Position numbers and translations under genes: made by a program. Positions 1-64,000 of a DNA stretch of 64,000 nucleotides are shown in pieces; the stretch's first letter is position 1; each line of letters begins with the position of its first letter. The stretch lies in assembly GCF_007856155.1 (NCBI RefSeq), contig NZ_CP042266.1, positions 2,232,001-2,296,000 on the forward strand, in the 5' to 3' direction. Source of the DNA: Streptomyces qinzhouensis (GTDB lineage: Bacteria > Actinomycetota > Actinomycetes > Streptomycetales > Streptomycetaceae). Below the pieces are notes generated by a model, which made no database searches, was not told the origin of the DNA, and worked only from the letters and a program-made list of their open reading frames with translations.

Positions 1-74
1 TCGTCCGCGCCTCCGCGGTCGTCGTCGGGCTCCCAGCCGTCCGGGAACGGCCTGCCCCCCACGTCGTCCGGCAC
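1..74 (-). CDS. N-terminus of a hypothetical protein, cut by the window edge
   Basis: Only about 24 codons are visible. A GTG start at 74 opens a frame reading VPDDVGGRPFPDGWEPDDD, rich in Asp, Gly and Pro, that runs off the left edge. A short GAAAG lies just upstream as a weak ribosome site. An acidic soluble start like this is familiar for a conserved Streptomyces protein next to proA, but the function cannot be read from this fragment. It lies on the same strand as proA and could be co-transcribed with it. Confidence 0.5.
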   Translation of the reverse strand, partial: MPDDVGGRPFPDGWEPDDDRGGAD

Positions 75-183
75 GTCTTTCAGAGTAGACCCGGGCCGTG
101 CTTTTGGGCAGACGGGGGAAGCACTCCGCGCACCGGGGCCGCCGGGACGGCCGGATACCGCCGCCGGCCCGGGGCCGCCGGGG

Positions 184-1470
184 CTACCGGATGTGGCCGT
201 CGCCGGTGAGGATGTACTTGGTCGAGGTCAGCTCGGGCAGTCCCATCGGACCTCGGGCGTGCAGCTTCTGCGTGGAGATGCCGATCTCCGCGCCGAAGCC
301 GAACTGGCCGCCGTCGGTGAACCGGGTCGAGGCGTTGACGGCGACCGTCGTCGAGTCCACCAGCCGGGTGAAGCGGCGGGCCGCGGCCTGCGAGGTGGTG
401 ACGATGGCCTCGGTGTGCCCGGACGACCAGCGCCGGATGTGCGCCACCGCGTCGTCGAGCGAATCCACCACGGCCGCGGCGATGTCGTACGAGAGGTACT
501 CGGTCTCCCAGTCCTCCTCGGTGGCCGCGACGACCGTCGCCTTGCTGTCGTCCCCGTACGCCGCCACGGCCTCGTCACCATGGACGGTCACCCCGGCCTC
601 CGCCAGCGCGTCGAGGGCGCGCGGCAGGAAAACGGGCGCGATGTCCCGGTGGACGAGGAGCGTCTCGGCGGCGTTGCAGACGCTGGGGCGCTGGGCCTTG
701 GAGTTGATCAGCACCGAGACGGCCATGTCGAGATCGGCCTCGGCGTCCACGTACACATGGCAGTTGCCCGTGCCGGTCTCGATGACGGGGACGACGGACT
801 GCTCCACGACGGTACGGATCAGCCCGGCGCCGCCGCGCGGAATCAGGACGTCCACCAGACCGCGGGCGCGCATCAGCTCCTGGACCGACTCCCGGGACTC
901 CCCGGGCACCAACTGGACGGCGTCCGCGGGGAGCCCGGCCTCGGCGACGGCGTCACGGATCACCCGTACGAGGGCGGTGTTGGAGGCGTACGCGGAGGAG
1001 GACCCGCGCAGGAGCACGGCGTTGCCGGACTTGAGGCAGAGGGCGGCGGCGTCGGCGGTGACGTTCGGCCGGGCCTCGTAGACGATGCCGACGACGCCCA
1101 GCGGCACCCGCACCTGTCGCAGGTCGAGGCCGTTGGGGAGGGTCGAGCCGCGTACCACCTCACCCACCGGGTCGGGCAGCGCGACAACGTCACGGACATC
1201 GGCCGCGATGGCCCGGACCCGCTCCGGGGTGAGCGTCAGCCGGTCGACGATCGACTCACCGGTGCCGTTCTCCCGGGCCCGGGCGACGTCCTCGGCGTTG
1301 GCGCGGACGATCTCGTCCGTCCGGGCCTCCAGGGCGTCGGCGACGGCCAGCAGCGCGGCGTCCTTGGCCGCCCGCGGCAGGGGGGCGAGCTGCTCGGCGG
1401 CGCTCCGGGCGAGCCGGGCGGCCCGGCCGACGGGGCTGAGGGACTCCTGCGGGGAGGGCGACGTCGTCAT
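184..1470 (-). CDS. proA: gamma-glutamyl phosphate reductase (ProA)
   Basis: A 428-residue NADPH-dependent enzyme that reduces gamma-glutamyl phosphate to glutamate semialdehyde, the second step of proline synthesis in the cytoplasm. It shows the aldehyde-dehydrogenase-superfamily layout: an N-terminal segment [18 protein letters not shown], a nucleotide-binding region with the motif [14 protein letters not shown], and the catalytic cysteine in [10 protein letters not shown]. The reading frame is open upstream to 1812, but ATG at 1470 is chosen because family homology begins there and the upstream part is low-complexity Arg/Pro. It lies in the same direction as proB with one small gene between them. 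The normal length for the family is about 420 residues. Confidence 0.97.
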
Positions 1471-1667
1471 ACCCGCAGGGTAATGCGCCCGCGAAGGTGC
1501 CCCGCGCGCCATCCCGCACTCCGAGACGCACCCGGGACGCGCCCGGGCCCGTGGCGCGGGCGAGGGCCCTGCCCGCGTACCTCGGAAGCGGGCCGTTCCC
1601 GGCGGCCGGACCCGTGGCCGGACCGCTGCGGGGCCCGGCCCCTTCCACGCACCCCGGAACGCGCACC

Positions 1668-2009
1668 TCAGAAGGGGTGGACGCCGACCCTGGCGGCCGG
1701 CGGCGGGCCGTAACCCTCGGCGAGGCGCTGGTGGTAGGTCTGGCGGTCGATGACCTCCAGGCCGACGATCGTCCACGGCGGCAGCTGCGCCGTCGCCCGG
1801 TGCTCGCCCCACAGCCTCAGCGCGACGGCCGCCGCGTCATGGAGGTCGCGGGCCTCTTCCCAGTAGCGGATCTCGGCGTGGTCGTTGGCATAGCGGCTGG
1901 TCAGCAGGAAGGGGTGGTCATGGGCGAGCTGTTCCAGACCCCGCCGGACCTCCGTCAGCGGCGCCTCGGCACCCGAGACGCTCAGGGTGATGTGCCACAG
2001 CTTCGACAC
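1668..2009 (-). CDS. small conserved hypothetical protein between proB and proA
   Basis: About 113 residues from a GTG at 2009 ([13 protein letters not shown]) to the end [15 protein letters not shown]. The protein is soluble and mixed alpha/beta, with no signal peptide or membrane segment. It contains [20 protein letters not shown] and repeated His, Trp and Tyr residues that look conserved. The open frame extends upstream beyond 2324 into proB, but that part is low-complexity and antisense-like, so the start was placed where ordinary protein sequence begins; other in-frame GTGs lie at most about 60 codons upstream. No catalytic motif is recognised. Its position inside the pro locus is typical of Streptomyces, and a direct role in proline synthesis is not shown. 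Confidence 0.75.
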
Positions 2010-2323
2010 GGCGGACTGGGCCTGGTCGTCCCCGGGGGCCGGGGCGCGGTCGCCGACGCTCGTCAGGGTCCGTTCGGACCGTACGGTGCGTCCGGCCGCC
2101 GGGCCGGGCCGCTCGGTGCCCGTCGACCCGTGTACACAGCGGACGCCGTTGTTCCCTCGGGGGATGTCCCCCGGGCGCGCGATGGTCACAGGCGGCCTCC
2201 CGATTGCGTATGTCGTGGTGCTGCGCCCCCCGCAGTGCCCCGCAACAAAGTTGACCAGCCCCGGACCGGACGTGGGGCGGTTTTGGTAAAGGTCCCTGTT
2301 GGTTGGCGGTGGTTTCAGCCGTT
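2010..2323. other. 314-bp spacer downstream of proB
   Basis: There is no convincing gene. It holds the leader of the 113-residue gene on the minus strand. A small hairpin lies near 2158-2173 (CGGGGG and CCCCCG arms around ACAT). The region around 2200-2260 is less GC-rich than its surroundings and could carry a minus-strand promoter, but no clear -10/-35 pair was found. Confidence 0.4.
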
Positions 2324-3451
2324 TCAGGGGTGCATCACCACGAGATCGTCCCTGTGTACGACCTCCCTCTCGTATTCCGGACCGAGTTCCCGGGCGAGTT
2401 CGCGGGTGGAACGGCCGAGCAGCGGGGGGAGTTCCCGGGCGTCGTAGTTGACCAGACCGCGGGCGACGGGCCGGCCGCCGGTGTCGCGGAGTTCGACGGG
2501 GTCGCCCGCGGTGAAGTCGCCCTCGACGGCCGCGATTCCGGCCGGGAGCAGCGATTTGCGGCCCTGGACGACCGCCCGGACCGCGCCGTCGTCGAGGACC
2601 AGCGCACCCTGGGGGGTGGAGGCGTGGGCGAGCCACAGCAGCCGTCCGGCGGAGCGGCGTCCGGTCCGGTGGAAGAAGGTGCCGGTGGTCCGGCCCGCGA
2701 GGGCGTCCGCGGCGCTCACCGCGGAGGTGAGGACGACCGGCACCCCGGCCTCCGTGGCGATCCTGGCGGCCTCGACCTTGGTGACCATGCCGCCGGTGCC
2801 CACACCCGCCCGGCCCGCGCTGCCGATCTGCACATGCGCGATATCGGCCGGTCCGCGGACCTCGTCGATCCTGGTGGTGCCGGGGCGCGCCGGATCGCCG
2901 TCGTACAGCCCGTCCACGTCCGAGAGGAGCACCAGCAGATCGGCCCGGACCAGATGGGCGACGAGCGCCGCGAGCCGGTCGTTGTCGCCGAAGCGGATCT
3001 CGTCCGTGGCGACGGTGTCGTTCTCGTTGATGACCGGTACGGCGCCCATGGCGAGCAGTTGGTCGAGGGTCCGGTAGGCGTTGCGGTAGTGGGCGCGGCG
3101 GCTGGTGTCGTCGGCGGTCAGCAGCACCTGGCCGACCCGTACGCCGTGCCGGGCGAAGGAGGCGGTGTAGCGGGCCACGAGCAGCCCCTGGCCGACGCTG
3201 GCGGCGGCCTGCTGCCGGGCGAGGTCCTTGGGCCGGCGGGCGAGGCCGAGCGGGGCGAGGCCGGCGGCGATGGCACCCGACGAGACCAGCACGATCTCCT
3301 TCTCGCCCCCGCTGCGGACCTTGGCGAGTACGTCCACGAGGGCGTCGACCCGGTCGGCGTCGATCCCGCCCGCCGCGGTGGTCAGGGAGGACGAGCCCAC
3401 CTTGACGACGATCCTGCGGGCCTGCGCCACGTGCTGTCTTGCCTCTGTCAC
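2324..3451 (-). CDS. proB: glutamate 5-kinase (ProB) with C-terminal PUA domain
   Basis: A 375-residue kinase that phosphorylates L-glutamate to gamma-glutamyl phosphate, the committed and normally proline-inhibited step of proline synthesis. The amino-acid kinase domain covers about residues 10-265: RIVVKVGSSSLTT near the N-terminus (ATP-binding Lys), VLVSSGAIAAG, PVINENDTVATDEI, and GTGGMVTKVEAA (substrate loop). The last 100 residues, from about TPQGALVLDDGA, form the PUA domain. The GTG start at 3451 fits the family N-terminus. In many actinomycetes obg lies directly upstream; here three cell-surface genes intervene. Confidence 0.97.
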   Translation of the reverse strand: MTEARQHVAQARRIVVKVGSSSLTTAAGGIDADRVDALVDVLAKVRSGGEKEIVLVSSGAIAAGLAPLGLARRPKDLARQQAAASVGQGLLVARYTASFARHGVRVGQVLLTADDTSRRAHYRNAYRTLDQLLAMGAVPVINENDTVATDEIRFGDNDRLAALVAHLVRADLLVLLSDVDGLYDGDPARPGTTRIDEVRGPADIAHVQIGSAGRAGVGTGGMVTKVEAARIATEAGVPVVLTSAVSAADALAGRTTGTFFHRTGRRSAGRLLWLAHASTPQGALVLDDGAVRAVVQGRKSLLPAGIAAVEGDFTAGDPVELRDTGGRPVARGLVNYDARELPPLLGRSTRELARELGPEYEREVVHRDDLVVMHP

Positions 3452-3598
3452 GGACCGAATCTATGTCAGGGCGCGGTCCTCGTGCCGCGACTTCTCACCC
3501 GCTGGACAGGCCGATGGACAGACGGACGAACAGTCGGACGGACAGTCGGAGGGCAGGCGGAGGACAGCCGCCGGGCAGCAGGATGTACCGGGACACAC

Positions 3599-3637
3599 GA
3601 CGGGGGCGGTACGGCTCGCCGCCGTACCGCCCCCGTC
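3599..3637 (-). terminator. 17-bp perfect hairpin after the TagF-like gene
   Basis: Arms 3599-3615 (GACGGGGGCGGTACGGC) and 3621-3637 are exact inverted repeats around a 5-nt loop, TCGCC. The hairpin begins 40 bp after the stop at 3677, on the proB side, so it probably separates the glycopolymer transcript from proB. There is no strong T-tract, as is usual in Streptomyces. Confidence 0.8.
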
Positions 3638-3676
3638 TGCGCATCCCCGTGACCGGCCCCGCTCCGGCCGGCGCGG

Positions 3677-5809
3677 TCAGCCGGCGACCGGCGCCTCGGA
3701 CCCGTTGGTCTCCTCGGCGGTGACGGACTCCTCCGCCGGATCGTCGGACGGTACGGCGGCCGGCCGGATCGCGGCGGCCTGCTCGCCGATCCGCTGCTCC
3801 ACACCCCGGTTACGGGCCTCGGCGACGGCCTGGAGGGTACGGACGGCCGAGTTGAACCGCTCCATCGAGGTGGGGCGGTCGGGACCGAGGAGGTACTGCT
3901 TCAGCTCCCGCCGGGCACCCGCCAGCAGATCGTCCTCGGGCGAGGCGACGGCCGCCAGCAGCTGGTCCAGTTCGACCGCGCTGTTGCTGAGGACGGTCGC
4001 GGCCCGGGCGGCGGTGTTCTGCCGCTGGAACTCGTCGGCGCCGAGGGCGGCCGAGTCGGTGACCGCGTACGGCTTGCCGCTGGCCATGTAGTCGGAGACC
4101 ACGCTGGAGATGTCCGAAACCATCGCGTCGGACTCGTTGAAGCAGTCGTAGAGCCGGGGCTCGTTGCCGGTGACGACCCGGTGCTCCCACCAGCCCGCGG
4201 CGGCCCAGTACGCCTCGTTCCACTCGGCCCGGAGCTGGGCGATCCGGGCCAGGCGCACCGGGTCGGAGACCGCGTCGCGGGACCGCTCGGCCTCGTCGCC
4301 GCCGGTCCGGCCGGGCTTGAGCAGTCCGGCCAGCTCGGCCTCGACGGCTGCCGTACGGGCCGCGGCCCGCTCACGCGCGGCCTTGCCCGCGGCGCTCTCG
4401 GCGGCCCAGCGGGGGTCGTCGCGGCGTTCGGCGGCGGCGGTCTTCAGCAGGGCCGTGATGCGCTCGTGGACGGCCTTCGCCTTCTTGTTGCGGATGCCGG
4501 TGAAGGGGTGCGGCTTGTAGATCACCCGGACCGGGCGCTCGGCGTCGAGGAGCCTGCGGATGATGTTCTCGCCGGCCAGCAGCAGGGAGGTGTTGCCGGG
4601 GCTGTCGTCCCAGCCCTCCCAGGTGGGGGCGTACAGAACGGTCGGGACCGGGTTCCTGGTGCGGCCGGTCCAGCCGGCGATGGGGGCCAGCTGGGGGCGG
4701 CCGACCTCGACGATGTCCTCGTCGCGGACGCCGACGTCGGCCAGGGCGTAGCGGTCACGGCCGGCCCGGCCCGCGGTCCACACCTCGTCGTAGACCTTGC
4801 TGAAGGGGTTGACGGAAGCGAGCTTGTCGCTGTCGCCGTGGCCGATGAACACATGCTTCATGGCGGGCTGGCGCAGGATGTGGATGTTCTTGCCGACATT
4901 GGCGGAGTAGAGCGCGACCCGGACCGTGGAGAGGTCGAGGTTCATGGTGTGGGTGCCGCCGGGGACGCAGAGCACCGGGACCGCGGTCTCGGTCAGCTTC
5001 GGCATCAGCTCCCGCTCGCGCATCACGATCAGCGGGCGGCCGTCGATCTGCTCCAGCGTCTCCAGCCACATGTTGACCTGGTAGGCGGAGGAGTTGCCGC
5101 CGGAGAAGTAGAGGACGACGGTCGGGCGGTACTCGCGCAGCCACTGGTTGACGGCCTTGAGGACCTTGGGGGCCGGGGGGACCCGGCGGCTGCGCAGATA
5201 GGGCACCAGGATCGCGGTGTAGAGCAGTCCGAGGGCGACCGTGGCCGCGATGCCCGCGTATCCGATGGCGTCCCGGCCGGTGGCGGCCGCGATCAGCACA
5301 CCGGCGACGGCGGGCAGGTCGAGGTGGAGCATCTTCTCACCGGCCCGGCGGAGCAGGGGCCGCGGCGGGGCGTCCGGGATGCGTACCGCGTGCAGGTCGA
5401 CGTTGCGGGTGACGACCGGCAGGGTACGGCGCAGCCGGATCAGCGTGGTGAGGGCGCCGTGCGGGGCCTGGAGGCCGTAGAGGACCAGGAAGCCGGCGAC
5501 CGCGGTGTAGAAGAGCGGGGTCTCGGCGAGCCCTTCCCGGGCGAGCAGCAGCACCAGCAGCAGCTGGCGGAGGAGAAAGCGGATGGGGAGCCCGACCCGG
5601 ACCTTGCTCAGCCGGTTGAGCAGATAGCTGCCCTTCTGGTGCAGATACCAGTCGGCGAGGTAGGTGACCGCGGCGGCGGCCACGAAGAAGGGGATACTCG
5701 GCAGCAGTGCGGCGAGCAGCACACAGGGGTAGCCGAGTCCGATGAGTACGGCGGCGGCCAGCTCGGAGCGGCTGCCGACGCGTACCAGACGGATGGCGGT
5801 CGAAATCAC
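3677..5809 (-). CDS. membrane-anchored CDP-glycerol/ribitol glycerophosphotransferase-like polymerase (TagF/TarL type)
   Basis: A 710-residue protein. The first 210 residues hold several hydrophobic stretches (for example LIGLGYPCVLLAALLPSIPF and AIGYAGIAATVALGLLYTA). They are followed by a GT-B-like catalytic region of the CDP-glycerol glycerophosphotransferase family. Signature parts are HVFIGHGDSDKLASVNPFSK with YDEVWTAGRAGRDRY, VLYAPTWEGWDD, RVIYKPHPFTG, and SDAMVSDISSVVSDYMASGKP near the end. The family transfers polyol-phosphate from a CDP-polyol to a growing wall teichoic acid chain at the inner membrane face. The next gene upstream is a CDP-polyol synthase, which supports this role. 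The 60-residue Ala/Arg/Glu-rich insertion between these motifs and the acidic C-terminal tail are unusual. The GTG start lacks a strong ribosome site. Substrate identity is inference. Confidence 0.85.
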   Translation of the reverse strand: MISTAIRLVRVGSRSELAAAVLIGLGYPCVLLAALLPSIPFFVAAAAVTYLADWYLHQKGSYLLNRLSKVRVGLPIRFLLRQLLLVLLLAREGLAETPLFYTAVAGFLVLYGLQAPHGALTTLIRLRRTLPVVTRNVDLHAVRIPDAPPRPLLRRAGEKMLHLDLPAVAGVLIAAATGRDAIGYAGIAATVALGLLYTAILVPYLRSRRVPPAPKVLKAVNQWLREYRPTVVLYFSGGNSSAYQVNMWLETLEQIDGRPLIVMRERELMPKLTETAVPVLCVPGGTHTMNLDLSTVRVALYSANVGKNIHILRQPAMKHVFIGHGDSDKLASVNPFSKVYDEVWTAGRAGRDRYALADVGVRDEDIVEVGRPQLAPIAGWTGRTRNPVPTVLYAPTWEGWDDSPGNTSLLLAGENIIRRLLDAERPVRVIYKPHPFTGIRNKKAKAVHERITALLKTAAAERRDDPRWAAESAAGKAARERAAARTAAVEAELAGLLKPGRTGGDEAERSRDAVSDPVRLARIAQLRAEWNEAYWAAAGWWEHRVVTGNEPRLYDCFNESDAMVSDISSVVSDYMASGKPYAVTDSAALGADEFQRQNTAARAATVLSNSAVELDQLLAAVASPEDDLLAGARRELKQYLLGPDRPTSMERFNSAVRTLQAVAEARNRGVEQRIGEQAAAIRPAAVPSDDPAEESVTAEETNGSEAPVAG

Positions 5810-5962
5810 GGGGAACCTGCTCCAAACGGTACCGGGCGGTGGTGCTTCAGCACGGGCGACGGGAAGGGGCGGGGGGTACGGGGCGCGCCCTCGGGACCGG
5901 CGGGCGCGGGGGCGCTGCCGGTGCCGGGGCCCGGTGGGCGGGACGGGCGGGCGGGGCCCCGG

Positions 5963-7462
5963 TCACACGTCGCCCTGCCGGTCGAGGAGCGCGGCCAGTG
6001 CCTGGTCGAAGCCGGATGCCTCGGACGCGTCCCGGGTGGGGTCCTGCTGCCGTACGTCGACGACATGGCCGGTCAGGTCGGAGAGCAGGACGTCCAGCGA
6101 GGTGCGGGCGACGGCCTCGGAGGAGAGCAGGCTGCCCGCGGGCTCGGCGCCGAAGGCCTTGGTCCGCATGGGGGTGGCGGTGCGTTCGGGGTTGACGCAG
6201 TTGACCCGGATCCCGTCGCCGGCCCATTCGTCCGCGAGGGCCTGGGTCAGATTGACCATGGCGGCCTTGGTGGAGGAGTAGAGGCTGTACTCGGCGCGGC
6301 CGCGGGTGTAGCTGGAGGAGGTGTAGAGCAGCAGCTGCCCCTTGGTCTCGGCCAGGTACTTGTAGGCGGCGCGGGCGATCTGGACCGGGGCCAGATAGTT
6401 GACGTTCAGCGCTTCGAGGATGGTGCTGTTGTCGGTCTCGGCGAGCTTGCCGATCCGCAGCACCCCGGCGGTGTTGATCACGTAGTCGATGCGTCCGGTC
6501 TCGGCGTAGGCGCGGGAGAGCGCGTCGTCGACGTGTTCCGGGTTCTCGACATGGGTGCCGGTGGTGGAGCGGCCGAGCGCGTACACCCGGGCGCCGTAGC
6601 GCTCGGCGAGGGCGGCGATGTCGGCACCGATGCCGTACGAGCCGCCGAAGACCACGAGGGTGCGACCGGCCAGCAGTTCGCGGTAGGCGGCCTCGTCGGC
6701 CTGGGCGGGGGCGGCGGTGGAGGCCAGCTGGAAGAGCTTGTCGGCGAGGAAGACGTCGACCGGCTGGGTCACCTTCATGTTGTACTCGTCGCCCGCGACG
6801 ACATGGATCGGGACGTCGGGCAGGTACCTGAGGACCACGGAGCAGTCGTCGGTGGCCTGGAAGTTGGGGTCGCCCGCGGAGATCTCGTAGGCGCGGCGGA
6901 TCGTGGAGAGCTTGAAGGCCTGCGGGGTCTGGCCGCGGCGCAGCCGGGAGCGGTCCGGGACCTCGGTGATGAACTCGCCGTCCTCGCCGTGGGTGCGGGT
7001 GACGATGATGGTGTCGGCGGAGGGGATGGCGACGTCGACGGCCTGGTAGCGGTCGAGGGCGTCGACACAGTCCTGGATCACGCGCTGTGACAGCAGCGGA
7101 CGGACGGCGTCGTGGAAGAGGACGTTGATGTCCTCGCCGGGGGCCAGTCCGTCGCCGAGCGCGGTGATGGCCCGCTCGGTGGTCTCGTTACGGGTCGCGC
7201 CGCCTTCGATGACTCGCCTCACCTTGGTCAGACCCGCTCTGGTGATGATCTTCTCTACGTCGGGGACGAAGCCCGGCGCCATGAGAACGATCACGTCATC
7301 GATGGCGTCGGCCTGTTCGAAGATCGTCAGGGTGTGCTCGATGACGGCCTTGCCCGCGATCTTCAGCAACTGCTTCGGGATCGACAGACCCACCCGTTGC
7401 CCGGTGCCCCCCGCGAGCACGACGGCCGTGGTTCGGGGCTTGGCTACATGTGGTGCGGACAC
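5963..7462 (-). CDS. bifunctional 2-C-methylerythritol/ribitol-type cytidylyltransferase plus SDR reductase (CDP-ribitol synthase-like)
   Basis: A 499-residue fusion. Residues 1-240 are an IspD/TarI-type cytidylyltransferase: VVLAGGTGQRVGLSIPKQLL (nucleotide loop and Lys), HDAVRPLLS, RRGQTPQAF and TDDCSVV. From about residue 260 comes a short-chain dehydrogenase: LVVFGGSYGIGADIAALAE (Rossmann loop) and SLYSSTKAAMVNL (YxxxK catalytic pair with an upstream Ser). The same order is known in Haemophilus Bcs1/Acs1, which reduces ribulose-5-phosphate and activates ribitol-5-phosphate to CDP-ribitol. The GTG at 7462 was chosen because an AAGG/TAGG-type site lies upstream and homology starts at once; the open frame to 7564 is Arg-rich filler. 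It probably supplies the adjacent TagF-like polymerase. Confidence 0.85.
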   Translation of the reverse strand: MSAPHVAKPRTTAVVLAGGTGQRVGLSIPKQLLKIAGKAVIEHTLTIFEQADAIDDVIVLMAPGFVPDVEKIITRAGLTKVRRVIEGGATRNETTERAITALGDGLAPGEDINVLFHDAVRPLLSQRVIQDCVDALDRYQAVDVAIPSADTIIVTRTHGEDGEFITEVPDRSRLRRGQTPQAFKLSTIRRAYEISAGDPNFQATDDCSVVLRYLPDVPIHVVAGDEYNMKVTQPVDVFLADKLFQLASTAAPAQADEAAYRELLAGRTLVVFGGSYGIGADIAALAERYGARVYALGRSTTGTHVENPEHVDDALSRAYAETGRIDYVINTAGVLRIGKLAETDNSTILEALNVNYLAPVQIARAAYKYLAETKGQLLLYTSSSYTRGRAEYSLYSSTKAAMVNLTQALADEWAGDGIRVNCVNPERTATPMRTKAFGAEPAGSLLSSEAVARTSLDVLLSDLTGHVVDVRQQDPTRDASEASGFDQALAALLDRQGDV

Positions 7463-7658
7463 AGACGGACCTAACCTTGATTCGGGTGGGGGACGGAGCG
7501 ATGGTCGCACTCTGCGTGACCGTCTCGCAAGGCGGGCATTTCCCCCCGCACACCGTCGGGACACGGGCTGTTCACCCTTTGGCCTGGGGCGTTGAGGGTG
7601 CCGTAAAGACCCTGTGAAGTGACGGAGTGCACAGAGTGGGGGGATATGTCGGGGACGG

Positions 7659-9920
7659 TCATCGGTCCCTCACATGGAGGACGAGCCGGTTTCCGTCGTC
7701 GAAGGCCAGTTTCAGCACTACGAGGCGCTGGTCCTGGCCCCGGATACGGCGCAGCACCCGGCGGGCCAGGAGCAGGGACCGCTGTTTGTGGAGCAGGACC
7801 TCGGGGAAGCCGCGGACATCACTCTTCCGGAGCACATCGTCAAGGAGACGCCCCACCGCTACCGGGTCCTGTTCGGGGCTGTAGCGCAACCACAGCTCCC
7901 ACTGTTCGTCCTCCCGCTCCCGCCGTTCGGCGACGGCCTCGCCGTCGAAGGTGACCGCGAAGCCGCGGGTGCCCTCGCGGGTGCCGTGGAAGACCATCTC
8001 GTCGGCGGGGTCGCCGCCGCGGCGCAGGACGAGGGTGGGTTCGCCCGCGGGTTCGACCGGGCCGTGGATCCGTCCGGTGAGGGTGAAGCGGTGTTCGTCG
8101 AGGGTGATGTCGCCGGACTCCACATGCAGTCTGCGGACCCAGGAGCGGAGTGTCAGCCGGTGGCCGGCCGGGTCCCGGAACGGTACGAGGTGGCGGACGG
8201 CGGTGTCTCTGGTGAACCGTTCGCCGGCGCGCAGCACACCGCGCTGGTCGACCGTGCGGGCGGTCAGCTCGGCCCGGCGGCCGGTGCGGGGGTCTTCGGT
8301 GTGGCAGAGCCACAGCCCGTCGGCGAGTCCGGCGCCGGGCGGGACGACGGCGGTGCCGTCCGGGGCGAAGGGGAAGACGTGCTCGGTACGGTCGGGGGCG
8401 GTCGCGGTTCTCCCGCGCGGCCGGGAGCCGCCCTTGGCGCCCTTGCGGCCGCCGGTCCTGGTCCGGCCCTTGGCCGGGCCCGTACCGGAGTCCGTACCGC
8501 CGCCGGTGTCGGCCCGGGTGCAGACCAGCCGCAGCCCCGGGTACTGCATCGCGGCGGCGGCGGGCGTCACGATGCGTACGGTCACCGATCCGTCGTCCCC
8601 GGTCCCGCAGTCCGCGACCGGTGCGAAGGGGCGGGTACGGGAGACGGCGGCGGCGTCCGGGCCGGTGCGGTGGAGCGGGCCCGCGCCCAGTTCGGCGAAG
8701 AGCTCCTCGTAGGCCTTGGCCGTCCCCGCCGGGTCGAAGCGGCGGGCGGCGGTCCTGGCCGCCCCGCCGAGTCTGCGGCGCAGCGGCTCGTCCTGGATCA
8801 GCCGGAGCAGGGCGTCGGCCACGGCGCCGCTGTCGCCGACGGGGACCAGCAGTCCGTCCTCGCCGTCGGTGACGATCGTCCGGGGGCCGTGGTCGCAGTC
8901 GGTGCTGATCACCGGCAGCCCGCAGCGCATCGCCTCGACGAGGGTGAGGCCGAAGGACTCGTGGCGGGAGGTGGAGACGGCGATCGACCCCTTGACCCAC
9001 TCGGCTTCCATGGGCACCACCGCGCCCATCAGCTCGACGCTGTTGTGCAGGCCGAGGCGGTGGACGACCCGGCGGACCCGCTCCCGGTCGGGGCCCCAGC
9101 CGTAGAGGCGCAGCCGCCAGTCGGGATGGGCGGCGACGACCCGGGCGAAGGCGACGAGGAGGGTGTCGTACTGCTTCTCGCGGGAGATCCGGCCGGCCGC
9201 CACCACGGTCCTCTCCCGCAGGGCGGCGGGGGCGAGGGTCGGCTCGGGGACCCCGTTGGGCACGGCGACGACCCGGGTGTCGGGCTGGGGCAGCCGGGCG
9301 CGCCAGGCCGCCGCGTCCGCCTCGGAGACCGTGACCAGGGCGTCGAGGACGTCAAGACCGGGCAGCAGCTCCTCGACCAGCTCCGGTCCGTGGTAGCCGA
9401 GGCTCATGTTCTCCTGGCCGACGAGCACCGCGTTCTGGGGGGCCGACCGGGCCAGGCAGGGCACCAGCGCGGGGCGGGTGGCGATGACGACATCGGCGTC
9501 CGAGGCCGCGTAGTGGGCGTGTATCCGCTCGTCGGTGAGGGCGCTGTACTCGCGGTAGCGGTTCTCGTGGCGGGGCATGAGCGCGGACGGTTCGCGGTGC
9601 GCGGTCCCGCCGCCCGGCTCGCCCTCGGCCGAGCCGTCCGAAGAACCGTCCGAAGAACCGTCCGAAGAACCGTCCGAAGAACCGTCCGAAGAGCCGTCCG
9701 AAGAACCGTCCGATGATCCGTCCGGGGAGCCGGGGCGGGTGTCGACCAGCCCGATCAGGGTGATCCGCGGGTCGACGGGGAACAGCGGGACGTCGCGATG
9801 CCGGAAGACCGACACGATCTCCACCTCATGCCGGCCCACGAGCTCTTCCGCCAGGTTCAGCGTGCTGCGGATGGTGCCGCCGATGCCGTAGATCGTGTGA
9901 ATGAGGAAGGAAATCTTCAT
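7659..9920 (-). CDS. GT4-family glycosyltransferase with C-terminal accessory domain
   Basis: A 753-residue protein. A GT-B fold begins at once (MKISFLIHTIYGIGGTIRST). The C-terminal Rossmann half shows VVAAGRISREKQYDTLLVAF and the nucleotide-sugar motif ESFGLTLVEAMRCGLPVIST. From about residue 440 a second region rich in beta strands follows, reminiscent of the carbohydrate-binding extensions on teichoic acid glycosyltransferases. The ATG at 9920 has a GGAG ribosome site; a longer frame from 9935 is less likely. Between the third beta strand (LIGLVDTR) and RHENRYREYSAL lies a DGSS repeat coded by 12-bp units. It probably decorates the polymer made by the two downstream genes. Acceptor and donor are unknown. 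Confidence 0.85.
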   Translation of the reverse strand: MKISFLIHTIYGIGGTIRSTLNLAEELVGRHEVEIVSVFRHRDVPLFPVDPRITLIGLVDTRPGSPDGSSDGSSDGSSDGSSDGSSDGSSDGSSDGSAEGEPGGGTAHREPSALMPRHENRYREYSALTDERIHAHYAASDADVVIATRPALVPCLARSAPQNAVLVGQENMSLGYHGPELVEELLPGLDVLDALVTVSEADAAAWRARLPQPDTRVVAVPNGVPEPTLAPAALRERTVVAAGRISREKQYDTLLVAFARVVAAHPDWRLRLYGWGPDRERVRRVVHRLGLHNSVELMGAVVPMEAEWVKGSIAVSTSRHESFGLTLVEAMRCGLPVISTDCDHGPRTIVTDGEDGLLVPVGDSGAVADALLRLIQDEPLRRRLGGAARTAARRFDPAGTAKAYEELFAELGAGPLHRTGPDAAAVSRTRPFAPVADCGTGDDGSVTVRIVTPAAAAMQYPGLRLVCTRADTGGGTDSGTGPAKGRTRTGGRKGAKGGSRPRGRTATAPDRTEHVFPFAPDGTAVVPPGAGLADGLWLCHTEDPRTGRRAELTARTVDQRGVLRAGERFTRDTAVRHLVPFRDPAGHRLTLRSWVRRLHVESGDITLDEHRFTLTGRIHGPVEPAGEPTLVLRRGGDPADEMVFHGTREGTRGFAVTFDGEAVAERREREDEQWELWLRYSPEQDPVAVGRLLDDVLRKSDVRGFPEVLLHKQRSLLLARRVLRRIRGQDQRLVVLKLAFDDGNRLVLHVRDR
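9631..9726 (-). repeat. 12-bp tandem repeat (8 units) inside the GT4 gene
   Basis: Eight consecutive units of GARCCGTCCGAA (plus-strand reading), nearly identical, encode DGSS repeats on the minus strand. Because the unit is a multiple of three, gain or loss of copies changes linker length without breaking the frame. The last two units have diverged by single bases. Confidence 0.9.
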
Positions 9921-10096
9921 CAAGGCTCCGTTCACTGTCCCGGGACGGTGTGGCGGTGGCTCACAACCGGCCCGGAATCACGACGTCCGCCGTCGGGGGT
10001 TCCCGTCGGCCAAAGACGTCCGGCGGGGGTGGGAGGTTGCACGACCGCGGGCCCATTCTCGCGAATTCCGGGGCTCGTCCGCGAACCCCGGACACA

Positions 10097-10136
10097 CCGG
10101 CGCCCCCTCACCGCGAAAACGGAGAGAGGGCGCCGG
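10097..10136 (-). terminator. hairpin downstream of obg
   Basis: Arms CCGGCGCCCCCTC (10097-10109) and GAGAGGGCGCCGG (10124-10136) pair with one mismatch around a 14-nt loop. It begins about 20 bp after the obg stop, in the direction of transcription. Confidence 0.7.
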
Positions 10137-10154
10137 GCCGGGTTCCCTGACGGG

Positions 10155-11594
10155 CTACTGGAACGGGTCGAAATCGTCGTACTCGCGGTCCGCTTCGTCC
10201 CGCTCCGCATCGCGGTCGCGGCGGCGCTGCGCGGCCGGGCGCGGGGCCTCCAGACGGTGGTCCTCGCCACGGCGGCCGAGCATCTCGGCGCCCGCCATGA
10301 CGGTGGGCTCCCAGTCGAAGACGACGGCGTCCTCCTCGGGGCCGATGGCGACGCCGTCGCCCGCCCGGGCGCCCGCCTTCATCAGCTTCTCCTCCACCCC
10401 GAGACGGCTGAGCCGGTCCGCGAGATAGCCGACGGCCTCGTCGTTGCTGAAGTCGGTCTGGCGCACCCAGCGCTCCGGCTTCTCGCCGCGCACCCGGAAC
10501 AGGCCGTCCTCCTCGCGGACGACGGTGAAGCCCGAGTCGTCGACGGCCTTGGGCCGGATGACGATACGGGTCGCCTCCTCCTTCGGCTTCGCGGCGCGCG
10601 CCTCGGCGACGATGCCCGCGAGGGCGAACGACAGCTCCTTGAGGCCCGTACGGGAGACCGCGGAGGCCTCGAAGACGCGGTAGCCGCGGGTCTCCAGATC
10701 GCTGCGGACCATCTCGGCGAGGTCCTGGCCGTCCGGGATGTCGATCTTGTTGAGGACGACCACGCGCGGGCGGTCGTCCAGTCCGCCGTACTGCTTCAGC
10801 TCCTCCTCGATGACATCGAGGTCGGAGAGCGGGTCACGGTCCGACTCCAGGGTGGCGGTGTCGAGGACATGGACGAGGACGGAACAGCGCTCGACATGGC
10901 GGAGGAACTCCAGACCGAGCCCCTTGCCCTGGCTGGCGCCGGGGATCAGCCCGGGGACGTCCGCGATGGTGTAGACCGTGGAGCCCGCGGTGACCACGCC
11001 CAGATTCGGCACCAGGGTGGTGAAGGGATAGTCCGCGATCTTGGGCTTGGCGGCGGAGAGCACCGAGATCAGCGACGACTTCCCGGCCGAGGGATAGCCC
11101 ACCAGGGCCACATCGGCGACGGTCTTGAGCTCCATGACGACGTCACGGGCCTCACCGGGCACCCCGAGGAGCGCGAAACCGGGGGCCTTGCGGCGGGCGG
11201 AGGCCAGTGCGGCGTTGCCGAGACCGCCGCGGCCGCCCTGTCCGGCGATGAAGCTGGTGCCGTGGCCGACGAGGTCGGCGAGGACGTTGCCCTGCTTGTC
11301 GAGGACGACCGTGCCGTCCGGCACCGGCAGAATCAGGTCCTTGCCGTCCTTGCCGGAGCGATTGCCGCCCTCACCGGGCTGGCCGTTGGTGGCCTTGCGG
11401 TGGGGGCTGTGGTGGTAGTCGAGGAGGGTGGTGACCGACTGGTCGACGACGAGGATCACATCGCCGCCGCGTCCGCCGTTCCCGCCGTCGGGGCCGCCGA
11501 GGGGCTTGAACTTCTCGCGGTGGACGGAGGCACAGCCGTGACCTCCGCTACCCGCGGCGACATGCAACTCGACGCGGTCCACGAAGGTGGTCAT
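10155..11594 (-). CDS. obg: Obg/CgtA family GTPase
   Basis: A 479-residue GTPase linked to 50S ribosome assembly and, in Streptomyces, to the onset of aerial development. The glycine-rich Obg fold occupies the first 155 residues ([32 protein letters not shown]). The G domain follows: P-loop [13 protein letters not shown], switch region [13 protein letters not shown]3 [12 protein letters not shown] and G4 VVLNKID. An OCT domain covers about residues 340-425 ([21 protein letters not shown]). A charged Arg/Asp tail ends DDFDPFQ. It lies downstream of rplU-rpmA, the classic rplU-rpmA-obg order. Confidence 0.97.
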
Positions 11595-11719
11595 GGAAGG
11601 GTCCTCCAGAAAGTCACTGCGTATACGGCCGGGGTCGGGTCGACCACGGCCGCTTCTGTACGGCGGACGCCTCCCGCCTCCCGGGCGGTGCCTCCGCTTC
11701 TCCTACTGCTAACACGCGA

Positions 11720-11787
11720 AGGGCGGACCCGCTTCCCCGTACGGGCCCGGAAAAACCGGGACTCCGTCGAGGAGCAGGGTCCGCCCT
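11720..11787 (-). terminator. branched hairpin between rpmA and obg
   Basis: Outer arms AGGGCGGACCC (11720-11730) and GGGTCCGCCCT (11777-11787) are exact inverted repeats. They enclose an inner hairpin CCCGG-AAAAA-CCGGG (11746-11760). It starts 28 bp past the rpmA stop. It probably ends most rplU-rpmA transcripts while letting some continue into obg; the attenuation is inference. Confidence 0.65.
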
Positions 11788-11814
11788 AGCGAAAACGTGC
11801 TCCGGGTGCCTGGA

Positions 11815-12069
11815 TCAGGCGACCGGAACGATGTTCACGACCTTGCGGCCACGGTGACGGCCGAACTCGACCGCACCGGCCTGCAGCGCGAACAGCGTGT
11901 CGTCGCCGCCACGGCCGACGCCCGCGCCGGGGTGGAAGTGGGTGCCACGCTGGCGGACCAGGATCTCACCGGCGTTCACGACCTGACCGCCGAAGCGCTT
12001 CACGCCGAGCCGCTGAGCATTGGAGTCGCGACCGTTCCGGGTGGACGATGCGCCCTTCTTATGTGCCAT
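11815..12069 (-). CDS. rpmA: 50S ribosomal protein L27
   Basis: An 84-residue ribosomal protein near the peptidyl transferase centre. It begins [20 protein letters not shown] and carries the family block [19 protein letters not shown]. The N-terminal tail that reaches the P site is present without the cleavable extension known in Firmicutes. It follows rplU by 14 bp and is surely co-transcribed with it. Confidence 0.98.
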
Positions 12070-12083
12070 GTCTCCTCAGTCCC

Positions 12084-12404
12084 TTACTTCGCAGCCGTGG
12101 GGATACCGGTGACCTTGATCGCCGTGTACTGCTGGCGGTGACCCTGGCGACGGCGGTAGCCGGTCTTGTTCTTGTAGCGAAGGATGTCGATCTTGGCGCC
12201 CTTGTGGTGGTCCACGACCTGGGCCTCGACCTTGATACCGGCCAGCACCCACGGGTCGCTGGTCACAGCGTCGCCGTCGACAACGAGCAGGGTAGAGAGC
12301 TCTACCGTGTCGCCAACCTTGGCGGTGGGGATCTTGTCAACCTCAACGATGTCGCCGACAGCAACCTTGTGCTGGCGACCACCGCTGCGCACGATGGCGT
12401 ACAC
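12084..12404 (-). CDS. rplU: 50S ribosomal protein L21
   Basis: A 106-residue ribosomal protein that binds 23S rRNA. It begins [18 protein letters not shown] from a GTG at 12404 and ends with the family block [19 protein letters not shown]. The open frame continues upstream to 12824, but that extension is Arg/Gly/Pro filler and the standard L21 start is at 12404. First gene of rplU-rpmA-obg; its leader lies in the divergent spacer up to 12845. Confidence 0.98.
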
Positions 12405-12845
12405 GCGGATCTCTCTCTCGCTCGGAACGGAAACCCCTGATGCCAGCCGCTCGCACGGCCCGGGGGCCATGACACGTCCGGATGGATGAGCGGCCTCTCC
12501 GATGGGCGGTTTCCACCGCCGCCGGAGGGGGGTGCTCAGGGGCTGACGTGCAACAGACACGCCGACGGTCCAGGGTACGGGTCGGCCTCGCGGGGGGTCA
12601 AACCGGGCCCCGGCCGCCGGACCGGGCGGGCCCGGGGGGCCGGGCCGAGGCCTGCGCCGGGGCCCGTGGCGGCCGCGACGTATGCTCGCCCCTCGGACGG
12701 CGCCCGCCCCCGCGGGGCCGGTGCGGCACCGCGTACGGACAAAAGCGCCGCCCGCCGCGGCCCCGGCCGCCGCCCGCATCGCGCGGGCCCGGCGCCTCCG
12801 CCGTCCCGTACCGTCCGTCCGCATCCATCCGGAAGGCCTTCAACA
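12405..12845. promoter_or_regulatory. divergent spacer between rplU and the acetyltransferase gene
   Basis: 441 bp with no gene. It must hold the rplU promoter and leader (minus) and the promoter of the glycopolymer acetyltransferase (plus). A TTGCAC-like element and a TACCCT-like element occur on the minus strand near 12550-12580, but in the wrong order or spacing for a firm promoter call. I see no clear L21-leader structure by eye. Confidence 0.4.
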
Positions 12846-13442
12846 GTGAACTACAGGGTCCAGCCCACCGCCCAGGTCGCCGAGACCGCCGAGGTCGGCG
12901 CGGGCAGCAGCGTCTGGGAGCTCGCACAGATCCGGGAGGACGCCCGGCTCGGCGAGGGCTGCGTCATCGGGCGCGGCGCGTACGTGGGCACGGGCGTGCG
13001 CATGGGCGACAACTGCAAGCTTCAGAACTACGCGCTGGTGTACGAGCCCGCCGAGCTGGGCAACGGCGTGTTCATCGGCCCCGCCGTGGTCCTCACCAAC
13101 GACCACTACCCGCGCTCGGTCGACGCGGACTTCCAGCAGAAGCGCGGCGGCGACTGGGAGGCCGTGGGCGTGAAGATCGCCGACGGCGCCTCCGTCGGCG
13201 CCCGCGCGGTCTGTGTGGCCCCGCTGACCATCGGCCGCTGGGCGATGATCGCGGCCGGCGCCGTGGTGACCAAGGACGTGCCGGACTTCGCGCTGGTCGT
13301 CGGTGTCCCGGCCCGGCGGATCGGCTGGGTCGGCCACGAGGGCGTCAAGCTGACCGAGCGGGCGGGCGAGCCCGGCGTATGGGAGTGCCCGAAGTCGGGC
13401 CGGCTGTACCGCGAGACGGACGGCGTACTGACCGAGGCCTGA
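12846..13442 (+). CDS. left-handed beta-helix N-acetyltransferase (WbpD-like)
   Basis: A 198-residue hexapeptide-repeat acyltransferase. The GTG at 12846 follows a GGAAGG ribosome site. Imperfect hexapeptide turns run from about residue 10 to 150 (AEVGAGSSVWELAQI, GCVIGRGAYVGTGVRMGDNC, VGARAVCVAPLTIGRW, AGAVVTKDVPDFALVVGVPA). The block GNGVFIGPAVVLTNDHYPR is typical of enzymes that acetylate the 3-amino group of UDP-GlcNAc(3NH2)A, such as WbpD/WlbB. The C-terminal 35 residues contain CPKSGRLY, a possible small metal-binding or rubredoxin-like tail. With the dehydrogenase, oxidoreductase and aminotransferase at 17.1-26.5 kb it would complete UDP-diacetamido-glucuronic acid synthesis. The role is inferred from family and context. 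Confidence 0.85.
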   Translation: MNYRVQPTAQVAETAEVGAGSSVWELAQIREDARLGEGCVIGRGAYVGTGVRMGDNCKLQNYALVYEPAELGNGVFIGPAVVLTNDHYPRSVDADFQQKRGGDWEAVGVKIADGASVGARAVCVAPLTIGRWAMIAAGAVVTKDVPDFALVVGVPARRIGWVGHEGVKLTERAGEPGVWECPKSGRLYRETDGVLTEA

Positions 13443-13970
13443 GCAGCCCCGTCCGGATCGGACCGGGACAGCCGCGCCCCGTCGTCGCCCGGGTGGGTAC
13501 GTACCGTCACACCGTGTCGTCGCCGGTGCCCATCGGGTACGGGTGGACACTCCCCCGAGCGGCCGTCGAGTGCCCCCGCCTCGGGCCCGGCCGCCCGGGC
13601 CGTCCGTATCCGTACGGGCCGGCCTCGGCCCCCGCCGGTCCGGCTCCGGCGACACCGGCCGCCGCGCCCTCCCGGGCCGCCGGGACCGGCAGGGGCCGCC
13701 GGAGCCGGTACCGGCCGTGGCTAAGCTAAGCTCCCGCGGCCATGACAAGGGCTCCGCCGGGCACGGCCGTTCGGGCTGCCGGGCGGCCGGTCCGCCGGTC
13801 AACGGCCGCTGTCCGTGCAGTGTCCGGAAACCGGATGTCCGCGCCGCGCGGGCAGACGGCGCTGAAGGAGCATCCCCCACGGCTTCACCGGCCGGTTCCA
13901 CCCATCTTTTTCTGGCACCCGAAGAATGCCGGTCCATCCGGCGGTCCGACCGAACGACAAGGCCGACCCC
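13443..13970 (+). other. 528-bp spacer between the acetyltransferase and acyltransferase genes
   Basis: No gene is supported; open frames here are short and Arg/Pro-rich. A short tandem CTAAGCTAAGCT lies at 13721-13732, and an AT-richer patch (CACCCATCTTTTTCTGG) near 13898-13914 could hold the promoter of the acyltransferase gene. Nothing else is recognised. Confidence 0.4.
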
Positions 13971-15137
13971 ATGTCCCTGCCCGATCTCCAGGTCTCCCCC
14001 AGCCAGCCGGGAAGCCTCCCGGCGAAGGCTGCTCCCGAAGCCCGCAAGCCGGCGGCGCCACGGCTGTACGCGCTCGACGCGCTGCGGGTCGTCGCCGCGC
14101 TCTCCGTCCTGCTCTTCCACTACACCGGCATCGACGCGGCCACGAAGGCCAACTGGGGGGTGAACCAGAAGGACCTCTTCCCGTCGATCTTCCCGGTGAC
14201 CTCCTACGGGTCCTACGGCGTCCAGCTGTTCTTCATCATCAGCGGCTTCGTCATCTGCATGTCGGCGTGGGACCGCACCCCCGGCCACTTCGTGCGGGCC
14301 CGGTTCGTCCGGCTCTTCCCGGCCTACTGGTTCTCCATCGTCGTCGCCGTGGTGATCTGGCGCGGCATACCCGACGGCCAGCGCACGGTGCCGAGCATCA
14401 GCGACTCGCTGACCAACATCACCATGCTCCAGGTACCGCTCTCCGCCCAGCATCTGGTCGGCGCCTACTGGACGCTCTGGGTGGAGCTCACCTTCTACCT
14501 GATCTTCCTCGTGGTGCTCTGGAAGGGCCTGGACTATCTGCGGGTCACGATCTTCTGCTGGCTCTGGCTGCTCGCCGGCGTCCTCGTCCAGCAGGACCAG
14601 GACATCCCGCTGCTGGGGATCTTCGCCCAGCCGCTGAACACGGCCCTGTTCGTCTCCGGCATCACGATGTACCTGATGTACCGCTTCGGCCCCGACCTCA
14701 AGCTGTGGCTGCTGCTCGCGGCGAGCTGGCTGGTGATGCAGACCGACCTGGTCGAGCACGCCGACGGCCTCAAGGCCAAGGGCATGGACCGCGACCCCTA
14801 CATCGCCCTCGCCCTGGTCACCGTCTTCTATCTGCTGGTGCTCGCGATCGCGCTGCGCAAGGCGGAGTGGGTGCGGTGGAAGTGGCTGGCCACCGCCGGC
14901 GCCCTGGTCTACCCGCTGTATCTGCTCCACGAGGAGCTCGGCTGGGCGATGATCCGCAAGCTCTACGGCCCGCTGGGCGCCTGGGAGACGCTGGCGGTCA
15001 CGACGGTCGCCATCGTCGTCCTCTCGTGGCTGGTGCACAAGCTGGTCGAGAACCCCTCGCAGCGCTGGCTGCGCAACCGCCTCAACAAGGAGGCCGCGTA
15101 CCCGACGGAGCACCGGAACCCGGCCCACCGCTACTGA
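13971..15137 (+). CDS. acyltransferase family 3 membrane protein (O-acyltransferase)
   Basis: A 388-residue protein with about ten hydrophobic segments. It starts the Acyl_transf_3 domain with RLYALDALRVVAALSVLLFH (the conserved RxxDxLR-and-His pattern), then YGVQLFFIISGFVICMSAW and RFVRLFPAYWFS, and ends WLVHKLVENPSQRW. The family O-acetylates or acylates sugars of extracellular polysaccharide, using acyl-CoA from the cytoplasm. ATG 13971 has an AAGG upstream; an ATG 45 bp earlier has no ribosome site. In this locus it would acylate the wall glycopolymer. The substrate is inference. Confidence 0.85.
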   Translation: MSLPDLQVSPSQPGSLPAKAAPEARKPAAPRLYALDALRVVAALSVLLFHYTGIDAATKANWGVNQKDLFPSIFPVTSYGSYGVQLFFIISGFVICMSAWDRTPGHFVRARFVRLFPAYWFSIVVAVVIWRGIPDGQRTVPSISDSLTNITMLQVPLSAQHLVGAYWTLWVELTFYLIFLVVLWKGLDYLRVTIFCWLWLLAGVLVQQDQDIPLLGIFAQPLNTALFVSGITMYLMYRFGPDLKLWLLLAASWLVMQTDLVEHADGLKAKGMDRDPYIALALVTVFYLLVLAIALRKAEWVRWKWLATAGALVYPLYLLHEELGWAMIRKLYGPLGAWETLAVTTVAIVVLSWLVHKLVENPSQRWLRNRLNKEAAYPTEHRNPAHRY

Positions 15138-15381
15138 GCGTCCCCGGCCAACGGAGCGGCGGCGGGCCTCCGTCGCCGCTCCACGGCCCCCCGCGGACCA
15201 CCCGGCCTTCGGCAGAGTTCCGGGAACTTCCCGACAATCATCGGGAATTGAACATTCCGGTTGATGGTACGACCCATCCCGACATGGAAAAGTTCCGGCC
15301 AACACGGATTCCGGCGCCCGGCCGCGGAACCCGGAGCACGTTCCACCGCTCATACCTCTCGTAAAGCATCGGGAGGATTCC
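15138..15381 (+). promoter_or_regulatory. spacer with small perfect hairpin upstream of the dimethylformamidase-like gene
   Basis: A 7-bp exact inverted repeat TTCCCGA/TCGGGAA (15228-15234 and 15241-15247, 6-nt loop) sits in a comparatively AT-rich patch, followed by CATTCCGG and GACATGGAAAAGTTCCGG, giving several GGAA/TTCC echoes. It could be an operator for the gene at 15382; a terminator of the acyltransferase gene is also possible. Confidence 0.35.
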
Positions 15382-17001
15382 ATGTCAAGACCACCACGGC
15401 GCCTCGTCCTGTCGCTTCTCGGGATCGGCGCCGCCGGTGGCGGTGTCGGTACCGGTGCCGTCGCCTACACCCTGCGCGACCGGCCCCGCGGCACGGTCGC
15501 CACGGACACCGCGGCCCCGGTCCTGCCGGCCGAACCCATCGCCGACCAGGAGCCGCCGCCGCTGGACATCGCCGACGAGAACGCGCTCCCCGGCACCCGT
15601 GACTGGCTCCCGGACAATACGGTCCACCGGGCATCCGACGACCGCACCGGCGACATCATGGGGTACGCCGCCACCACCTCCGCGGGGCACGGCGAGATCG
15701 TCGACTTCCATGTGTCGGCCGCCCGCGCCAGGACGTACCGCATCGCGATCTACCGGATCGGGCACTACGGCGGCAAGGGCGCCCGGCTGATGACCACCAC
15801 CCGCCCCCTGCCCGCCCGGCGCCGGGCCGTGCCCCTCCCCCACCCCGGGACCGGGACCGTCGCCTGCGACTGGCCGGTCTCCTGGAGCCTGCGCATACCC
15901 GACAGCTGGCGCTCCGGCCTCTACCAGGCCGTGTTCACCTCCGACGAGGGCCATCGCGGCAGCACACCGTTCGTGGTGCGCGAGCCGCAGCGCCCGTCGG
16001 CGCTGCTGTGCGTCATCCCGTTCACCACCTACCAGGCCTACAACATGTGGCCCAAGGACCGGAGGAACGGCAAGAACCTGTACGGGGGCTATCTGCCGAA
16101 CGGCAGGGCCGGCGGCTTCGAGCAGCGCGCCCGCACGGTCTCCTTCGACCGGCCCTACGCCTCGGCGGGCGTCCCCACCTGGTTCAACATGGACACCGCC
16201 TTCGTCCGCTGGGCCGAGCAGCGCGGCTACGACATCACCTACGCCAGCAGCGTCGACCTGCACGACGGCACGGTCGACCCGGCCCAGTACCGGGCGGTGT
16301 TCTTCCCCGGCCACGACGAGTACTGGTCGAAGCCGATGTACGACTCCGCGACCCGGGCCGTCGGCGCCGGCCGCAACCTCGCCTTCCTCGGTGCCAACAA
16401 CGTCTACTTCCACATCCGGCTGGAGCGGTCCGCCAAGGGCCGGCCCAACCGGCTGATGGCCTGCTACAAGACCAGGGAAGACCCCGCGCCCGGCGCCGCG
16501 GGCCCGACGGTGCGCTGGCGGGAGATCCGTACCGACGGCAGCCTCGCCGAGCAGCGGCTGCTCGGCATCCAGTTCAACGGCATCGTCAAGACTCCGGCCC
16601 CGCTGGTGGTGCAGTCCGCCGGGCACTGGCTCTGGCACGGCACCGGAGTCAAGAACGGCGAGCGGCTGGCCGATCTGATCGGCGTCGAGGCGGACGCGTA
16701 CAACGGCAACGCGCCACAGCCCCCGGGCGCCCGCCGCACCCTGCTCGCGGCCTCCCGTTACACCGACTCCCGGCCGAACTCCGCGCCCCGGGTCCAGAAC
16801 ACCGCGCTGACCGAACACGCCGGCGGCGGCATGGTCTTCATGGCCGGGACCTTCCACTGGCCCCTCACCCTGGTCGACGACGACCGCCACACCAACAGCA
16901 AGGTACGGCTGACTCCGCCGACCCGGGCGAAGATCCGCCGCGCGACCGGCAATCTCGTCAGCCGCATGACCTCCGGCAGCCCCTACCCCGGCGGGGTGTA
17001 G
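15382..17001 (+). CDS. exported N,N-dimethylformamidase beta-subunit-like protein
   Basis: 539 residues. The ATG follows a perfect GGGAGG. The N-terminus MSRPPRRLVLSLLGIGAAGG is an Arg-rich signal peptide or anchor. The body matches the C-terminal domain of DMFase large subunits: YRIAIYRIGHYGGKGAR, FTTYQAYNMWP, a long middle part with VFFPGHDEYWS and FLGANNVYFHIRLE, and HAGGGMVFMAGTFHWP near the end. True DMFase is a cytoplasmic iron enzyme of two subunits. Here the small subunit is absent and the protein appears to be exported, so an amidase or deacetylase acting on the glycopolymer is more plausible than DMF breakdown. This is inference from position in the locus. It converges on the dehydrogenase gene across a terminator. 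Confidence 0.75.
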   Translation: MSRPPRRLVLSLLGIGAAGGGVGTGAVAYTLRDRPRGTVATDTAAPVLPAEPIADQEPPPLDIADENALPGTRDWLPDNTVHRASDDRTGDIMGYAATTSAGHGEIVDFHVSAARARTYRIAIYRIGHYGGKGARLMTTTRPLPARRRAVPLPHPGTGTVACDWPVSWSLRIPDSWRSGLYQAVFTSDEGHRGSTPFVVREPQRPSALLCVIPFTTYQAYNMWPKDRRNGKNLYGGYLPNGRAGGFEQRARTVSFDRPYASAGVPTWFNMDTAFVRWAEQRGYDITYASSVDLHDGTVDPAQYRAVFFPGHDEYWSKPMYDSATRAVGAGRNLAFLGANNVYFHIRLERSAKGRPNRLMACYKTREDPAPGAAGPTVRWREIRTDGSLAEQRLLGIQFNGIVKTPAPLVVQSAGHWLWHGTGVKNGERLADLIGVEADAYNGNAPQPPGARRTLLAASRYTDSRPNSAPRVQNTALTEHAGGGMVFMAGTFHWPLTLVDDDRHTNSKVRLTPPTRAKIRRATGNLVSRMTSGSPYPGGV

Positions 17002-17025
17002 GACCGTACGGGCCCGGAATCGACG

Positions 17026-17069
17026 AAGGCCCCTGTCCGGCGGTCGTGAAACTGCCGGACAGGGGCCTT
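17026..17069. terminator. 16-bp perfect bidirectional terminator
   Basis: Arms AAGGCCCCTGTCCGGC (17026-17041) and its exact complement (17054-17069) with a 12-nt loop. It sits between the converging stops at 17001 and 17119, with AA on one side and TT on the other, so it can serve both transcripts. Confidence 0.9.
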
Positions 17070-17118
17070 CCGCCCGTTTCCGGGCCCGGTACGGGGCCCG
17101 TCGCGGGGAAGCGGGGAC

Positions 17119-18402
17119 TCAGCCGCCGATCACGACCCGGCGGACGCCCGCCCAGCGCTCGGGGTCGGTGGTGCGCCGGCCGTCGACCAGGACGGTGACG
17201 TCCGGCAGGTCGGCGGCGGACAGCTCGCGGTACTCGGCGTGGTCGGCCTGGAGGATCGCGGCCGTCACCTTCTCGTCGCGGTGGGCCGGCAGACCGTGCG
17301 CGACCAGCTCATCGGCCGTGTACATCGGGTCCGAGACGACCGGGTTGGCGCCCCGGGCCCTCAGCGACTCCACCACTCCGTAGACGCCGGAGAACGCCGT
17401 CTCCTTGACGCCGCCGCGGTAGGCCGCGCCCAGGACCAGCACGGTGACGTCCTTCAGATCGCCGTAGGCGGCGGCCAGCAGGTCGACGGAGTACTCGGGC
17501 ATGGCGGCGTTGGCCTCACGGGCCGAACGCACCACGGTCGCCTCGGGGTCGTTCCACAGGTACATCCGCGGGTAGATCGGGATGCAGTGGCCGCCGACCG
17601 CGATACCGGGCTGGTGGATGTGGCTGTACGGCTGGGAGTTGCAGGCCTCGATGACCTTCTTGACGTCGATGCCGTTCTTGTCGGCGAACCGGGCGAACTG
17701 GTTCGCCAGACCGATGTTGACATCGCGGTACGTGGTCTCCGCCAGCTTCGCCAGCTCGGACGCCTCGGCGGTGCCCAGGTCCCAGACCCCGTTGGGCCGC
17801 GGCAGGTCGTCGCGCTCGTCGAAGTCGAGAACCTGCTCGTAGAACTCCACACCGCGGGCGGCGGACGCCTCGTCGATGCCGCCGACCAGCTTGGGGTAGC
17901 GGCGCAGATCGGCGAAGACCCGGCCGGTCAGCACCCGCTCCGGCGAGAAGACCAGGTGGAAGTCCTCGCCCGCGGTCAGACCGGAGCCCTCCTCCAGCAT
18001 CGGCGCCCAGCGGGTGCGGGTGGTACCGACCGGCAGCGTGGTCTCGTACGAAACCAGGGTGCCCGGCTTGAGACCGGCGGCGATCGCCCGGGTGGCGGAG
18101 TCCATCCAGCCGAAGTCCGGCACACCGTCGGCGTCCACGAAGAGCGGGACGACCACGACGACGGCGTCGGAGTCGGCGACCGCGGCGGTGGTGTCGGTGG
18201 TGGCGCGCAGCAGCCCGGCGCCGACCGTCTCCTTCAGCAGCCGGTCGAGGTCGAACTCACCGGGGAAGGGCTCGGTGCCGGCGTTCACCAGCTCGACGAC
18301 CTTCTCGTTCACATCGGCGCCGACGACGTCGTGGCCCTTGGCGGCGAACTGAACCGCGAGCGGCAGACCGATCTTGCCGAGCGCGACTACACAGATCTTC
18401 AT
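17119..18402 (-). CDS. nucleotide-sugar 6-dehydrogenase (WbpA/WecC type)
   Basis: 427 residues. NAD-binding N-terminus MKICVVALGKIGLPLAVQFA, middle domain with FSPERVLTGRVFADLRRYPK and the helix LAKLAETTYRDVNIGLANQF, catalytic cysteine in GIAVGGHCIPIYPRMYL, and a C-terminal UDP-binding domain (VLVLGAAYRGGVKETAFS). The family oxidises UDP-GlcNAc, UDP-ManNAc or UDP-Glc to the uronic acid with two NAD. ATG 18402 overlaps the upstream GT2 gene by 4 bp, so translation is coupled. Last gene of a six-gene operon. With the Gfo/Idh and DegT genes it fits the first step of a diaminuronic acid pathway; the exact UDP-sugar is not provable here. Confidence 0.9.
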   Translation of the reverse strand: MKICVVALGKIGLPLAVQFAAKGHDVVGADVNEKVVELVNAGTEPFPGEFDLDRLLKETVGAGLLRATTDTTAAVADSDAVVVVVPLFVDADGVPDFGWMDSATRAIAAGLKPGTLVSYETTLPVGTTRTRWAPMLEEGSGLTAGEDFHLVFSPERVLTGRVFADLRRYPKLVGGIDEASAARGVEFYEQVLDFDERDDLPRPNGVWDLGTAEASELAKLAETTYRDVNIGLANQFARFADKNGIDVKKVIEACNSQPYSHIHQPGIAVGGHCIPIYPRMYLWNDPEATVVRSAREANAAMPEYSVDLLAAAYGDLKDVTVLVLGAAYRGGVKETAFSGVYGVVESLRARGANPVVSDPMYTADELVAHGLPAHRDEKVTAAILQADHAEYRELSAADLPDVTVLVDGRRTTDPERWAGVRRVVIGG

Positions 18403-20042
18403 CGGGAAATTTTCCTCTTCACACGGGACATCACTTGTCGCACTCGTCCGCTCACGGGCACCTCGGGGCCCCAGAGCGGGGCCGTGGTGATCATCAGCCG
18501 GCCGTTGGGGGTGGCGTTCGCCGACACACGGTACGGGACTTTCTCACGCCAGCGCCGGGCCAGCGGCAGCGGGGTCTCGGCGACAGCCACCGCGACCTCG
18601 TGCCGGATACCGCCCAGCGTCACATACACCCGGGGGTGGGCCCGGGCCCGAGTCGCCCGCAGCGGGAAGGTGGCCCGCAGCACCGTGCCCGTACCGTCCT
18701 CGTCCGGTTCCCGGGTGATCAGGGCATCGGTCGGGGGCACGGTGTCGGCGTCGGGCATCCGGCGGGCGCCCGTCTTGTCGCTCGCCTTGGAGAATGCTTT
18801 CGGCGCGAGGCGCAGCGCGACGGCGGCCAGGGGCTCGACGGAGCCGGTGATCGGCACCCGTACCGCCAGGGAGACGGCCATGTCGTCGCCGTTCTGCTCC
18901 CAGTCCGCGGCGAGCAGCCGGGTGCCGTCGGCGAGCCGCTTGGGCACGGCCTCGTCGTTGAGCCGGAACAGGGCGTCGTCCAGCCCGGACGCGGCATCGC
19001 GGAAGCCGGGGTAGGAGGCGTACGTGTGGTCGCCCTCCAGAACGAAGGGGACCGCGTGCCCCGGGGCCTCGGCCTCGTTGGCCCGTGCCAGCAGCCGTAC
19101 GTCGCCCCGGCGGGCCAGGGCGATCCGGACCCGTGACTGGACTCCGAGCGACTCGTTGAGCGATGCGGTCAGATACTCGTCGGCCAGCCGGGCGATGCCG
19201 TCGCAGAGCTGGTACTGGACCGCGGTGTCGAGGGCGGCGAAGTCGGGCCCCTGGACGAGCTTGGTCAGCTCCCAGGTGAAGTGGCGCTTGAACACGGCGT
19301 CGCGGTGCGGTCCGGCGTCGATGAGTCCGGCGGTGTGCCGCATGATCCGCTCGGTGCAGCGCAGCCGGGCCAGATGGTCCGCACGGTAGGTGATGTTCCC
19401 GGCGTCACCGCGTTTGACCGCGTAGTAGCAGGTGTAGTCGGCGACCACCGAGATCTTCCGGGCTCGGACGCACGCCTCGATGGTGAACGGCTGGTCGCTG
19501 CCGACCGGCAGATCCTCCGGGAACCGCAGCTTGTGCCGCTCGACCAGCTCCCGCCGGAAGAGCTTGGTGTTGGCGAGGGTGAACGGGAGGGCGGAGTCGT
19601 AGAGACTGACGTCCGGGTCGTTCTTACGGTAGAGCGCCTGGTGGACATAGCGTCCGTTGGTGCCGACCATCTTGCCCACCACGACGTCCGAGGTGTGGGT
19701 GTCGGCGCAGTCGACGAGTCGTTTCAGCGCTTCCTTGCCCAGATGGTCGTCGGAGCCTATGAAGAACACATAGCGGCCGGTGGCCAGCTCCAGCGCGCGG
19801 TTGCTGGGAGCCGCCGGGCCGCCCGAGTTCTCCTGGTGGACCACCTTGACGGTGTCCGGATACCGCGCCGCCCAGCGGTCCAGCTCCGCGCCGCTGCCGT
19901 CGGTCGAACCGTCGTCGACCGCCACGATCTCCAGCCGCTTACGGCCGATGGTCTGCCCGATCAGCGACTCCAGGCACTCCACCAGATACGGCATGGTGTT
20001 GTAGACGGCGATGACGACGGTGACATCGGGCGCGGCCGTCAT
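18399..20042 (-). CDS. GT2 glycosyltransferase (TarS/TarP-like) with C-terminal beta domain
   Basis: 547 residues. The GT-A fold starts DVTVVIAVYNTMPYLVECLE. The nucleotide-binding acidic triad is in VVHQENSGGPAAPSNRAL and FFIGSDDHLGKEA. The region LPVGSDQPFTIEACVRAR resembles the acceptor-site acid of teichoic acid glycosyltransferases. From about residue 340 a beta-rich region with Ala/Arg strands resembles the C-terminal module of TarS-type enzymes, which glycosylate poly(ribitol phosphate). The stop and start overlap both neighbours by 4 bp. It is inferred to add a sugar to the wall polymer, cytoplasmic side. Confidence 0.85.
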   Translation of the reverse strand: MTAAPDVTVVIAVYNTMPYLVECLESLIGQTIGRKRLEIVAVDDGSTDGSGAELDRWAARYPDTVKVVHQENSGGPAAPSNRALELATGRYVFFIGSDDHLGKEALKRLVDCADTHTSDVVVGKMVGTNGRYVHQALYRKNDPDVSLYDSALPFTLANTKLFRRELVERHKLRFPEDLPVGSDQPFTIEACVRARKISVVADYTCYYAVKRGDAGNITYRADHLARLRCTERIMRHTAGLIDAGPHRDAVFKRHFTWELTKLVQGPDFAALDTAVQYQLCDGIARLADEYLTASLNESLGVQSRVRIALARRGDVRLLARANEAEAPGHAVPFVLEGDHTYASYPGFRDAASGLDDALFRLNDEAVPKRLADGTRLLAADWEQNGDDMAVSLAVRVPITGSVEPLAAVALRLAPKAFSKASDKTGARRMPDADTVPPTDALITREPDEDGTGTVLRATFPLRATRARAHPRVYVTLGGIRHEVAVAVAETPLPLARRWREKVPYRVSANATPNGRLMITTAPLWGPEVPVSGRVRQVMSRVKRKISR

Positions 20043-21643
20043 GAGCCGCCTCCGGCCCCACGGCCCGTGCCGGGCACCAGCCGGGTGTAGAGCTCGTCGA
20101 GGACCTCGGCCTGTGCCTCCCAGGTCCAGTTGGAGAGCAGTCCCGGCTTGTCGTACGCGGCCCGGTAGCGCTCGGGATCGGCGAGCACCGCCTTGATGGC
20201 GCGGACCAGGTCGGCGATGTCCTCGGCCCGGCAGACCTCGCCCTGCCCGGTGGACCGGGTGACCTCGGACATGGTCTTCACATCACTGACGACCAGCGGC
20301 AGCCGCGCGTGCGAGTACTCGAAGAACTTGGTGATCAGCGCGATCTCGTGGTTCGGCCAGTGGTGAATCGGTATGCAGCCGACATTGGCGGCGGACAGGA
20401 ACGGCACGACCTGCCAGTGCGGAACGTACGGCACGGCGTGCAGCCGGTCACCGACGCCCAGCTCCTGGGCGCGGCGCAGCAGGCCCTGGATGTATCCGGC
20501 GGCCGGGGCGGGCACGACGAAGGCCATGTGCACCCCGTCGAGCTGCGGCAGCGCCTCCACCATGTCGCCGAGGCCACGCTGCGGTCCGGGGGATCCGCTG
20601 TAGACGACCAGCGGGACATCCGGGCCGATCCCGCACAGTTCGCGCAGGTCGGGCACGGGCTTGCCGTCCTTGGACACCTCGGCGGCGAGCTCCTCGGCGT
20701 CGGCCGGCCGGTCGGGCGCGTTGAGGACGACGGTCGGCTGCTCCTTGAGACCGTGCCGCTTCTTCAGCAGATCGCCGAGGCCGTCGGAGACGGTGACCAC
20801 GGCGTCGGCGAAGGGCGCGTACTCGCTCTCGTGAGCGGTGTTGCCGGGAATCCAGTGCGCGTTGTCCTCCCAGGGGCGTACCCCGGGCAGATACTCGTGG
20901 GCGTCCCAGACGAGCTTGCAGGTACGGCCCGCGGCCCGGGCCCGGATGGCGGCGCGGGCGCCGACACCCAGCATCCGGAAGTCGTTGGCGTGGATCAGAT
21001 CGGGCTTGAGGGCGTCGATCTCCTTGCCGTAGGTGAGCTCGTAGTCCCAGAGGACCGGCTCGAGACGGCGCCAGGCGCGGGGGCCCTTGAGGGCCTTCCA
21101 GGAGGCGGTGAAGGCCCGGTCGACGGGGCCCCGCAGGGCCCGGCCGGCCTTCTGTGCCTGGCTGGTCTGGCGGGAGCGGAAACCGACCCACTTCTGGACG
21201 GCCTTGGAGACCGGGCCCGCCACCGCGAGCCGGGCCTTCTCGGCCTTCCGGAAGATGGGGGTGCCGACGGCCCCGGGGGCGACCCGCAGGGCGGCCCGGC
21301 GGGTGGCGACATCGGCCCGCCACGCCTTGGCCCACTGCCGGCGGTAGGCCGACATCGGACCGGGCGGATAGGCCAGCGGGCGGCGCAGCGGGGAGCGGTG
21401 GCGTTCCGCGTGCCGCTTGGCGAGCGGCGTCTTCAGCGGCAGCAGCCGCACCTCGGCGTCGCCCAGTTTCCAGGTACGCCCGTTGCCGGCGCGGACAAGT
21501 CCGAGCAGTACGACGTCCCAGCCGGCCGCGGCGGCCGATTCGGCCGCCTTCTGGACCCGGGAATCGCCCTCGACCTTGTTGTCGACCAGCATGACGACGC
21601 GCCCCCGGGTGGGTCGGCCCGCGCCGGCACTCTGCGTTTCCAT
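20039..21643 (-). CDS. GT4-family glycosyltransferase
   Basis: 534 residues from ATG 21643, preceded by GAAAGG; the open frame to 22075 is antisense filler. The N-terminal half has GRVVMLVDNKVEGDSRVQKA and a long basic insertion, then LKPDLIHANDFRMLGVGA and LVWDAHEYLPGV. The C-terminal half has PLVVYSGSPGPQRGLGDMVE and the sugar-nucleotide loop IALITKFFEYSHARLPLVVS. No membrane segment is seen. It is 20 bp downstream of the tandem glycosyltransferase gene and overlaps the GT2 gene by 4 bp. Its N-terminus is recognisably related to the next gene upstream (xxxDSRVQK), which suggests an old duplication. Confidence 0.85.
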   Translation of the reverse strand: METQSAGAGRPTRGRVVMLVDNKVEGDSRVQKAAESAAAAGWDVVLLGLVRAGNGRTWKLGDAEVRLLPLKTPLAKRHAERHRSPLRRPLAYPPGPMSAYRRQWAKAWRADVATRRAALRVAPGAVGTPIFRKAEKARLAVAGPVSKAVQKWVGFRSRQTSQAQKAGRALRGPVDRAFTASWKALKGPRAWRRLEPVLWDYELTYGKEIDALKPDLIHANDFRMLGVGARAAIRARAAGRTCKLVWDAHEYLPGVRPWEDNAHWIPGNTAHESEYAPFADAVVTVSDGLGDLLKKRHGLKEQPTVVLNAPDRPADAEELAAEVSKDGKPVPDLRELCGIGPDVPLVVYSGSPGPQRGLGDMVEALPQLDGVHMAFVVPAPAAGYIQGLLRRAQELGVGDRLHAVPYVPHWQVVPFLSAANVGCIPIHHWPNHEIALITKFFEYSHARLPLVVSDVKTMSEVTRSTGQGEVCRAEDIADLVRAIKAVLADPERYRAAYDKPGLLSNWTWEAQAEVLDELYTRLVPGTGRGAGGGS

Positions 21644-21663
21644 GGACAGCCTTTCTGGCACGT

Positions 21664-24255
21664 TCACTTGAGGAAGTTGCTCAGAACCTGAGCCGTCCAG
21701 GTTCCGTCGTGGTACATGCTCGCGAACTCCGCCGATTCGGCGCCGATCCGGATCGTGGCCTCGCGGTCCTCGACCAGGGATTCGATCACCTTGCGCAGAT
21801 CGCGGGGGGTGGCGCTGACGATCGGCAGAGCGCCGTCGGTGACGGACTTCACCTCGTCGCTGATGTAGCCGACGACGGGGCGGCCCGCGGCCATCGCCTC
21901 GACGGCGAAGGTGCCGTAGCTGCCGGTGGTGAACTGGTCGAGCACCAGGTCGCAGCTCTGTACCAGCTCCCGCATCTCGGCCCACGGGATGCCCTCGGCC
22001 AGCCGGAACTCGATGATTCCGGCGTCGTGGAGTTCGGTGAGGACCGGCATGATCCGGTCGGTGCCCTTGGTCCACCGCTTGGAGGGGGCGTGCATCACCA
22101 CGGGCCGCTTGCGCTCCATCAGCGGCCGGTCGGTCGCCCAGGACGCCACATCCACCACCAGCGGCGCCCAGGTGGCGGTCGGCAGGTCGTCGAGGAGGTC
22201 GGGCGTGGTGACGAAGAGCGGCAGCCCGCTCTCGTCCGCGATCTTCCGGTTGGTCTCGGCCTTGACCTGGAGCTTCTTGGCGATACCGGCCGGGGCGTCG
22301 TGGAACAGCGAGTACTCGTGCCGTTCCATGTGCTTGCCGGGGTGGCGGATCTCGCTGCCGTGGGCCAGCAGCGCGACCTTGATCTTCGCCTGGCGGAGCG
22401 CGGCGAGGTCACCCGCGATATTGACGCCGTTGAGATGGCCGAAGACCGGCATGAAGGCGTCGACCAGCAGATGGGTGTAGCGGCCGATGACCCGCTGCAT
22501 CTGCTGGGTCTGGACCGGCAGCTCCGGCAGCTGGGTCGCGTCCACGTAGACGTCCGCCGGGTAGTCGAAGGACTGCGGCAGCTTGTTCATCACGACTTCG
22601 GCGGACACATCGGGGTTGACCCGGGTGATCGCCTGGGCGTACGCGGCGCCCTGACCCGCGTAGTTGGCGGGGCCGAGACCGAGCTTGATCCGGGTCCCGC
22701 GCAGCTTCCGCCAGGTCGGGGCGGTGTGGTCGGACGACGGAGCCGGCGTGGCGACGGCCACGGGGGTCTCCTGCACGGTCCACGACATCTCGGGGCGCGG
22801 CCCGGGCGGGGTCTTGCCGGACAGCTCGCGGTAGAGCTTCATCAGCTTCCCGCTCTGCGCCTCCCAGGACAGGTCCGTGCGGATGTCCTCGGTGATGCGT
22901 TCGGCGAGCGCCTTGCGGTGCTCCATGGCACGGGCGGCGGCCCCGACGAACGTCTTCGGGTCGTCCCAGGTGAAGACCTCGCCGATCCGGTGCTCCTCGA
23001 CGTACGCCTTGATGACCTTCACATCGCTGGTGACCAGCGGCAGTCCGGCCTGGAGGTACTCGGAGACCTTGGTCGGCAGGGAGACCTCGGTGTTGGGCAC
23101 CTTCCGGAACGGGGTGAGCCCCAGATCGGCGGAGGCCAGGTAGTTGGCGACCTCGTGCTGGGGAACGTACGGCACCAGATGGATCCGGTCGCGGACACCG
23201 AGGGACTCGGCGCGCTGGAGCATCCCCTCCAGCAGCGGGGTGGTACGGCCCACCACCAGCGCCAGATGGAAGCCGGGCAGTCCGGGCAGCCCGTCGATGA
23301 CCGCGTCGACGCCCCGCTCGGGGCCGATCCACCCGGAGTACACCATCAGCGGCACATCGGGGCCCAGACCGCAGGCCTCACGGACCGAGGAGCGGGAGTG
23401 ACCGCTGCCGATCACCTCGCGCACCGGGGAGTTCCCGACCACCAGCGGGGACTTGCGGAGCCGGTGGTCCTTCTTGAGCAGCTCGGCCATCTGGCTCGAG
23501 ACGGTGACCACGGCGTCGGCCCGCCGGATGAACTCGGCCTCCACCGCGGGCAGGGCCGACTTCTGGTGCGGGTTGGGCCACTCGACGCCCTTGATGTACT
23601 CATGGGCGTCGTACAGCCAGGCGCACTTCCGGCCCTGGGCCCTGAGCCGGGCGGCGCTCCGCCCGGCCGTGACGATCATCGTCGCGTCGTTGGCGTGGAT
23701 GACATCGGGCTGGAGCTTCTCGATGACGGGGCCGAAGGCCAGGTCGAGATCGACGATCTGGGGCCAGTCCAGCCGCCAGTCGCCGACCGGCCCGGCGTCC
23801 TTGGGATTGCTGCGCCGCTGCTCCCAGCGGAACGCCTTGACCCGCAGCTTGTGCACGGTCCGGCGGGCCCGCAGCAGCACCTTGAGGGAGGTCCGCTTGG
23901 AGGAACCGACCCAGTTGGTCTCCGCGGACCGCTGGCGCGCCCAGTCGTGATAGGTGGCCGTGTAGAGCTTCAGCGCGGCCGGATCGTTGATCCGGAACTG
24001 GGTCGCGGCCGCCCGTACCGCATGGTTCTTGCGGGCCTTGACGGCACGGAGAAAGTCGGAGCCGACGGGGATCCGGATCACATCGACCGGCCCCATCTTC
24101 GTGCGCTGTATGCGCTTGGTGTCGCTCCTGCCGATCAGAGTGACGTCCCAGCCGTCACGGGCCGCGGCGATGGCGGTCTTCTGGACCCGCGAGTCGCCCG
24201 TGATTCCGTTGGCGACGATGACCGCGAGCCGCGGTCGCCGGGCAGGGGCTTGCAT
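21664..24255 (-). CDS. tandem (two-domain) GT4-type glycosyltransferase
   Basis: 863 residues with two GT-B units. Unit 1 (about 1-480): RLAVIVANGITGDSRVQKTA, PDVIHANDATMIVTAGR, WLYDAHEYIKGVEW, LMVYSGWIGPERGVDAVIDG, VSLPTKVSEYLQAGLPLVTS. A Pro/Ala/Thr linker (PVAVATPAPSSDHTAPT) leads into unit 2 (about 510-863): RIKLGLGPANYAGQGAAYAQ, LLAHGSEIRHPGKHMERHEY, VVMHAPSKRWTKGTDRIMPV, DQFTTGSYGTFAVEAMAAGR. This suggests two linkages, or polymerisation of a repeating disaccharide, by one polypeptide. The gene follows a 111-bp gap after the Gfo/Idh gene. The sugars are not known. Confidence 0.85.
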   Translation of the reverse strand: MQAPARRPRLAVIVANGITGDSRVQKTAIAAARDGWDVTLIGRSDTKRIQRTKMGPVDVIRIPVGSDFLRAVKARKNHAVRAAATQFRINDPAALKLYTATYHDWARQRSAETNWVGSSKRTSLKVLLRARRTVHKLRVKAFRWEQRRSNPKDAGPVGDWRLDWPQIVDLDLAFGPVIEKLQPDVIHANDATMIVTAGRSAARLRAQGRKCAWLYDAHEYIKGVEWPNPHQKSALPAVEAEFIRRADAVVTVSSQMAELLKKDHRLRKSPLVVGNSPVREVIGSGHSRSSVREACGLGPDVPLMVYSGWIGPERGVDAVIDGLPGLPGFHLALVVGRTTPLLEGMLQRAESLGVRDRIHLVPYVPQHEVANYLASADLGLTPFRKVPNTEVSLPTKVSEYLQAGLPLVTSDVKVIKAYVEEHRIGEVFTWDDPKTFVGAAARAMEHRKALAERITEDIRTDLSWEAQSGKLMKLYRELSGKTPPGPRPEMSWTVQETPVAVATPAPSSDHTAPTWRKLRGTRIKLGLGPANYAGQGAAYAQAITRVNPDVSAEVVMNKLPQSFDYPADVYVDATQLPELPVQTQQMQRVIGRYTHLLVDAFMPVFGHLNGVNIAGDLAALRQAKIKVALLAHGSEIRHPGKHMERHEYSLFHDAPAGIAKKLQVKAETNRKIADESGLPLFVTTPDLLDDLPTATWAPLVVDVASWATDRPLMERKRPVVMHAPSKRWTKGTDRIMPVLTELHDAGIIEFRLAEGIPWAEMRELVQSCDLVLDQFTTGSYGTFAVEAMAAGRPVVGYISDEVKSVTDGALPIVSATPRDLRKVIESLVEDREATIRIGAESAEFASMYHDGTWTAQVLSNFLK

Positions 24256-24366
24256 GACGTACTTCCTCCGTGGGAGCCATGGGGTCGGTCTCCCGGCCGA
24301 CTCGGAAGCGGCCGGGAGCCAGGGTCAGCGGTGGTCGGGCCGCTGCGGACGCGGTACCGGCGGTGG

Positions 24367-25401
24367 TCAGCGGCCGTCCGGCACCGTGCCGTCCGCTCCG
24401 TCGAGAGCGACCGTGACACCGGACGCGGCCGACTCGAGGACGGCGGCGGCCACCACGACCGTACGCATTCCCTCCCGCAGTGTGCAGATGTCGTCGGACT
24501 TTCCGAGGACAGCATCGCGGAACAGCTCGTGCTCGACGAGCAGCGGCTCGCGCTTGGGGATCGCGTACCGGATCATGTCGCCCTCGGCGACCCCGCGGAA
24601 GGCCTGGAGCGCCTCCCACTCGGTGGCCAGGGCGGCGTTCGAGTAGAAGGTGAGGTCGGCGGTGAGGGTGTCGGCGATGAAGCAGCCGCGCTCACCGGTG
24701 ACCGAGGTGAAGCGCTCCTTCATCGGGGAGAGCCAGTTCACCAGGTGATTGACCATCGTGCCGTCGGAGAGCTGGCCGACGGCGGAGACCATGTCCTCGT
24801 GCGCCCGGCCCGACTTGGAGACGGTGCGCGCGGCGATCGACGTGTACCGCTGGCCGGTCACCCAGCCGGTGAGGTCGATGTCGTGGGTGGCCAGGTCCTT
24901 GACCACACCGACATCCGCGATCCGGTGCGGGAAGGGGCCCTGGCGGCGGGTGACGACCTGGTAGACGTCGCCCAGCTCACCGGCCTCCAGACGCAGCCGC
25001 AGGGAGCGGAGGGCGGGGTTGCAGCGCTCGATGTGGCCGACGCCCGCGACCAGACCGCGGGACTCGAAGGCCTCGACGAGCTTGCGCGCGCCCTCGACGG
25101 TGTCCGCGACGGGCTTCTCGATGAGCGCCCCGACACCGGCGGCGGCCAGCTTCAGCCCGACCTCCTCATGGAGGGCGGTGGGGCAGGCGATGACCGCGTA
25201 GTCGACACCCAGCTCGATGAGCTGGTCGACCTCGGCCAGTACGGGGGCGCCCTGCGCCCAGCCGTTCTTGTCGCCCATCGGGTCGACGACGCCGACGAAG
25301 TCGACGCCCTCGAGACCGGCGAGGACACGGGCGTGGTGGCGGCCCATCGAACCGAGGCCGATCAGACCGGCCCGCAGGCCGGCGGCACCCTGGGTGCTCA
25401 C
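24367..25401 (-). CDS. Gfo/Idh/MocA oxidoreductase (WbpB/WlbA-like)
   Basis: 344 residues. Rossmann start RAGLIGLGSMGRHHARVLAG, the EKP motif in GALIEKPVADTVEGARKL, and a C-terminal domain with VVKDLATHDIDLTGW (family His/Asp). In the WbpB/WbpE pair such an enzyme oxidises C3 of UDP-GlcNAcA to a 3-keto sugar, which the aminotransferase then aminates. The 4-bp overlap with the DegT gene indicates coupled translation and supports that pairing. myo-Inositol-type or other sugar substrates remain possible. Confidence 0.85.
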   Translation of the reverse strand: MSTQGAAGLRAGLIGLGSMGRHHARVLAGLEGVDFVGVVDPMGDKNGWAQGAPVLAEVDQLIELGVDYAVIACPTALHEEVGLKLAAAGVGALIEKPVADTVEGARKLVEAFESRGLVAGVGHIERCNPALRSLRLRLEAGELGDVYQVVTRRQGPFPHRIADVGVVKDLATHDIDLTGWVTGQRYTSIAARTVSKSGRAHEDMVSAVGQLSDGTMVNHLVNWLSPMKERFTSVTGERGCFIADTLTADLTFYSNAALATEWEALQAFRGVAEGDMIRYAIPKREPLLVEHELFRDAVLGKSDDICTLREGMRTVVVAAAVLESAASGVTVALDGADGTVPDGR

Positions 25402-26528
25402 AGGTTCTCTCCAAGCTCGTTCACGGCGGCGACGATGCGGTCGAGGTCGTCCCGGGACAGCGACGGGTGCACCGGCAGGGAGACGACCTCGGCGGCGGCC
25501 TGCTCGGTCACCGGCAGGTCCCAGTTGCGGCCGGCCTTCTGGTCGGGCTCCCAGAACGGCCTCAGCCGGTGGATCGGGGTCGGGTAGTAGACGGCGTTGC
25601 CGACACCGGCCTCGGTGAGCTTCGCCATCGCGGCGTCCCGGCGCTCGGCGCCACCGGCCACCCGGATCGTGTACTGGTGGTAGATGTGGCGGGCACCCTC
25701 GGCGACGACCGGCGTGGTGATGCCGGGGGCGCTGATGTGCTCGCTGAGGTACGCGGCGTTGGCGATGCGCTGCTCGGTCCAGCCCGGCAGCTTGGCCAGC
25801 TGGACCCGGCCGACGGCGGCGGCCACATCGGTGAGCCGCATATTGCAGCCGACGATCTCGTTGGCGTACCGCTGCTCCATGCCCTGGTTGCGCAGCAGGC
25901 GCAGGGTACGGGCGATCTCCGCGTCCCCGGTGGAGATCATGCCGCCCTCGAGGGAGTGCATGTTCTTCGTCGGGTAGAAGCTGAAGGTGCCGCCCGCGCC
26001 GAAGGCGCCGACGGGGGTGCCGTTGAGGGCGGCGGCATGGGCCTGGCAGGCGTCTTCGACGACGGCCAGCTTGTGCTTGTCGGCGATCGCCGTGATGCGG
26101 TCCATGGCGGCCGGGTGGCCGTAGAGGTGGACCGGCATGATCGCGGCGGTGCGCGGGGTGATCGCGGCCTCGACCGCGGCCGGGTCCAGACAGTACGTCT
26201 CGGGGTCGATGTCGGCGAAGACGGCGTCGGCACCGACGAGACGGACCACGTTGGCGGTCGCGGCGAAGGAGAAGGAGGGGACGATCACCTCGTCGCCGGG
26301 CCCGATGTTCAGGGCCAGCAGCAGCAGGTGCAGAGCGGAGGTACCGGAGTTCACCGCGACGCAGTGCCGGCCGTCGACCAGCTCGGAGAAGCCCTCCTCG
26401 AAGGCGGCGACCTCGGGTCCTTGTACGACCCGGCCGCTGCGCAGTACGCGCACCGCGGCCTCGATCTCCTCGTCACCGATGACCGGGCGGGCAGCGGGGA
26501 TGGGCTGCCTGTTGCTGCTGCTCGTCAT
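25398..26528 (-). CDS. DegT/DnrJ/EryC1/StrS sugar aminotransferase (WbpE-like)
   Basis: 376 residues, PLP-dependent, fold type I. ATG 26528 follows a perfect AGGAGG. Features: VNSGTSALHLLLLAL (PLP phosphate loop), DEVIVPSFSFAATANVV, VVEDACQAHAA (Asp for the PLP ring), the Schiff-base lysine in SFYPTKNMHSLEGG, and NMRLTDVAAAVGRVQL. It transfers the amino group from glutamate to a keto sugar nucleotide. First gene of the minus-strand operon 26528-17119. Pairing with the oxidoreductase suggests formation of a 3-amino uronic acid; ketosugars of other positions cannot be excluded. Confidence 0.88.
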   Translation of the reverse strand: MTSSSNRQPIPAARPVIGDEEIEAAVRVLRSGRVVQGPEVAAFEEGFSELVDGRHCVAVNSGTSALHLLLLALNIGPGDEVIVPSFSFAATANVVRLVGADAVFADIDPETYCLDPAAVEAAITPRTAAIMPVHLYGHPAAMDRITAIADKHKLAVVEDACQAHAAALNGTPVGAFGAGGTFSFYPTKNMHSLEGGMISTGDAEIARTLRLLRNQGMEQRYANEIVGCNMRLTDVAAAVGRVQLAKLPGWTEQRIANAAYLSEHISAPGITTPVVAEGARHIYHQYTIRVAGGAERRDAAMAKLTEAGVGNAVYYPTPIHRLRPFWEPDQKAGRNWDLPVTEQAAAEVVSLPVHPSLSRDDLDRIVAAVNELGENL

Positions 26529-26758
26529 GGACGTCCTCCTAGAACACCAAGAGCTGTCTGTGGCAGGAGGTCTGGAGAATGAGCGGACGTCATCTGTGCG
26601 GCCGCGCACACCCCATCCGGCGCTAGCCGACGCCCTACCGAGGATCTGGACCGGGTCCTGCTAGCGGGACCGGGCCGGTCACCCACCGTAGTGTCCGGGA
26701 CTGGATCCTCACCCGGCAGCGACCGCCGTCACATTATCAGGGATTTCGGACCCCTTTT
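26529..26758 (-). promoter_or_regulatory. leader and promoter region of the glycopolymer operon
   Basis: The sequence directly upstream of the DegT start, with AGGAGG at about -10 from the ATG. It has no gene. An AT-richer patch (ACATTATCAGGGATTT, near 26731-26746) is the best place for a promoter or operator, but no clear hexamers were found. Confidence 0.4.
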
Positions 26759-26780
26759 CGGGGACGTTCAGCCGTCCCCG
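26759..26780 (-). terminator. second hairpin between the glycopolymer operon and rne
   Basis: 8-bp exact arms CGGGGACG (26759-26766) and CGTCCCCG (26773-26780) around TTCAGC, with TTTT on the plus-strand left side. It may back up the larger hairpin at 26797-26842 in ending rne transcription. Confidence 0.55.
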
Positions 26781-26796
26781 GCATCAATTCGGCGAC

Positions 26797-26842
26797 AATC
26801 GCAGTGTTCCGTCCCATGGCTGTGGGACGGAACACTGCGATT
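26797..26842 (-). terminator. 20-bp perfect hairpin downstream of rne
   Basis: Arms AATCGCAGTGTTCCGTCCCA (26797-26816) and the exact complement (26823-26842) around a 6-nt loop TGGCTG. It lies 44 bp beyond the rne stop. Its long perfect and comparatively A/T-containing stem is unusual for this genome. Confidence 0.8.
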
Positions 26843-26885
26843 TATCAAAAGGCCGGGAACCGTTCGCCCCCCGGCCGCGTCGGGG

Positions 26886-29800
26886 TCACCCCTCGGTGAC
26901 CGCCGTCACGGTCGCGGGCGCCGACTTCTCGGCCGCGGCGGTCTTCTTGGCGGTCGCCTTCTTCGCGGTCGTCTTCTTCGCCGCGCTCTTCTTGGCCGCC
27001 GTCTTCTTGGTGGCGGCCTTCTTCGCGGTGGCCTTCTTGGCGGTCTTGCGGGCCGCCTTCTTGGCCGGGGCGGCCTCTTCCGCGGACTCGGCGGCCGCGG
27101 TGCCCTCCGGAGCGGTGCCGATCACGACGACCGCGCCGGACTCGTCCGTACCGGCGCCCGACGGGGAGCCGGCCGGAGCGGTGACCTTGCGGACCACCCG
27201 GCGGCGCGCCCGCGGGGGCGCGGCGGCCGGCTCGGGCGCGTCCGCCGGGGCGGACGGCTCGGCCTGCGCCGGTGCCTCGGGGGCCTTCGCCACGACGACG
27301 ACCTCGGCCTCGGGGGCGTCGGCGGCCTTCGGCGAACCGGCCGGGGCGGATGCCTTACGGGTCGCCCGGCGGCGGCCACGGCCGGCCGGGGCGGTCTCGG
27401 GCGCCGCGGCCTCCCGCGGCTCCTCGACGGCCTCGGGTACGGCGGCCTCCACCACCGGCTCCGGCTGCGGCTCCGGCTCCGGGGCCTTCGGCTGCGCGGC
27501 CTTCGGGGCACCACCGGGCGCGGACGCCCTGCGGGTGGCCCGGCGGCGGCCACGGCCGCGCTGGGCGGCGGCCTCGGCCTCGGCGGCGCTGTTGTACAGC
27601 TCCTCGTCGGGTACGAAGACGGGCTCGGCGAGCGCGACCGGCGCGGCGACCTCGGCGGCCACCTCTTCGGCCGTCTCGTGCTCGTGCTCGTGTTCGTGTT
27701 CGTGGGCCTCGGCGGTGTGGTCGTGCGCCGCCGCGGCATCGCCGCCGCGGCCGCGCTTCTTGGACCGCTTGCCACCGCCCCCGCCACCGGCGGACGCGGC
27801 CTGGTCCATGTGCACGATCACACCGCGGCCGTTGCAGTGGACACAGGTCTCGGAGAAGGACTCCAGCAGCCCCTGGCCGACCCGCTTACGGGTCATCTGG
27901 ACCAGGCCCAGCGAGGTGACCTCGGCGACCTGGTGCTTGGTCCGGTCCCGGCCCAGGCACTCGAGCAGCCGTCGCATCACCAGATCGCGGTTGGACTCCA
28001 GCACCATGTCGATGAAGTCGACGACGACGATGCCGCCGAGGTCGCGCAGCCGCAGCTGGCGCACGATCTCCTCGGCCGCCTCCAGGTTGTTCCTGGTGAC
28101 GGTCTCTTCCAGATTGCCGCCCTGACCGGTGAACTTACCGGTGTTGACATCGACCACGATCATGGCTTCGGTCTTGTCGATCACCAGTGACCCGCCGCTG
28201 GGCAGCCAGACCTTGCGGTCCAGCGCCTTCATCAGCTGCTCGTCGATGCGGTAGGTGGCGAAGACGTCGACCTCGCTGGTCCAGCGCTGGAGCCGGTCGG
28301 TCAGATCGGGCGCGACATGCGCGACATAGCCGTGGACGGTCTCCCAGGCCTCGTCACCGCTGACGATGACCTTGGAGAAGTCCTCGTTGAAGATGTCGCG
28401 GACGACCCGGACGGTCATGTCCGGCTCACCGTAGAGCAGCGTGGGCGCGTTGCCGCTCTTCGCCTTCTTCTTGATGTCCTCCCACTGCGACTGGAGCCGC
28501 TCGACATCGCGGCGCAGCTCGTCCTCGCTGGCGCCCTCGGCGGCGGTGCGCACGATAACGCCCGCGTCCTCGGGGACGATCTTCTTGAGGATGGTCTTCA
28601 GCCGGGCCCGCTCGGTGTCGGGCAGCTTGCGGCTGATCCCGGTCATCGAGCCCTCGGGAACGTAGACCAGATAGCGGCCGGGGAGGGAGACCTGGCTGGT
28701 GAGCCGGGCGCCCTTGTGGCCGATCGGGTCCTTGGTGACCTGGACCAGCACGGACTGGCCGGACTTCAGCGCGGACTCGATGCGGCGGGGGCCGTGGGCC
28801 ATGCCGAGCGCCTCGAAGTTGACCTCACCCGCGTACAGCACGGCGTTGCGGCCCTTGCCGATATCGACGAAGGCGGCCTCCATCGACGGCAGGACGTTCT
28901 GCACCTTGCCCAGGTAGACATTGCCGACGTACGACGTCGACTGCTCCTTGTTGACGTAGTGCTCGACGAGGACGTTGTCCTCCATGACGCCGATCTGGGT
29001 GCGCTCGCCGCTCTGGCGGACGACCATGACCCGCTCGACGGCCTCGCGGCGGGCGAGGAACTCGGCCTCGGTGATGATCGGGACGCGGCGGCGGCCCTGC
29101 TCCCGGCCCTCGCGGCGGCGCTGCTTCTTCGCCTCCAGGCGGGTGGAGCCCTTGATGGACTGGACCTCGTCGGAGGCTTCTTCGCGGGTACGGGCCCGGG
29201 GCTCGCGGACCTTGACGACCGTGCGCTCCGGGTCGCCGTCGCCCGGCTCCTCGTCGAGGGAGGGCTCACCGCTGCGACGGCGCCGGCGCCGGCGGCGACG
29301 GCTGCTGGCGGAGCCGAAGCCGGCGGCCTCGTCCTGCTCGGTGTCCTCGCCGTCCTCGGCGATGTCCTCGTCGGTGTCCTCGGCGGCCGGGGTGGCTTCG
29401 CCGTCCCCGGTCTCGTCGGACTGCTCGGCCGAGTCGGGGGCCTCGCCGCGACGGCGGCGGCGGCCGCCCCGGCGGCGGCGGCGCGAGGGCCGGTCCTCGT
29501 ACTCGTCGTGCTCCTCGGCCTCCGCCTCTGCCTCGGCCTCGGCTTCGGCCTCGTCGGCCGCCGCTTCGGTCTCGGCTTCGTCGGCGGGCTGGGCGACGGA
29601 CCGCTCGGCCTGCTCGGGGGCCTCGCCGCGACGGCGACGGCGCCGGCGGCCGGCGGGCTCGGGGGCGGCCTCGACGACGGCTTCCGCCGTCTCGGTGGTC
29701 TCCTCGGCCGTCTCGGGCTCGGCTTCGTCGGCGGGCGGTGCGGCCTCCTCGGTGCGCGGCTCCTCGTACACCACGGCGGCAGCGGCGGCGGCCGTCTCCG

Positions 29801-30800
29801 GGGTCTGGAACATCGGCTCGGAGAAGACAGGTGCCTGGAAGACGGCGACGGCGGGCCGGGCGGCGCGGCGCGCGGTCGGCTCGGCGGGCCGCTCGGCGGT
29901 GAACTGCGGCGTCACGACGCGGCGGCGGCCCCGGCCCCGGCCGGCGGCGGTCTCGGCGGCGGCGACCTGGTCCTCGTGGGCGGTGATCTCGGCGACGGTG
30001 GCGCCGGGCAGGGTCTCTCCGCTGCCGTCGGCCTCGGCCTGGGCGGCCGGCTCGGGGGCGGTGGCCTTGCGGGTGGCCCGACGACGCGCACGCGGCGCAG
30101 GCGCCTCCTCAGCGACCGGCTCGGCGGCAACCTCTACCGCCTCAGCCTCGACCGGCTCGGGGGCGGTGGCCTTACGGGTGGCCCGACGACGCGCACGCGG
30201 CGCAGGCGCCTCCTCAGCGACAACTTCCGCGACCGGCTCAGCAGCGGCCTCAACGGCCTCGACCGGCTCAGCGGAAGTGGCCTTACGCGTCGCCCGACGA
30301 CGGGCACGCGGCGCAGGCGCCTCCTCGGCGACCGGCTCGACGGCAACCTCTACCGCCTCAGCCTCGACCGGCTCGGGGGCGGTGGCCTTACGGGTGGCCC
30401 GACGACGCGCACGCGGCGCAGGCGCCTCCTCGGCGACAACCTCAGCAACCGGCTCAGCAGCGGCCTCAACGGCCTCTACCGGCTCAGCGGCAGTGGCCTT
30501 ACGCGTCGCCCGACGACGGGCACGCGGCGCGGGCGCCTCCTCGGCAACCTCTACGGCTTCAGCCTCGACCGGCTCGGCAACCGTCGCCTTACGGGTGGCC
30601 CGACGACGCGCACGCGGCGCAGGCGCCTCCTCAGCGGCAGCGGTCTCCGCGACCGGTGCGGCGGAGCCTTCGGCGTTGCTCGCGGCCGGGGGTCCGGCCG
30701 GGCGGGACGCGGCGCGGCGGCGGCGCGGCGGCAGCGTGTCGCTGGGGCTGTTCGAATCAGGGGTGGTCCCGGTGGTACCGGGTTCGTTCGGCTCGTGCAT
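26886..30800 (-). CDS. rne: ribonuclease E/G family endoribonuclease (RNase ES)
   Basis: 1304 residues from ATG 30800 (MHEPNEPGTTG...). The N-terminal 500+ residues are low-complexity and charged, including six copies of EEAPAPRARRRATRKAT. The catalytic core follows: an S1 domain near residue 630 (TSYVGNVYLGKVQNVLPSM), the acidic metal site in MIVVDVNTGKFTGQGG (about 883) and GGIVVVDFIDM (about 928), and the zinc-link pair in CVHCNGRG (about 988). The C-terminal 300 residues carry an acidic His/Glu run and end in AAKK repeats like histone H1. Here the flexible scaffolding arms lie on both sides of the core, as known for Streptomyces RNase ES. It processes rRNA and degrades mRNA. An in-frame start at 30842 is also open. 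Confidence 0.95.
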   Translation of the reverse strand: MHEPNEPGTTGTTPDSNSPSDTLPPRRRRAASRPAGPPAASNAEGSAAPVAETAAAEEAPAPRARRRATRKATVAEPVEAEAVEVAEEAPAPRARRRATRKATAAEPVEAVEAAAEPVAEVVAEEAPAPRARRRATRKATAPEPVEAEAVEVAVEPVAEEAPAPRARRRATRKATSAEPVEAVEAAAEPVAEVVAEEAPAPRARRRATRKATAPEPVEAEAVEVAAEPVAEEAPAPRARRRATRKATAPEPAAQAEADGSGETLPGATVAEITAHEDQVAAAETAAGRGRGRRRVVTPQFTAERPAEPTARRAARPAVAVFQAPVFSEPMFQTPETAAAAAAVVYEEPRTEEAAPPADEAEPETAEETTETAEAVVEAAPEPAGRRRRRRRGEAPEQAERSVAQPADEAETEAAADEAEAEAEAEAEAEEHDEYEDRPSRRRRRGGRRRRRGEAPDSAEQSDETGDGEATPAAEDTDEDIAEDGEDTEQDEAAGFGSASSRRRRRRRRRSGEPSLDEEPGDGDPERTVVKVREPRARTREEASDEVQSIKGSTRLEAKKQRRREGREQGRRRVPIITEAEFLARREAVERVMVVRQSGERTQIGVMEDNVLVEHYVNKEQSTSYVGNVYLGKVQNVLPSMEAAFVDIGKGRNAVLYAGEVNFEALGMAHGPRRIESALKSGQSVLVQVTKDPIGHKGARLTSQVSLPGRYLVYVPEGSMTGISRKLPDTERARLKTILKKIVPEDAGVIVRTAAEGASEDELRRDVERLQSQWEDIKKKAKSGNAPTLLYGEPDMTVRVVRDIFNEDFSKVIVSGDEAWETVHGYVAHVAPDLTDRLQRWTSEVDVFATYRIDEQLMKALDRKVWLPSGGSLVIDKTEAMIVVDVNTGKFTGQGGNLEETVTRNNLEAAEEIVRQLRLRDLGGIVVVDFIDMVLESNRDLVMRRLLECLGRDRTKHQVAEVTSLGLVQMTRKRVGQGLLESFSETCVHCNGRGVIVHMDQAASAGGGGGGKRSKKRGRGGDAAAAHDHTAEAHEHEHEHEHETAEEVAAEVAAPVALAEPVFVPDEELYNSAAEAEAAAQRGRGRRRATRRASAPGGAPKAAQPKAPEPEPQPEPVVEAAVPEAVEEPREAAAPETAPAGRGRRRATRKASAPAGSPKAADAPEAEVVVVAKAPEAPAQAEPSAPADAPEPAAAPPRARRRVVRKVTAPAGSPSGAGTDESGAVVVIGTAPEGTAAAESAEEAAPAKKAARKTAKKATAKKAATKKTAAKKSAAKKTTAKKATAKKTAAAEKSAPATVTAVTEG
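30060..30640 (-). repeat. long in-frame repeats in the N-terminal arm of rne
   Basis: Six copies of a module that encodes EEAPAPRARRRATRKAT, separated by acidic spacers that alternate between two types (PVEAVEAAAEPVAEVVA and PVEAEAVEVA). At the DNA level the copies are nearly identical, for example the recurring GACGCGCACGCGGCGCAGG. They are prone to recombination and to assembly collapse. Confidence 0.85.
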
Positions 30801-31106
30801 GCGGGCGGTTCTCCCGTCGCGCTCCCGGGCGGACGCGCTCACGGTCCGGCCTTGATCCGCGCGTGGCGCGGTGATGCCGTCCGGGGCGGGGCCGCCGCAC
30901 GGGAGCTTCTGTCTGGCTCGCCGGTTCCGTACGCGATCTACGTACGGCCTGGCGAAAGTCTGGTGGTCTTTCGCGGCCCGACCCAGGTGGCTTCCGCGTA
31001 CAAGGGCCGCGCTGCGACGACGATCCGGTCGCGGCGGGACCGGACCGGTGTCCCCGGGCGGGGACGGTCTCGCGTCCGTCGAGGGGAGGCGGGCAGGCGG
31101 CCGTGG
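30801..31106 (-). promoter_or_regulatory. spacer upstream of rne
   Basis: 306 bp with no gene, between the DUF2344 stop and rne. It should hold the rne promoter and leader. An exact short inverted repeat CGAAAG/CTTTCG flanks TCTGGTGGT at about 30953-30973. In other bacteria RNase E controls its own mRNA through a leader hairpin; whether this one does so is not shown. Confidence 0.4.
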
Positions 31107-31871
31107 CTAGGCCGGTACCGCCTCGCGGTCGACTGCGAGCGGGTCGGTCACCGTGCCGGACTCCTCGTCGAAGAGCCCCTGCGCCAGCCTGGTCACCGCT
31201 GCGGGGACCGGCGGCGCCAGGTCGGCCACAGCGCGGAGACCGGACAGGACGTCGTCGGGTCGTACGGCAGGCGTCACGTGCCGTACTACCAGCCGCAGTA
31301 TCGCACAGCGCCCGGCCTGCGGCCCATCGACCTGTGGAGAAAGGGCTTCGAGGGCCGCTACCGCGCCCCGGGCGTCGAAGGTCCGCAGACCGTTCTTGGT
31401 ACGCCGTTCGACCTCGACCGTTTCGGCGGCGAGGAAGGCGGCGACGGCGGTTCCGGCCTCCTCGACGGCAACGCCGTCGAGGCGCAGCTCCCACACGGAC
31501 GCGGTGAGCCGGTCGGCGAGTCCCGGGGTACGGGCCTCGACCGCGTCGACGATATCGAGCCCGTCGGGCAGCGAATCGTCGAGCAGTTCGCGCAGCACCG
31601 CGGGGTCGCGGTGCCGGGTGAGGGCGATCTCCAGATATTCGGCCTCGCTGCCGGTGCCGGTGGGGGCGGCATTGGCGTACGAAACCTTGGGGTGCGGGGT
31701 GAAGCCCGCCGAGTACGCCATGGGCACCTCGGCCCGGCGCAGCGCGCGTTCGAAGGCGCGCTGGAAGTCTCGGTGGCTGGTGAACCGGAGGCGGCCGCGT
31801 TTGGTGTAGCGCAGTCGGATGCGCTGTACCGCGGGTGCGGGCGGCGGGCCTTCGGGCTGTCGCTTGCCCAG
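31107..31871 (-). CDS. DUF2344 / TIGR03936-family radical SAM-associated protein, apparent CTG start
   Basis: 254 residues if translation begins at CTG 31871. The first canonical start in frame is GTG 31727, inside the conserved block, and would delete RIRLRYTKRGRLRFTSHRDF, which is part of the family core. A strong GAGGAG lies 8 nt upstream of CTG, and the frame reads LGKRQPEGPPPAPAVQRIRL. The core continues VPMAYSAGFTPHPKVSYANA and ends AVDREAVPA. The family is normally encoded next to, or fused to, the B12-binding radical SAM protein found here at 33884-35815 and is thought to act with it, probably on RNA or ribosome modification; the substrate is unknown. The integrase element now separates the pair. 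Confidence 0.85.
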   Translation of the reverse strand: MGKRQPEGPPPAPAVQRIRLRYTKRGRLRFTSHRDFQRAFERALRRAEVPMAYSAGFTPHPKVSYANAAPTGTGSEAEYLEIALTRHRDPAVLRELLDDSLPDGLDIVDAVEARTPGLADRLTASVWELRLDGVAVEEAGTAVAAFLAAETVEVERRTKNGLRTFDARGAVAALEALSPQVDGPQAGRCAILRLVVRHVTPAVRPDDVLSGLRAVADLAPPVPAAVTRLAQGLFDEESGTVTDPLAVDREAVPA

Positions 31872-32238
31872 TGGTTCTTCTCCTCGGTGCGGGGCGGTCG
31901 CGGGTGGCGCCGCCCTCGGAATGCTGGGTGTCCCGTGGGGGCCTGGACCCGGCTCGCACCCGCTGTGCGCAGGGAGGCACGGATCCGGCCGCCGCTGTCG
32001 GTGACAGTCGTTCTCCTACCCAGAGTACGCGCAGGGACCCCCACCGGTTCCCCAGGTTCCGTTTGCGGTCTCCGGGCCCGCCGCACCGACGGGCTCCGGA
32101 GACCGTTCCGGGGCTGGTCGGCCACAGTCAGCGGGAGCAGCTTCTTGCCCGTGGAGCCGACCTGGATCTCGGTACCTGTCTGAGAACAGAAACACACACA
32201 CCCACATCCAGTGATACGACTGCGTCGTTGTTAAGGCC
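31872..32238. other. spacer holding a remnant of the radical SAM gene 3' end
   Basis: No intact gene. On the minus strand, 32100-32190 reads TGTEIQVGSTGKKLLPLTV, a copy of the C-terminus of the radical SAM protein, but with no stop: the frame stays open to 31358. This marks the left junction of the integrase element. The plus-strand part 32190-32238 carries the promoter and leader of the integrase. Confidence 0.7.
32124..32190. repeat. left attachment-site copy
   Basis: It aligns without gaps to 33897-33963 with 50 of 67 identical bases. The longest identical run is AGCAGCTTCTTGCC. Both copies can be translated on the minus strand as the C-terminal radical SAM sequence (IQxGxTGKKLLPL). The crossover dinucleotide cannot be fixed from one sequence. 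Confidence 0.75.
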
Positions 32239-33840
32239 ATGAGGACACTCGATGGAAACCAGCGGACTTCCTCCACGGCGGACGTCCAGTGGCGCGAGAC
32301 AGATCTGGCGCTTCTGAAGGAGCTCATATCCGCGCAAATGTCCCTGCCGTCCGATGCCCCGCGGGCACTCCTGTCCGTGCGGCTCTCGACACTCACCGCC
32401 GAGACCACTTCGCCCATCCGACAGGAACTCGACCTGCGCCTTCTTGCCAAGGAGCGCGGATATCGAGTCGTCGGCGTCGCCCGCGATCTGAACGTCTCCG
32501 CGGCCCGGGTTCCACCGTGGCGGCGCAGGGAGCTCGGGCACTGGCTGAACGACCGAGTGCCGGAGTTCGACGTGCTGCTGTTCTGGAAACTGGACCGTTT
32601 CGTCCGTCGGCTCACAGACCTCAGCACCATGATCGATTGGTGTCTCCGGCATGGAAAGAACCTCGTTTCCAAGCACGACACCATTGACCTGTCGACCCCC
32701 ACCGGGAAAGTGATGACAGAGATCATCGGAGGTATCGCCGAAATCGAGGTGGCGGCCATCAGTACCCGTGTGACGAGCCTCTGGGACTACACCAAGACCC
32801 AGTCCGACTGGCTCGTCGGCAAGCCGCCCTACGGTTACACCATCTCCGATCGAGGCAAGCTGACCATCGATCCGCGGGCACAGCGTGTACTGCGCTGGTG
32901 TCTGAGCGCCGCCTTGCGCGGCGTCTCGGCTCGGCGGATGACCACCGTACTCATCCGTGCCCGGGTCCCGACCGGCGGCGGTGGGCAGTGGAGCACCGGC
33001 ACGCTTCTGCGAAGGCTGAGAAACCCGGCGCTGATGGGGGTTCGGGTCAGGGAGAACAAGGACGGTGGCGTGAGGCGCTCACAGACCGTCCTGACCTCGG
33101 ACGGCAATCCGATCCGGGTGGCCGATCCCATCGTCACCGAAGCGGAGTGGCTCTCCCTCCAAGCCGCTTTGGACGAACGGGCGAAGACGCAGCCGACCAG
33201 GCGCAAGGGCGGTGCGACCGACTTCCTGGGGGTCCTCGTGTGCGCGGACTGCGGCACGCATATGACCGTGCACAGAAGCAGGGGGAATACACGCACGTAC
33301 GAGTACCTGCGATGCAGGAGCTGTCCGAGTGGTGGTTTGGGTGCCCCGGATCCGGAATCCGTCTACAGCCGACTGACCGAAGAAGTCGTGAAGGCGTTGG
33401 GCACGGAGCAAGTACGGGTCAGGGAGTACGCGCCGGGCACGGACGGCCCCGTCCGACGGAGGGCCGTCGAGAACACCATCGCCCACTACATGGCCGAACT
33501 GGCACCCGGCGGGCGATACACCCGGAACTCGTTCACACGCGAGCAAGCAGAACAGTCCCTGGAAAAGCTGATCACTGAGCTGGAGGGGCTGGATCCGGCG
33601 TTCACGCAGGACCGCTGGCTGCACATGTCAAACGGTGACAGTTTCCGCGAGCGTTGGGAGACGGCGGACAGAGAGACCATGGCCGGCGACTTGCGACGAG
33701 CAGGAATCACCTGCCGGGTCAGCAGGCACAAGGTTCCCGGTGTCCGGGCACCGGATGTGCGCTTGGAGCTGATCATTCCCGGAGACGTGGGAGAGCGCCT
33801 GATCATCAAGCGGGACGCTTTCGCGGACGGATCCCTGTGA
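32239..33840 (+). CDS. int: large serine recombinase (phage-type integrase)
   Basis: 533 residues. The catalytic domain includes LLSVRLSTLTAETTSPIRQE (nucleophile Ser with nearby Arg) and FDVLLFWKLDRFVRRLTDLS, with the long helix TGKVMTEIIGGIAEIEVAAI. A recombinase domain follows (GKPPYGYTISDRGKLTID, LLRRLRNPALMGVRV). The zinc-ribbon cysteines are in LVCADCGTHM and LRCRSC, and a coiled-coil segment (TREQAEQSLEKLITELE) follows. All family parts seem intact. Rare codons such as AGA, AGG, ACA and AAT are common, unlike the neighbours, which indicates foreign origin. It cuts and joins the flanking att sites. ATG 32239 has only a weak AAGG. Confidence 0.92.
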   Translation: MRTLDGNQRTSSTADVQWRETDLALLKELISAQMSLPSDAPRALLSVRLSTLTAETTSPIRQELDLRLLAKERGYRVVGVARDLNVSAARVPPWRRRELGHWLNDRVPEFDVLLFWKLDRFVRRLTDLSTMIDWCLRHGKNLVSKHDTIDLSTPTGKVMTEIIGGIAEIEVAAISTRVTSLWDYTKTQSDWLVGKPPYGYTISDRGKLTIDPRAQRVLRWCLSAALRGVSARRMTTVLIRARVPTGGGGQWSTGTLLRRLRNPALMGVRVRENKDGGVRRSQTVLTSDGNPIRVADPIVTEAEWLSLQAALDERAKTQPTRRKGGATDFLGVLVCADCGTHMTVHRSRGNTRTYEYLRCRSCPSGGLGAPDPESVYSRLTEEVVKALGTEQVRVREYAPGTDGPVRRRAVENTIAHYMAELAPGGRYTRNSFTREQAEQSLEKLITELEGLDPAFTQDRWLHMSNGDSFRERWETADRETMAGDLRRAGITCRVSRHKVPGVRAPDVRLELIIPGDVGERLIIKRDAFADGSL

Positions 33841-33843
33841 CAT

Positions 33844-33876
33844 GCCGTCGGCCCAGTCGAAGACAGGGCCGACGGC
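33844..33876. terminator. 11-bp perfect bidirectional terminator after the integrase
   Basis: Arms GCCGTCGGCCC (33844-33854) and GGGCCGACGGC (33866-33876) with an 11-nt loop. It begins 3 bp after the integrase stop and ends 8 bp before the radical SAM stop, so it ends both convergent transcripts. Confidence 0.85.
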
Positions 33877-33883
33877 GGCGCGC

Positions 33884-35815
<1,932 letters not shown>

Positions 35816-35885
35816 CTCAGAGATCTCAGGGCTTTCGTGAGCTGGCAGGGGTGACCATCCAGCGTACCCCGATCGGCCGATCCCG

Positions 35886-37421
35886 TTAGCTTCCGGCCGG
35901 TTCCCGCGGCTGCTCCGGAGCGGCCCTCGACCACACCCCGGGCAGTTCCCGCTCCCGGTCGGCGGCGGACCGCTGCTCCTGTCCGTAGAGAAGGCCCCAG
36001 GTGAAGGCGGACTCCCCGGCCGCATGGGCCTGGGCCGCCAGCAGTTTCAGGGTGTCCCGGGCGACCACGCTGTCCTGGTGGTCGCCGAGCACGGTCTGGA
36101 CCGCCTTCATCCGTTTGGCGAAGCGTTTGGCGGGGCCGCCGAGAGCCGGGGCGGCGACCTCGCCCGCGTACCGGGCGCGTTTGGCGGCCTTACGGGCGTC
36201 GTGCATCGCCAGATCGCGGTCGGGGCCCGCGGGCAGCGACAGGGCGTGTTCGATCCGGTCGGCGAGCCGTCCGTAGTCCTTGCGCAGCGCCCGGGGCAGC
36301 ACCTGCTCCGGGGTGCCCGTGGCCCGTTTCCGCAGCGGCGGTTCGGCGAGCAGTCCGTCGAGGGAGGCAAGCAGGGCGACGTACCGCCTGCTGTCGAGGG
36401 CGGTGACGGCGCGGCGGCGGGAGCCGGAGCCGCGGGCGGTGGTCCAGATCCGCAGCCGGCCGCGGACCGGGCCCAGCAGCAGGGTCCTGGGCAGGGCGTC
36501 GAGCCGGTGCCGCAGCCGTTCGGCGAGGACCTCGGTGTCCCGGGCCGCGCCCAGCTCGCCCGCCAGCCATTTCAGCTCCTCGCCGAGCGGGTCGGTGGCC
36601 GTCCGGTCCAGGACCGTCGAGTACGAGCGGAAGGCGCTGCGCAGCCTGCGGGTCGCCACCCGCATCTGGTGGACGGCGTCGGGGAGGTTGCGCCGGACCC
36701 CGGGGTCGTAGGCGAGCAGGGCCGTGACCTGGTCGCGGAGGTACCCGATGACCTCGCCGCCCGCGGTGCCGGGGGCGGCCGGGGGGCCGGGGGCGGCCGG
36801 GGGGCCGGGGGCGGGCCCGGGTGCCAGTCCGGTCTCGTCGAGGGCGCGGGCCAGTTTCGAGGGGGCTTCCGAGCTCTTGATCCCGGCCTTGTGGAGCTTC
36901 TTGCCGACCTTGTCGAGGAGGGCGGGGTCGCCGCCGTCGGCGAGTTCGACCTCGATTTCGTCCCAGGCCGCGGTCCGGCCGTCGTCGAGGCGTTCGGCCC
37001 GTACCGCGTCGCGGCTGACCTCGGCCAGCAGGGCGCCGTCGGCGTCGACCAGCTGGTGAAGGTCCCGGGCCGAGCGCAGCCGGACCACGGGCTCCAGCGC
37101 GTGGTCCCTGGTCCTGGCCCGGACCAGGGCTTTCAGAGTGCGGGGAAGGGTCCCGGAGAGCGGGGCCCGGATCTCGTCGCGCACTCCGGGCGCGACGGGG
37201 AGTTTGAGGTGCCAGCCCGCGTCGTCGCCGCCGGTGCGGCGCCGCAGGGTGATGGAGGCCGCGGCGAGCCGCAGGTCCGAGGTGTCGTAGTAGACCGCGT
37301 CGAGTTCGGTGGTGCCCTGGTCGACGACGGTGGAGACCCCGGTCACCCGGGTCAGATCCGGCAGTGTGGTCTCGGGGGTGGCTTCGTACTTCCGCTCGAT
37401 CTCGCGCTTCGTGTCCGCCAT
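35886..37421 (-). CDS. CYTH and CHAD domain protein
   Basis: 511 residues. The CYTH domain (about 1-200) begins MADTKREIERKYEA, with the ExExK phosphate-binding motif EIERK, and continues DAVYYDTSDLRLAAASITLR. A Pro/Gly/Ala linker (GPPAAPGPPAAPG) leads to the CHAD domain, with its conserved histidine helices VHQMRVATRRLRSAFR and MHDARKAAKRARYAGEV. CHAD domains bind polyphosphate granules; CYTH domains act on triphosphates (tripolyphosphatase-like). It is likely a polyphosphate-associated protein of the cytoplasm. The linker is repetitive at DNA level (36763-36820). It sits 70 bp upstream of the radical SAM gene. Confidence 0.92.
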   Translation of the reverse strand: MADTKREIERKYEATPETTLPDLTRVTGVSTVVDQGTTELDAVYYDTSDLRLAAASITLRRRTGGDDAGWHLKLPVAPGVRDEIRAPLSGTLPRTLKALVRARTRDHALEPVVRLRSARDLHQLVDADGALLAEVSRDAVRAERLDDGRTAAWDEIEVELADGGDPALLDKVGKKLHKAGIKSSEAPSKLARALDETGLAPGPAPGPPAAPGPPAAPGTAGGEVIGYLRDQVTALLAYDPGVRRNLPDAVHQMRVATRRLRSAFRSYSTVLDRTATDPLGEELKWLAGELGAARDTEVLAERLRHRLDALPRTLLLGPVRGRLRIWTTARGSGSRRRAVTALDSRRYVALLASLDGLLAEPPLRKRATGTPEQVLPRALRKDYGRLADRIEHALSLPAGPDRDLAMHDARKAAKRARYAGEVAAPALGGPAKRFAKRMKAVQTVLGDHQDSVVARDTLKLLAAQAHAAGESAFTWGLLYGQEQRSAADRERELPGVWSRAAPEQPREPAGS

Positions 37422-37514
37422 ATATCGAATCTAGTTCGGGATGATTCACGGCGGCAGTCCCACAACGCGCCGGAATCGGCCGGTACGGGGCTCCGGCCGT
37501 GCCGACGGGCCTGC

Positions 37515-38717
37515 TCAGGCCGTTATCGGCCGCTGCACCCTGATGGACTGGAGCAACCCGATCGCCACCCAGACGGCGAACATCGACGATCCGCCGTACG
37601 AGACGAACGGCAGCGGCAGTCCGGCGACCGGCATGATGCCCAGCGTCATCCCGATGTTCTCGAAGGACTGGAAGGCGAACCAGGCGATGATCCCGGCGGC
37701 CACGACGGTGCCGTACAGCTCGGTGGTCTCACGGGCGATCCGGCAGGCCCGCCAGAGGACCACGCCCAGCAGGACCAGGATCAGCGCGGCGCCGATGAAG
37801 CCCAGCTCCTCGCCGGCGACGGTGAAGACGAAGTCGGTCTGCTGTTCGGGCACGAACTGGCCGGTGGTCTGGGAGCCCTTGAAGAGCCCGGTTCCCATCA
37901 GCCCGCCGGAGCCGATGGCGATCCGTGCCTGGTTGGTGTTGTAGCCGACGCCCGCCGGGTCCAGCTCCGGATTGGCGAAGGCGGCGAAGCGGTTGATCTG
38001 GTACTCGTCGAGCAGTCCCAGCGCGGCCACCAGGACCGCCCCGCCGACCCCGCCGCCGATCAGCCCGAGGATCCAGCGGTTGGGCGCCCCGGACGCCAGC
38101 AGCACCCCGAGGACGATCACCACCATCACCATCACGGAGCCCAGATCGGGCATCCGCATGATGATCAGCATCGGTACGACGGCGAGGACCAGCGACTTGG
38201 CGACCGTACGGTGATCGGGATGGGCCATATCGCCCGCGTCCACCCGGGCCGCGAGCAGCATCGCCATCCCCAGAATGATGGTGATCTTGACGAACTCGGA
38301 CGGCTGGACGGTGAAGCCGCCGCCGATCACGAGCCAGGCGTGGGCGCCGTTGATGGTCGCCCCGAGCGGGGTGAGCACCAGCAGGATCAGCGCCACCGAG
38401 ATGCCGTAGAGGACCGGGACGGCGCCGCGCAGGGTGCGGTGACCGAGCCAGATGGTGCCGATCATCAGGGCGAAGCCGATGCCGGTGTTGAGGATGTGCC
38501 GGAAGAGGAAGTAGTACGGGTCGCCCTGGTTCAGCTCGGTGCGGTTGCGGGTCGCGGACCACACCAGCAGGGAGCCGATCCCGCTGAGCGCGAGGGCGGC
38601 GAAGAGCAGGGGCCAGTCGAGGCGGCGGACCATCGAGTCGCGGGAGCTGAGCTGGGCCCAGAGCCCGCCGCGCTGCGGGCCGTAGCCGGAGACGGAGAAG
38701 CCATTGGTGCCGGCCAT
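37515..38717 (-). CDS. rodA: RodA/FtsW-family peptidoglycan glycosyltransferase
   Basis: 400 residues with about ten membrane helices. SEDS signatures are INGAHAWLVIGGGFTVQPSE (catalytic-loop region), RMPDLGSVMVMV and LPFVSYGGSSMFAVW. It polymerises lipid II with its partner PBP2, whose gene lies 6 bp upstream. In S. coelicolor the corresponding gene (sfr) and the mre cluster serve spore-wall synthesis. Last gene of mreC-mreD-pbp2-rodA. Confidence 0.95.
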   Translation of the reverse strand: MAGTNGFSVSGYGPQRGGLWAQLSSRDSMVRRLDWPLLFAALALSGIGSLLVWSATRNRTELNQGDPYYFLFRHILNTGIGFALMIGTIWLGHRTLRGAVPVLYGISVALILLVLTPLGATINGAHAWLVIGGGFTVQPSEFVKITIILGMAMLLAARVDAGDMAHPDHRTVAKSLVLAVVPMLIIMRMPDLGSVMVMVVIVLGVLLASGAPNRWILGLIGGGVGGAVLVAALGLLDEYQINRFAAFANPELDPAGVGYNTNQARIAIGSGGLMGTGLFKGSQTTGQFVPEQQTDFVFTVAGEELGFIGAALILVLLGVVLWRACRIARETTELYGTVVAAGIIAWFAFQSFENIGMTLGIMPVAGLPLPFVSYGGSSMFAVWVAIGLLQSIRVQRPITA

Positions 38718-38723
38718 GCGGTC

Positions 38724-40970
38724 TCAGTCCCTCCGAGCGGGTGGCCCCGCGAGCTGCTGGTCCTGGTCCTGGTCCTGTTGGCCCGGGTCCTGCTGGTTCT
38801 GGTTTGGCTGGTTCTGGTTCGGCTGGGTGCCGCCGTCGGTCGCGCCCTCGCCCTCGGGCTTCGGCGGTACGTACGGCTTGATCTCGGGCGCGTAGATATT
38901 GCCGTCGGGCTGGACCTTCGGCAGCGACTCCTGCGGCTTCGGCAGCAGCGCCCGCTTGAGGTCCTGCTCGCCCTTCTCGTTGAGCCCGTACATGGCCTCG
39001 TAGATATTGCGGACCGCGGGACCGGAGGCGCCCGAACCCGTACCACCCTGGGAGATCGTCATCACGATCGTGTAGTCGTTGGTGTAGGTGGCGAACCAGG
39101 AAGTCGTCTGCTTGCCGAAGACCTCGGCGGTACCCGTCTTGGCGTGCATCGGGATCTTGTCGTGCGGCCAGCCCTGGAACCGCCAGGCGGCCGAGCCGGT
39201 CTTCACGACCCCCTCGAGGGCATCGTTTATCTGGTTCCTGGTCTTGTCGTCCATCGGCAGCCTGCCGTGCGCCTTCGGCTTGATCAGCTCCACCGACTTG
39301 CCGTCCGGGCTGATGATCGCCTTGCCGACGGTCGGGTTCCAGAGCGTGCCGCCGTTGCCGATGGCCGCGTAGATCGTCGCCATCTGTATCGGCGTGACGA
39401 GGATGTCGCCCTGTCCGATGGAGTAGTTCACCGAGTCACCGGCGCGCATCTGGTTGCCTTCGAGGCAGTTCTCGTAGGCGATCTGCTCGCCGTAGTCCCC
39501 GCCCTTCTTGCCGGTCTTGCACCAGGAGTCCTTGTTGGCCTCCCAGAAGCGCTGCTTCCACTCCCGGTCCGGGACCCGGCCCTTGACCTCGTTCGGCAGG
39601 TCGATACCGGTCTCCGAGCCGAGCCCGAAATCATGGGCCGTGCGGTAGAACCAGTTCTTGGCGTCCTTCTTCGGCTTGATGCCGCCGTCCTTGCGCCATT
39701 CGTTGTAGGCGAGCCCGTAGTAGACGGTGTCGCAGGAGACCTCCAGCGCCCGGCCCAGGCTGATGGAGCCGTACCCCTTGGACTCGAAGTTCTTGAACTC
39801 ACGGCCGCCGAAGGAGAGCGACGAGGGGCAGGGATAGGTGTCGTTGAAGTCGTATCCGGCCCGGACGGCGGCGGCGGACGACACCACCTTGAAGATGGAG
39901 CCCGGTGCCGCCTGCCCCTGAATCGCCCGGTTGAGCAGCGGGAAGTTGGAGTCGGTGCTGGTCAGGGCGGCATAGTCCTTGCCCGAGATACCGCCGACCC
40001 AGGCATTGGGGTCGTACGTCGGCAGGGAAGCCATCGCGATCACCCGGCCGGTCTTGTTCTCCATCACCACGACCGCGCCCGCGTCGGCCTTGTAGTTCTC
40101 ACGGGTGTTGCGGTCGAGCTCCTTGCGGGCGGTCTTCATCGCCTCGTTGAGTTCGTACTCGGCGACCGCCTGCACCCGGGCGTCGATCGAGGTCACCAGA
40201 TTGGAGCCGGCCCGGGCCTTGTCGTGGGCGGCCTCGCCGATCACCCGGCCCAGGTTGTCGACCTCGTAGCGGGTGATCCCGGCCTTTCCGCGCAGCGCCT
40301 GGTCGTAGGTGCGCTCGATACCGGAGCGGCCGACCTGGTCGGAGCGGAGATAGGGCGATTCGCTGTCCTTGGCCTTCTCGATCTCGGTGTCGGTGACGGG
40401 CGAGAGATAGCCGAGGACCTGGGCCGTATTGGCCTTGCCCGGGGCGGTGTAGCGGCGGACCGCGGTGGGTTCGGCGGTGATGCCCTTGAAGTCCTCGGCG
40501 CGCTCGCGGATCTGGAGCGCCTGCTGGGTGGTGGCCTCGTCGGTGACCGGGATCGGCTGATAGGGGGAGCCGTTCCAGCAGGGCTTGGGGGTCTTGGAGT
40601 CGCAGAGCCGGACCTTGTCCATGACCTCCTTCGGCGTCAGGCCGAGGACCGCGGCCAGCCGGGTGAGGACGGCCTTGCCGTCGTCCGGCATCTTCATCAG
40701 CTCGGTGCGGGACGCGGAGACCACCAGCCGGGTCTCGTTGTCGGCGAGGGCGACTCCGCGGGCGTCCAGGACGGAGCCGCGCACGGCGGGCTGGACCACC
40801 CGCTGGACGCCGTTGTTCTTCGCCTCGTCCGTGTACTCCTGGCCGTTGCGGATCTGGAGGTACCAGAGCCGGCCGCCGAGGGTGAGGAGCAGGGAGAAGA
40901 CCAGGACCTGGATGACGACGAGCCGGATCTGGACCCGGGGGGTCCGTCCGGTCTCCGGGATATTGCTCAT
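38724..40970 (-). CDS. mrdA: penicillin-binding protein 2 (class B transpeptidase)
   Basis: 748 residues. One N-terminal membrane anchor (RLVVIQVLVFSLLLTLGGRL), a dimerisation or pedestal domain, and the transpeptidase. The serine nucleophile is in APGSIFKVVSS (about residue 358), followed by an SxN-type motif in the middle and HAKTGTAEVFG (about 610). A C-terminal tail rich in Gln, Asn, Asp and Pro (QPNQNQPNQNQQDPGQQDQD) is a low-complexity extension. It cross-links lateral or spore wall together with RodA. mreD lies 22 bp upstream. Confidence 0.95.
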   Translation of the reverse strand: MSNIPETGRTPRVQIRLVVIQVLVFSLLLTLGGRLWYLQIRNGQEYTDEAKNNGVQRVVQPAVRGSVLDARGVALADNETRLVVSASRTELMKMPDDGKAVLTRLAAVLGLTPKEVMDKVRLCDSKTPKPCWNGSPYQPIPVTDEATTQQALQIRERAEDFKGITAEPTAVRRYTAPGKANTAQVLGYLSPVTDTEIEKAKDSESPYLRSDQVGRSGIERTYDQALRGKAGITRYEVDNLGRVIGEAAHDKARAGSNLVTSIDARVQAVAEYELNEAMKTARKELDRNTRENYKADAGAVVVMENKTGRVIAMASLPTYDPNAWVGGISGKDYAALTSTDSNFPLLNRAIQGQAAPGSIFKVVSSAAAVRAGYDFNDTYPCPSSLSFGGREFKNFESKGYGSISLGRALEVSCDTVYYGLAYNEWRKDGGIKPKKDAKNWFYRTAHDFGLGSETGIDLPNEVKGRVPDREWKQRFWEANKDSWCKTGKKGGDYGEQIAYENCLEGNQMRAGDSVNYSIGQGDILVTPIQMATIYAAIGNGGTLWNPTVGKAIISPDGKSVELIKPKAHGRLPMDDKTRNQINDALEGVVKTGSAAWRFQGWPHDKIPMHAKTGTAEVFGKQTTSWFATYTNDYTIVMTISQGGTGSGASGPAVRNIYEAMYGLNEKGEQDLKRALLPKPQESLPKVQPDGNIYAPEIKPYVPPKPEGEGATDGGTQPNQNQPNQNQQDPGQQDQDQDQQLAGPPARRD

Positions 40971-40992
40971 GGTGTGTGTACCCCTCCCTCGG

Positions 40993-41658
40993 TCACAGCC
41001 GCTTGACGCCCTTGATGCGGCCCGCGCGGGATGCCCGCGAGCGCGCGGACCGCAGTCTCAGCGCGCCGCGCGGGCCGCCGATCCGCAGCCCGGTGCCGGA
41101 GGCCGGCCAGCCCGCGGAGACGTCCCCGCCGCCGCTCCGGGCCTCCGCCACCGGATCGTTCTCCGCCCGCCGGGCCAGGGCCATCACGAAGGGCACCGTG
41201 AACGGCGCGAGCAGCAGATCGTAGACCGCCGCGCTGAACAGCAGTCCGCCCAGGCCCACCTGACCGGCCGCCGAGTCACCGACCAGGGCGCCCACGCCCG
41301 CGTACAGCAGGGTCGAGCCGACCGCCGCCGCGACCACCACGACCATCGGGCCGGTGGCGGAGCGCACCTTGCCGTCCTGGGGGCGGGCCAGACCGGCGAG
41401 ATAGCCGATCACACAGAGCACCAGGGCGTACCGCCCGGCGGCATGGTCGGCGGGCGGTGCGAGATCGGCGAGCAGTCCGGCGCCGAAGCCGATCAGGGCG
41501 CCGGAGACATGGCCGTAGACGAAGGCCAGACCGAGGACGGTGAGCAGCAGCAGGTCCGGGACGGCGCCCGGCAGCTGAAGTCGGGCGAGGACGGAGACCT
41601 GGACGACGAGCGCGACCACCACCAGGGCGGACGACAGAAGGAGTCGGTTGAGGCTCAT
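40993..41658 (-). CDS. mreD: rod shape-determining protein MreD
   Basis: 221 residues with five to six membrane helices (LLLSSALVVVALVVQVSVLA; LLLLTVLGLAFVYGH; VVVVAAAVGSTLLYAGVGAL). A basic C-terminal tail of about 40 residues (PRGALRLRSARSRASRAGRI) is longer than in rods. It is a membrane partner of MreC and RodA. It lies 9 bp after mreC. Confidence 0.9.
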   Translation of the reverse strand: MSLNRLLLSSALVVVALVVQVSVLARLQLPGAVPDLLLLTVLGLAFVYGHVSGALIGFGAGLLADLAPPADHAAGRYALVLCVIGYLAGLARPQDGKVRSATGPMVVVVAAAVGSTLLYAGVGALVGDSAAGQVGLGGLLFSAAVYDLLLAPFTVPFVMALARRAENDPVAEARSGGGDVSAGWPASGTGLRIGGPRGALRLRSARSRASRAGRIKGVKRL

Positions 41659-41667
41659 ACGGGTCTC

Positions 41668-42750
41668 CTACTGCTGGTCTTCGGTGCGGCCGGGGGTGGG
41701 GCCGGCGTCCTGTCCCGGATCGCCGCTGGTGCCGGGGCCGGGGACCCGGGTGGCCGGAGAGTCGGGCTGCCGGTCGCCGAGCTGCGGATCGGTGCCCTGG
41801 TCGGCTGTCCCGTCGCCGGCGTCCTGCGCCCCGCCCGGGGTGCCGGAGGGTGTCACCGTGACGGTCACGGTCGGCACCGGCGTCGCCTTCGGCCGGGCGG
41901 GCAGGACCGCGTCACGCGGATCGTCGGAGGGCGCCGAGACCACGACGCCGACGATGTCCAGCCGGCTGAAGCCCACATACGGGCGGACATGGATGGTCCG
42001 GGTCAGATCGCCGCCGAGCGGGTCCACCCGGACCACCTCGCCGATGGGCACGCCCGGCACGAACGGCCGGGAGGCCTGCGAGCCGAAGGTGACCAGCCGG
42101 TCGCCCTTCTTCACCTTGGACTTGCCGTTGAGGAGCTGTACCGACAGGGGGCGGTCGCCCTGTCCGGTGGCGAAGCCGAGTTCGTCGGTCTTCTCCATCC
42201 GGGTGCCGACGGTGAAGCCGGGGTCGCTGGCGAGCAGCACCGTGGCGGTGCCGGGGCCGACGGTGGTGACCCGGCCGACCAGACCATCGCCGTTGAGCAC
42301 GGTCATGTCCCGCTTGATGCCGTCCCGGGAGCCGACGTCGATGGTGACGGTCCAGGAGAAGCCCTGGGCCGCCCCTATGGCGATGACCTCGGCGGCCTTG
42401 ACGCGGTACTGGCCCGCGCCCGCCGTCCGCAGCAGTTTGTCGAGCTCCCTGGCCCGGCTGCGGTTGCGGTCGTCGCTGCCGAGCTTCGCCTTCAGCTCGG
42501 CGTTCTCCCGCTCCAGCTCACTGATCCGGTCGTGCCGCTCCCCGGAGTCCTTGACCGCCCCGATCGCGTTGCCCACCGGGTCCACGGCGCCCGCGACGCC
42601 GTTCTGGACCGGCCCGAAGACGGTGGCGGCGGCCTGCCGGGCACCGTCGACCGGGGAGTCCTCGCCGCCGCGGATGTCCACCGTGATCAGTGCGAACGCG
42701 ATGGCGATCAGCAGCACCAGGAGCAGCCGGCTCTCTCGTGTGTCCCTCAC
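41668..42750 (-). CDS. mreC: rod shape-determining protein MreC
   Basis: 360 residues. An N-terminal membrane anchor (RLLLVLLIAIAFALITVDI) is followed by a coiled coil (RHDRISELERENAELKAKL) and the extracytoplasmic beta domains (GDGLVGRVTTVGPGTATVLL; VKKGDRLVTFGSQASRPFVP). The C-terminal 90 residues are a Pro/Thr/Gly tail. It scaffolds the wall synthesis complex outside the membrane. It is separated from mreB by 230 bp and a hairpin. Confidence 0.93.
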   Translation of the reverse strand: MRDTRESRLLLVLLIAIAFALITVDIRGGEDSPVDGARQAAATVFGPVQNGVAGAVDPVGNAIGAVKDSGERHDRISELERENAELKAKLGSDDRNRSRARELDKLLRTAGAGQYRVKAAEVIAIGAAQGFSWTVTIDVGSRDGIKRDMTVLNGDGLVGRVTTVGPGTATVLLASDPGFTVGTRMEKTDELGFATGQGDRPLSVQLLNGKSKVKKGDRLVTFGSQASRPFVPGVPIGEVVRVDPLGGDLTRTIHVRPYVGFSRLDIVGVVVSAPSDDPRDAVLPARPKATPVPTVTVTVTPSGTPGGAQDAGDGTADQGTDPQLGDRQPDSPATRVPGPGTSGDPGQDAGPTPGRTEDQQ

Positions 42751-42940
42751 GTGCGGCGGCCGTGCCTTCCTCGTCGGAATGTGGTGTTTCTTCCGTCCTG
42801 CTCAACGATCGTTCGCACGGGCCGGCAGGCACCCGTACAGGGGGTTTCCCGGGGCCGTCACGGCTCCGGTCCGATCGCTCTCCCCCGCACCCCGCAACCG
42901 CGGTGTGCCTTCGTGCACGTTCTTCATTTGGTACGTCCGG

Positions 42941-42965
42941 GGCGCCGGGGGCCGGTCCCGGCGCC
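42941..42965 (-). terminator. 9-bp hairpin downstream of mreB
   Basis: Exact arms GGCGCCGGG (42941-42949) and CCCGGCGCC (42957-42965) around GGCCGGT, 16 bp after the mreB stop. It could limit read-through into mreC, giving more mreB than mreCD message. Confidence 0.65.
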
Positions 42966-42980
42966 GCCCGGGCGGCGCGG

Positions 42981-44000
42981 CTAGCGGCGGGGCTGGGCGT
43001 CCAGCACCTGCTGGAGCGCCTCGAACTCCTCGACGCACTTGCCGGATCCGAGCGCCACCGAGTCCAGCGGGTCCTCGGCGATATGGATCGGCATTCCGGT
43101 CTCCCGGCGCAGCCGCTCGTCGAGTCCGCGCAGCAGCGCACCGCCGCCGGTGAGCACGATCCCCCGGTCCATCACATCGCCGGACAACTCCGGCGGGCAC
43201 TTGTCCAGGGTGGTCTTCACTGCGTCGACGATGGCGTTGACCGGCTCCTCGATCGCCTTGCGGACCTCGGCGGCCGAGATGACCACGGTCTTGGGCAGCC
43301 CGGAGACCAGATCGCGGCCCCGGATCTCGGTGTGCTCGTCCTGGTCGAGATCATAGGCCGAACCGATGGTGATCTTGATGGATTCGGCGGTCCGCTCACC
43401 GAGGAGGAGGGAGTACTCCTTCTTGATGTGCTGGATGATCGCGTTGTCCAGCTCGTCGCCGGCCACCCGGATGGACTGTGCCGTGACGATTCCGCCGAGG
43501 GAGATGACGGCCACCTCGGTGGTGCCGCCGCCGATGTCGACGACCATGTTGCCGGTGGCCTCGTGGACCGGGAGCCCGGACCCGATGGCCGCGGCCATCG
43601 GCTCCTCGATGATGTGCACCTGGCGGGCGCCCGCCTGGGTGGACGCCTCGATGACGGCACGGCGCTCGACTCCGGTGATACCGGAGGGCACACAGACCAC
43701 CACGCGCGGACGGGCCAGATAACGCCGCTTGTGGATCTTGAGAATGAAGTAGCGGAGCATCCGCTCGGTGATCTCGAAGTCGGCGATGACGCCGTCCTTC
43801 AGCGGCCGGACGGCGACGATGTTGCCCGGTGTCCGGCCGATCATCTTCTTTGCCTCGGCGCCGACCGCGAGAATGCCACCGGTGTTCGTGTTGATGGCGA
43901 CGACGGACGGCTCATTGAGAACGATCCCCCGGCCCCTGACGTACACCAGCGTGTTGGCGGTCCCGAGGTCGACAGCCATATCACGGCCGATGAACGACAT
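42981..44000 (-). CDS. mreB: MreB, actin-like cytoskeletal protein
   Basis: 339 residues from ATG 44000 ([20 protein letters not shown]), with GGGGAAG upstream; the longer frame from 44096 lacks family similarity. ATPase motifs are DLGTANT (phosphate 1), [18 protein letters not shown] (phosphate 2) and [16 protein letters not shown] (adenosine). In Streptomyces MreB acts in sporulation septa and spore-wall thickening rather than in vegetative tip growth. First gene of the mre-rodA cluster. Confidence 0.97.
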
Positions 44001-44323
44001 GTTCTTCCCCAGAGGATGCGTGTGGCCTTCCTTGACGGAGCCTTGACGACTCTTCAGGAGGGCGTGGGTGGATGCTTGTGGAGTGGCGGCTTCCATCGTA
44101 GTGCCGCACCGGGTGAACCGGCGCGGTGGACCGCCTCTGTATTAGGTGACGTGGTGTCGCAGCGATGCGTTCCCGAAATGTGTCCGCATATACCGACGGG
44201 CGACCGAATTCCTTCGGTCGCCCCAGGTCACCGATCTCCATTGACCCCGCCGGGGGAGCCGGACAGCGCCGAACGGCTCCATCGTCACGGTGCCGGCTGA
44301 CGCCGGATCAGGAAAGGGCGGGT
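44001..44323 (-). promoter_or_regulatory. mreB upstream region
   Basis: 323 bp without a gene. It begins with a hairpin near ndk and must contain the mreB promoters. The sequence is AT-richer near 44135-44195 (TATTAGGTGACG; CATATACC). No confident hexamers. Confidence 0.4.
44198..44223 (-). terminator. 11-bp perfect hairpin between ndk and mreB
   Basis: Arms GGGCGACCGAA (44198-44208) and TTCGGTCGCCC (44213-44223) around TTCC, 100 bp after the ndk stop. Probable ndk terminator. Confidence 0.75.
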
Positions 44324-44737
44324 TCAGGAAAGACCGGGGAAAAAGATCTTCAGTTCCCGAATGGCGGACTCCTCGGAGTCCGAGGCGTGGATGAGATTCT
44401 CCCGGACGATGGTGCCGAAATCCCCCCGGATGGAGCCGGGCTCCGCGGCAATCGGGTCGGTGGGGCCCGTCAGCCGGCGTACCCCCTCGATGACCCGCTC
44501 ACCCTCGACCACCAGTACGACGACCGGACCGGAGAGCATGAACTCCACCAGCGGCTCGTAGAACGGCTTGCCGATGTGCTCCTCGTAGTGCTGCTCCAGG
44601 GTCGCGCGGTCGAGCTGCCGCAGCTCAAGACCCGCGAAGGTCCAGCCGGCCTTGGCTTCGATACGGCCCAATATCTCGCCGACCAGATTGCGGCGGACCG
44701 CGTCCGGCTTCAGGAGGACGAGGGTGCGCTGGGTCAT
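44324..44737 (-). CDS. ndk: nucleoside diphosphate kinase
   Basis: 137 residues. It begins MTQRTLVLLKPDAVRRNLVG. The phospho-histidine is in RENLIHASDSEESAIRE, and the nucleotide-binding stretch RRLTGPTDPIAAEPGSIRGD is complete. It balances NTP pools. Position between DUF4233 and mreB is conserved. Confidence 0.97.
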   Translation of the reverse strand: MTQRTLVLLKPDAVRRNLVGEILGRIEAKAGWTFAGLELRQLDRATLEQHYEEHIGKPFYEPLVEFMLSGPVVVLVVEGERVIEGVRRLTGPTDPIAAEPGSIRGDFGTIVRENLIHASDSEESAIRELKIFFPGLS

Positions 44738-44867
44738 GATCTGGAGCTCCTTGCAACGGTCCTGTGCGGTGGTGTGAGGCTACATCCCGTCACTCGAACA
44801 GCCGCACCGGGTCCCGTCCGGCGTTCGACCCGGCCCCGGTCCTACCGGGCCGTCAGGCCCGGCGGTC

Positions 44868-44966
44868 GGACCGGATCGGAGCGTCAAGCCTTGCGGTCGG
44901 GCCCGACCGGAGCGTCGGGCCGGATCGGAGCGTCAGGCCGGATCGGAGCGTCAGGCCGGATCGGGG
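44868..44966. repeat. 18-bp tandem repeat at the end of the DUF4233 gene
   Basis: Two exact copies of GGCCGGATCGGAGCGTCA (44918-44935 and 44936-44953) and a partial third, with degenerate copies to the left (from 44868). The DUF4233 stop codon lies in the second copy, so copy changes can move or replace the stop. Confidence 0.85.
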
Positions 44967-45316
44967 CTGCCCGCCGCCGACTGTTCCGCCTGCGCCGCCC
45001 AGTGGGCCTTCGCCTCGTCGATCTTCCGTCCGTAGTGGACCGACGCCCACCACAGACCGGCGAAGGAGACCCCCAGGATGAACATCATCGGTACGAAGAA
45101 CCCGCTGACGACCAGCCCGATCTGGAGCGCCCACCCCAACTGCACCCCACCGGGCCGGGTCAGCATTCCGCAGAGCAGCAGCGACAGCGCCATGGCGATC
45201 CCGCAGACCGTCCAGACGGTGCCCATCGACAGACTGTCGTCCTTCATCGCCACCAGGCCCGCGAAGCCGATGACGAAGAACTCCCCGATCAGGGTGGACG
45301 CGGCAAGCGTACGCAT
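44951..45316 (-). CDS. DUF4233 membrane protein
   Basis: 121 residues with three or four hydrophobic segments (TLIGEFFVIGFAGLVAM; TVWTVCGIAMALSLLLCGML; LGWALQIGLVVSGFFVPMMF; ILGVSFAGLWWASVHYGR). A short charged tail ends AAQAEQSAAGSPDPA. The gene is 6 bp after folC and is conserved there in actinomycetes; its function is unknown. Confidence 0.9.
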   Translation of the reverse strand: MRTLAASTLIGEFFVIGFAGLVAMKDDSLSMGTVWTVCGIAMALSLLLCGMLTRPGGVQLGWALQIGLVVSGFFVPMMFILGVSFAGLWWASVHYGRKIDEAKAHWAAQAEQSAAGSPDPA

Positions 45317-45322
45317 CGGCTG

Positions 45323-46879
45323 TCAGCCCTTCCCCAGCAGCAGCCGGGCTTCCCCGGCCGTGAACACCGAACCCGTCACCAGCACTCCCGCGCCCGCGTA
45401 CTCGGCGTCCTCCTCGGCGAGGGTCACCGCCGCCTCCAGGGCCTCGTCCAGCTTCGGCTCCACGACCACCCGCTCCTCCCCGAAGACCTCCACGGCGATC
45501 GCCGCCAGTTCATCGGGGTCCATGGCGCGCTCGGTGGAGTTCCGGGTGACCACGATCTCCGCGAACACCGGCTCGAACGCCTCCAGCAGACCTCGTACGT
45601 CCTTGCCCGCGCTGGTCCCGACGACACCGATCAGCCGGGAGAAGCCGAAGGCCTCCGTGACCGCCTCCGCGGTCGCCCGGGCACCCGCCGGATTGTGCGC
45701 CGCGTCCAGCACCACGGTCGGGCTGCGCCGCACCACCTCCAGCCGGGCCGGGCTGGAGACCGAGGCGAAGGCCCGGCGGACCGTTTCGATGTCCAGCACC
45801 CGGGCGTGGTCCGCGCCCACCCCGAAGAAGGCCTCGACCGCGGCGAGCGCCACCGCGGCGTTGTGCGCCTGGTGGGCGCCGTACAGCGGAAGGAAGACCT
45901 CCGGGTACTCGCCGCCCAGACCGCGCAGGGTCAGCAGCTGGCCGCCGACCGCGACCTCCCGGGACACGATCCCGAACTCCATGCCCTCACGGGCCACCGT
46001 CGCATCCACCTCGACGGCCTTCTTCAGCAGCACCTGGGCCGCCTCCACCGGCTGCTGCGCGAGCACGACCGTCGCGTCCTGCTTGACGATCCCCGACTTC
46101 TCCGCGGCGATCTCGGCGTGCGTGGAGCCCAGGCGGTCCGTATGGTCCAGGTCGATGGGCGTCACCACGGCCACCGTCGCGTCGATCACATTGGTCGCGT
46201 CCCAGGCACCGCCCATGCCGACCTCGACGACCGCCACGTCCACCGGCGCGTCCGCGAAGGCCGCGTACGCCATACCGGTCAGCACCTCGAAGAACGACAG
46301 CCGGTAGTCCTCCGCCGCGTCCACCATGTCCACATACGGCTTGACGTCCTCGTACACCGAGACGAACCGCTCGGCGCTCACCGGGGAACCGTCCAGGCTG
46401 ATCCGCTCGGTGACGGAGCGCACATGCGGCGAGGTGTAGCGGCCGGTGCGCAGGTCGAACGCGGCGAGCAGCGCCTCGATCATCCGGGCGGTGGACGTCT
46501 TGCCGTTGGTCCCCGTGATGTGGATGGAGGGGTACGCCCGCTGGGGCTCGCCCAGCACATCCATCAGAGCGGCGATCCGCCGCACCGAGGGCTCCAGCTT
46601 GGTCTCGCCCCAGCGCGAGGCCAGCTCGGTCTCCACGGCCCGCAGCGCGGCCGCGACCTCGGGGTCCGACGGCGGCTCCGGTACCTGGGCGTCCGGCGGG
46701 CCGGACCGGGCGCGCAGCGTGCGGCTGCCCGCTTCGATCACCGCCAGGTCGGGATCGCGGTCGGTCTCCGTGTCGACGATCTCGTCGAAGACGTCGCGCT
46801 CGTACGGCTCCGGCTCGTGCGCCCGGGAGTCGTCCGGCTGGGAGTCGTTCGGCTGGGGGTCGGCGGGGTGCTCACTCAC
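45323..46879 (-). CDS. folC: bifunctional folylpolyglutamate/dihydrofolate synthase
   Basis: 518 residues. Mur-ligase-like ATP loop IHITGTNGKTSTARMIEALL, YTSPHVRSVTERISLDG, the central acid region EVGMGGAWDATNVID, and the C-terminal ligase domain VVLDAAHNPAGARATAEAV. It adds glutamate to folates. The first 90 residues are an acidic low-complexity extension (DPQPNDSQPDDSRAHEPE) not needed for the fold; a later start is possible, but the GTG at 46879 is the first in frame. Confidence 0.95.
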   Translation of the reverse strand: MSEHPADPQPNDSQPDDSRAHEPEPYERDVFDEIVDTETDRDPDLAVIEAGSRTLRARSGPPDAQVPEPPSDPEVAAALRAVETELASRWGETKLEPSVRRIAALMDVLGEPQRAYPSIHITGTNGKTSTARMIEALLAAFDLRTGRYTSPHVRSVTERISLDGSPVSAERFVSVYEDVKPYVDMVDAAEDYRLSFFEVLTGMAYAAFADAPVDVAVVEVGMGGAWDATNVIDATVAVVTPIDLDHTDRLGSTHAEIAAEKSGIVKQDATVVLAQQPVEAAQVLLKKAVEVDATVAREGMEFGIVSREVAVGGQLLTLRGLGGEYPEVFLPLYGAHQAHNAAVALAAVEAFFGVGADHARVLDIETVRRAFASVSSPARLEVVRRSPTVVLDAAHNPAGARATAEAVTEAFGFSRLIGVVGTSAGKDVRGLLEAFEPVFAEIVVTRNSTERAMDPDELAAIAVEVFGEERVVVEPKLDEALEAAVTLAEEDAEYAGAGVLVTGSVFTAGEARLLLGKG

Positions 46880-46921
46880 GGACCCAGTCTAGGCGGCGGG
46901 CAGGTGATCACTCCCAGGGGT

Positions 46922-48085
46922 TCACGGCGCGGCGGGGAGCCGGCCCGCCGGGAGGACGGCGACCACTTCGTAGGAGCCCGCGCCCGCCCCCGCGGTCAGC
47001 TCCCCGCCCATGCTGGCGACGCGCTCCCGCATGGAGAAGGTGCCGGTACCGCTGGAGACCGGCTCGGTGAGCGGGGCGGCCGCCGGAAGGGCGTTACGGA
47101 CCACCACCCGCAGCCGGGCGGCGTCGAGGCCGATGGTCACCGTCACCGGCGCCCCCGGGGCGTGCTTCGCGGCATTGGTCAGACACTCCTGCACCACCCG
47201 GTAGACCGCGGCCTGGCGCAGCGGCGACAGCGCGTACGCCGCGTCCGCGATCCGCAGCGCCACCGGGCTGCCCATCGCCCCGCTCTCCGCGGCCAGTGCG
47301 GCGAGACCGTCGAGCCCCGGCGTCGCCGTCCGCTCGTCGGCCCGGTGCACCAGGGTGTCGTTGAGCATCAGATGCGCCCGCCGGGCCGTGTCCGCGAGCT
47401 CCTCGAAGTCCTTCTGATGGGCGCCGCCACGGGCCCGGGCCGCCAGCACCTCGGCCCGTACGGCGAGCACCGTCAGCTCCCGGCCGACCAGATCGTGCAC
47501 ATCCCGGGCCACCGAGATCCGCTCGTTCTGGACCGCCTCGACCGCGGCGGTACGGGCCCGCTGCGCCTGGAGCTCCCGGACCAGATCCTGCCGGTACGCG
47601 GCGATACCGACCCCGGCCGCGAGCACCCCGATCGGCACCACCAGGCCGAGGAACGAGCTGAGGGAGTCCGCCTGGTACTCCGGCCAGCCCGGCAGCAGGA
47701 ACAGGGCGTAGGCGACGACGACATAGCCGACCGTCGCCACGACCGCGGCCGCCCGCCCCCGGAACCGGCCCAGTGAGTAGAGCGCGAACTGGATGAGCGT
47801 CAGCTCGTGCAGCCAGCCGAGCAGTCCCAGCGCCACCGCGTACGGCACCCAGGGGGCCCGCCGCCGCAGGGTCAGCGTCGCCGCCCCGGCGGCGAGCACC
47901 AGGGTCGCGGTGAAGCCGGTCAGGGAGTTGTCGGCCCTGGCCAGCCCGGGAACGTCGAGGACCATCAGCGAGAAGCAGCTCGCCGCGGCGATCACATCGA
48001 GCGCGGGCGGCGACGCGGCCCAGCGGCGGGTGCGCCCGCGCACCGCCGCGACAAGGCGGAGTGCGGCGTACCGTGCGGGCGACAT
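46922..48085 (-). CDS. orphan sensor histidine kinase (HisKA_3 type)
   Basis: 387 residues from ATG 48085. Five or so membrane segments fill residues 25-180. The dimerisation helix has the phospho-acceptor in ERISVARDVHDLVGRELTVL. The ATPase has an N box (CLTNAAKHAPGAPV) and a G box (GTGTFSMRERVASMGGELTA). No response regulator gene is adjacent on either side. Its place between folC and valS is not part of the usual Streptomyces order, so it is probably an insertion. The long frame to 48229 is Arg-rich filler. Signal and partner are unknown. Confidence 0.85.
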   Translation of the reverse strand: MSPARYAALRLVAAVRGRTRRWAASPPALDVIAAASCFSLMVLDVPGLARADNSLTGFTATLVLAAGAATLTLRRRAPWVPYAVALGLLGWLHELTLIQFALYSLGRFRGRAAAVVATVGYVVVAYALFLLPGWPEYQADSLSSFLGLVVPIGVLAAGVGIAAYRQDLVRELQAQRARTAAVEAVQNERISVARDVHDLVGRELTVLAVRAEVLAARARGGAHQKDFEELADTARRAHLMLNDTLVHRADERTATPGLDGLAALAAESGAMGSPVALRIADAAYALSPLRQAAVYRVVQECLTNAAKHAPGAPVTVTIGLDAARLRVVVRNALPAAAPLTEPVSSGTGTFSMRERVASMGGELTAGAGAGSYEVVAVLPAGRLPAAP

Positions 48086-48531
48086 GCCCCCATTATCTTT
48101 GAGGGCTCGGTTCGCCTCCGGGGCGCATAAGACAAGTTCTTCAGTCGATCGTGCTCGACCGCTCGTTCCTCGCGGCCTGCGCGCGTTCTCCCTCCAGAAC
48201 TTGCCGCGCCCCTTCGGCTCACTCGCCACCCCCTGCCGGGCCGCATCCGGGGCCCTCCACCTTGCCGGGAGGTGAAGCCCAGGTACCCAGGGGCGCTGGG
48301 GGTCCCCCCACGCCGCCAGGCGTAGGGGGCGGAACTGCGCGACAAGCCGGGGCGGCGGCAGCCCGCCGTAGGGATGCGATGGAGTCCGACCGCGGCGCCG
48401 TCGTGGCCGTTCGCGCAGTTCCCCGCGCCCCTGACTGCCCCGGCCTTACCCGGCCGGGGAAAGGGGACGCCCCTGGAGCTTCGGGACGGGCCCGAGGTCC
48501 AGGGGCGATCGGGGGCAGGGCCCCGGGAGGG
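48086..48531. other. 446-bp spacer with REP-like inverted repeats
   Basis: No gene. It contains GGAACTGCGCGA (48331-48342) and its exact complement TCGCGCAGTTCC (48411-48422), part of a longer motif GCGCAGTTCCCCGCGCCCCTGA that I recall as dispersed in many Streptomyces intergenic regions. Further inverted runs (GGGGGTCCCCCC at 48297-48308) and the valS terminator follow. The AT-richer stretch at 48093-48135 is the probable promoter region of the kinase. Confidence 0.65.
48470..48505 (-). terminator. hairpin downstream of valS
   Basis: Outer arms CCCCTGGA (48470-48477) and TCCAGGGG (48498-48505); the stem continues inward with CTTCGGG and CCCGAGG (one wobble). It lies 27 bp after the valS stop. 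Confidence 0.75.
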
Positions 48532-51153
48532 TCAGGCGGTCGGGAGGGCGGCCAGTTGGGTGGTGATGCGGGTGATGTCCGCCTCCGCCGCCGACAGCCG
48601 GCCGCGGATCTTGTCGACCACCTGGTCCGGCGCCTTCGCCAGGAACGCCTCGTTGCCCAGCTTCGCCTCGGCCTGGGCCTTCTCCTTCTCGGCCACCGCC
48701 AGATCCTTCGCGAGCCGCTTGCGCTCGGCGGCCACATCGATGGTGCCGGACAGGTCGAGGGCGACGGTCGCCCCGGCCACCGGCAGCGTCGCCGTGGCGC
48801 TGAAGGAGTCGCCCTGCGGCTGGAGCCGGAGCAGCTGGCGGATGGCGGCCTCGTGCGGGGCGAGCGGCGTACCGGCCAGGTCGAGCCGGGCGGGCACCTT
48901 CTGGCCGGGCTGGAGGCCCTGGTCGGAGCGGAACCGGCGGACCTCGGTGACCACGCGCTGGACCAGTTCGATCTCGCGCTCGGCGGCCTCGTCACGGAAG
49001 CCGCTGTCGGCGGGCCAGTCGGCGACGACCACGGACTCACCGCCGGTGAGCGTGGTCCACAGGGCCTCGGTGACGAACGGCATCACCGGGTGGAGCAGCC
49101 GCAGGCTGACGTCCAGCACCTCGCCCAGCACCCGGGCGGAGACCTTCGCCTGGTCGCCGCCCGCGAAGTAGGTGGTCTTGGAGAGCTCGACGTACCAGTC
49201 GAAGACCTCGTCCCACGCGAAGTGGTAGAGCGCGTCCGACAACTTGGCGAACTGGTAGTCGTCGTAGAAGGCGTCGACGTCGGCGACGGTCTTGTTGAGC
49301 CGGGACAGGATCCACCGGTCGGCCGCCGACAGCTCATCCGCCGAGGGCAGTTCGCCCTCCACCGTGGCGCCGTTCATCAGCGCGAACCGGGTGGCGTTCC
49401 AGATCTTGTTGGCGAAGTTGCGGGACGCCTGGACCCAGTCCTCGCCGATCGGGACGTCCGTACCCGGGTTGGCACCGCGGGCCAGGGTGAAGCGGACGGC
49501 GTCGGAGCCGTAGGTGTCCATCCAGTCCAGCGGGTTGACGGTGTTCCCCGCCGACTTCGACATCTTCTTGCCGAACTCGTCACGGACCATGCCGTGGAAG
49601 GCGACCGTACGGAACGGCGGCTCGCCGTCCATCGCGTACAGGCCGAACATCATCATCCGGGCGACCCAGAAGAACATCAGGTCGTAGCCGGTGACGAGGA
49701 CGTCGGTGGAGTAGAACTTCTCCAGGTCGGGGGTCTGCTCGGGCCAGCCCAGGGTGGAGAAGGGCCACAGGCCGGAGGAGAACCAGGTGTCGAGGACATC
49801 GGGGTCCTGCTCCCAGCCCTCGCCCGCCGGGGGCTGCTCGTCGGGGCCGACGGCGACCATCTCGCCGTTCGGACCGTGCCAGACCGGGATCCGGTGGCCC
49901 CACCACAACTGGCGGGAAATGCACCAGTCGTGCATGTTGTCGACCCAGTCGTAGTAGCGCTGGGTCATATCGGCGGGGTGGATGGCGACCTTGCCGTCGC
50001 GGACGGCGTCGCCCGCGGCCTTGGCGAGCGGCTCGACCTTGACCCACCACTGGAGCGAGACCCGCGGCTCCAGGGTGGTGCGGCAGCGGGAGCAGTGGCC
50101 GACGGAGTGGGTGTACGGGCGCTTCTCGGCGACGATCCGGCCTTCGGCGCGGAGCGCGGCGACGATCGCCGAGCGGGCCTCGAAGCGGTCCAGGCCCTGG
50201 AAGGGGCCGTGGACGGTGATGATGCCGCGCTCGTCGAGGACCTCGATGGACTCCAGGCCGTGGCGCTGGCCGATGGCGAAGTCGTTCGGGTCGTGGGCCG
50301 GGGTCACCTTGACCGCGCCGGTGCCGAACTCGGGGTCGACATGAGTGTCGGCGACGACCGGGATGCTGCGGTCGGTCAGCGGCAGCTTGATCCGCTTGCC
50401 GATGAGGTGGGCGTACCGCTCGTCGTCGGGGTGGACGGCGACCGCGGTGTCGCCGAGCATCGTCTCGGCGCGGGTGGTCGCCACGACGAGGGTCTCCTCG
50501 CCGTCGCCGTACTTCAGCGAGACCAGCTCGCCCTCGTCGTCCTGGTACTCGACCTCGATGTCGGAGATGGCGGTCAGACAGCGCGGGCACCAGTTGATGA
50601 TGCGCTCGGCGCGGTAGATCAGCCCGTCGTCGTACATCTTCTTGAAGACGGTCTGGACGGACCGGGACAGGCCCTCGTCCATGGTGAAGCGGTCCCGGCT
50701 CCAGGCGACGCCTTCGCCGAGGCGGCGCATCTGGCCCTGGATCTGGCCGCCGGACTCCGCCTTCCACTGCCAGACGCGCTCGACGAAGGCCTCCCGGCCC
50801 AGGTCGTGCCGGGACTTGCCCTCCTTGGCCAGCTCCCGTTCGACGACGTTCTGGGTGGCGATACCGGCGTGGTCCATACCGGGCTGCCACAGCGTCTCGT
50901 AGCCCTGCATCCTCTTACGGCGGGTGAGGGCGTCGATCAGGGTGTGCTCGAAGGCGTGGCCCATGTGGAGGGAGCCGGTGACGTTCGGCGGCGGGATGAC
51001 GACGGTGTACGGGGTCTTCTCGCTCTTGGCGTCGGCCTCGAAGTAACCGCGTCCTACCCAGCGCTCGTACAGCGTCCCCTCTACCTCGGCCGGCGCGTAC
51101 TGGGTCGGCAGTTCGGGGGTGCTGGCTGGCTGCTGCTGAGTGTTCTCGGTCAC
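48532..51153 (-). CDS. valS: valyl-tRNA synthetase
   Basis: 873 residues, class I synthetase. HIGH-type motif in [20 protein letters not shown], editing domain ([20 protein letters not shown]), zinc-type cysteines in [13 protein letters not shown] and [11 protein letters not shown], and KMSKS in [17 protein letters not shown]-terminal coiled coil ([19 protein letters not shown]) contacts tRNA. It charges tRNA-Val and clears Thr-tRNA-Val. No T-box structure was seen in its 141-bp upstream region. Confidence 0.97.
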
Positions 51154-51294
51154 GGGCCCAGTCTAGGGGGTGTCACAGGGCCGTACGGAAACGGGAAGGT
51201 TCGGTAACGGTGTGACCCCCATCGCCCCCGGGAAACGCCTCGTGGGCAAGGATGTGAGGTCCGGATAAGCGTTTTCACAGGGGGAACTCAAAGG
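51154..51294. promoter_or_regulatory. divergent promoter region of valS and the Gly/Pro/Gln-rich gene
   Basis: 141 bp between two divergent starts. Both promoters must lie here. A GGGGGAACTC ribosome-site region precedes 51295. No hexamers assigned. Confidence 0.45.
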
Positions 51295-52302
51295 ATGAGC
51301 CAGAACCAGCCGGGGCCCTACGACGGCCAGGCGCAGCAGCCGGGACCGTACGGTCAGCCGGGTCCCTATGGCGGGCAGCCCCCGGCTCAGCAGCCCGGCT
51401 ACGGCTACCCGCAGCAGCCCCCCGGGCAGCCCGGGCCCTACGGTCAGCCGCAGGGCGGTGGCTACGGCTACCCCCAGCAGGGCGAGCAGCCCAATCCGTA
51501 CACCCAGCCGGGACAGCCCGGGGCGGCGCCGGGTGCGCCGCAGCAGCCGGGCCAGTGGGGGCCGCCGCAGCAGCCGGGGCCGTACGGTCAGCAGCCCGGG
51601 TACCCGGGGCAGCCGCCGGTACCGGCCGCGCCGAAGAAGAAGACCGGTCTGGTCATAGCCGCGGCCGTGGTGGCGCTCGCGGTGCTCGGCGGCGGTGGCT
51701 ATCTGCTGTTCGCGGGGGACGACGACGGTTCGGGCGGGGTCGCGGACAGCACCCGCGGCTACAAGATCACCCCGGCTGCCGAGGTGGACGAGTACGAGCG
51801 GCAGCGCGACTCCAGCGGCCAGACGATGAAGGAGTCGGACCGCGAGAGCGCGGAGTCCATCGGCATCAAGGACCCCCGGCAGGCGGCCGCCGCCTACAAG
51901 ACGGGGGCCGACCCGACGACCGGCAAGATGCTGATGATGACCGGCTTCTGGGGCAAGGTCGACAAGCCGGAGGAAGCGGTCGACAAATTCTTCGCCATGG
52001 TCGAGAAGGACGCCGCCAAGGAGGGCAATGTCAAACTCCTCGGCGGCAGTGAGGCGGTCCGGCCGAAGAACTTCAGCGGCGCCGTGATGAAGTGCCGACA
52101 GGCCAAGGACTCCTCGGGCAAGCAGGAGGTCGAGATCCCCATGTGCGTCTGGGCCGACTACAGCAGTGTGATCGTGGTGATGCACATGGAGCTGTCGATG
52201 GTCACGGGCACGGGCGCGGGCACGGCGGGGAAGCCGATGGAGCAGGACAAGCTGGCGGATCTGGCGGCGAAGCTCTACAACACCTCGCGTACCAAGCTCT
52301 GA
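51295..52302 (+). CDS. membrane-anchored protein with Gly/Pro/Gln/Tyr-rich N-terminus
   Basis: 335 residues. Residues 1-112 are a cytoplasmic low-complexity region made of QPGPYG/YPQQ repeats. [20 protein letters not shown] is the single membrane helix. The outer 200 residues form a soluble domain with one cysteine pair (MKCRQ and PMCVW). The type is common in Streptomyces and its function is not known; the disordered part could phase-separate or bind partners. It faces clpX across a terminator. Confidence 0.85.
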
Positions 52303-52322
52303 TCCCTTCCCCACTACAGGCC

Positions 52323-52364
52323 GACCCCCGCCCTCCGTACACATCGGTACGGGGGACGGGGGTC
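52323..52364. terminator. 18-bp near-perfect bidirectional hairpin
   Basis: Arms GACCCCCGCCCTCCGTAC (52323-52340) and GTACGGGGGACGGGGGTC (52347-52364) pair with two mismatches or wobbles around ACATCG. It lies between the convergent stops at 52302 and 52402. Confidence 0.8.
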
Positions 52365-52401
52365 GTTCGCCGTCGAAGGCGCGGGCGGCGCCGGGCGGGC
52401 G

Positions 52402-53685
<1,284 letters not shown>

Positions 53686-53831
53686 GAGGTGCTTCCCCTT
53701 CGCCTGGGAGCGGCCTGGTGCAGCCGCTCCTGGTGCCTCATATTCGACGGTACCGTGCCGGGGCCCTCGTTCGGGCCCCTCTTGGCGCGGTTCACATTGT
53801 CGTGGACCGCGCCAGGAGTGACAGCACCGGG

Positions 53832-54491
53832 TCAGACGGCTGCGCCCGCCGTGGTCTTACGGGTGGAGACGATCTGGTCGATCAGACCGTAGGCCAGGGC
53901 GTCGTCGGCCGTCAGGATCTTGTCGCGCTCGATATCGTCGCGGACCTTCTCCAGCGGCGTGGTGGAGTGCTTGGAGAGCATCTCCTCCAGCTGGCTGCGC
54001 ATCCGGAGGATCTCGTTGGCGGCGATCTCCAGGTCGGACAGCTGCTCCCGGCCGGTCTGCGAGGACGGCTGGTGGATCAGCACCCGGGCGTGCGGCAGGG
54101 CCATCCGCTTGCCGGGGGTACCGGCGGCGAGCAGCACGGCCGCGGCGGAGGCCGCCTGGCCCATGCAGACGGTCTGGATGTCGGGCTTCACGAACTGCAT
54201 CGTGTCGTAGATCGCGGTCAGCGCCGTGAAGGAGCCGCCGGGGCTGTTGATGTAGATGGAGATGTCGCGGTCCGGGTCCATCGACTCCAGGCACAGCAGC
54301 TGGGCCATGACGTCGTTGGCGGAGGCGTCGTCGATCTGGACCCCGAGGAAGATCACGCGCTCCTCGAAGAGCTTGGCGTACGGGTCGTACTCGCGCACGC
54401 CCTGGGAGGTGCGCTCGACGAAGCGGGGGACGACGTAGCGGCTGTCCGGCTGCGGGCCGGTGTAGAGGCCGCTCGCGGAGAAGGTGCTCAT
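53832..54491 (-). CDS. clpP2: ATP-dependent Clp protease proteolytic subunit 2
   Basis: 219 residues. Catalytic Ser in [19 protein letters not shown], His in [10 protein letters not shown], Asp in [12 protein letters not shown]. The N-terminal 25 residues are a likely removed propeptide. It forms a mixed ring with ClpP1 in actinomycetes. It follows clpP1 by 95 bp. Confidence 0.96.
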
Positions 54492-54586
54492 GGGGTGTTC
54501 TCGGCCTTCCGGTTCGATCGGCCCGGCGGAGCCTTCAGGGGGCGCCGCCGTGGGCCGGGTGGCTTTGCGGTGGGGTGCGCGGTCGC

Positions 54587-55201
54587 TCAGGCGCCGGTGC
54601 CGCCGCCGCCCGGGACGTTCGACGCGGACGACATGATGTCGTCGATGAGGCCGTACTCCTTGGCCTCCTCGGCGGTGAACCAGCGGTCGCGGTCGCCGTC
54701 GCGCAGGATCGCCTCCACGGTCTGACCGGAGTGACGGGCGGTGATCTCCGCCATGCGCTGCTTCGTGCGGAGCAGGTACTGGGCCTGGATCTTGATGTCG
54801 GAGGCGGTGCCGCCGAGGCCGGCCGAGCCCTGGTGCATCAGGATGTCGGTGTTCGGCAGCGCGAAGCGCTTGCCGGGGGTGCCGCCGGTGAGCAGGAACT
54901 GCCCCATCGAGGCGGCCATGCCCATACCGATGGTGACCACGTCGTTCGGAATGAACTGCATGGTGTCGTAGACCGCCATACCGGCCGTCACGGAGCCACC
55001 GGGGCTGTTGATGTAGAGGAAGATGTCCTTCTCCGGGTCGGCGGCCAGGAGCAGCATCTGTGCGGTGATCTTGTTCGCGATGTCGTCGTCGACCTGCTGG
55101 CCGAGGTAGACGATGCGCTCGCCGAGCAGCCGGTTGAAGACATGGTCGCCAAGGCCACCGAGGGACGGCTCACCGGCGGCTTGGGGCATCAGATTCGTCA
55201 C
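54587..55201 (-). CDS. clpP1: ATP-dependent Clp protease proteolytic subunit 1
   Basis: 204 residues. Catalytic Ser in [18 protein letters not shown], His in [13 protein letters not shown], Asp in [12 protein letters not shown]. First gene of clpP1-clpP2. In Streptomyces this operon governs the start of the differentiation cycle and is activated by ClgR; a matching box lies 134 bp upstream. Confidence 0.97.
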
Positions 55202-55334
55202 TGTCCACCTGCTCGTCTCTGACGGCTGCCCGCCGTCTCAGCGTCTTTTCAGCCGGGGGCGGGATACTCGCCTGCCCCTCGTATTCATGGACCCTAACGC
55301 GCAGGTCGGACAACGCCATCCCGGTTCCCGAACT

Positions 55335-55348
55335 GTTCGCTCGGAGCG
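55335..55348. promoter_or_regulatory. ClgR-like operator upstream of clpP1
   Basis: GTTCGC-TCGGA-GCG fits the motif GTTCGC-N5-GCG that I recall for the Clp regulator ClgR. It lies between the tig terminator and clpP1, the expected place for the operon promoter. Confidence 0.65.
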
Positions 55349-55414
55349 CAAGGTCACACCCGCGGGAATGCGGGCGGCGGGCGGCGCGGGCGGGTCCCGG
55401 GGCCGGGGACGGGA

Positions 55415-55447
55415 CAGGGCCCGGACGCGGTGTGCGTCCGGGCCCTG
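55415..55447 (-). terminator. 14-bp perfect hairpin downstream of tig
   Basis: Arms CAGGGCCCGGACGC (55415-55428) and GCGTCCGGGCCCTG (55434-55447) around GGTGT, 44 bp after the tig stop. It separates tig from the clpP promoter. Confidence 0.85.
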
Positions 55448-55490
55448 CCGGCGTTCCTGGGGGCGGGCCGGAGGCCGTCCCGGAGGGTGC

Positions 55491-56888
55491 TTACGCCTCG
55501 GCCTTGTCGGCCTTCTCCGCGTCGGCGTCGGCGTCGACAACCGCCTCGACGGCCTCGGCGGCGGTCTCGGTCTCGTCCTCGTCGTCGAGGTCCACGACCT
55601 CGCCGTTGGTGTCGACGACCTTGGCGGCCTCGACGACCACGGCCAGCGCCTTACCGCGGGCGACCTCGCCGACCAGCATCGGGACCTGACCGCCCTCGAC
55701 GACGGCCTGGGCGAACTGGTCGGGGCTCATGCCGGAGGAGGCGGCGCGGCGCATGAGGTGCTCGGTGAGCTCCTCCTGGCTGACGTTCAGCTTCTCCTTG
55801 GAGACCAGCTCGTCGAGGACGAACTGGGTCTTGATGCCCTTGATCGCCTGCTCGCGGCTCTCGTTCTCGAACTCCTCGACGGTCTTGCCCTGGATCTCCA
55901 GGTACTTCTCGAGGTCGAGGCCCATCTGCCCGAGCTGGTGGTGCTCCAGGTTGTGCTTCCGGGTGTTGACCTCGTCCTCGAGGAGCTTCTCGGGGATCGG
56001 CACCTCGGTGATCTTCAGCAGCTCGTCGAGGACCCGCTCCTGGGCCTGGGTGGCCTGGTCGTAGGTCTTCATGTTCTCCAGGCGCTTGCGGCTGTCGGCG
56101 CGCAGCTCCTCGAAGGTGTCGAACTCGCTCGCCAGCTGGGCGAAGTCGTCGTCCAGCGCGGGCAGCTCACGGGCGGCGACCTGGGTGACCTTGACGGTGA
56201 CCTCGGCCTCCTTGCCCGCGGCGGAGCCGCCCTTCAGCTCGGAGGTGAAGGTGGCCTCGCCACCGGCCTCCAGGCCCTTGACGGCCTCGTCGATGCCGTC
56301 GAGCAGCTCGCCGGAGCCGATGGTGTAGGAGACGCCGTCGGCCACGCCGTCGGCGAGGACCTCGCCGTCGACCTTGGCCTCCAGGTCGACGGTGACCGTG
56401 TCGCCGTCCGCGGCGGCACGCTCGACCGGGGTGGTGGTGACGAAGCGCTCACGGAGCTGCTCGACCGACTTGTCGATGTCCTCGTCGGTGACCTCGACCG
56501 CGTCGACCTCGACCTCGATGCCGGAGTAGTCCGGGATCTCGATCTCGGGGCGCACGTCGACCTCGGCGGTGAAGTTCAGCGTGTCGCCGTCCTTCAGCTC
56601 CGTGATGTCGACCTCGGGCTGGCCCAGCGGGTTGATCTCCGCCTCACGGACCGCCTCGGAGTAGAACTTCGGAAGCGCGTCGTTGACCGCCTCCTCCAGG
56701 ACCGCACCACGGCCGAACCGCTGGTCGATCACCCGGGCCGGGATCTTGCCCTTGCGGAAGCCCTTGACCGTGACCTGCTGGTTGATCTTCTTGTACGCCG
56801 CGTCGAGGCTGTCCTTGAGCTCCTCGAAGGGCACCTCGACAGTGAGCCGAACCCGGGTCGGGTTCAGGGTCTCCACGGCGCTCTTCAC
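55491..56888 (-). CDS. tig: trigger factor
   Basis: 465 residues from GTG 56888, preceded by AAGGAG; the open frame to 57245 runs through a tRNA and is not coding. Ribosome-binding signature [17 protein letters not shown], a PPIase domain in the middle ([18 protein letters not shown]), and the C-terminal chaperone arms. The last 30 residues are acidic low complexity ([17 protein letters not shown]). It folds nascent chains at the ribosome exit. The tig-clpP-clpX order is conserved. Confidence 0.96.
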
Positions 56889-57087
56889 GGTTCGGTCTCC
56901 TTGATGGCTGAATTCTGAGGTCGTGCCGCGTCCCCGCCCGCTCGGAACGGCTCGGCTCGCGGGCCCGGACCTTTGGCACGAGCCGCTTCGGCACCGGCCC
57001 GTGTTCGGACACGCGGGCACGCAGTTTGCATAGTAGCTGCATGCAGGATGCGCCCCACAATGCGATCTTGCGGGGCGCCGATGACGG

Positions 57088-57164
57088 TGGTCGGGGTGGC
57101 CGGATTCGAACCGACGACCTTCCGCTCCCAAAGCGGACGCGCTACCAAGCTGCGCCACACCCCG
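57088..57164 (-). tRNA. tRNA-Pro (anticodon TGG)
   Basis: Minus-strand cloverleaf: acceptor arm CGGGGTG/CACCCCG, D arm GGCGCAGCTTGGTAGCGC, anticodon loop TTTGGGA giving TGG, T arm GGTTCGAATCC, discriminator A and an encoded CCA at 57088-57090. A long frame over it (end of the tig frame and several short ones) is an artefact. Confidence 0.95.
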
Positions 57165-57388
57165 TCGGTGCGACACGTAGGGTACATGTTCGCAGGCCGT
57201 ACGGCCGCTGGTTATTACCCGCGGGGGCAGGGCGCACGGGGGCACGGAGGGGATGCGGAGGCGGACGCCGGGGGTACCGGAGGATCCGTGGACCGCTCGC
57301 GGCGATACGGGTGTGCGGGGGGCGCCCGGGACCCGCTACGATGCTCTTCGTGCCGCGGACCTGCGGCACGGCGCCACAAGTGGCGCTC

Positions 57389-57462
57389 GCGGGCGTAGCT
57401 CAATGGTAGAGCCCCAGTCTTCCAAACTGGCTACGCGGGTTCGATTCCCGTCGCCCGCTCCA
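57389..57462 (+). tRNA. tRNA-Gly (anticodon TCC)
   Basis: Acceptor GCGGGCG/CGCCCGC, D arm with CTCAATGGTAGAG, anticodon loop CTTCCAA giving TCC, T arm CGGGTTCGATTCCCG, discriminator T and an encoded CCA. A 16-bp terminator follows at 5 bp. Confidence 0.96.
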
Positions 57463-57466
57463 TCAC

Positions 57467-57502
57467 AGGCCCGTGGCCGGTTTCCGAACCGGCCACGGGC
57501 CT
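57467..57502. terminator. 16-bp perfect terminator after tRNA-Gly
   Basis: Arms AGGCCCGTGGCCGGTT (57467-57482) and AACCGGCCACGGGCCT (57487-57502) around TCCG, followed by TTGTG. It faces the 64-residue minus-strand gene and can serve both. Confidence 0.9.
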
Positions 57503-57567
57503 TTGTGCTGTCCGCCCGGGGTGCCGGGGGCGGTTTCCCGCCGGGTGCGGTGGGTAGGGGCCGTCGC

Positions 57568-57762
57568 TCAGAAGCTGATGCCGCTGATGCTGTCGGCCAG
57601 GGAGTCGAGGAACTCTCTGATGTCGGGGGCCATTCCGGTCGAGGCGAGGAAGAAGCCGAAGAGGACCGCCGCGAGGGCGGGGCCGGCCTTGAGCGCCCCC
57701 GAGCGCATCAGCAGCACCAGGACGATGCCCATCAGGAGCACCACGGACAGGGAAATCGCCAC
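57568..57762 (-). CDS. 64-residue membrane protein
   Basis: From GTG 57762: VAISLSVVLLMGIVLVLLMR then GPALAAVLFGFFLASTGMAP and a short soluble end (IREFLDSLADSISGISF). Two hydrophobic segments. The residue pattern and the tight fit between the tRNA-Gly terminator and the next spacer suggest a real gene, and similar small proteins occur at this place in Streptomyces. No function is known. Confidence 0.75.
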   Translation of the reverse strand: MAISLSVVLLMGIVLVLLMRSGALKAGPALAAVLFGFFLASTGMAPDIREFLDSLADSISGISF

Positions 57763-58139
57763 AACTGATCACACTCTCGGTCGCTCGGTCTCGCGGTGGC
57801 GGGGAGGGGGCCGGTGATTCCGGGACCGGTGCTCCGACCTCGCCTGCGGAAGATCGTGACCAGCGGCGGCGTGGTCCATGCGGATCCGGAACGGATTCGT
57901 CCGTGGGCGGAATCCGGCCGAGTCGGGTGGACCTGGCGGCCGGATCGTACGGGCGGGGTGACATCGGCAGGACAGGGCGGGGCGGCAAGGGGGTTCGGGC
58001 GTACGACCCTGATTAGTTGCTGACGTCAATCTTTTGGTAAACTAATTACTGACGGTTCCTTGACGCCCTCTTGACTCGTCCCCAGCCGGCCGCCCCGTCC
58101 CCGTCACCGCAGGCCGGCGAAACCGCGAAGGATTGAGCC
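57763..58139 (+). promoter_or_regulatory. antiporter upstream region with AT-rich direct repeats
   Basis: No gene. The stretch 58010-58062 is the least GC-rich of the window's right half. Two related 13-mers, TTAGTTGCTGACG (58013-58025) and CTAATTACTGACG (58042-58054), lie in direct orientation 29 bp apart, and TTAGTT/AACTAA is also an inverted pair. A regulator binding site or promoter for the antiporter is likely. Confidence 0.55.
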
Positions 58140-59321
58140 ATCGGACACGCAGACACCCTCATCGCCATGGGCGGCGCCTTCCTCGCCGCCGCCTTCCTCG
58201 CCCGGCTCGGCGGCCGGATCGGGCTCCCGACGATCCCCCTCTTCATCCTGGCCGGAATCCTTCTCGGCCCCCATACGCCGGGCTTCGTCCTGGTCTCCGA
58301 CCCGCACGACCTGGAGATGCTCTCCGCGCTCGGTCTGGTCCTGCTGCTCTTCTACCTGGGTCTCGAATTCCATCTCGACGACCTCAAGCGCGGCGGCCGC
58401 CGCATGGCGCTGGCCGGGGGCACCTACCTCGCCCTGAACGTCGGCGCCGGGCTCGCCTTCGGCTTCGCCCTGGGCTGGGGCACCTCCGAGGCGCTGGTGC
58501 TCGCCGGTGTCCTCGGTATCTCCTCGTCGGCGATCGTGACGAAGGTCCTGGTCGACCTCGGCCGGATCGGCAACCCCGAGACCAAGCCCATCCTCGGCAT
58601 CATCGTCGTGGAGGACATCTTCCTCGCGCTCTATCTGGCCGCGCTCCAGCCGATCCTCTCCGGCGCCGACAGCCTGTCGGCCGCCGTGATGGACGCCGGG
58701 AAGGCCTTCGGCTTCCTGCTGCTGCTGGCGCTCGCCGCCCGGTTCGGCACCCGGGTCGTGAGCCGGCTCATCGACACCCGCGACGACGAACTGCTCGTCA
58801 TCTCCTTCCTGGGCGCGGCCGTGTTCCTCGCCGGGGTCTCGGAGTGGTTCGGGGTCGCGGACGCCATCGGCGCCTTCATGGTCGGTCTGATGCTGGGCAG
58901 CACCACGTCCGGGGACCGGATCCGCAAACTGGTCCATCCGCTGCGGGACGCCTTCGGCGCGATCTTCTTCTTCGCCTTCGGACTCTCCATCGACCCGGGC
59001 GATCTGCCGAGCGTGCTCTGGCCGGTGCTCGCCGCGGTCGCCGTCACTCTGGTGATGAACGTCCTCGCCGGAGTCGCCGCGGCCCGGATGTACGGTTTCG
59101 GCCCGGAGCCCGCGGCGAACATCTCCACCACCCTGCTGGCCCGCGGCGAGTTCGCGCTGATCCTCGCCACGATGGCGGCGGCGGCCGGGCTCGACGACCG
59201 GCTCTCCCCCTTCATCGCCGGATACGTCCTGGTACTGGCGGTCCTCGGCCCGCTGGGGGCCGGCCGATCCGGGCTGCTGGCGAAGGTGCTCCCCGCCCGC
59301 GAGCGGGCGGGCATCGCCTGA
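58140..59321 (+). CDS. CPA2-family cation/proton antiporter (KefB-like)
   Basis: About 393 residues and 12 membrane helices: GRIGLPTIPLFILAGILLGP, LSALGLVLLLFYLGLEFHLD, LAGVLGISSSAIVTKVLVDL, GVADAIGAFMVGLMLGSTTS, and TTLLARGEFALILATMA. No RCK/TrkA-N domain is attached. The first ATG is 58167, with no ribosome site. A good GAAGGA lies 7 nt before ATC 58140, and an in-frame TGA at 58134 blocks any earlier start, so either ATC initiates (IGHADTLIAMGG...) or the shorter form is made. It probably moves K+ or Na+ against H+; the ion is unknown. Confidence 0.85.
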   Translation: MGHADTLIAMGGAFLAAAFLARLGGRIGLPTIPLFILAGILLGPHTPGFVLVSDPHDLEMLSALGLVLLLFYLGLEFHLDDLKRGGRRMALAGGTYLALNVGAGLAFGFALGWGTSEALVLAGVLGISSSAIVTKVLVDLGRIGNPETKPILGIIVVEDIFLALYLAALQPILSGADSLSAAVMDAGKAFGFLLLLALAARFGTRVVSRLIDTRDDELLVISFLGAAVFLAGVSEWFGVADAIGAFMVGLMLGSTTSGDRIRKLVHPLRDAFGAIFFFAFGLSIDPGDLPSVLWPVLAAVAVTLVMNVLAGVAAARMYGFGPEPAANISTTLLARGEFALILATMAAAAGLDDRLSPFIAGYVLVLAVLGPLGAGRSGLLAKVLPARERAGIA

Positions 59322-59343
59322 GCGGTGCGAGCAAGGGCCTTAC

Positions 59344-59381
59344 GGGGCGCGGCGGTTGCCCTCGGGCGGCCGCCGCGCCCC
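59344..59381 (+). terminator. 12-bp perfect hairpin with T-run after the antiporter
   Basis: Arms GGGGCGCGGCGG (59344-59355) and CCGCCGCGCCCC (59370-59381), followed by CTTTT: one of the few sites here with a real T-tract. Confidence 0.85.
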
Positions 59382-59524
59382 CTTTTCGTACGACGACACC
59401 CTCCGCGCCTCCGCACGCCCGGGCCATCCGGGTGACGGCCGGGGTTGGCGGGTCCGGGGCATGGACATCGTTCCCCTGCTGCCGGGAGAACCCGGCCCTT
59501 CACCGCAGACCAGGAGGTTTCCCC

Positions 59525-59929
59525 ATGCGCCGTATCGCCATCGCCGCCGCCGCCGCTGTAGCGCTCACCGCGGGACTCGCCGCCACGCCGTCCGCCACCG
59601 CCACGACCGCTCCGGCGAAGACGTCCGCCGCGGCGGCGGCCGCGCTCGTGCACTTCTCGGGCTCCAACTGTCCGTCCAACAGCCTCTGTCTCTACCGGGA
59701 CACCAACTTCAACGGCGGCGGGATCGCCATCCAGAGGGGTGACAGCATCGGCTACCTCGGGGACTACGGCTTCAACGATCAGATGTCGTCGTGGTCCAAC
59801 GACTCCGGCACCACCTGTTACTGGTGGGTGGACGCCTACAAGGGGGGCGCCATCCACGACATGCGGAACGGCTACCGGGTGAACCTCCCCGGGAACGAGA
59901 ACGACACCGCGTCATCGGTGCAGTGCTGA
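59525..59929 (+). CDS. secreted peptidase inhibitor family I36-like protein
   Basis: 134 residues. The ATG follows AGGAGG. A signal peptide (MRRIAIAAAAAVALTAGLAA, cleavage near TPSATA) precedes a small domain with four cysteines (NCPSN, LCLYR, TCYWW, VQC) and YRDTNFNGGGIAIQRGDSIG, resembling the beta/gamma-crystallin-like I36 inhibitors such as SMPI of Streptomyces. The target protease, if any, is not known. Confidence 0.85.
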   Translation: MRRIAIAAAAAVALTAGLAATPSATATTAPAKTSAAAAAALVHFSGSNCPSNSLCLYRDTNFNGGGIAIQRGDSIGYLGDYGFNDQMSSWSNDSGTTCYWWVDAYKGGAIHDMRNGYRVNLPGNENDTASSVQC

Positions 59930-59971
59930 GCGCCTGACGGACAGCCGTCGCCGAGGAGTCGCCGACGGAGT

Positions 59972-60001
59972 GGGGACCGGGTCGCCCATGGCCCGGTCCC
60001 C
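59972..60001. terminator. 10-bp perfect hairpin between convergent genes
   Basis: GGGGACCGGG (59972-59981) and CCCGGTCCCC (59992-60001) with a 10-nt loop, 8 bp before the sigma-factor stop and about 40 bp after the inhibitor stop. Confidence 0.75.
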
Positions 60002-60008
60002 TTCCGCG

Positions 60009-62102
60009 TTACGGGGCCGGGTCGGCCCGGCCCGAGCGGCCGAGCCGCTTCAGGGTCCAGTCGCCGCCGTCCGGGTCCAGCCGGGCACCGGTCCGTTTGA
60101 AGAGGTACTCGGCGCGTTCGTAGCTCAGGCGCGCCCGGCCCGTCGCCGGATCGACGGCGGCCGCGTCCCGGGCGGGCCCGGCGCGGCGCCCGGTGAGGAA
60201 GACCGGGCCTCCGGTGCGGTCGCCGACCAGTTCGGCGAGCAGCCGCGCGGCCCCCGACCGCCAGCTGATCCGGTGACGCCCTGAGCGGGCCGTGCGGGCT
60301 CTGCGGTCTTTGGGCTCCAGGTCGGCCACATCGAGCGCGAGTACGGCGGTGACCGGCGCCCCCGACTCGTACAGCAGCCGCCACAGGGTCCGTTCGCGCA
60401 GCGGGAGGTCCGTACGGTCCCAGAGCGTGCCGAGCGCCGCCGGGGCGATCGGGCGGACGGCGGACGGTGCGCCGGAGCGCCTCGGCGGGCCCTCGGCCAC
60501 GGCCGGGTCCAGCGGCACCCAGGCGGCGAAGGAGCGGAACGCCGAGCGGTGGCGGTTCCAGGTGGCGGGGGCGGCCGTGGACCAGGCGCCGTCGAAGGCC
60601 CGGGCCACGGTCTCCGGGGTGAGACCGGCGAGGGGGAAACGGTCCCCGAGGGTACGGCGCAGCCGGGTCAGGGTCTGGGCGTAGGAGCGCACGCTCGCGG
60701 GGTCGAGACCGCCGTGGGCGAGAAAGGCCTCGGCGGCGGCGGCGAGACCGGATACGGCGCCGGTGGCACCGTCCGGGGGCGCGGTATGGACGCTCGCCAG
60801 GGCCGCGGCGTCCACGCGGCGGAGCAGAAAGGCCCGCTCGGCGCTGTTCCCGGTGAGGGCGGCGGCCCGTTCGAACTCCGGTCGGGCCTCGTCGTAGCGG
60901 CCGAGCCGGGCCAGTAGATCGCCCCGGACGCCGGGCAGCAGATGGTAGTCGCGCAGGGCGGGGTCGGCGGCCAGTCCGTCGACGAGGGCGAGCCCGGCCT
61001 CCGGACCGTGGGCATGGCCGACGGCGACGGCCCGGTTGAGCCGGACGACCGGGGTGGGCAGCAGCCGGACCAGTGACTCGTACAGTCCGGCGATGCCCGC
61101 CCAGTCGGTGGCGGCGGCGGTGGGCGCCTGGGCGTGGGTGACGGCGATCGCGGCCTGGAGGATGTACGGTCCCGGCGGTCCGCCGGCCGTGCGCGCGGTG
61201 TCCCGGGCGCGGAGCATCGAGACGAAGCCGCGCCGGATCAGCAGCGGGTCCCAGCGGCCGCGGTTCTGCTCGTGCAGCGGGACGGGCTCACCGCAGGGGC
61301 CGGTGCGGGCGCCGGCCCGGGATTCCTGAATCTCCATCAGGGCGACCAGCCCGTGGACTTCGGGCTCGGCGGGGGCGAGGCCGGCCAGCAGCCTGCCGAG
61401 CCGGAGCGCTTCGAGGGTGAGCCCGGGGCGGAGCAGATCGTCGCCGCCGGTGGCCGTGTACCCCTCGTTGAAGATCAGATAGACGACCTCCAGTACGGAG
61501 GAGAGCCGTTCGGTCAGCTCGGCGCCCGGCGGCAGTTCGAAAGGGATCCGGGCCTCGGCGAGGGTGCGTTTGGCATCGGCGATCCGGCGGGCCACGACCG
61601 TCTCGGTGACCAGGAAGGCACGGGCGATCTCGGCGGCGGAGAGCCCGGCGACCAGCCGGAGGGTGAGGGCGGCCCGGGCGGCGGTGGACAGGACGGGATG
61701 GCAGGAGAGGAACATCAGCCTCAGGACGTCGTCCGGCCCGCCCGGCTCGCCGTCGTCCGGTGTTCCCGGGGCTCCTTCCGCGCCTTGGTACGCGGCGGAG
61801 CCCGGGGCCGTGTCCCGGCGCTGCCGCTCCCGGGCCTCGTGAGCGAGCTGCCCCTGTTTGTTCTCCAGGTTCCGGGCGCGGCGGATGGTGTCCACGGCCC
61901 GGCGCCTGGCGACGGCCATCAGCCAGGCACCCGGATTCTCCGGGACGCCCGAACCCGGCCACTGTTCGAGGGCGGCGACCAGTGCGTCCTGAGCCAGTTC
62001 CTCGGCCAGTCCGACGTCGTGGACGAGGCGGGTGAGAGCGGCGACGATCCGCGCGGACTCCTGTTTCCAGACCGCGCCCACGGCGCCCCGGACGTCCGTC
62101 AC
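60009..62102 (-). CDS. ECF42-like sigma factor fused to a degenerate tyrosine-recombinase-like domain
   Basis: 697 residues from GTG 62102 with GGAGGA upstream. Residues 10-80 are sigma region 2 (GLAEELAQDALVAALEQWP, NPGAWLMAVARRRAVDTIRR). Residues 125-185 are region 4 (AALTLRLVAGLSAAEIARAF, VTETVVARRIADAKRTLAEA). Residues 190-435 are the TPR-like extension of the ECF42 type (YLIFNEGYTATGGDDL; RLNRAVAVGHAHGPEAGLAL). ECF42 proteins normally end about here. Residues 455-530 resemble the core-binding domain of a tyrosine recombinase (GLDPASVRSYAQTLTRLRRT; TWNRHRSAFRSFAAW), and 553-691 its catalytic fold (LWRLLYESGAPVTAVLALDV; GPVFLTGRRAGP; RARLSYERAEYLFKR; DWTLKRLGRSG). Box I Arg and the HxLRH motif are lost and the protein stops before any Tyr nucleophile. 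Transcription of YCII/DGPF-linked genes is the family role; the added domain's role is unknown. Confidence 0.88.
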   Translation of the reverse strand: MTDVRGAVGAVWKQESARIVAALTRLVHDVGLAEELAQDALVAALEQWPGSGVPENPGAWLMAVARRRAVDTIRRARNLENKQGQLAHEARERQRRDTAPGSAAYQGAEGAPGTPDDGEPGGPDDVLRLMFLSCHPVLSTAARAALTLRLVAGLSAAEIARAFLVTETVVARRIADAKRTLAEARIPFELPPGAELTERLSSVLEVVYLIFNEGYTATGGDDLLRPGLTLEALRLGRLLAGLAPAEPEVHGLVALMEIQESRAGARTGPCGEPVPLHEQNRGRWDPLLIRRGFVSMLRARDTARTAGGPPGPYILQAAIAVTHAQAPTAAATDWAGIAGLYESLVRLLPTPVVRLNRAVAVGHAHGPEAGLALVDGLAADPALRDYHLLPGVRGDLLARLGRYDEARPEFERAAALTGNSAERAFLLRRVDAAALASVHTAPPDGATGAVSGLAAAAEAFLAHGGLDPASVRSYAQTLTRLRRTLGDRFPLAGLTPETVARAFDGAWSTAAPATWNRHRSAFRSFAAWVPLDPAVAEGPPRRSGAPSAVRPIAPAALGTLWDRTDLPLRERTLWRLLYESGAPVTAVLALDVADLEPKDRRARTARSGRHRISWRSGAARLLAELVGDRTGGPVFLTGRRAGPARDAAAVDPATGRARLSYERAEYLFKRTGARLDPDGGDWTLKRLGRSGRADPAP

Positions 62103-62139
62103 AGCTCTCCTCCCGTCCGTATGTCCGTGCCGGCCGCCG

Positions 62140-62469
62140 TCAGTTGCTGAAGACCTCCTGGATCACGCTCTCGCCGTCCCCGACGATCCGGCGGAAGCGG
62201 CGGCCCAGCTCGATCGCCTCGTCCTGGTCACGGGCCTCGATCAGGGCGAAGCCCACGACCGCTTCCTTGGCCTCGGTGAAGGGGCCGTCGGTGACGGTGA
62301 TCTCGTCGCCGGAGGAGATGAGCCGGACGCCCTGCGGCGCGAGTCCGCCGGTGGCGAGGAGCGCCCCGGAGGCGGTCAACTCCTCGATGAACGCGGCCAT
62401 CTCCGTGAACAGCTTCTCGTCCGGGGCGGCGGGCACGGCGGGGGCCTTGGCCATCATCAGGTATCGCAT
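62140..62469 (-). CDS. YCII-related (DGPF) domain protein
   Basis: 109 residues: MRYLMMAKAPAVPAAPDEKL, then TVTDGPFTEAKEAVVGFALI carrying the DGPF signature, ending VIQEVFSN. A small dimeric ferredoxin-like fold. DGPF genes accompany ECF42 sigma factors in many actinomycetes and are their known targets. It is 37 bp upstream of the sigma gene and surely in one operon. Catalytic activity is not established. Confidence 0.92.
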   Translation of the reverse strand: MRYLMMAKAPAVPAAPDEKLFTEMAAFIEELTASGALLATGGLAPQGVRLISSGDEITVTDGPFTEAKEAVVGFALIEARDQDEAIELGRRFRRIVGDGESVIQEVFSN

Positions 62470-62521
62470 CGCGCTCTCGCTTTCGTTCCGGCCCGGCGTC
62501 CGATCGCCGTGCTCTGCCCAA

Positions 62522-62584
62522 GTGTCGAACAGCCTATGCGACAGGGAACGGCGGCCATTCCCTGTCGTATCGACCGTTCGACGC
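62522..62584. promoter_or_regulatory. 27-bp imperfect palindrome in the divergent DGPF/DUF998 promoter
   Basis: Arms 62522-62548 and 62558-62584 match at 22 of 27 positions around a 9-nt centre. The inner 10 bp, CGACAGGGAA/TTCCCTGTCG, are exact. Read outward, each side gives TTCCCTGTCG-yAT-n-TTCGAC. It lies between the sigma operon and the divergent DUF998 gene, so it could be paired promoter elements or an operator. Confidence 0.7.
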
Positions 62585-62635
62585 AGGGGTGAGAAACGAG
62601 AAGGCGGGACGGCCCGCCGCGAAAGGAAGCCCGCC

Positions 62636-63304
62636 ATGAGCGTCACCACCACCGCCGTCTCCCCTGCTGTCACCTCCGGGCAGCGCACCCGGGCCCTGCT
62701 CGCCGCCGGTGCCGCCGCCGGTCCGCTGTGGGCGGTCGTCTCGCTCGTCCAGGCCGCGGCCCGGGACGGCTACGACATCACCCGGCATCCCCTGAGCATG
62801 CTCTCCAACGGCTCCCCCGGCTGGATCCAGATCACCAACTTCGTGGTCGCGGGTCTGCTGGCGATCGCCGGTTCGGCCGGGCTGCGGCGGGCGCTGCGCG
62901 GTGCGCCCGGAGGCATCTGGGCGCCCCGGCTGCTGCTCGTCCACGGCATCGGGATGGTCCTGGCCGGAGTCTTCGTGGTGGACGCGGGGGACGGCTTCGC
63001 CGGTACGCCCACCGGGACGCCGGAGACGATCTCGGCGGCGAGCGCCGCCCATCTGGCCGCCGGTTCGCTGTCGTTCATCGCCCTGATCGCCGCGCTCTAT
63101 GTGCTGGGCCGGTCCTTCTCCCGCGCCGGTGAGCGGGGCCTCGCCATCGCCTCCCGCGCCGCCGGTACGGCGCTGCTGATCGGCAACGTCTGGGCGTCGG
63201 GCGGCGGCACCGGGGGCTCCCTCGCCATCGCCGTCGGCGGGATCACCGCGATGGTGTGGGCGTCGGCGATCGCCGGCCGGCTGTCCCGCCGGGTCACCGT
63301 CTGA
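62636..63304 (+). CDS. DUF998 membrane protein
   Basis: 222 residues from ATG 62636 (GAAAGGA upstream). About six hydrophobic segments: LLAAGAAAGPLWAVVSLVQA, ITNFVVAGLLAIAGSAGLRR, LLLVHGIGMVLAGVFVVDAG, AGSLSFIALIAALYVLGRSF, AAGTALLIGNVWASGG. The block DITRHPLSMLSNGSPGWIQ is typical of the family. It is divergent from the sigma operon and shares its control region, so it is a candidate target. Function unknown. Confidence 0.85.
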   Translation: MSVTTTAVSPAVTSGQRTRALLAAGAAAGPLWAVVSLVQAAARDGYDITRHPLSMLSNGSPGWIQITNFVVAGLLAIAGSAGLRRALRGAPGGIWAPRLLLVHGIGMVLAGVFVVDAGDGFAGTPTGTPETISAASAAHLAAGSLSFIALIAALYVLGRSFSRAGERGLAIASRAAGTALLIGNVWASGGGTGGSLAIAVGGITAMVWASAIAGRLSRRVTV

Positions 63305-63315
63305 CGGCGGAAGCA

Positions 63316-63368
63316 CCCGTACGGTGTGCGGCGCCCCGGTCCGGCCGGGGTGCCGCACACCGTACGGG
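63316..63368. terminator. very strong composite bidirectional terminator
   Basis: Outer 17-bp exact arms CCCGTACGGTGTGCGGC (63316-63332) and GCCGCACACCGTACGGG (63352-63368). After one G/T pair the stem continues with inner 6-bp arms CCCCGG/CCGGGG around TCCGG. Total about 24 pairs. It lies between the convergent DUF998 and phosphatase genes. Confidence 0.9.
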
Positions 63369-63435
63369 CCGTTGCCCCGGCTCACCGGACATCCCCGGGA
63401 GGGCCCCGGGGAGGCGCGCCCCTCGGCGGGAGGCG

Positions 63436-64000
63436 TCAGGCGCCGCGGCAGAGGAGCAGCAGGGCCCGGTCGTCGTTGACGTCCTTGGCGACGGCTTCGA
63501 TCAGATGCCAGGCGGCACCCTCGAAACCGGTGTGGACATAGCGGTCGGCCTCGCCGGTCAGCCGGTCCACCCCCTCGCTCAGATCCCGGCCCGGCGCCTC
63601 CACCAGCCCGTCCGTGAAGAGCATCAGCACATCGCCCGGGCGCAGGGACCCCTTCACCGGATCGAACTGTGCCCCGTCGTACACCCCGAGCAGCGGCCCT
63701 TCGGCGGCCTTCTCCTCCCACAGACCGCTGCCCGCGCTGAGCTGGAGCGCCGGGAGATGGCCCGCCGAGTACAGCTCGAAGTCTCCCGAGTCGAGGTCCA
63801 GGACGAGATGGACGGAGGTGGCGAAGCCCTCGTCCCAGTCCTGGCGCAGCAGATAGCCGTTGGCGGCGGTCAGGAAGCCGTGCGGAGGGAGGGAGCCGAG
63901 GAGTCCGCCGAAGGCGCCGGAGAGCAGCAGGGCGCGGGAGGCGGCGTCCATTCCCTTTCCGGACACGTCGGTGAGCACGATCTCCAGTGTCCGGCCGCCG
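63436..64000 (-). CDS. PP2C-type (SpoIIE/RsbU-like) phosphatase, C-terminal part
   Basis: About 187 residues are visible and the start lies beyond the right edge. The frame enters from the edge as GRTLEIVLTDVSGKGMDAAS, the metal-binding Asp-Ser-Gly-Lys-Gly stretch. Later blocks are SVHLVLDLDSGDFELYSAGH, LPALQLSAGSG, and VLMLFTDGLVEAPGRDLSEG with the second metal acid. The end is NDDRALLLLCRGA. In Streptomyces such proteins usually carry N-terminal GAF, PAS or membrane parts and dephosphorylate anti-anti-sigma factors; the sensor part is not visible. Confidence 0.9.
   Translation of the reverse strand, partial: GGRTLEIVLTDVSGKGMDAASRALLLSGAFGGLLGSLPPHGFLTAANGYLLRQDWDEGFATSVHLVLDLDSGDFELYSAGHLPALQLSAGSGLWEEKAAEGPLLGVYDGAQFDPVKGSLRPGDVLMLFTDGLVEAPGRDLSEGVDRLTGEADRYVHTGFEGAAWHLIEAVAKDVNDDRALLLLCRGA

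Follow-up and report, generated by a model that had tools for sequence, protein, structure and literature searches.

Why would a bacterial sigma factor carry the fold of a site-specific recombinase? The question is raised by a gene of Streptomyces qinzhouensis that lies in the 64-kb (64,000-nucleotide) stretch of DNA analyzed here, hereafter the window, and whose product begins as an ECF42 sigma factor and ends in a tyrosine recombinase-like domain. Sigma factors of the σ70 family read promoters with regions 2 and 4 (σ2 and σ4). Comparison of this gene with its relatives makes it quite likely, in our judgment, that an ECF42 sigma factor captured a site-specific tyrosine recombinase, which became domesticated and replaced σ4 as the reader of the −35 region.

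Architecture of the fusion protein

An earlier note on this DNA had assigned the N-terminal ~435 residues to the ECF42 plan, and the domain matches bear this out: σ2, σ4, and DUF6596 all score above their Pfam cut-offs, the protein can be aligned to unfused ECF42 proteins until about residue 430, and the neighboring gene is of the YCII/DGPF type. The match to TPR_2 (E 4.3e-4) falls below the cut-off of that family, and the full-length structural model predicts paired helices at residues 312–440, in keeping with a TPR extension. The −10 element is presumably read by σ2.

For the last ~240 residues, which the same note had read as a tyrosine-recombinase fold, the structure model and the fold matches agree on a core-binding domain followed by a catalytic fold. 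The Phage_int_SAM_1 profile remains sub-threshold in the protein of the window and matches 38 of the 43 members of A3. The full-length model has a pTM of 0.60 and does not fix the position of the recombinase domain relative to the rest of the protein. Coordinates are collected in Table 1. At about 59510–59929 on the forward strand, the window also encodes what we take to be a small secreted-looking protein with the look of a crystallin or I36 inhibitor. Elsewhere in the same genome, ECF42 genes of equal score and inverse orientation lie at both chromosome ends (G000:C1:6955-8184 and 8138301-8139530), probably within terminal inverted repeats.

Table 1 Features of the fusion locus, in window positions
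Feature	Position	Strand	Basis or remark
Sigma-recombinase fusion gene	60009..62102	-	697 aa, GTG start, single frame
Sigma region 2, residues about 10-78	61869..62075	-	Sigma70_r2, E 2.8e-9
Sigma region 4, residues about 125-190	61533..61730	-	Sigma70_r4_2, E 6.1e-7
σ4 recognition helix, residues 166-178	61569..61607	-	weakly conserved across the fused family
DUF6596 and TPR extension, ECF42-typical, residues 195-430	60813..61520	-	DUF6596, E 8.6e-32
Core-binding (SAM-like) domain, tyrosine-recombinase type, residues about 453-540	60483..60746	-	model and fold matches
Catalytic-domain fold, tyrosine-recombinase type, without active site, ending at box II, residues about 555-687	60042..60440	-	model and fold matches
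YCII (DGPF-type) gene, upstream in the operon	62140..62469	-	PF03795, E 1.7e-11
Divergent DUF998 membrane-protein gene, predicted target	62636..63304	+	PF06197, E 8.8e-31
Operon-proximal arm TTCCCTGTCGCAT of the inverted repeat	62536..62548	-	motif match
Distal arm ATACGACAGGGAA, inverted	62558..62570	-	spacer 62549-62557
-10-like TTCGAC of the YCII-sigma operon	62524..62529	-	CGAC 8 bp after arm
Mirror -10-like CGACG of the divergent promoter	62579..62583	+	8 bp beyond the other arm

Distribution of the fusion and loss of the active site

The fusion is not confined to this genome. Long ECF42 frames with the recombinase domain occur in 10 of 199 Streptomyces genomes, in a search that scored the 13–17 best candidates of each genome or, if fewer existed, every one of them, and a scan of 84,980 species genomes from GTDB yielded 192 confirmed stretches. 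Among the best 80 of these 192 loci, 73 are single-frame fusions, three (L058, L067, and L077) contain a whole or partial ECF42 gene and the domain in a broken arrangement, and four are stand-alone recombinases of Actinomadura. The earlier observation is thus borne out, and its scope is wider than the note had indicated. The survey of ECF42 homologs that the same note had called for brought to light 85 distinct single-frame fusions across the Actinomycetes, a count that leaves out eight duplicates as well as L058, L067, L077, and L126, which are not single-frame fusions. At least seven families are represented: Streptomycetaceae, Streptosporangiaceae, Pseudonocardiaceae, Micromonosporaceae, Thermomonosporaceae, Nocardiopsidaceae, and Nocardiaceae.

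In a quick tree that included 42 of the 85 fused and 30 unfused sequences, all fused sigma parts fell on one side of a single branch (SH-aLRT 98), a topology that suggests one origin of the fusion. The earliest branch inside the fused clade consists of Microbispora and kin together with the truncated L109. Outside the clade, L240 (in genome G259) is an orphan remnant of the core-binding part, without an ECF42 motif, YCII motif, or arm (see below) within 7 kb. Weak domain matches in long frames of G104, G121, G186, and G238 had neither an ECF42 or YCII motif nor an arm in the 5 kb searched.

The claim that the active site is dead proved correct for the family as a whole. The nucleophile Tyr and the β Lys are retained in none of the 85 fusions, the box I Arg in two, and the box II His in nine; in 12 stand-alone relatives the corresponding numbers are 12, 12, 11, and 12. 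Retention at 53 other conserved positions, defined on the stand-alone set and located before box II, averages 88% in the fusions, although two motifs of the domain, RLSYERAE and TWNRHR, served as search patterns in the genome scan, and the conservation of these two therefore partly reflects selection of the loci. As the note had observed of the chain ending shortly after its WTL motif, the catalytic fold stops at box II here, and most fusions have nothing beyond that point. In Microbispora and kin, by contrast, the recombinase is almost full-length and HxxR is present, with Phe or Leu at the position of the Tyr. The alignments thus reveal no complete R-K-HxxR-H/W-Y set in the fused domain, and strand-exchange activity is expected to be absent.

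A palindrome shared by two divergent promoters

The promoter of the YCII-sigma operon in the fused loci contains an inverted repeat resembling a recombination core site, ATGTGACAGGGAA-N8/9-TTCCCTGTCACAT, located upstream of the YCII gene and flanked by CGAC about 8 bp outside each arm. The palindrome of the window (62536–62570) has three mismatches in total; its operon carries the ECF42 −10 (T/A)TCGAC found in close unfused relatives, with A rather than G as the next base (CGACA, not CGACG). Across 77 fused loci (76 from GTDB and that of the window), 65 have the inverted repeat, with a spacer of 8 bp in 52, 9 bp in 10, 10 bp in two, and 12 bp in one. At least one arm with up to two mismatches is found in 75 of the 77; the exceptions are L077 and L081, the latter a fused gene for which the fetched locus contains no YCII motif either. 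The 12 loci that lack the inverted repeat comprise, besides these two, some with a single arm, two with distant arms (L090 and L108), and three with direct repeats (L103, L109, and L110). Columns of the arm carry 1.1–2.0 bits; within the eight-column spacer the middle four carry 0.04–0.5 bits and the outer ones 0.8–1.6 bits, so that the repeat extends about 15 bp per side. The palindrome of L205 (G004) does not adjoin the YCII gene and is found almost 3 kb upstream of it.

The spacing between arm and −10 element is nearly fixed, with CGAC 8–9 bp past the operon-side arm in 67 of 76 loci, and a mirrored −10 is present on the divergent side in 57 of the 65 inverted-repeat loci. The divergent gene has a DUF998 motif at 48 of the 65, and 47 of these also have the mirrored −10; at six others its motif is DUF1801-like, always together with the mirrored element, which seven of the remaining 11 lack. 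These gene labels in the survey are presumptive, assigned by motif and not by Pfam.

Site and fusion also occur together across genomes. The pattern TTCCCTGTCRCAT-N8/9-CGACG is present in every one of the 14 later-branching genomes with the fusion and in none of 490 others, the 504 distinct genomes being those of the genus, order, and class sets (199, 197, and 148 genomes, drawn as for the domain search, to which the same limit of candidates per genome applied); the 490 include the early-branch fused genomes G382, G449, and G498, whose arms are direct repeats. By set, the pattern occurs in 10 of 199, 5 of 197, and 3 of 148 genomes, and the reversed pattern in none of any set. The match sits at the sigma operon in 13 of the 14; in the remaining one, the genome of the window, it instead precedes a second DUF998 gene, because the sigma operon reads CGACA. 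The inverted repeat alone, sought in the 199 genus genomes, was recovered in nine of the ten fused genomes and in no other (reversed control, one genome), the tenth, G035, having one perfect arm in its place. Since site and gene adjoin, this co-occurrence partly reflects shared inheritance, and what is informative is how unfused operons differ: the arm core is missing in 60 of 60 distinct ECF42 loci without the fusion, of which 32 were searched over 1.1–1.5 kb upstream and 30 in full, with two common to both sets.

Searching the 8.1-Mb genome for TTCCCTGTCRCAT with up to one mismatch gave five places, versus two for the reversed pattern. Two are the arms of the palindrome. Among the three others, the sole exact arm (L214, G000:C1:3575911-3575936) has CGACG at 8 bp and precedes the second DUF998 gene, which starts 85 nt after the first base of the arm; the other arm is degenerate there, and the two remaining matches have no arm-to-CGACG spacing of this 8-bp kind. 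From these sequence features, the second DUF998 gene is predicted to be a second target of the fusion protein.

The −35 region and the recognition helix of σ4

All 30 close unfused ECF42 loci share the promoter TGTCGA-N17-CGACG, in which TGTCGA begins 23 bp before CGACG. Fused promoters keep the same −10, and the arm spans the former TGTCGA region. Upstream of the window operon there is no TGTCGA-type promoter match, the arm standing in its place; three inverted-repeat loci (L049, L098, and L116) have a loose match of this type elsewhere upstream.

The σ4 recognition helix has changed as well. Its identity (residues 166–178) relative to that of residues 195–428 is 0.69 in the fused family, or 0.72 for Streptomyces fusions only, versus 1.10, 1.14, and 1.23 in three unfused sets. 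The undivided helix identities are 0.86, 0.59, and 0.81 in the unfused sets and 0.54 in the fused one (0.59 for fused Streptomyces). The fused value is near the 0.59 of the class-wide unfused set, whose members are much more diverged, and these two sets differ only in the ratio. Identity in σ2 is similar: 0.81 for the fused family versus 0.84 for the close unfused set. The helix of the window protein reads VARRIADAK versus AQR[IV]VRAK in close unfused relatives. This weakening could stem from a σ4 that loosely reads a new sequence.

The early branch retains an older arrangement. L103, L109, and L110 retain the AQR[IV]VRAK helix and a promoter of the TGTCGA type (GGTCGA in L103), with the arms as direct repeats upstream; the V-R of this helix is seen in none of the other 69 fused loci with an aligned helix (L050, L058, L067, and L074 have none aligned). 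L200, L201, and L202 likewise combine a canonical helix with direct-repeat arms, the canonical promoter pattern being found upstream in L201 and not in L200 or L202, and in L203, the nearest unfused sister, promoter and helix are canonical and the arm is absent. Judged by these sequences, the early branch is a natural control for the −35 swap.

The explanation that best fits these observations is that the recombinase domain, having lost its catalytic residues and mostly everything after box II, kept its site specificity. We infer that it binds the 13-bp arms TTCCCTGTCACAT of the palindrome shared by the YCII-sigma operon promoter and the divergent DUF998 promoter. Recognition of the −35 region would, in the derived proteins, have passed from σ4 to the recombinase domain, while σ2 would still read the −10 element TTCGACG at 8–9 bp from the arm; by clamping the arm, the domain would present σ2 to the −10 at a set distance, such that promoter choice would need the arm and not σ4. 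Two protomers on two arms would drive divergent transcription, and the TPR part presumably carries the signal. We regard it as fairly probable that −35 recognition was handed from σ4 to a recombinase that reads its old core site as a symmetric divergent promoter, with intermediates still living; the DNA site of the recombinase appears to have come to occupy half of the sigma factor's own promoter.

One may instead postulate that the arms are an operator, and that the domain either represses by occluding the −35 region or tethers the sigma factor close to its own promoter, the sigma parts alone selecting the promoter. We hold this to be rather unlikely, although the arm does overlie the −35 region, and a dead recombinase fold that acts as a DNA-binding repressor has been described in MrpR (in the portion of PMC10516654 consulted), with SroF named a repressor in its PDB title. 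The early-branch fusions, in which the arms lie outside the canonical core promoter, also make a separate operator role possible. An occluding operator, however, leaves unexplained why TGTCGA was lost and the recognition helix is unconserved, and why the 8–9 bp between arm and −10 is nearly fixed, even at the remote DUF998 site.

Stand-alone recombinases that carry the arms

The same arms are found upstream of the four stand-alone recombinases of Actinomadura (L105, L106, L112, and L113), with a 7-bp spacer and mismatches of 0+3, 1+0, 0+3, and 0+2, respectively; L113 has an additional exact arm. L105 and L112, which are near copies of each other, have a second arm that matches at only 10 of 13 positions. 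The arms lie within about 350 bp of the gene in L105, L106, and L112 and about 1.6 kb upstream in L113, where a frame that by eye resembles pentapeptide repeats occurs between site and gene. An exact arm appeared in none of 800 Markov-resampled loci. The 12.7-kb loci of these four recombinases contain no ECF42, YCII, or DUF998 motif, which indicates that the arms travel with the recombinase rather than the sigma factor. A quick domain tree places the four with the fused clade (98), and 12 rows (two identical) of arm-less stand-alone relatives fall apart from it. Three of the four retain all catalytic residues; L106 lacks the box I Arg. No arm with up to two mismatches was detected at the stand-alone recombinases L018–L036, L126, and L128–L130 (in about 1.5 kb of flank or less) or at L204 and L207–L210, as would be expected of more distant recombinases if each subfamily has its own site.

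These loci bear on a further possibility, namely that the C-terminal domain serves regulation or partner binding, like other ECF extensions, and that the palindrome is merely the sigma factor's own −35 element in two divergent promoters. The site is indeed a divergent promoter, and ECF42 extensions are thought to act via protein interaction, according to the part of PMC8999054 consulted. We nevertheless find this quite improbable: the arms recur near four recombinases that have no ECF42, YCII, or DUF998 motif in their 12.7-kb loci, they stand apart from the canonical promoter in the early-branch fusions, and the σ4 helix that would have to read them is not conserved. The earlier note had proposed a dead recombinase fold kept as a DNA-binding or partner-binding module that steers or restrains the sigma factor. 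The fold, the loss of the active site, and the mostly purifying selection described below speak for a module retained to steer it; since the palindrome is linked to stand-alone recombinases, a sequence-specific DNA-binding role is favored over partner binding, and restraint of the sigma factor is possible but not favored.

Selection on the recombinase domain

A domain without catalysis might simply be a decaying remnant. In 16 close pairs, median dN/dS is 0.08 for σ2, 0.27 for σ4, 0.16 for DUF6596 and TPR, 0.27 for the core-binding domain, and 0.29 for the catalytic fold. Both recombinase subdomains thus resemble σ4; the extremes are 1.26 for the core-binding domain, in one pair, and a maximum of 0.45 for the catalytic fold. 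These ratios suggest that the recombinase domain is mostly under purifying selection. That the domain is a vestigial appendage is therefore very improbable: the active site and the C-terminal end are gone, and G259 retains only a remnant of the domain, but medians of 0.27–0.29 with non-catalytic positions kept, a spread over seven families from one origin, and a conserved site all run counter to decay. The chance that a sequencing or assembly error merged two genes is negligible given 85 distinct single-frame fusions across the Actinomycetes, including those in 10 of 199 genus genomes and in 73 of the best 80 of 192 GTDB loci.

Implications and relation to known systems

If −35 recognition did pass to the recombinase domain, promoter recognition would be modular and replaceable, a recombination core site could turn into a promoter element, and bacteria would have a new way to select genes for reading. 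The three stages (no fusion, fusion with the old promoter, and fusion with the new one) form a ready set of intermediates for studying the rewiring of a regulatory code, and an orthogonal sigma-promoter pair for synthetic biology may perhaps be had as well. Even if only the operator reading were true, the sigma architecture would be new. No sigma-recombinase fusion was apparent in the titles and abstract openings of the literature searched, which included a minority of subscription papers. In the parts consulted, the main text of the ECF reviews PMC8999054 and PMC8103513 mentions ECF42 with TPR and contains neither 'integrase' nor 'recombinase', and PMC10880074 contains both 'ECF42' and 'integrase'.

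The fusion shares with ECF42 proteins such as Sven_0747 of Streptomyces venezuelae its σ2, σ4, DUF6596, TPR extension, YCII/DGPF neighbor, and −10 TTCGACG, and departs from them in a recombinase fold of ~240 residues, an arm in place of the −35 TGTCGA, and an unconserved σ4 helix. With tyrosine recombinases such as XerD, lambda Int, and Cre it has the core-binding and catalytic folds in common; unlike them, it lacks the nucleophile and the β Lys, mostly ends at box II, and is joined to a sigma factor. Its loci carry the same 13-bp arms as the stand-alone L105, L106, L112, and L113 of Actinomadura, though mostly with a spacer of 8–9 bp versus 7 bp. ECF41 proteins with a fused SnoaL_2 domain, to judge from the title of a cited paper, also have a C-terminal extension that modulates promoter recognition, but the extra domain of the fusion derives from a recombinase and has a predicted DNA site of its own. 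A further parallel is with the phage repressors MrpR (YopR) and SroF, in which a recombinase fold serves transcription control (for SroF, according to its PDB titles); as in the MrpR type, the fused domain is a recombinase fold without catalysis, for which 62536–62570 is the predicted binding site. MrpR and SroF are separate phage proteins, however, whereas here the fold lies within the sigma factor itself and probably helps it choose its promoter.
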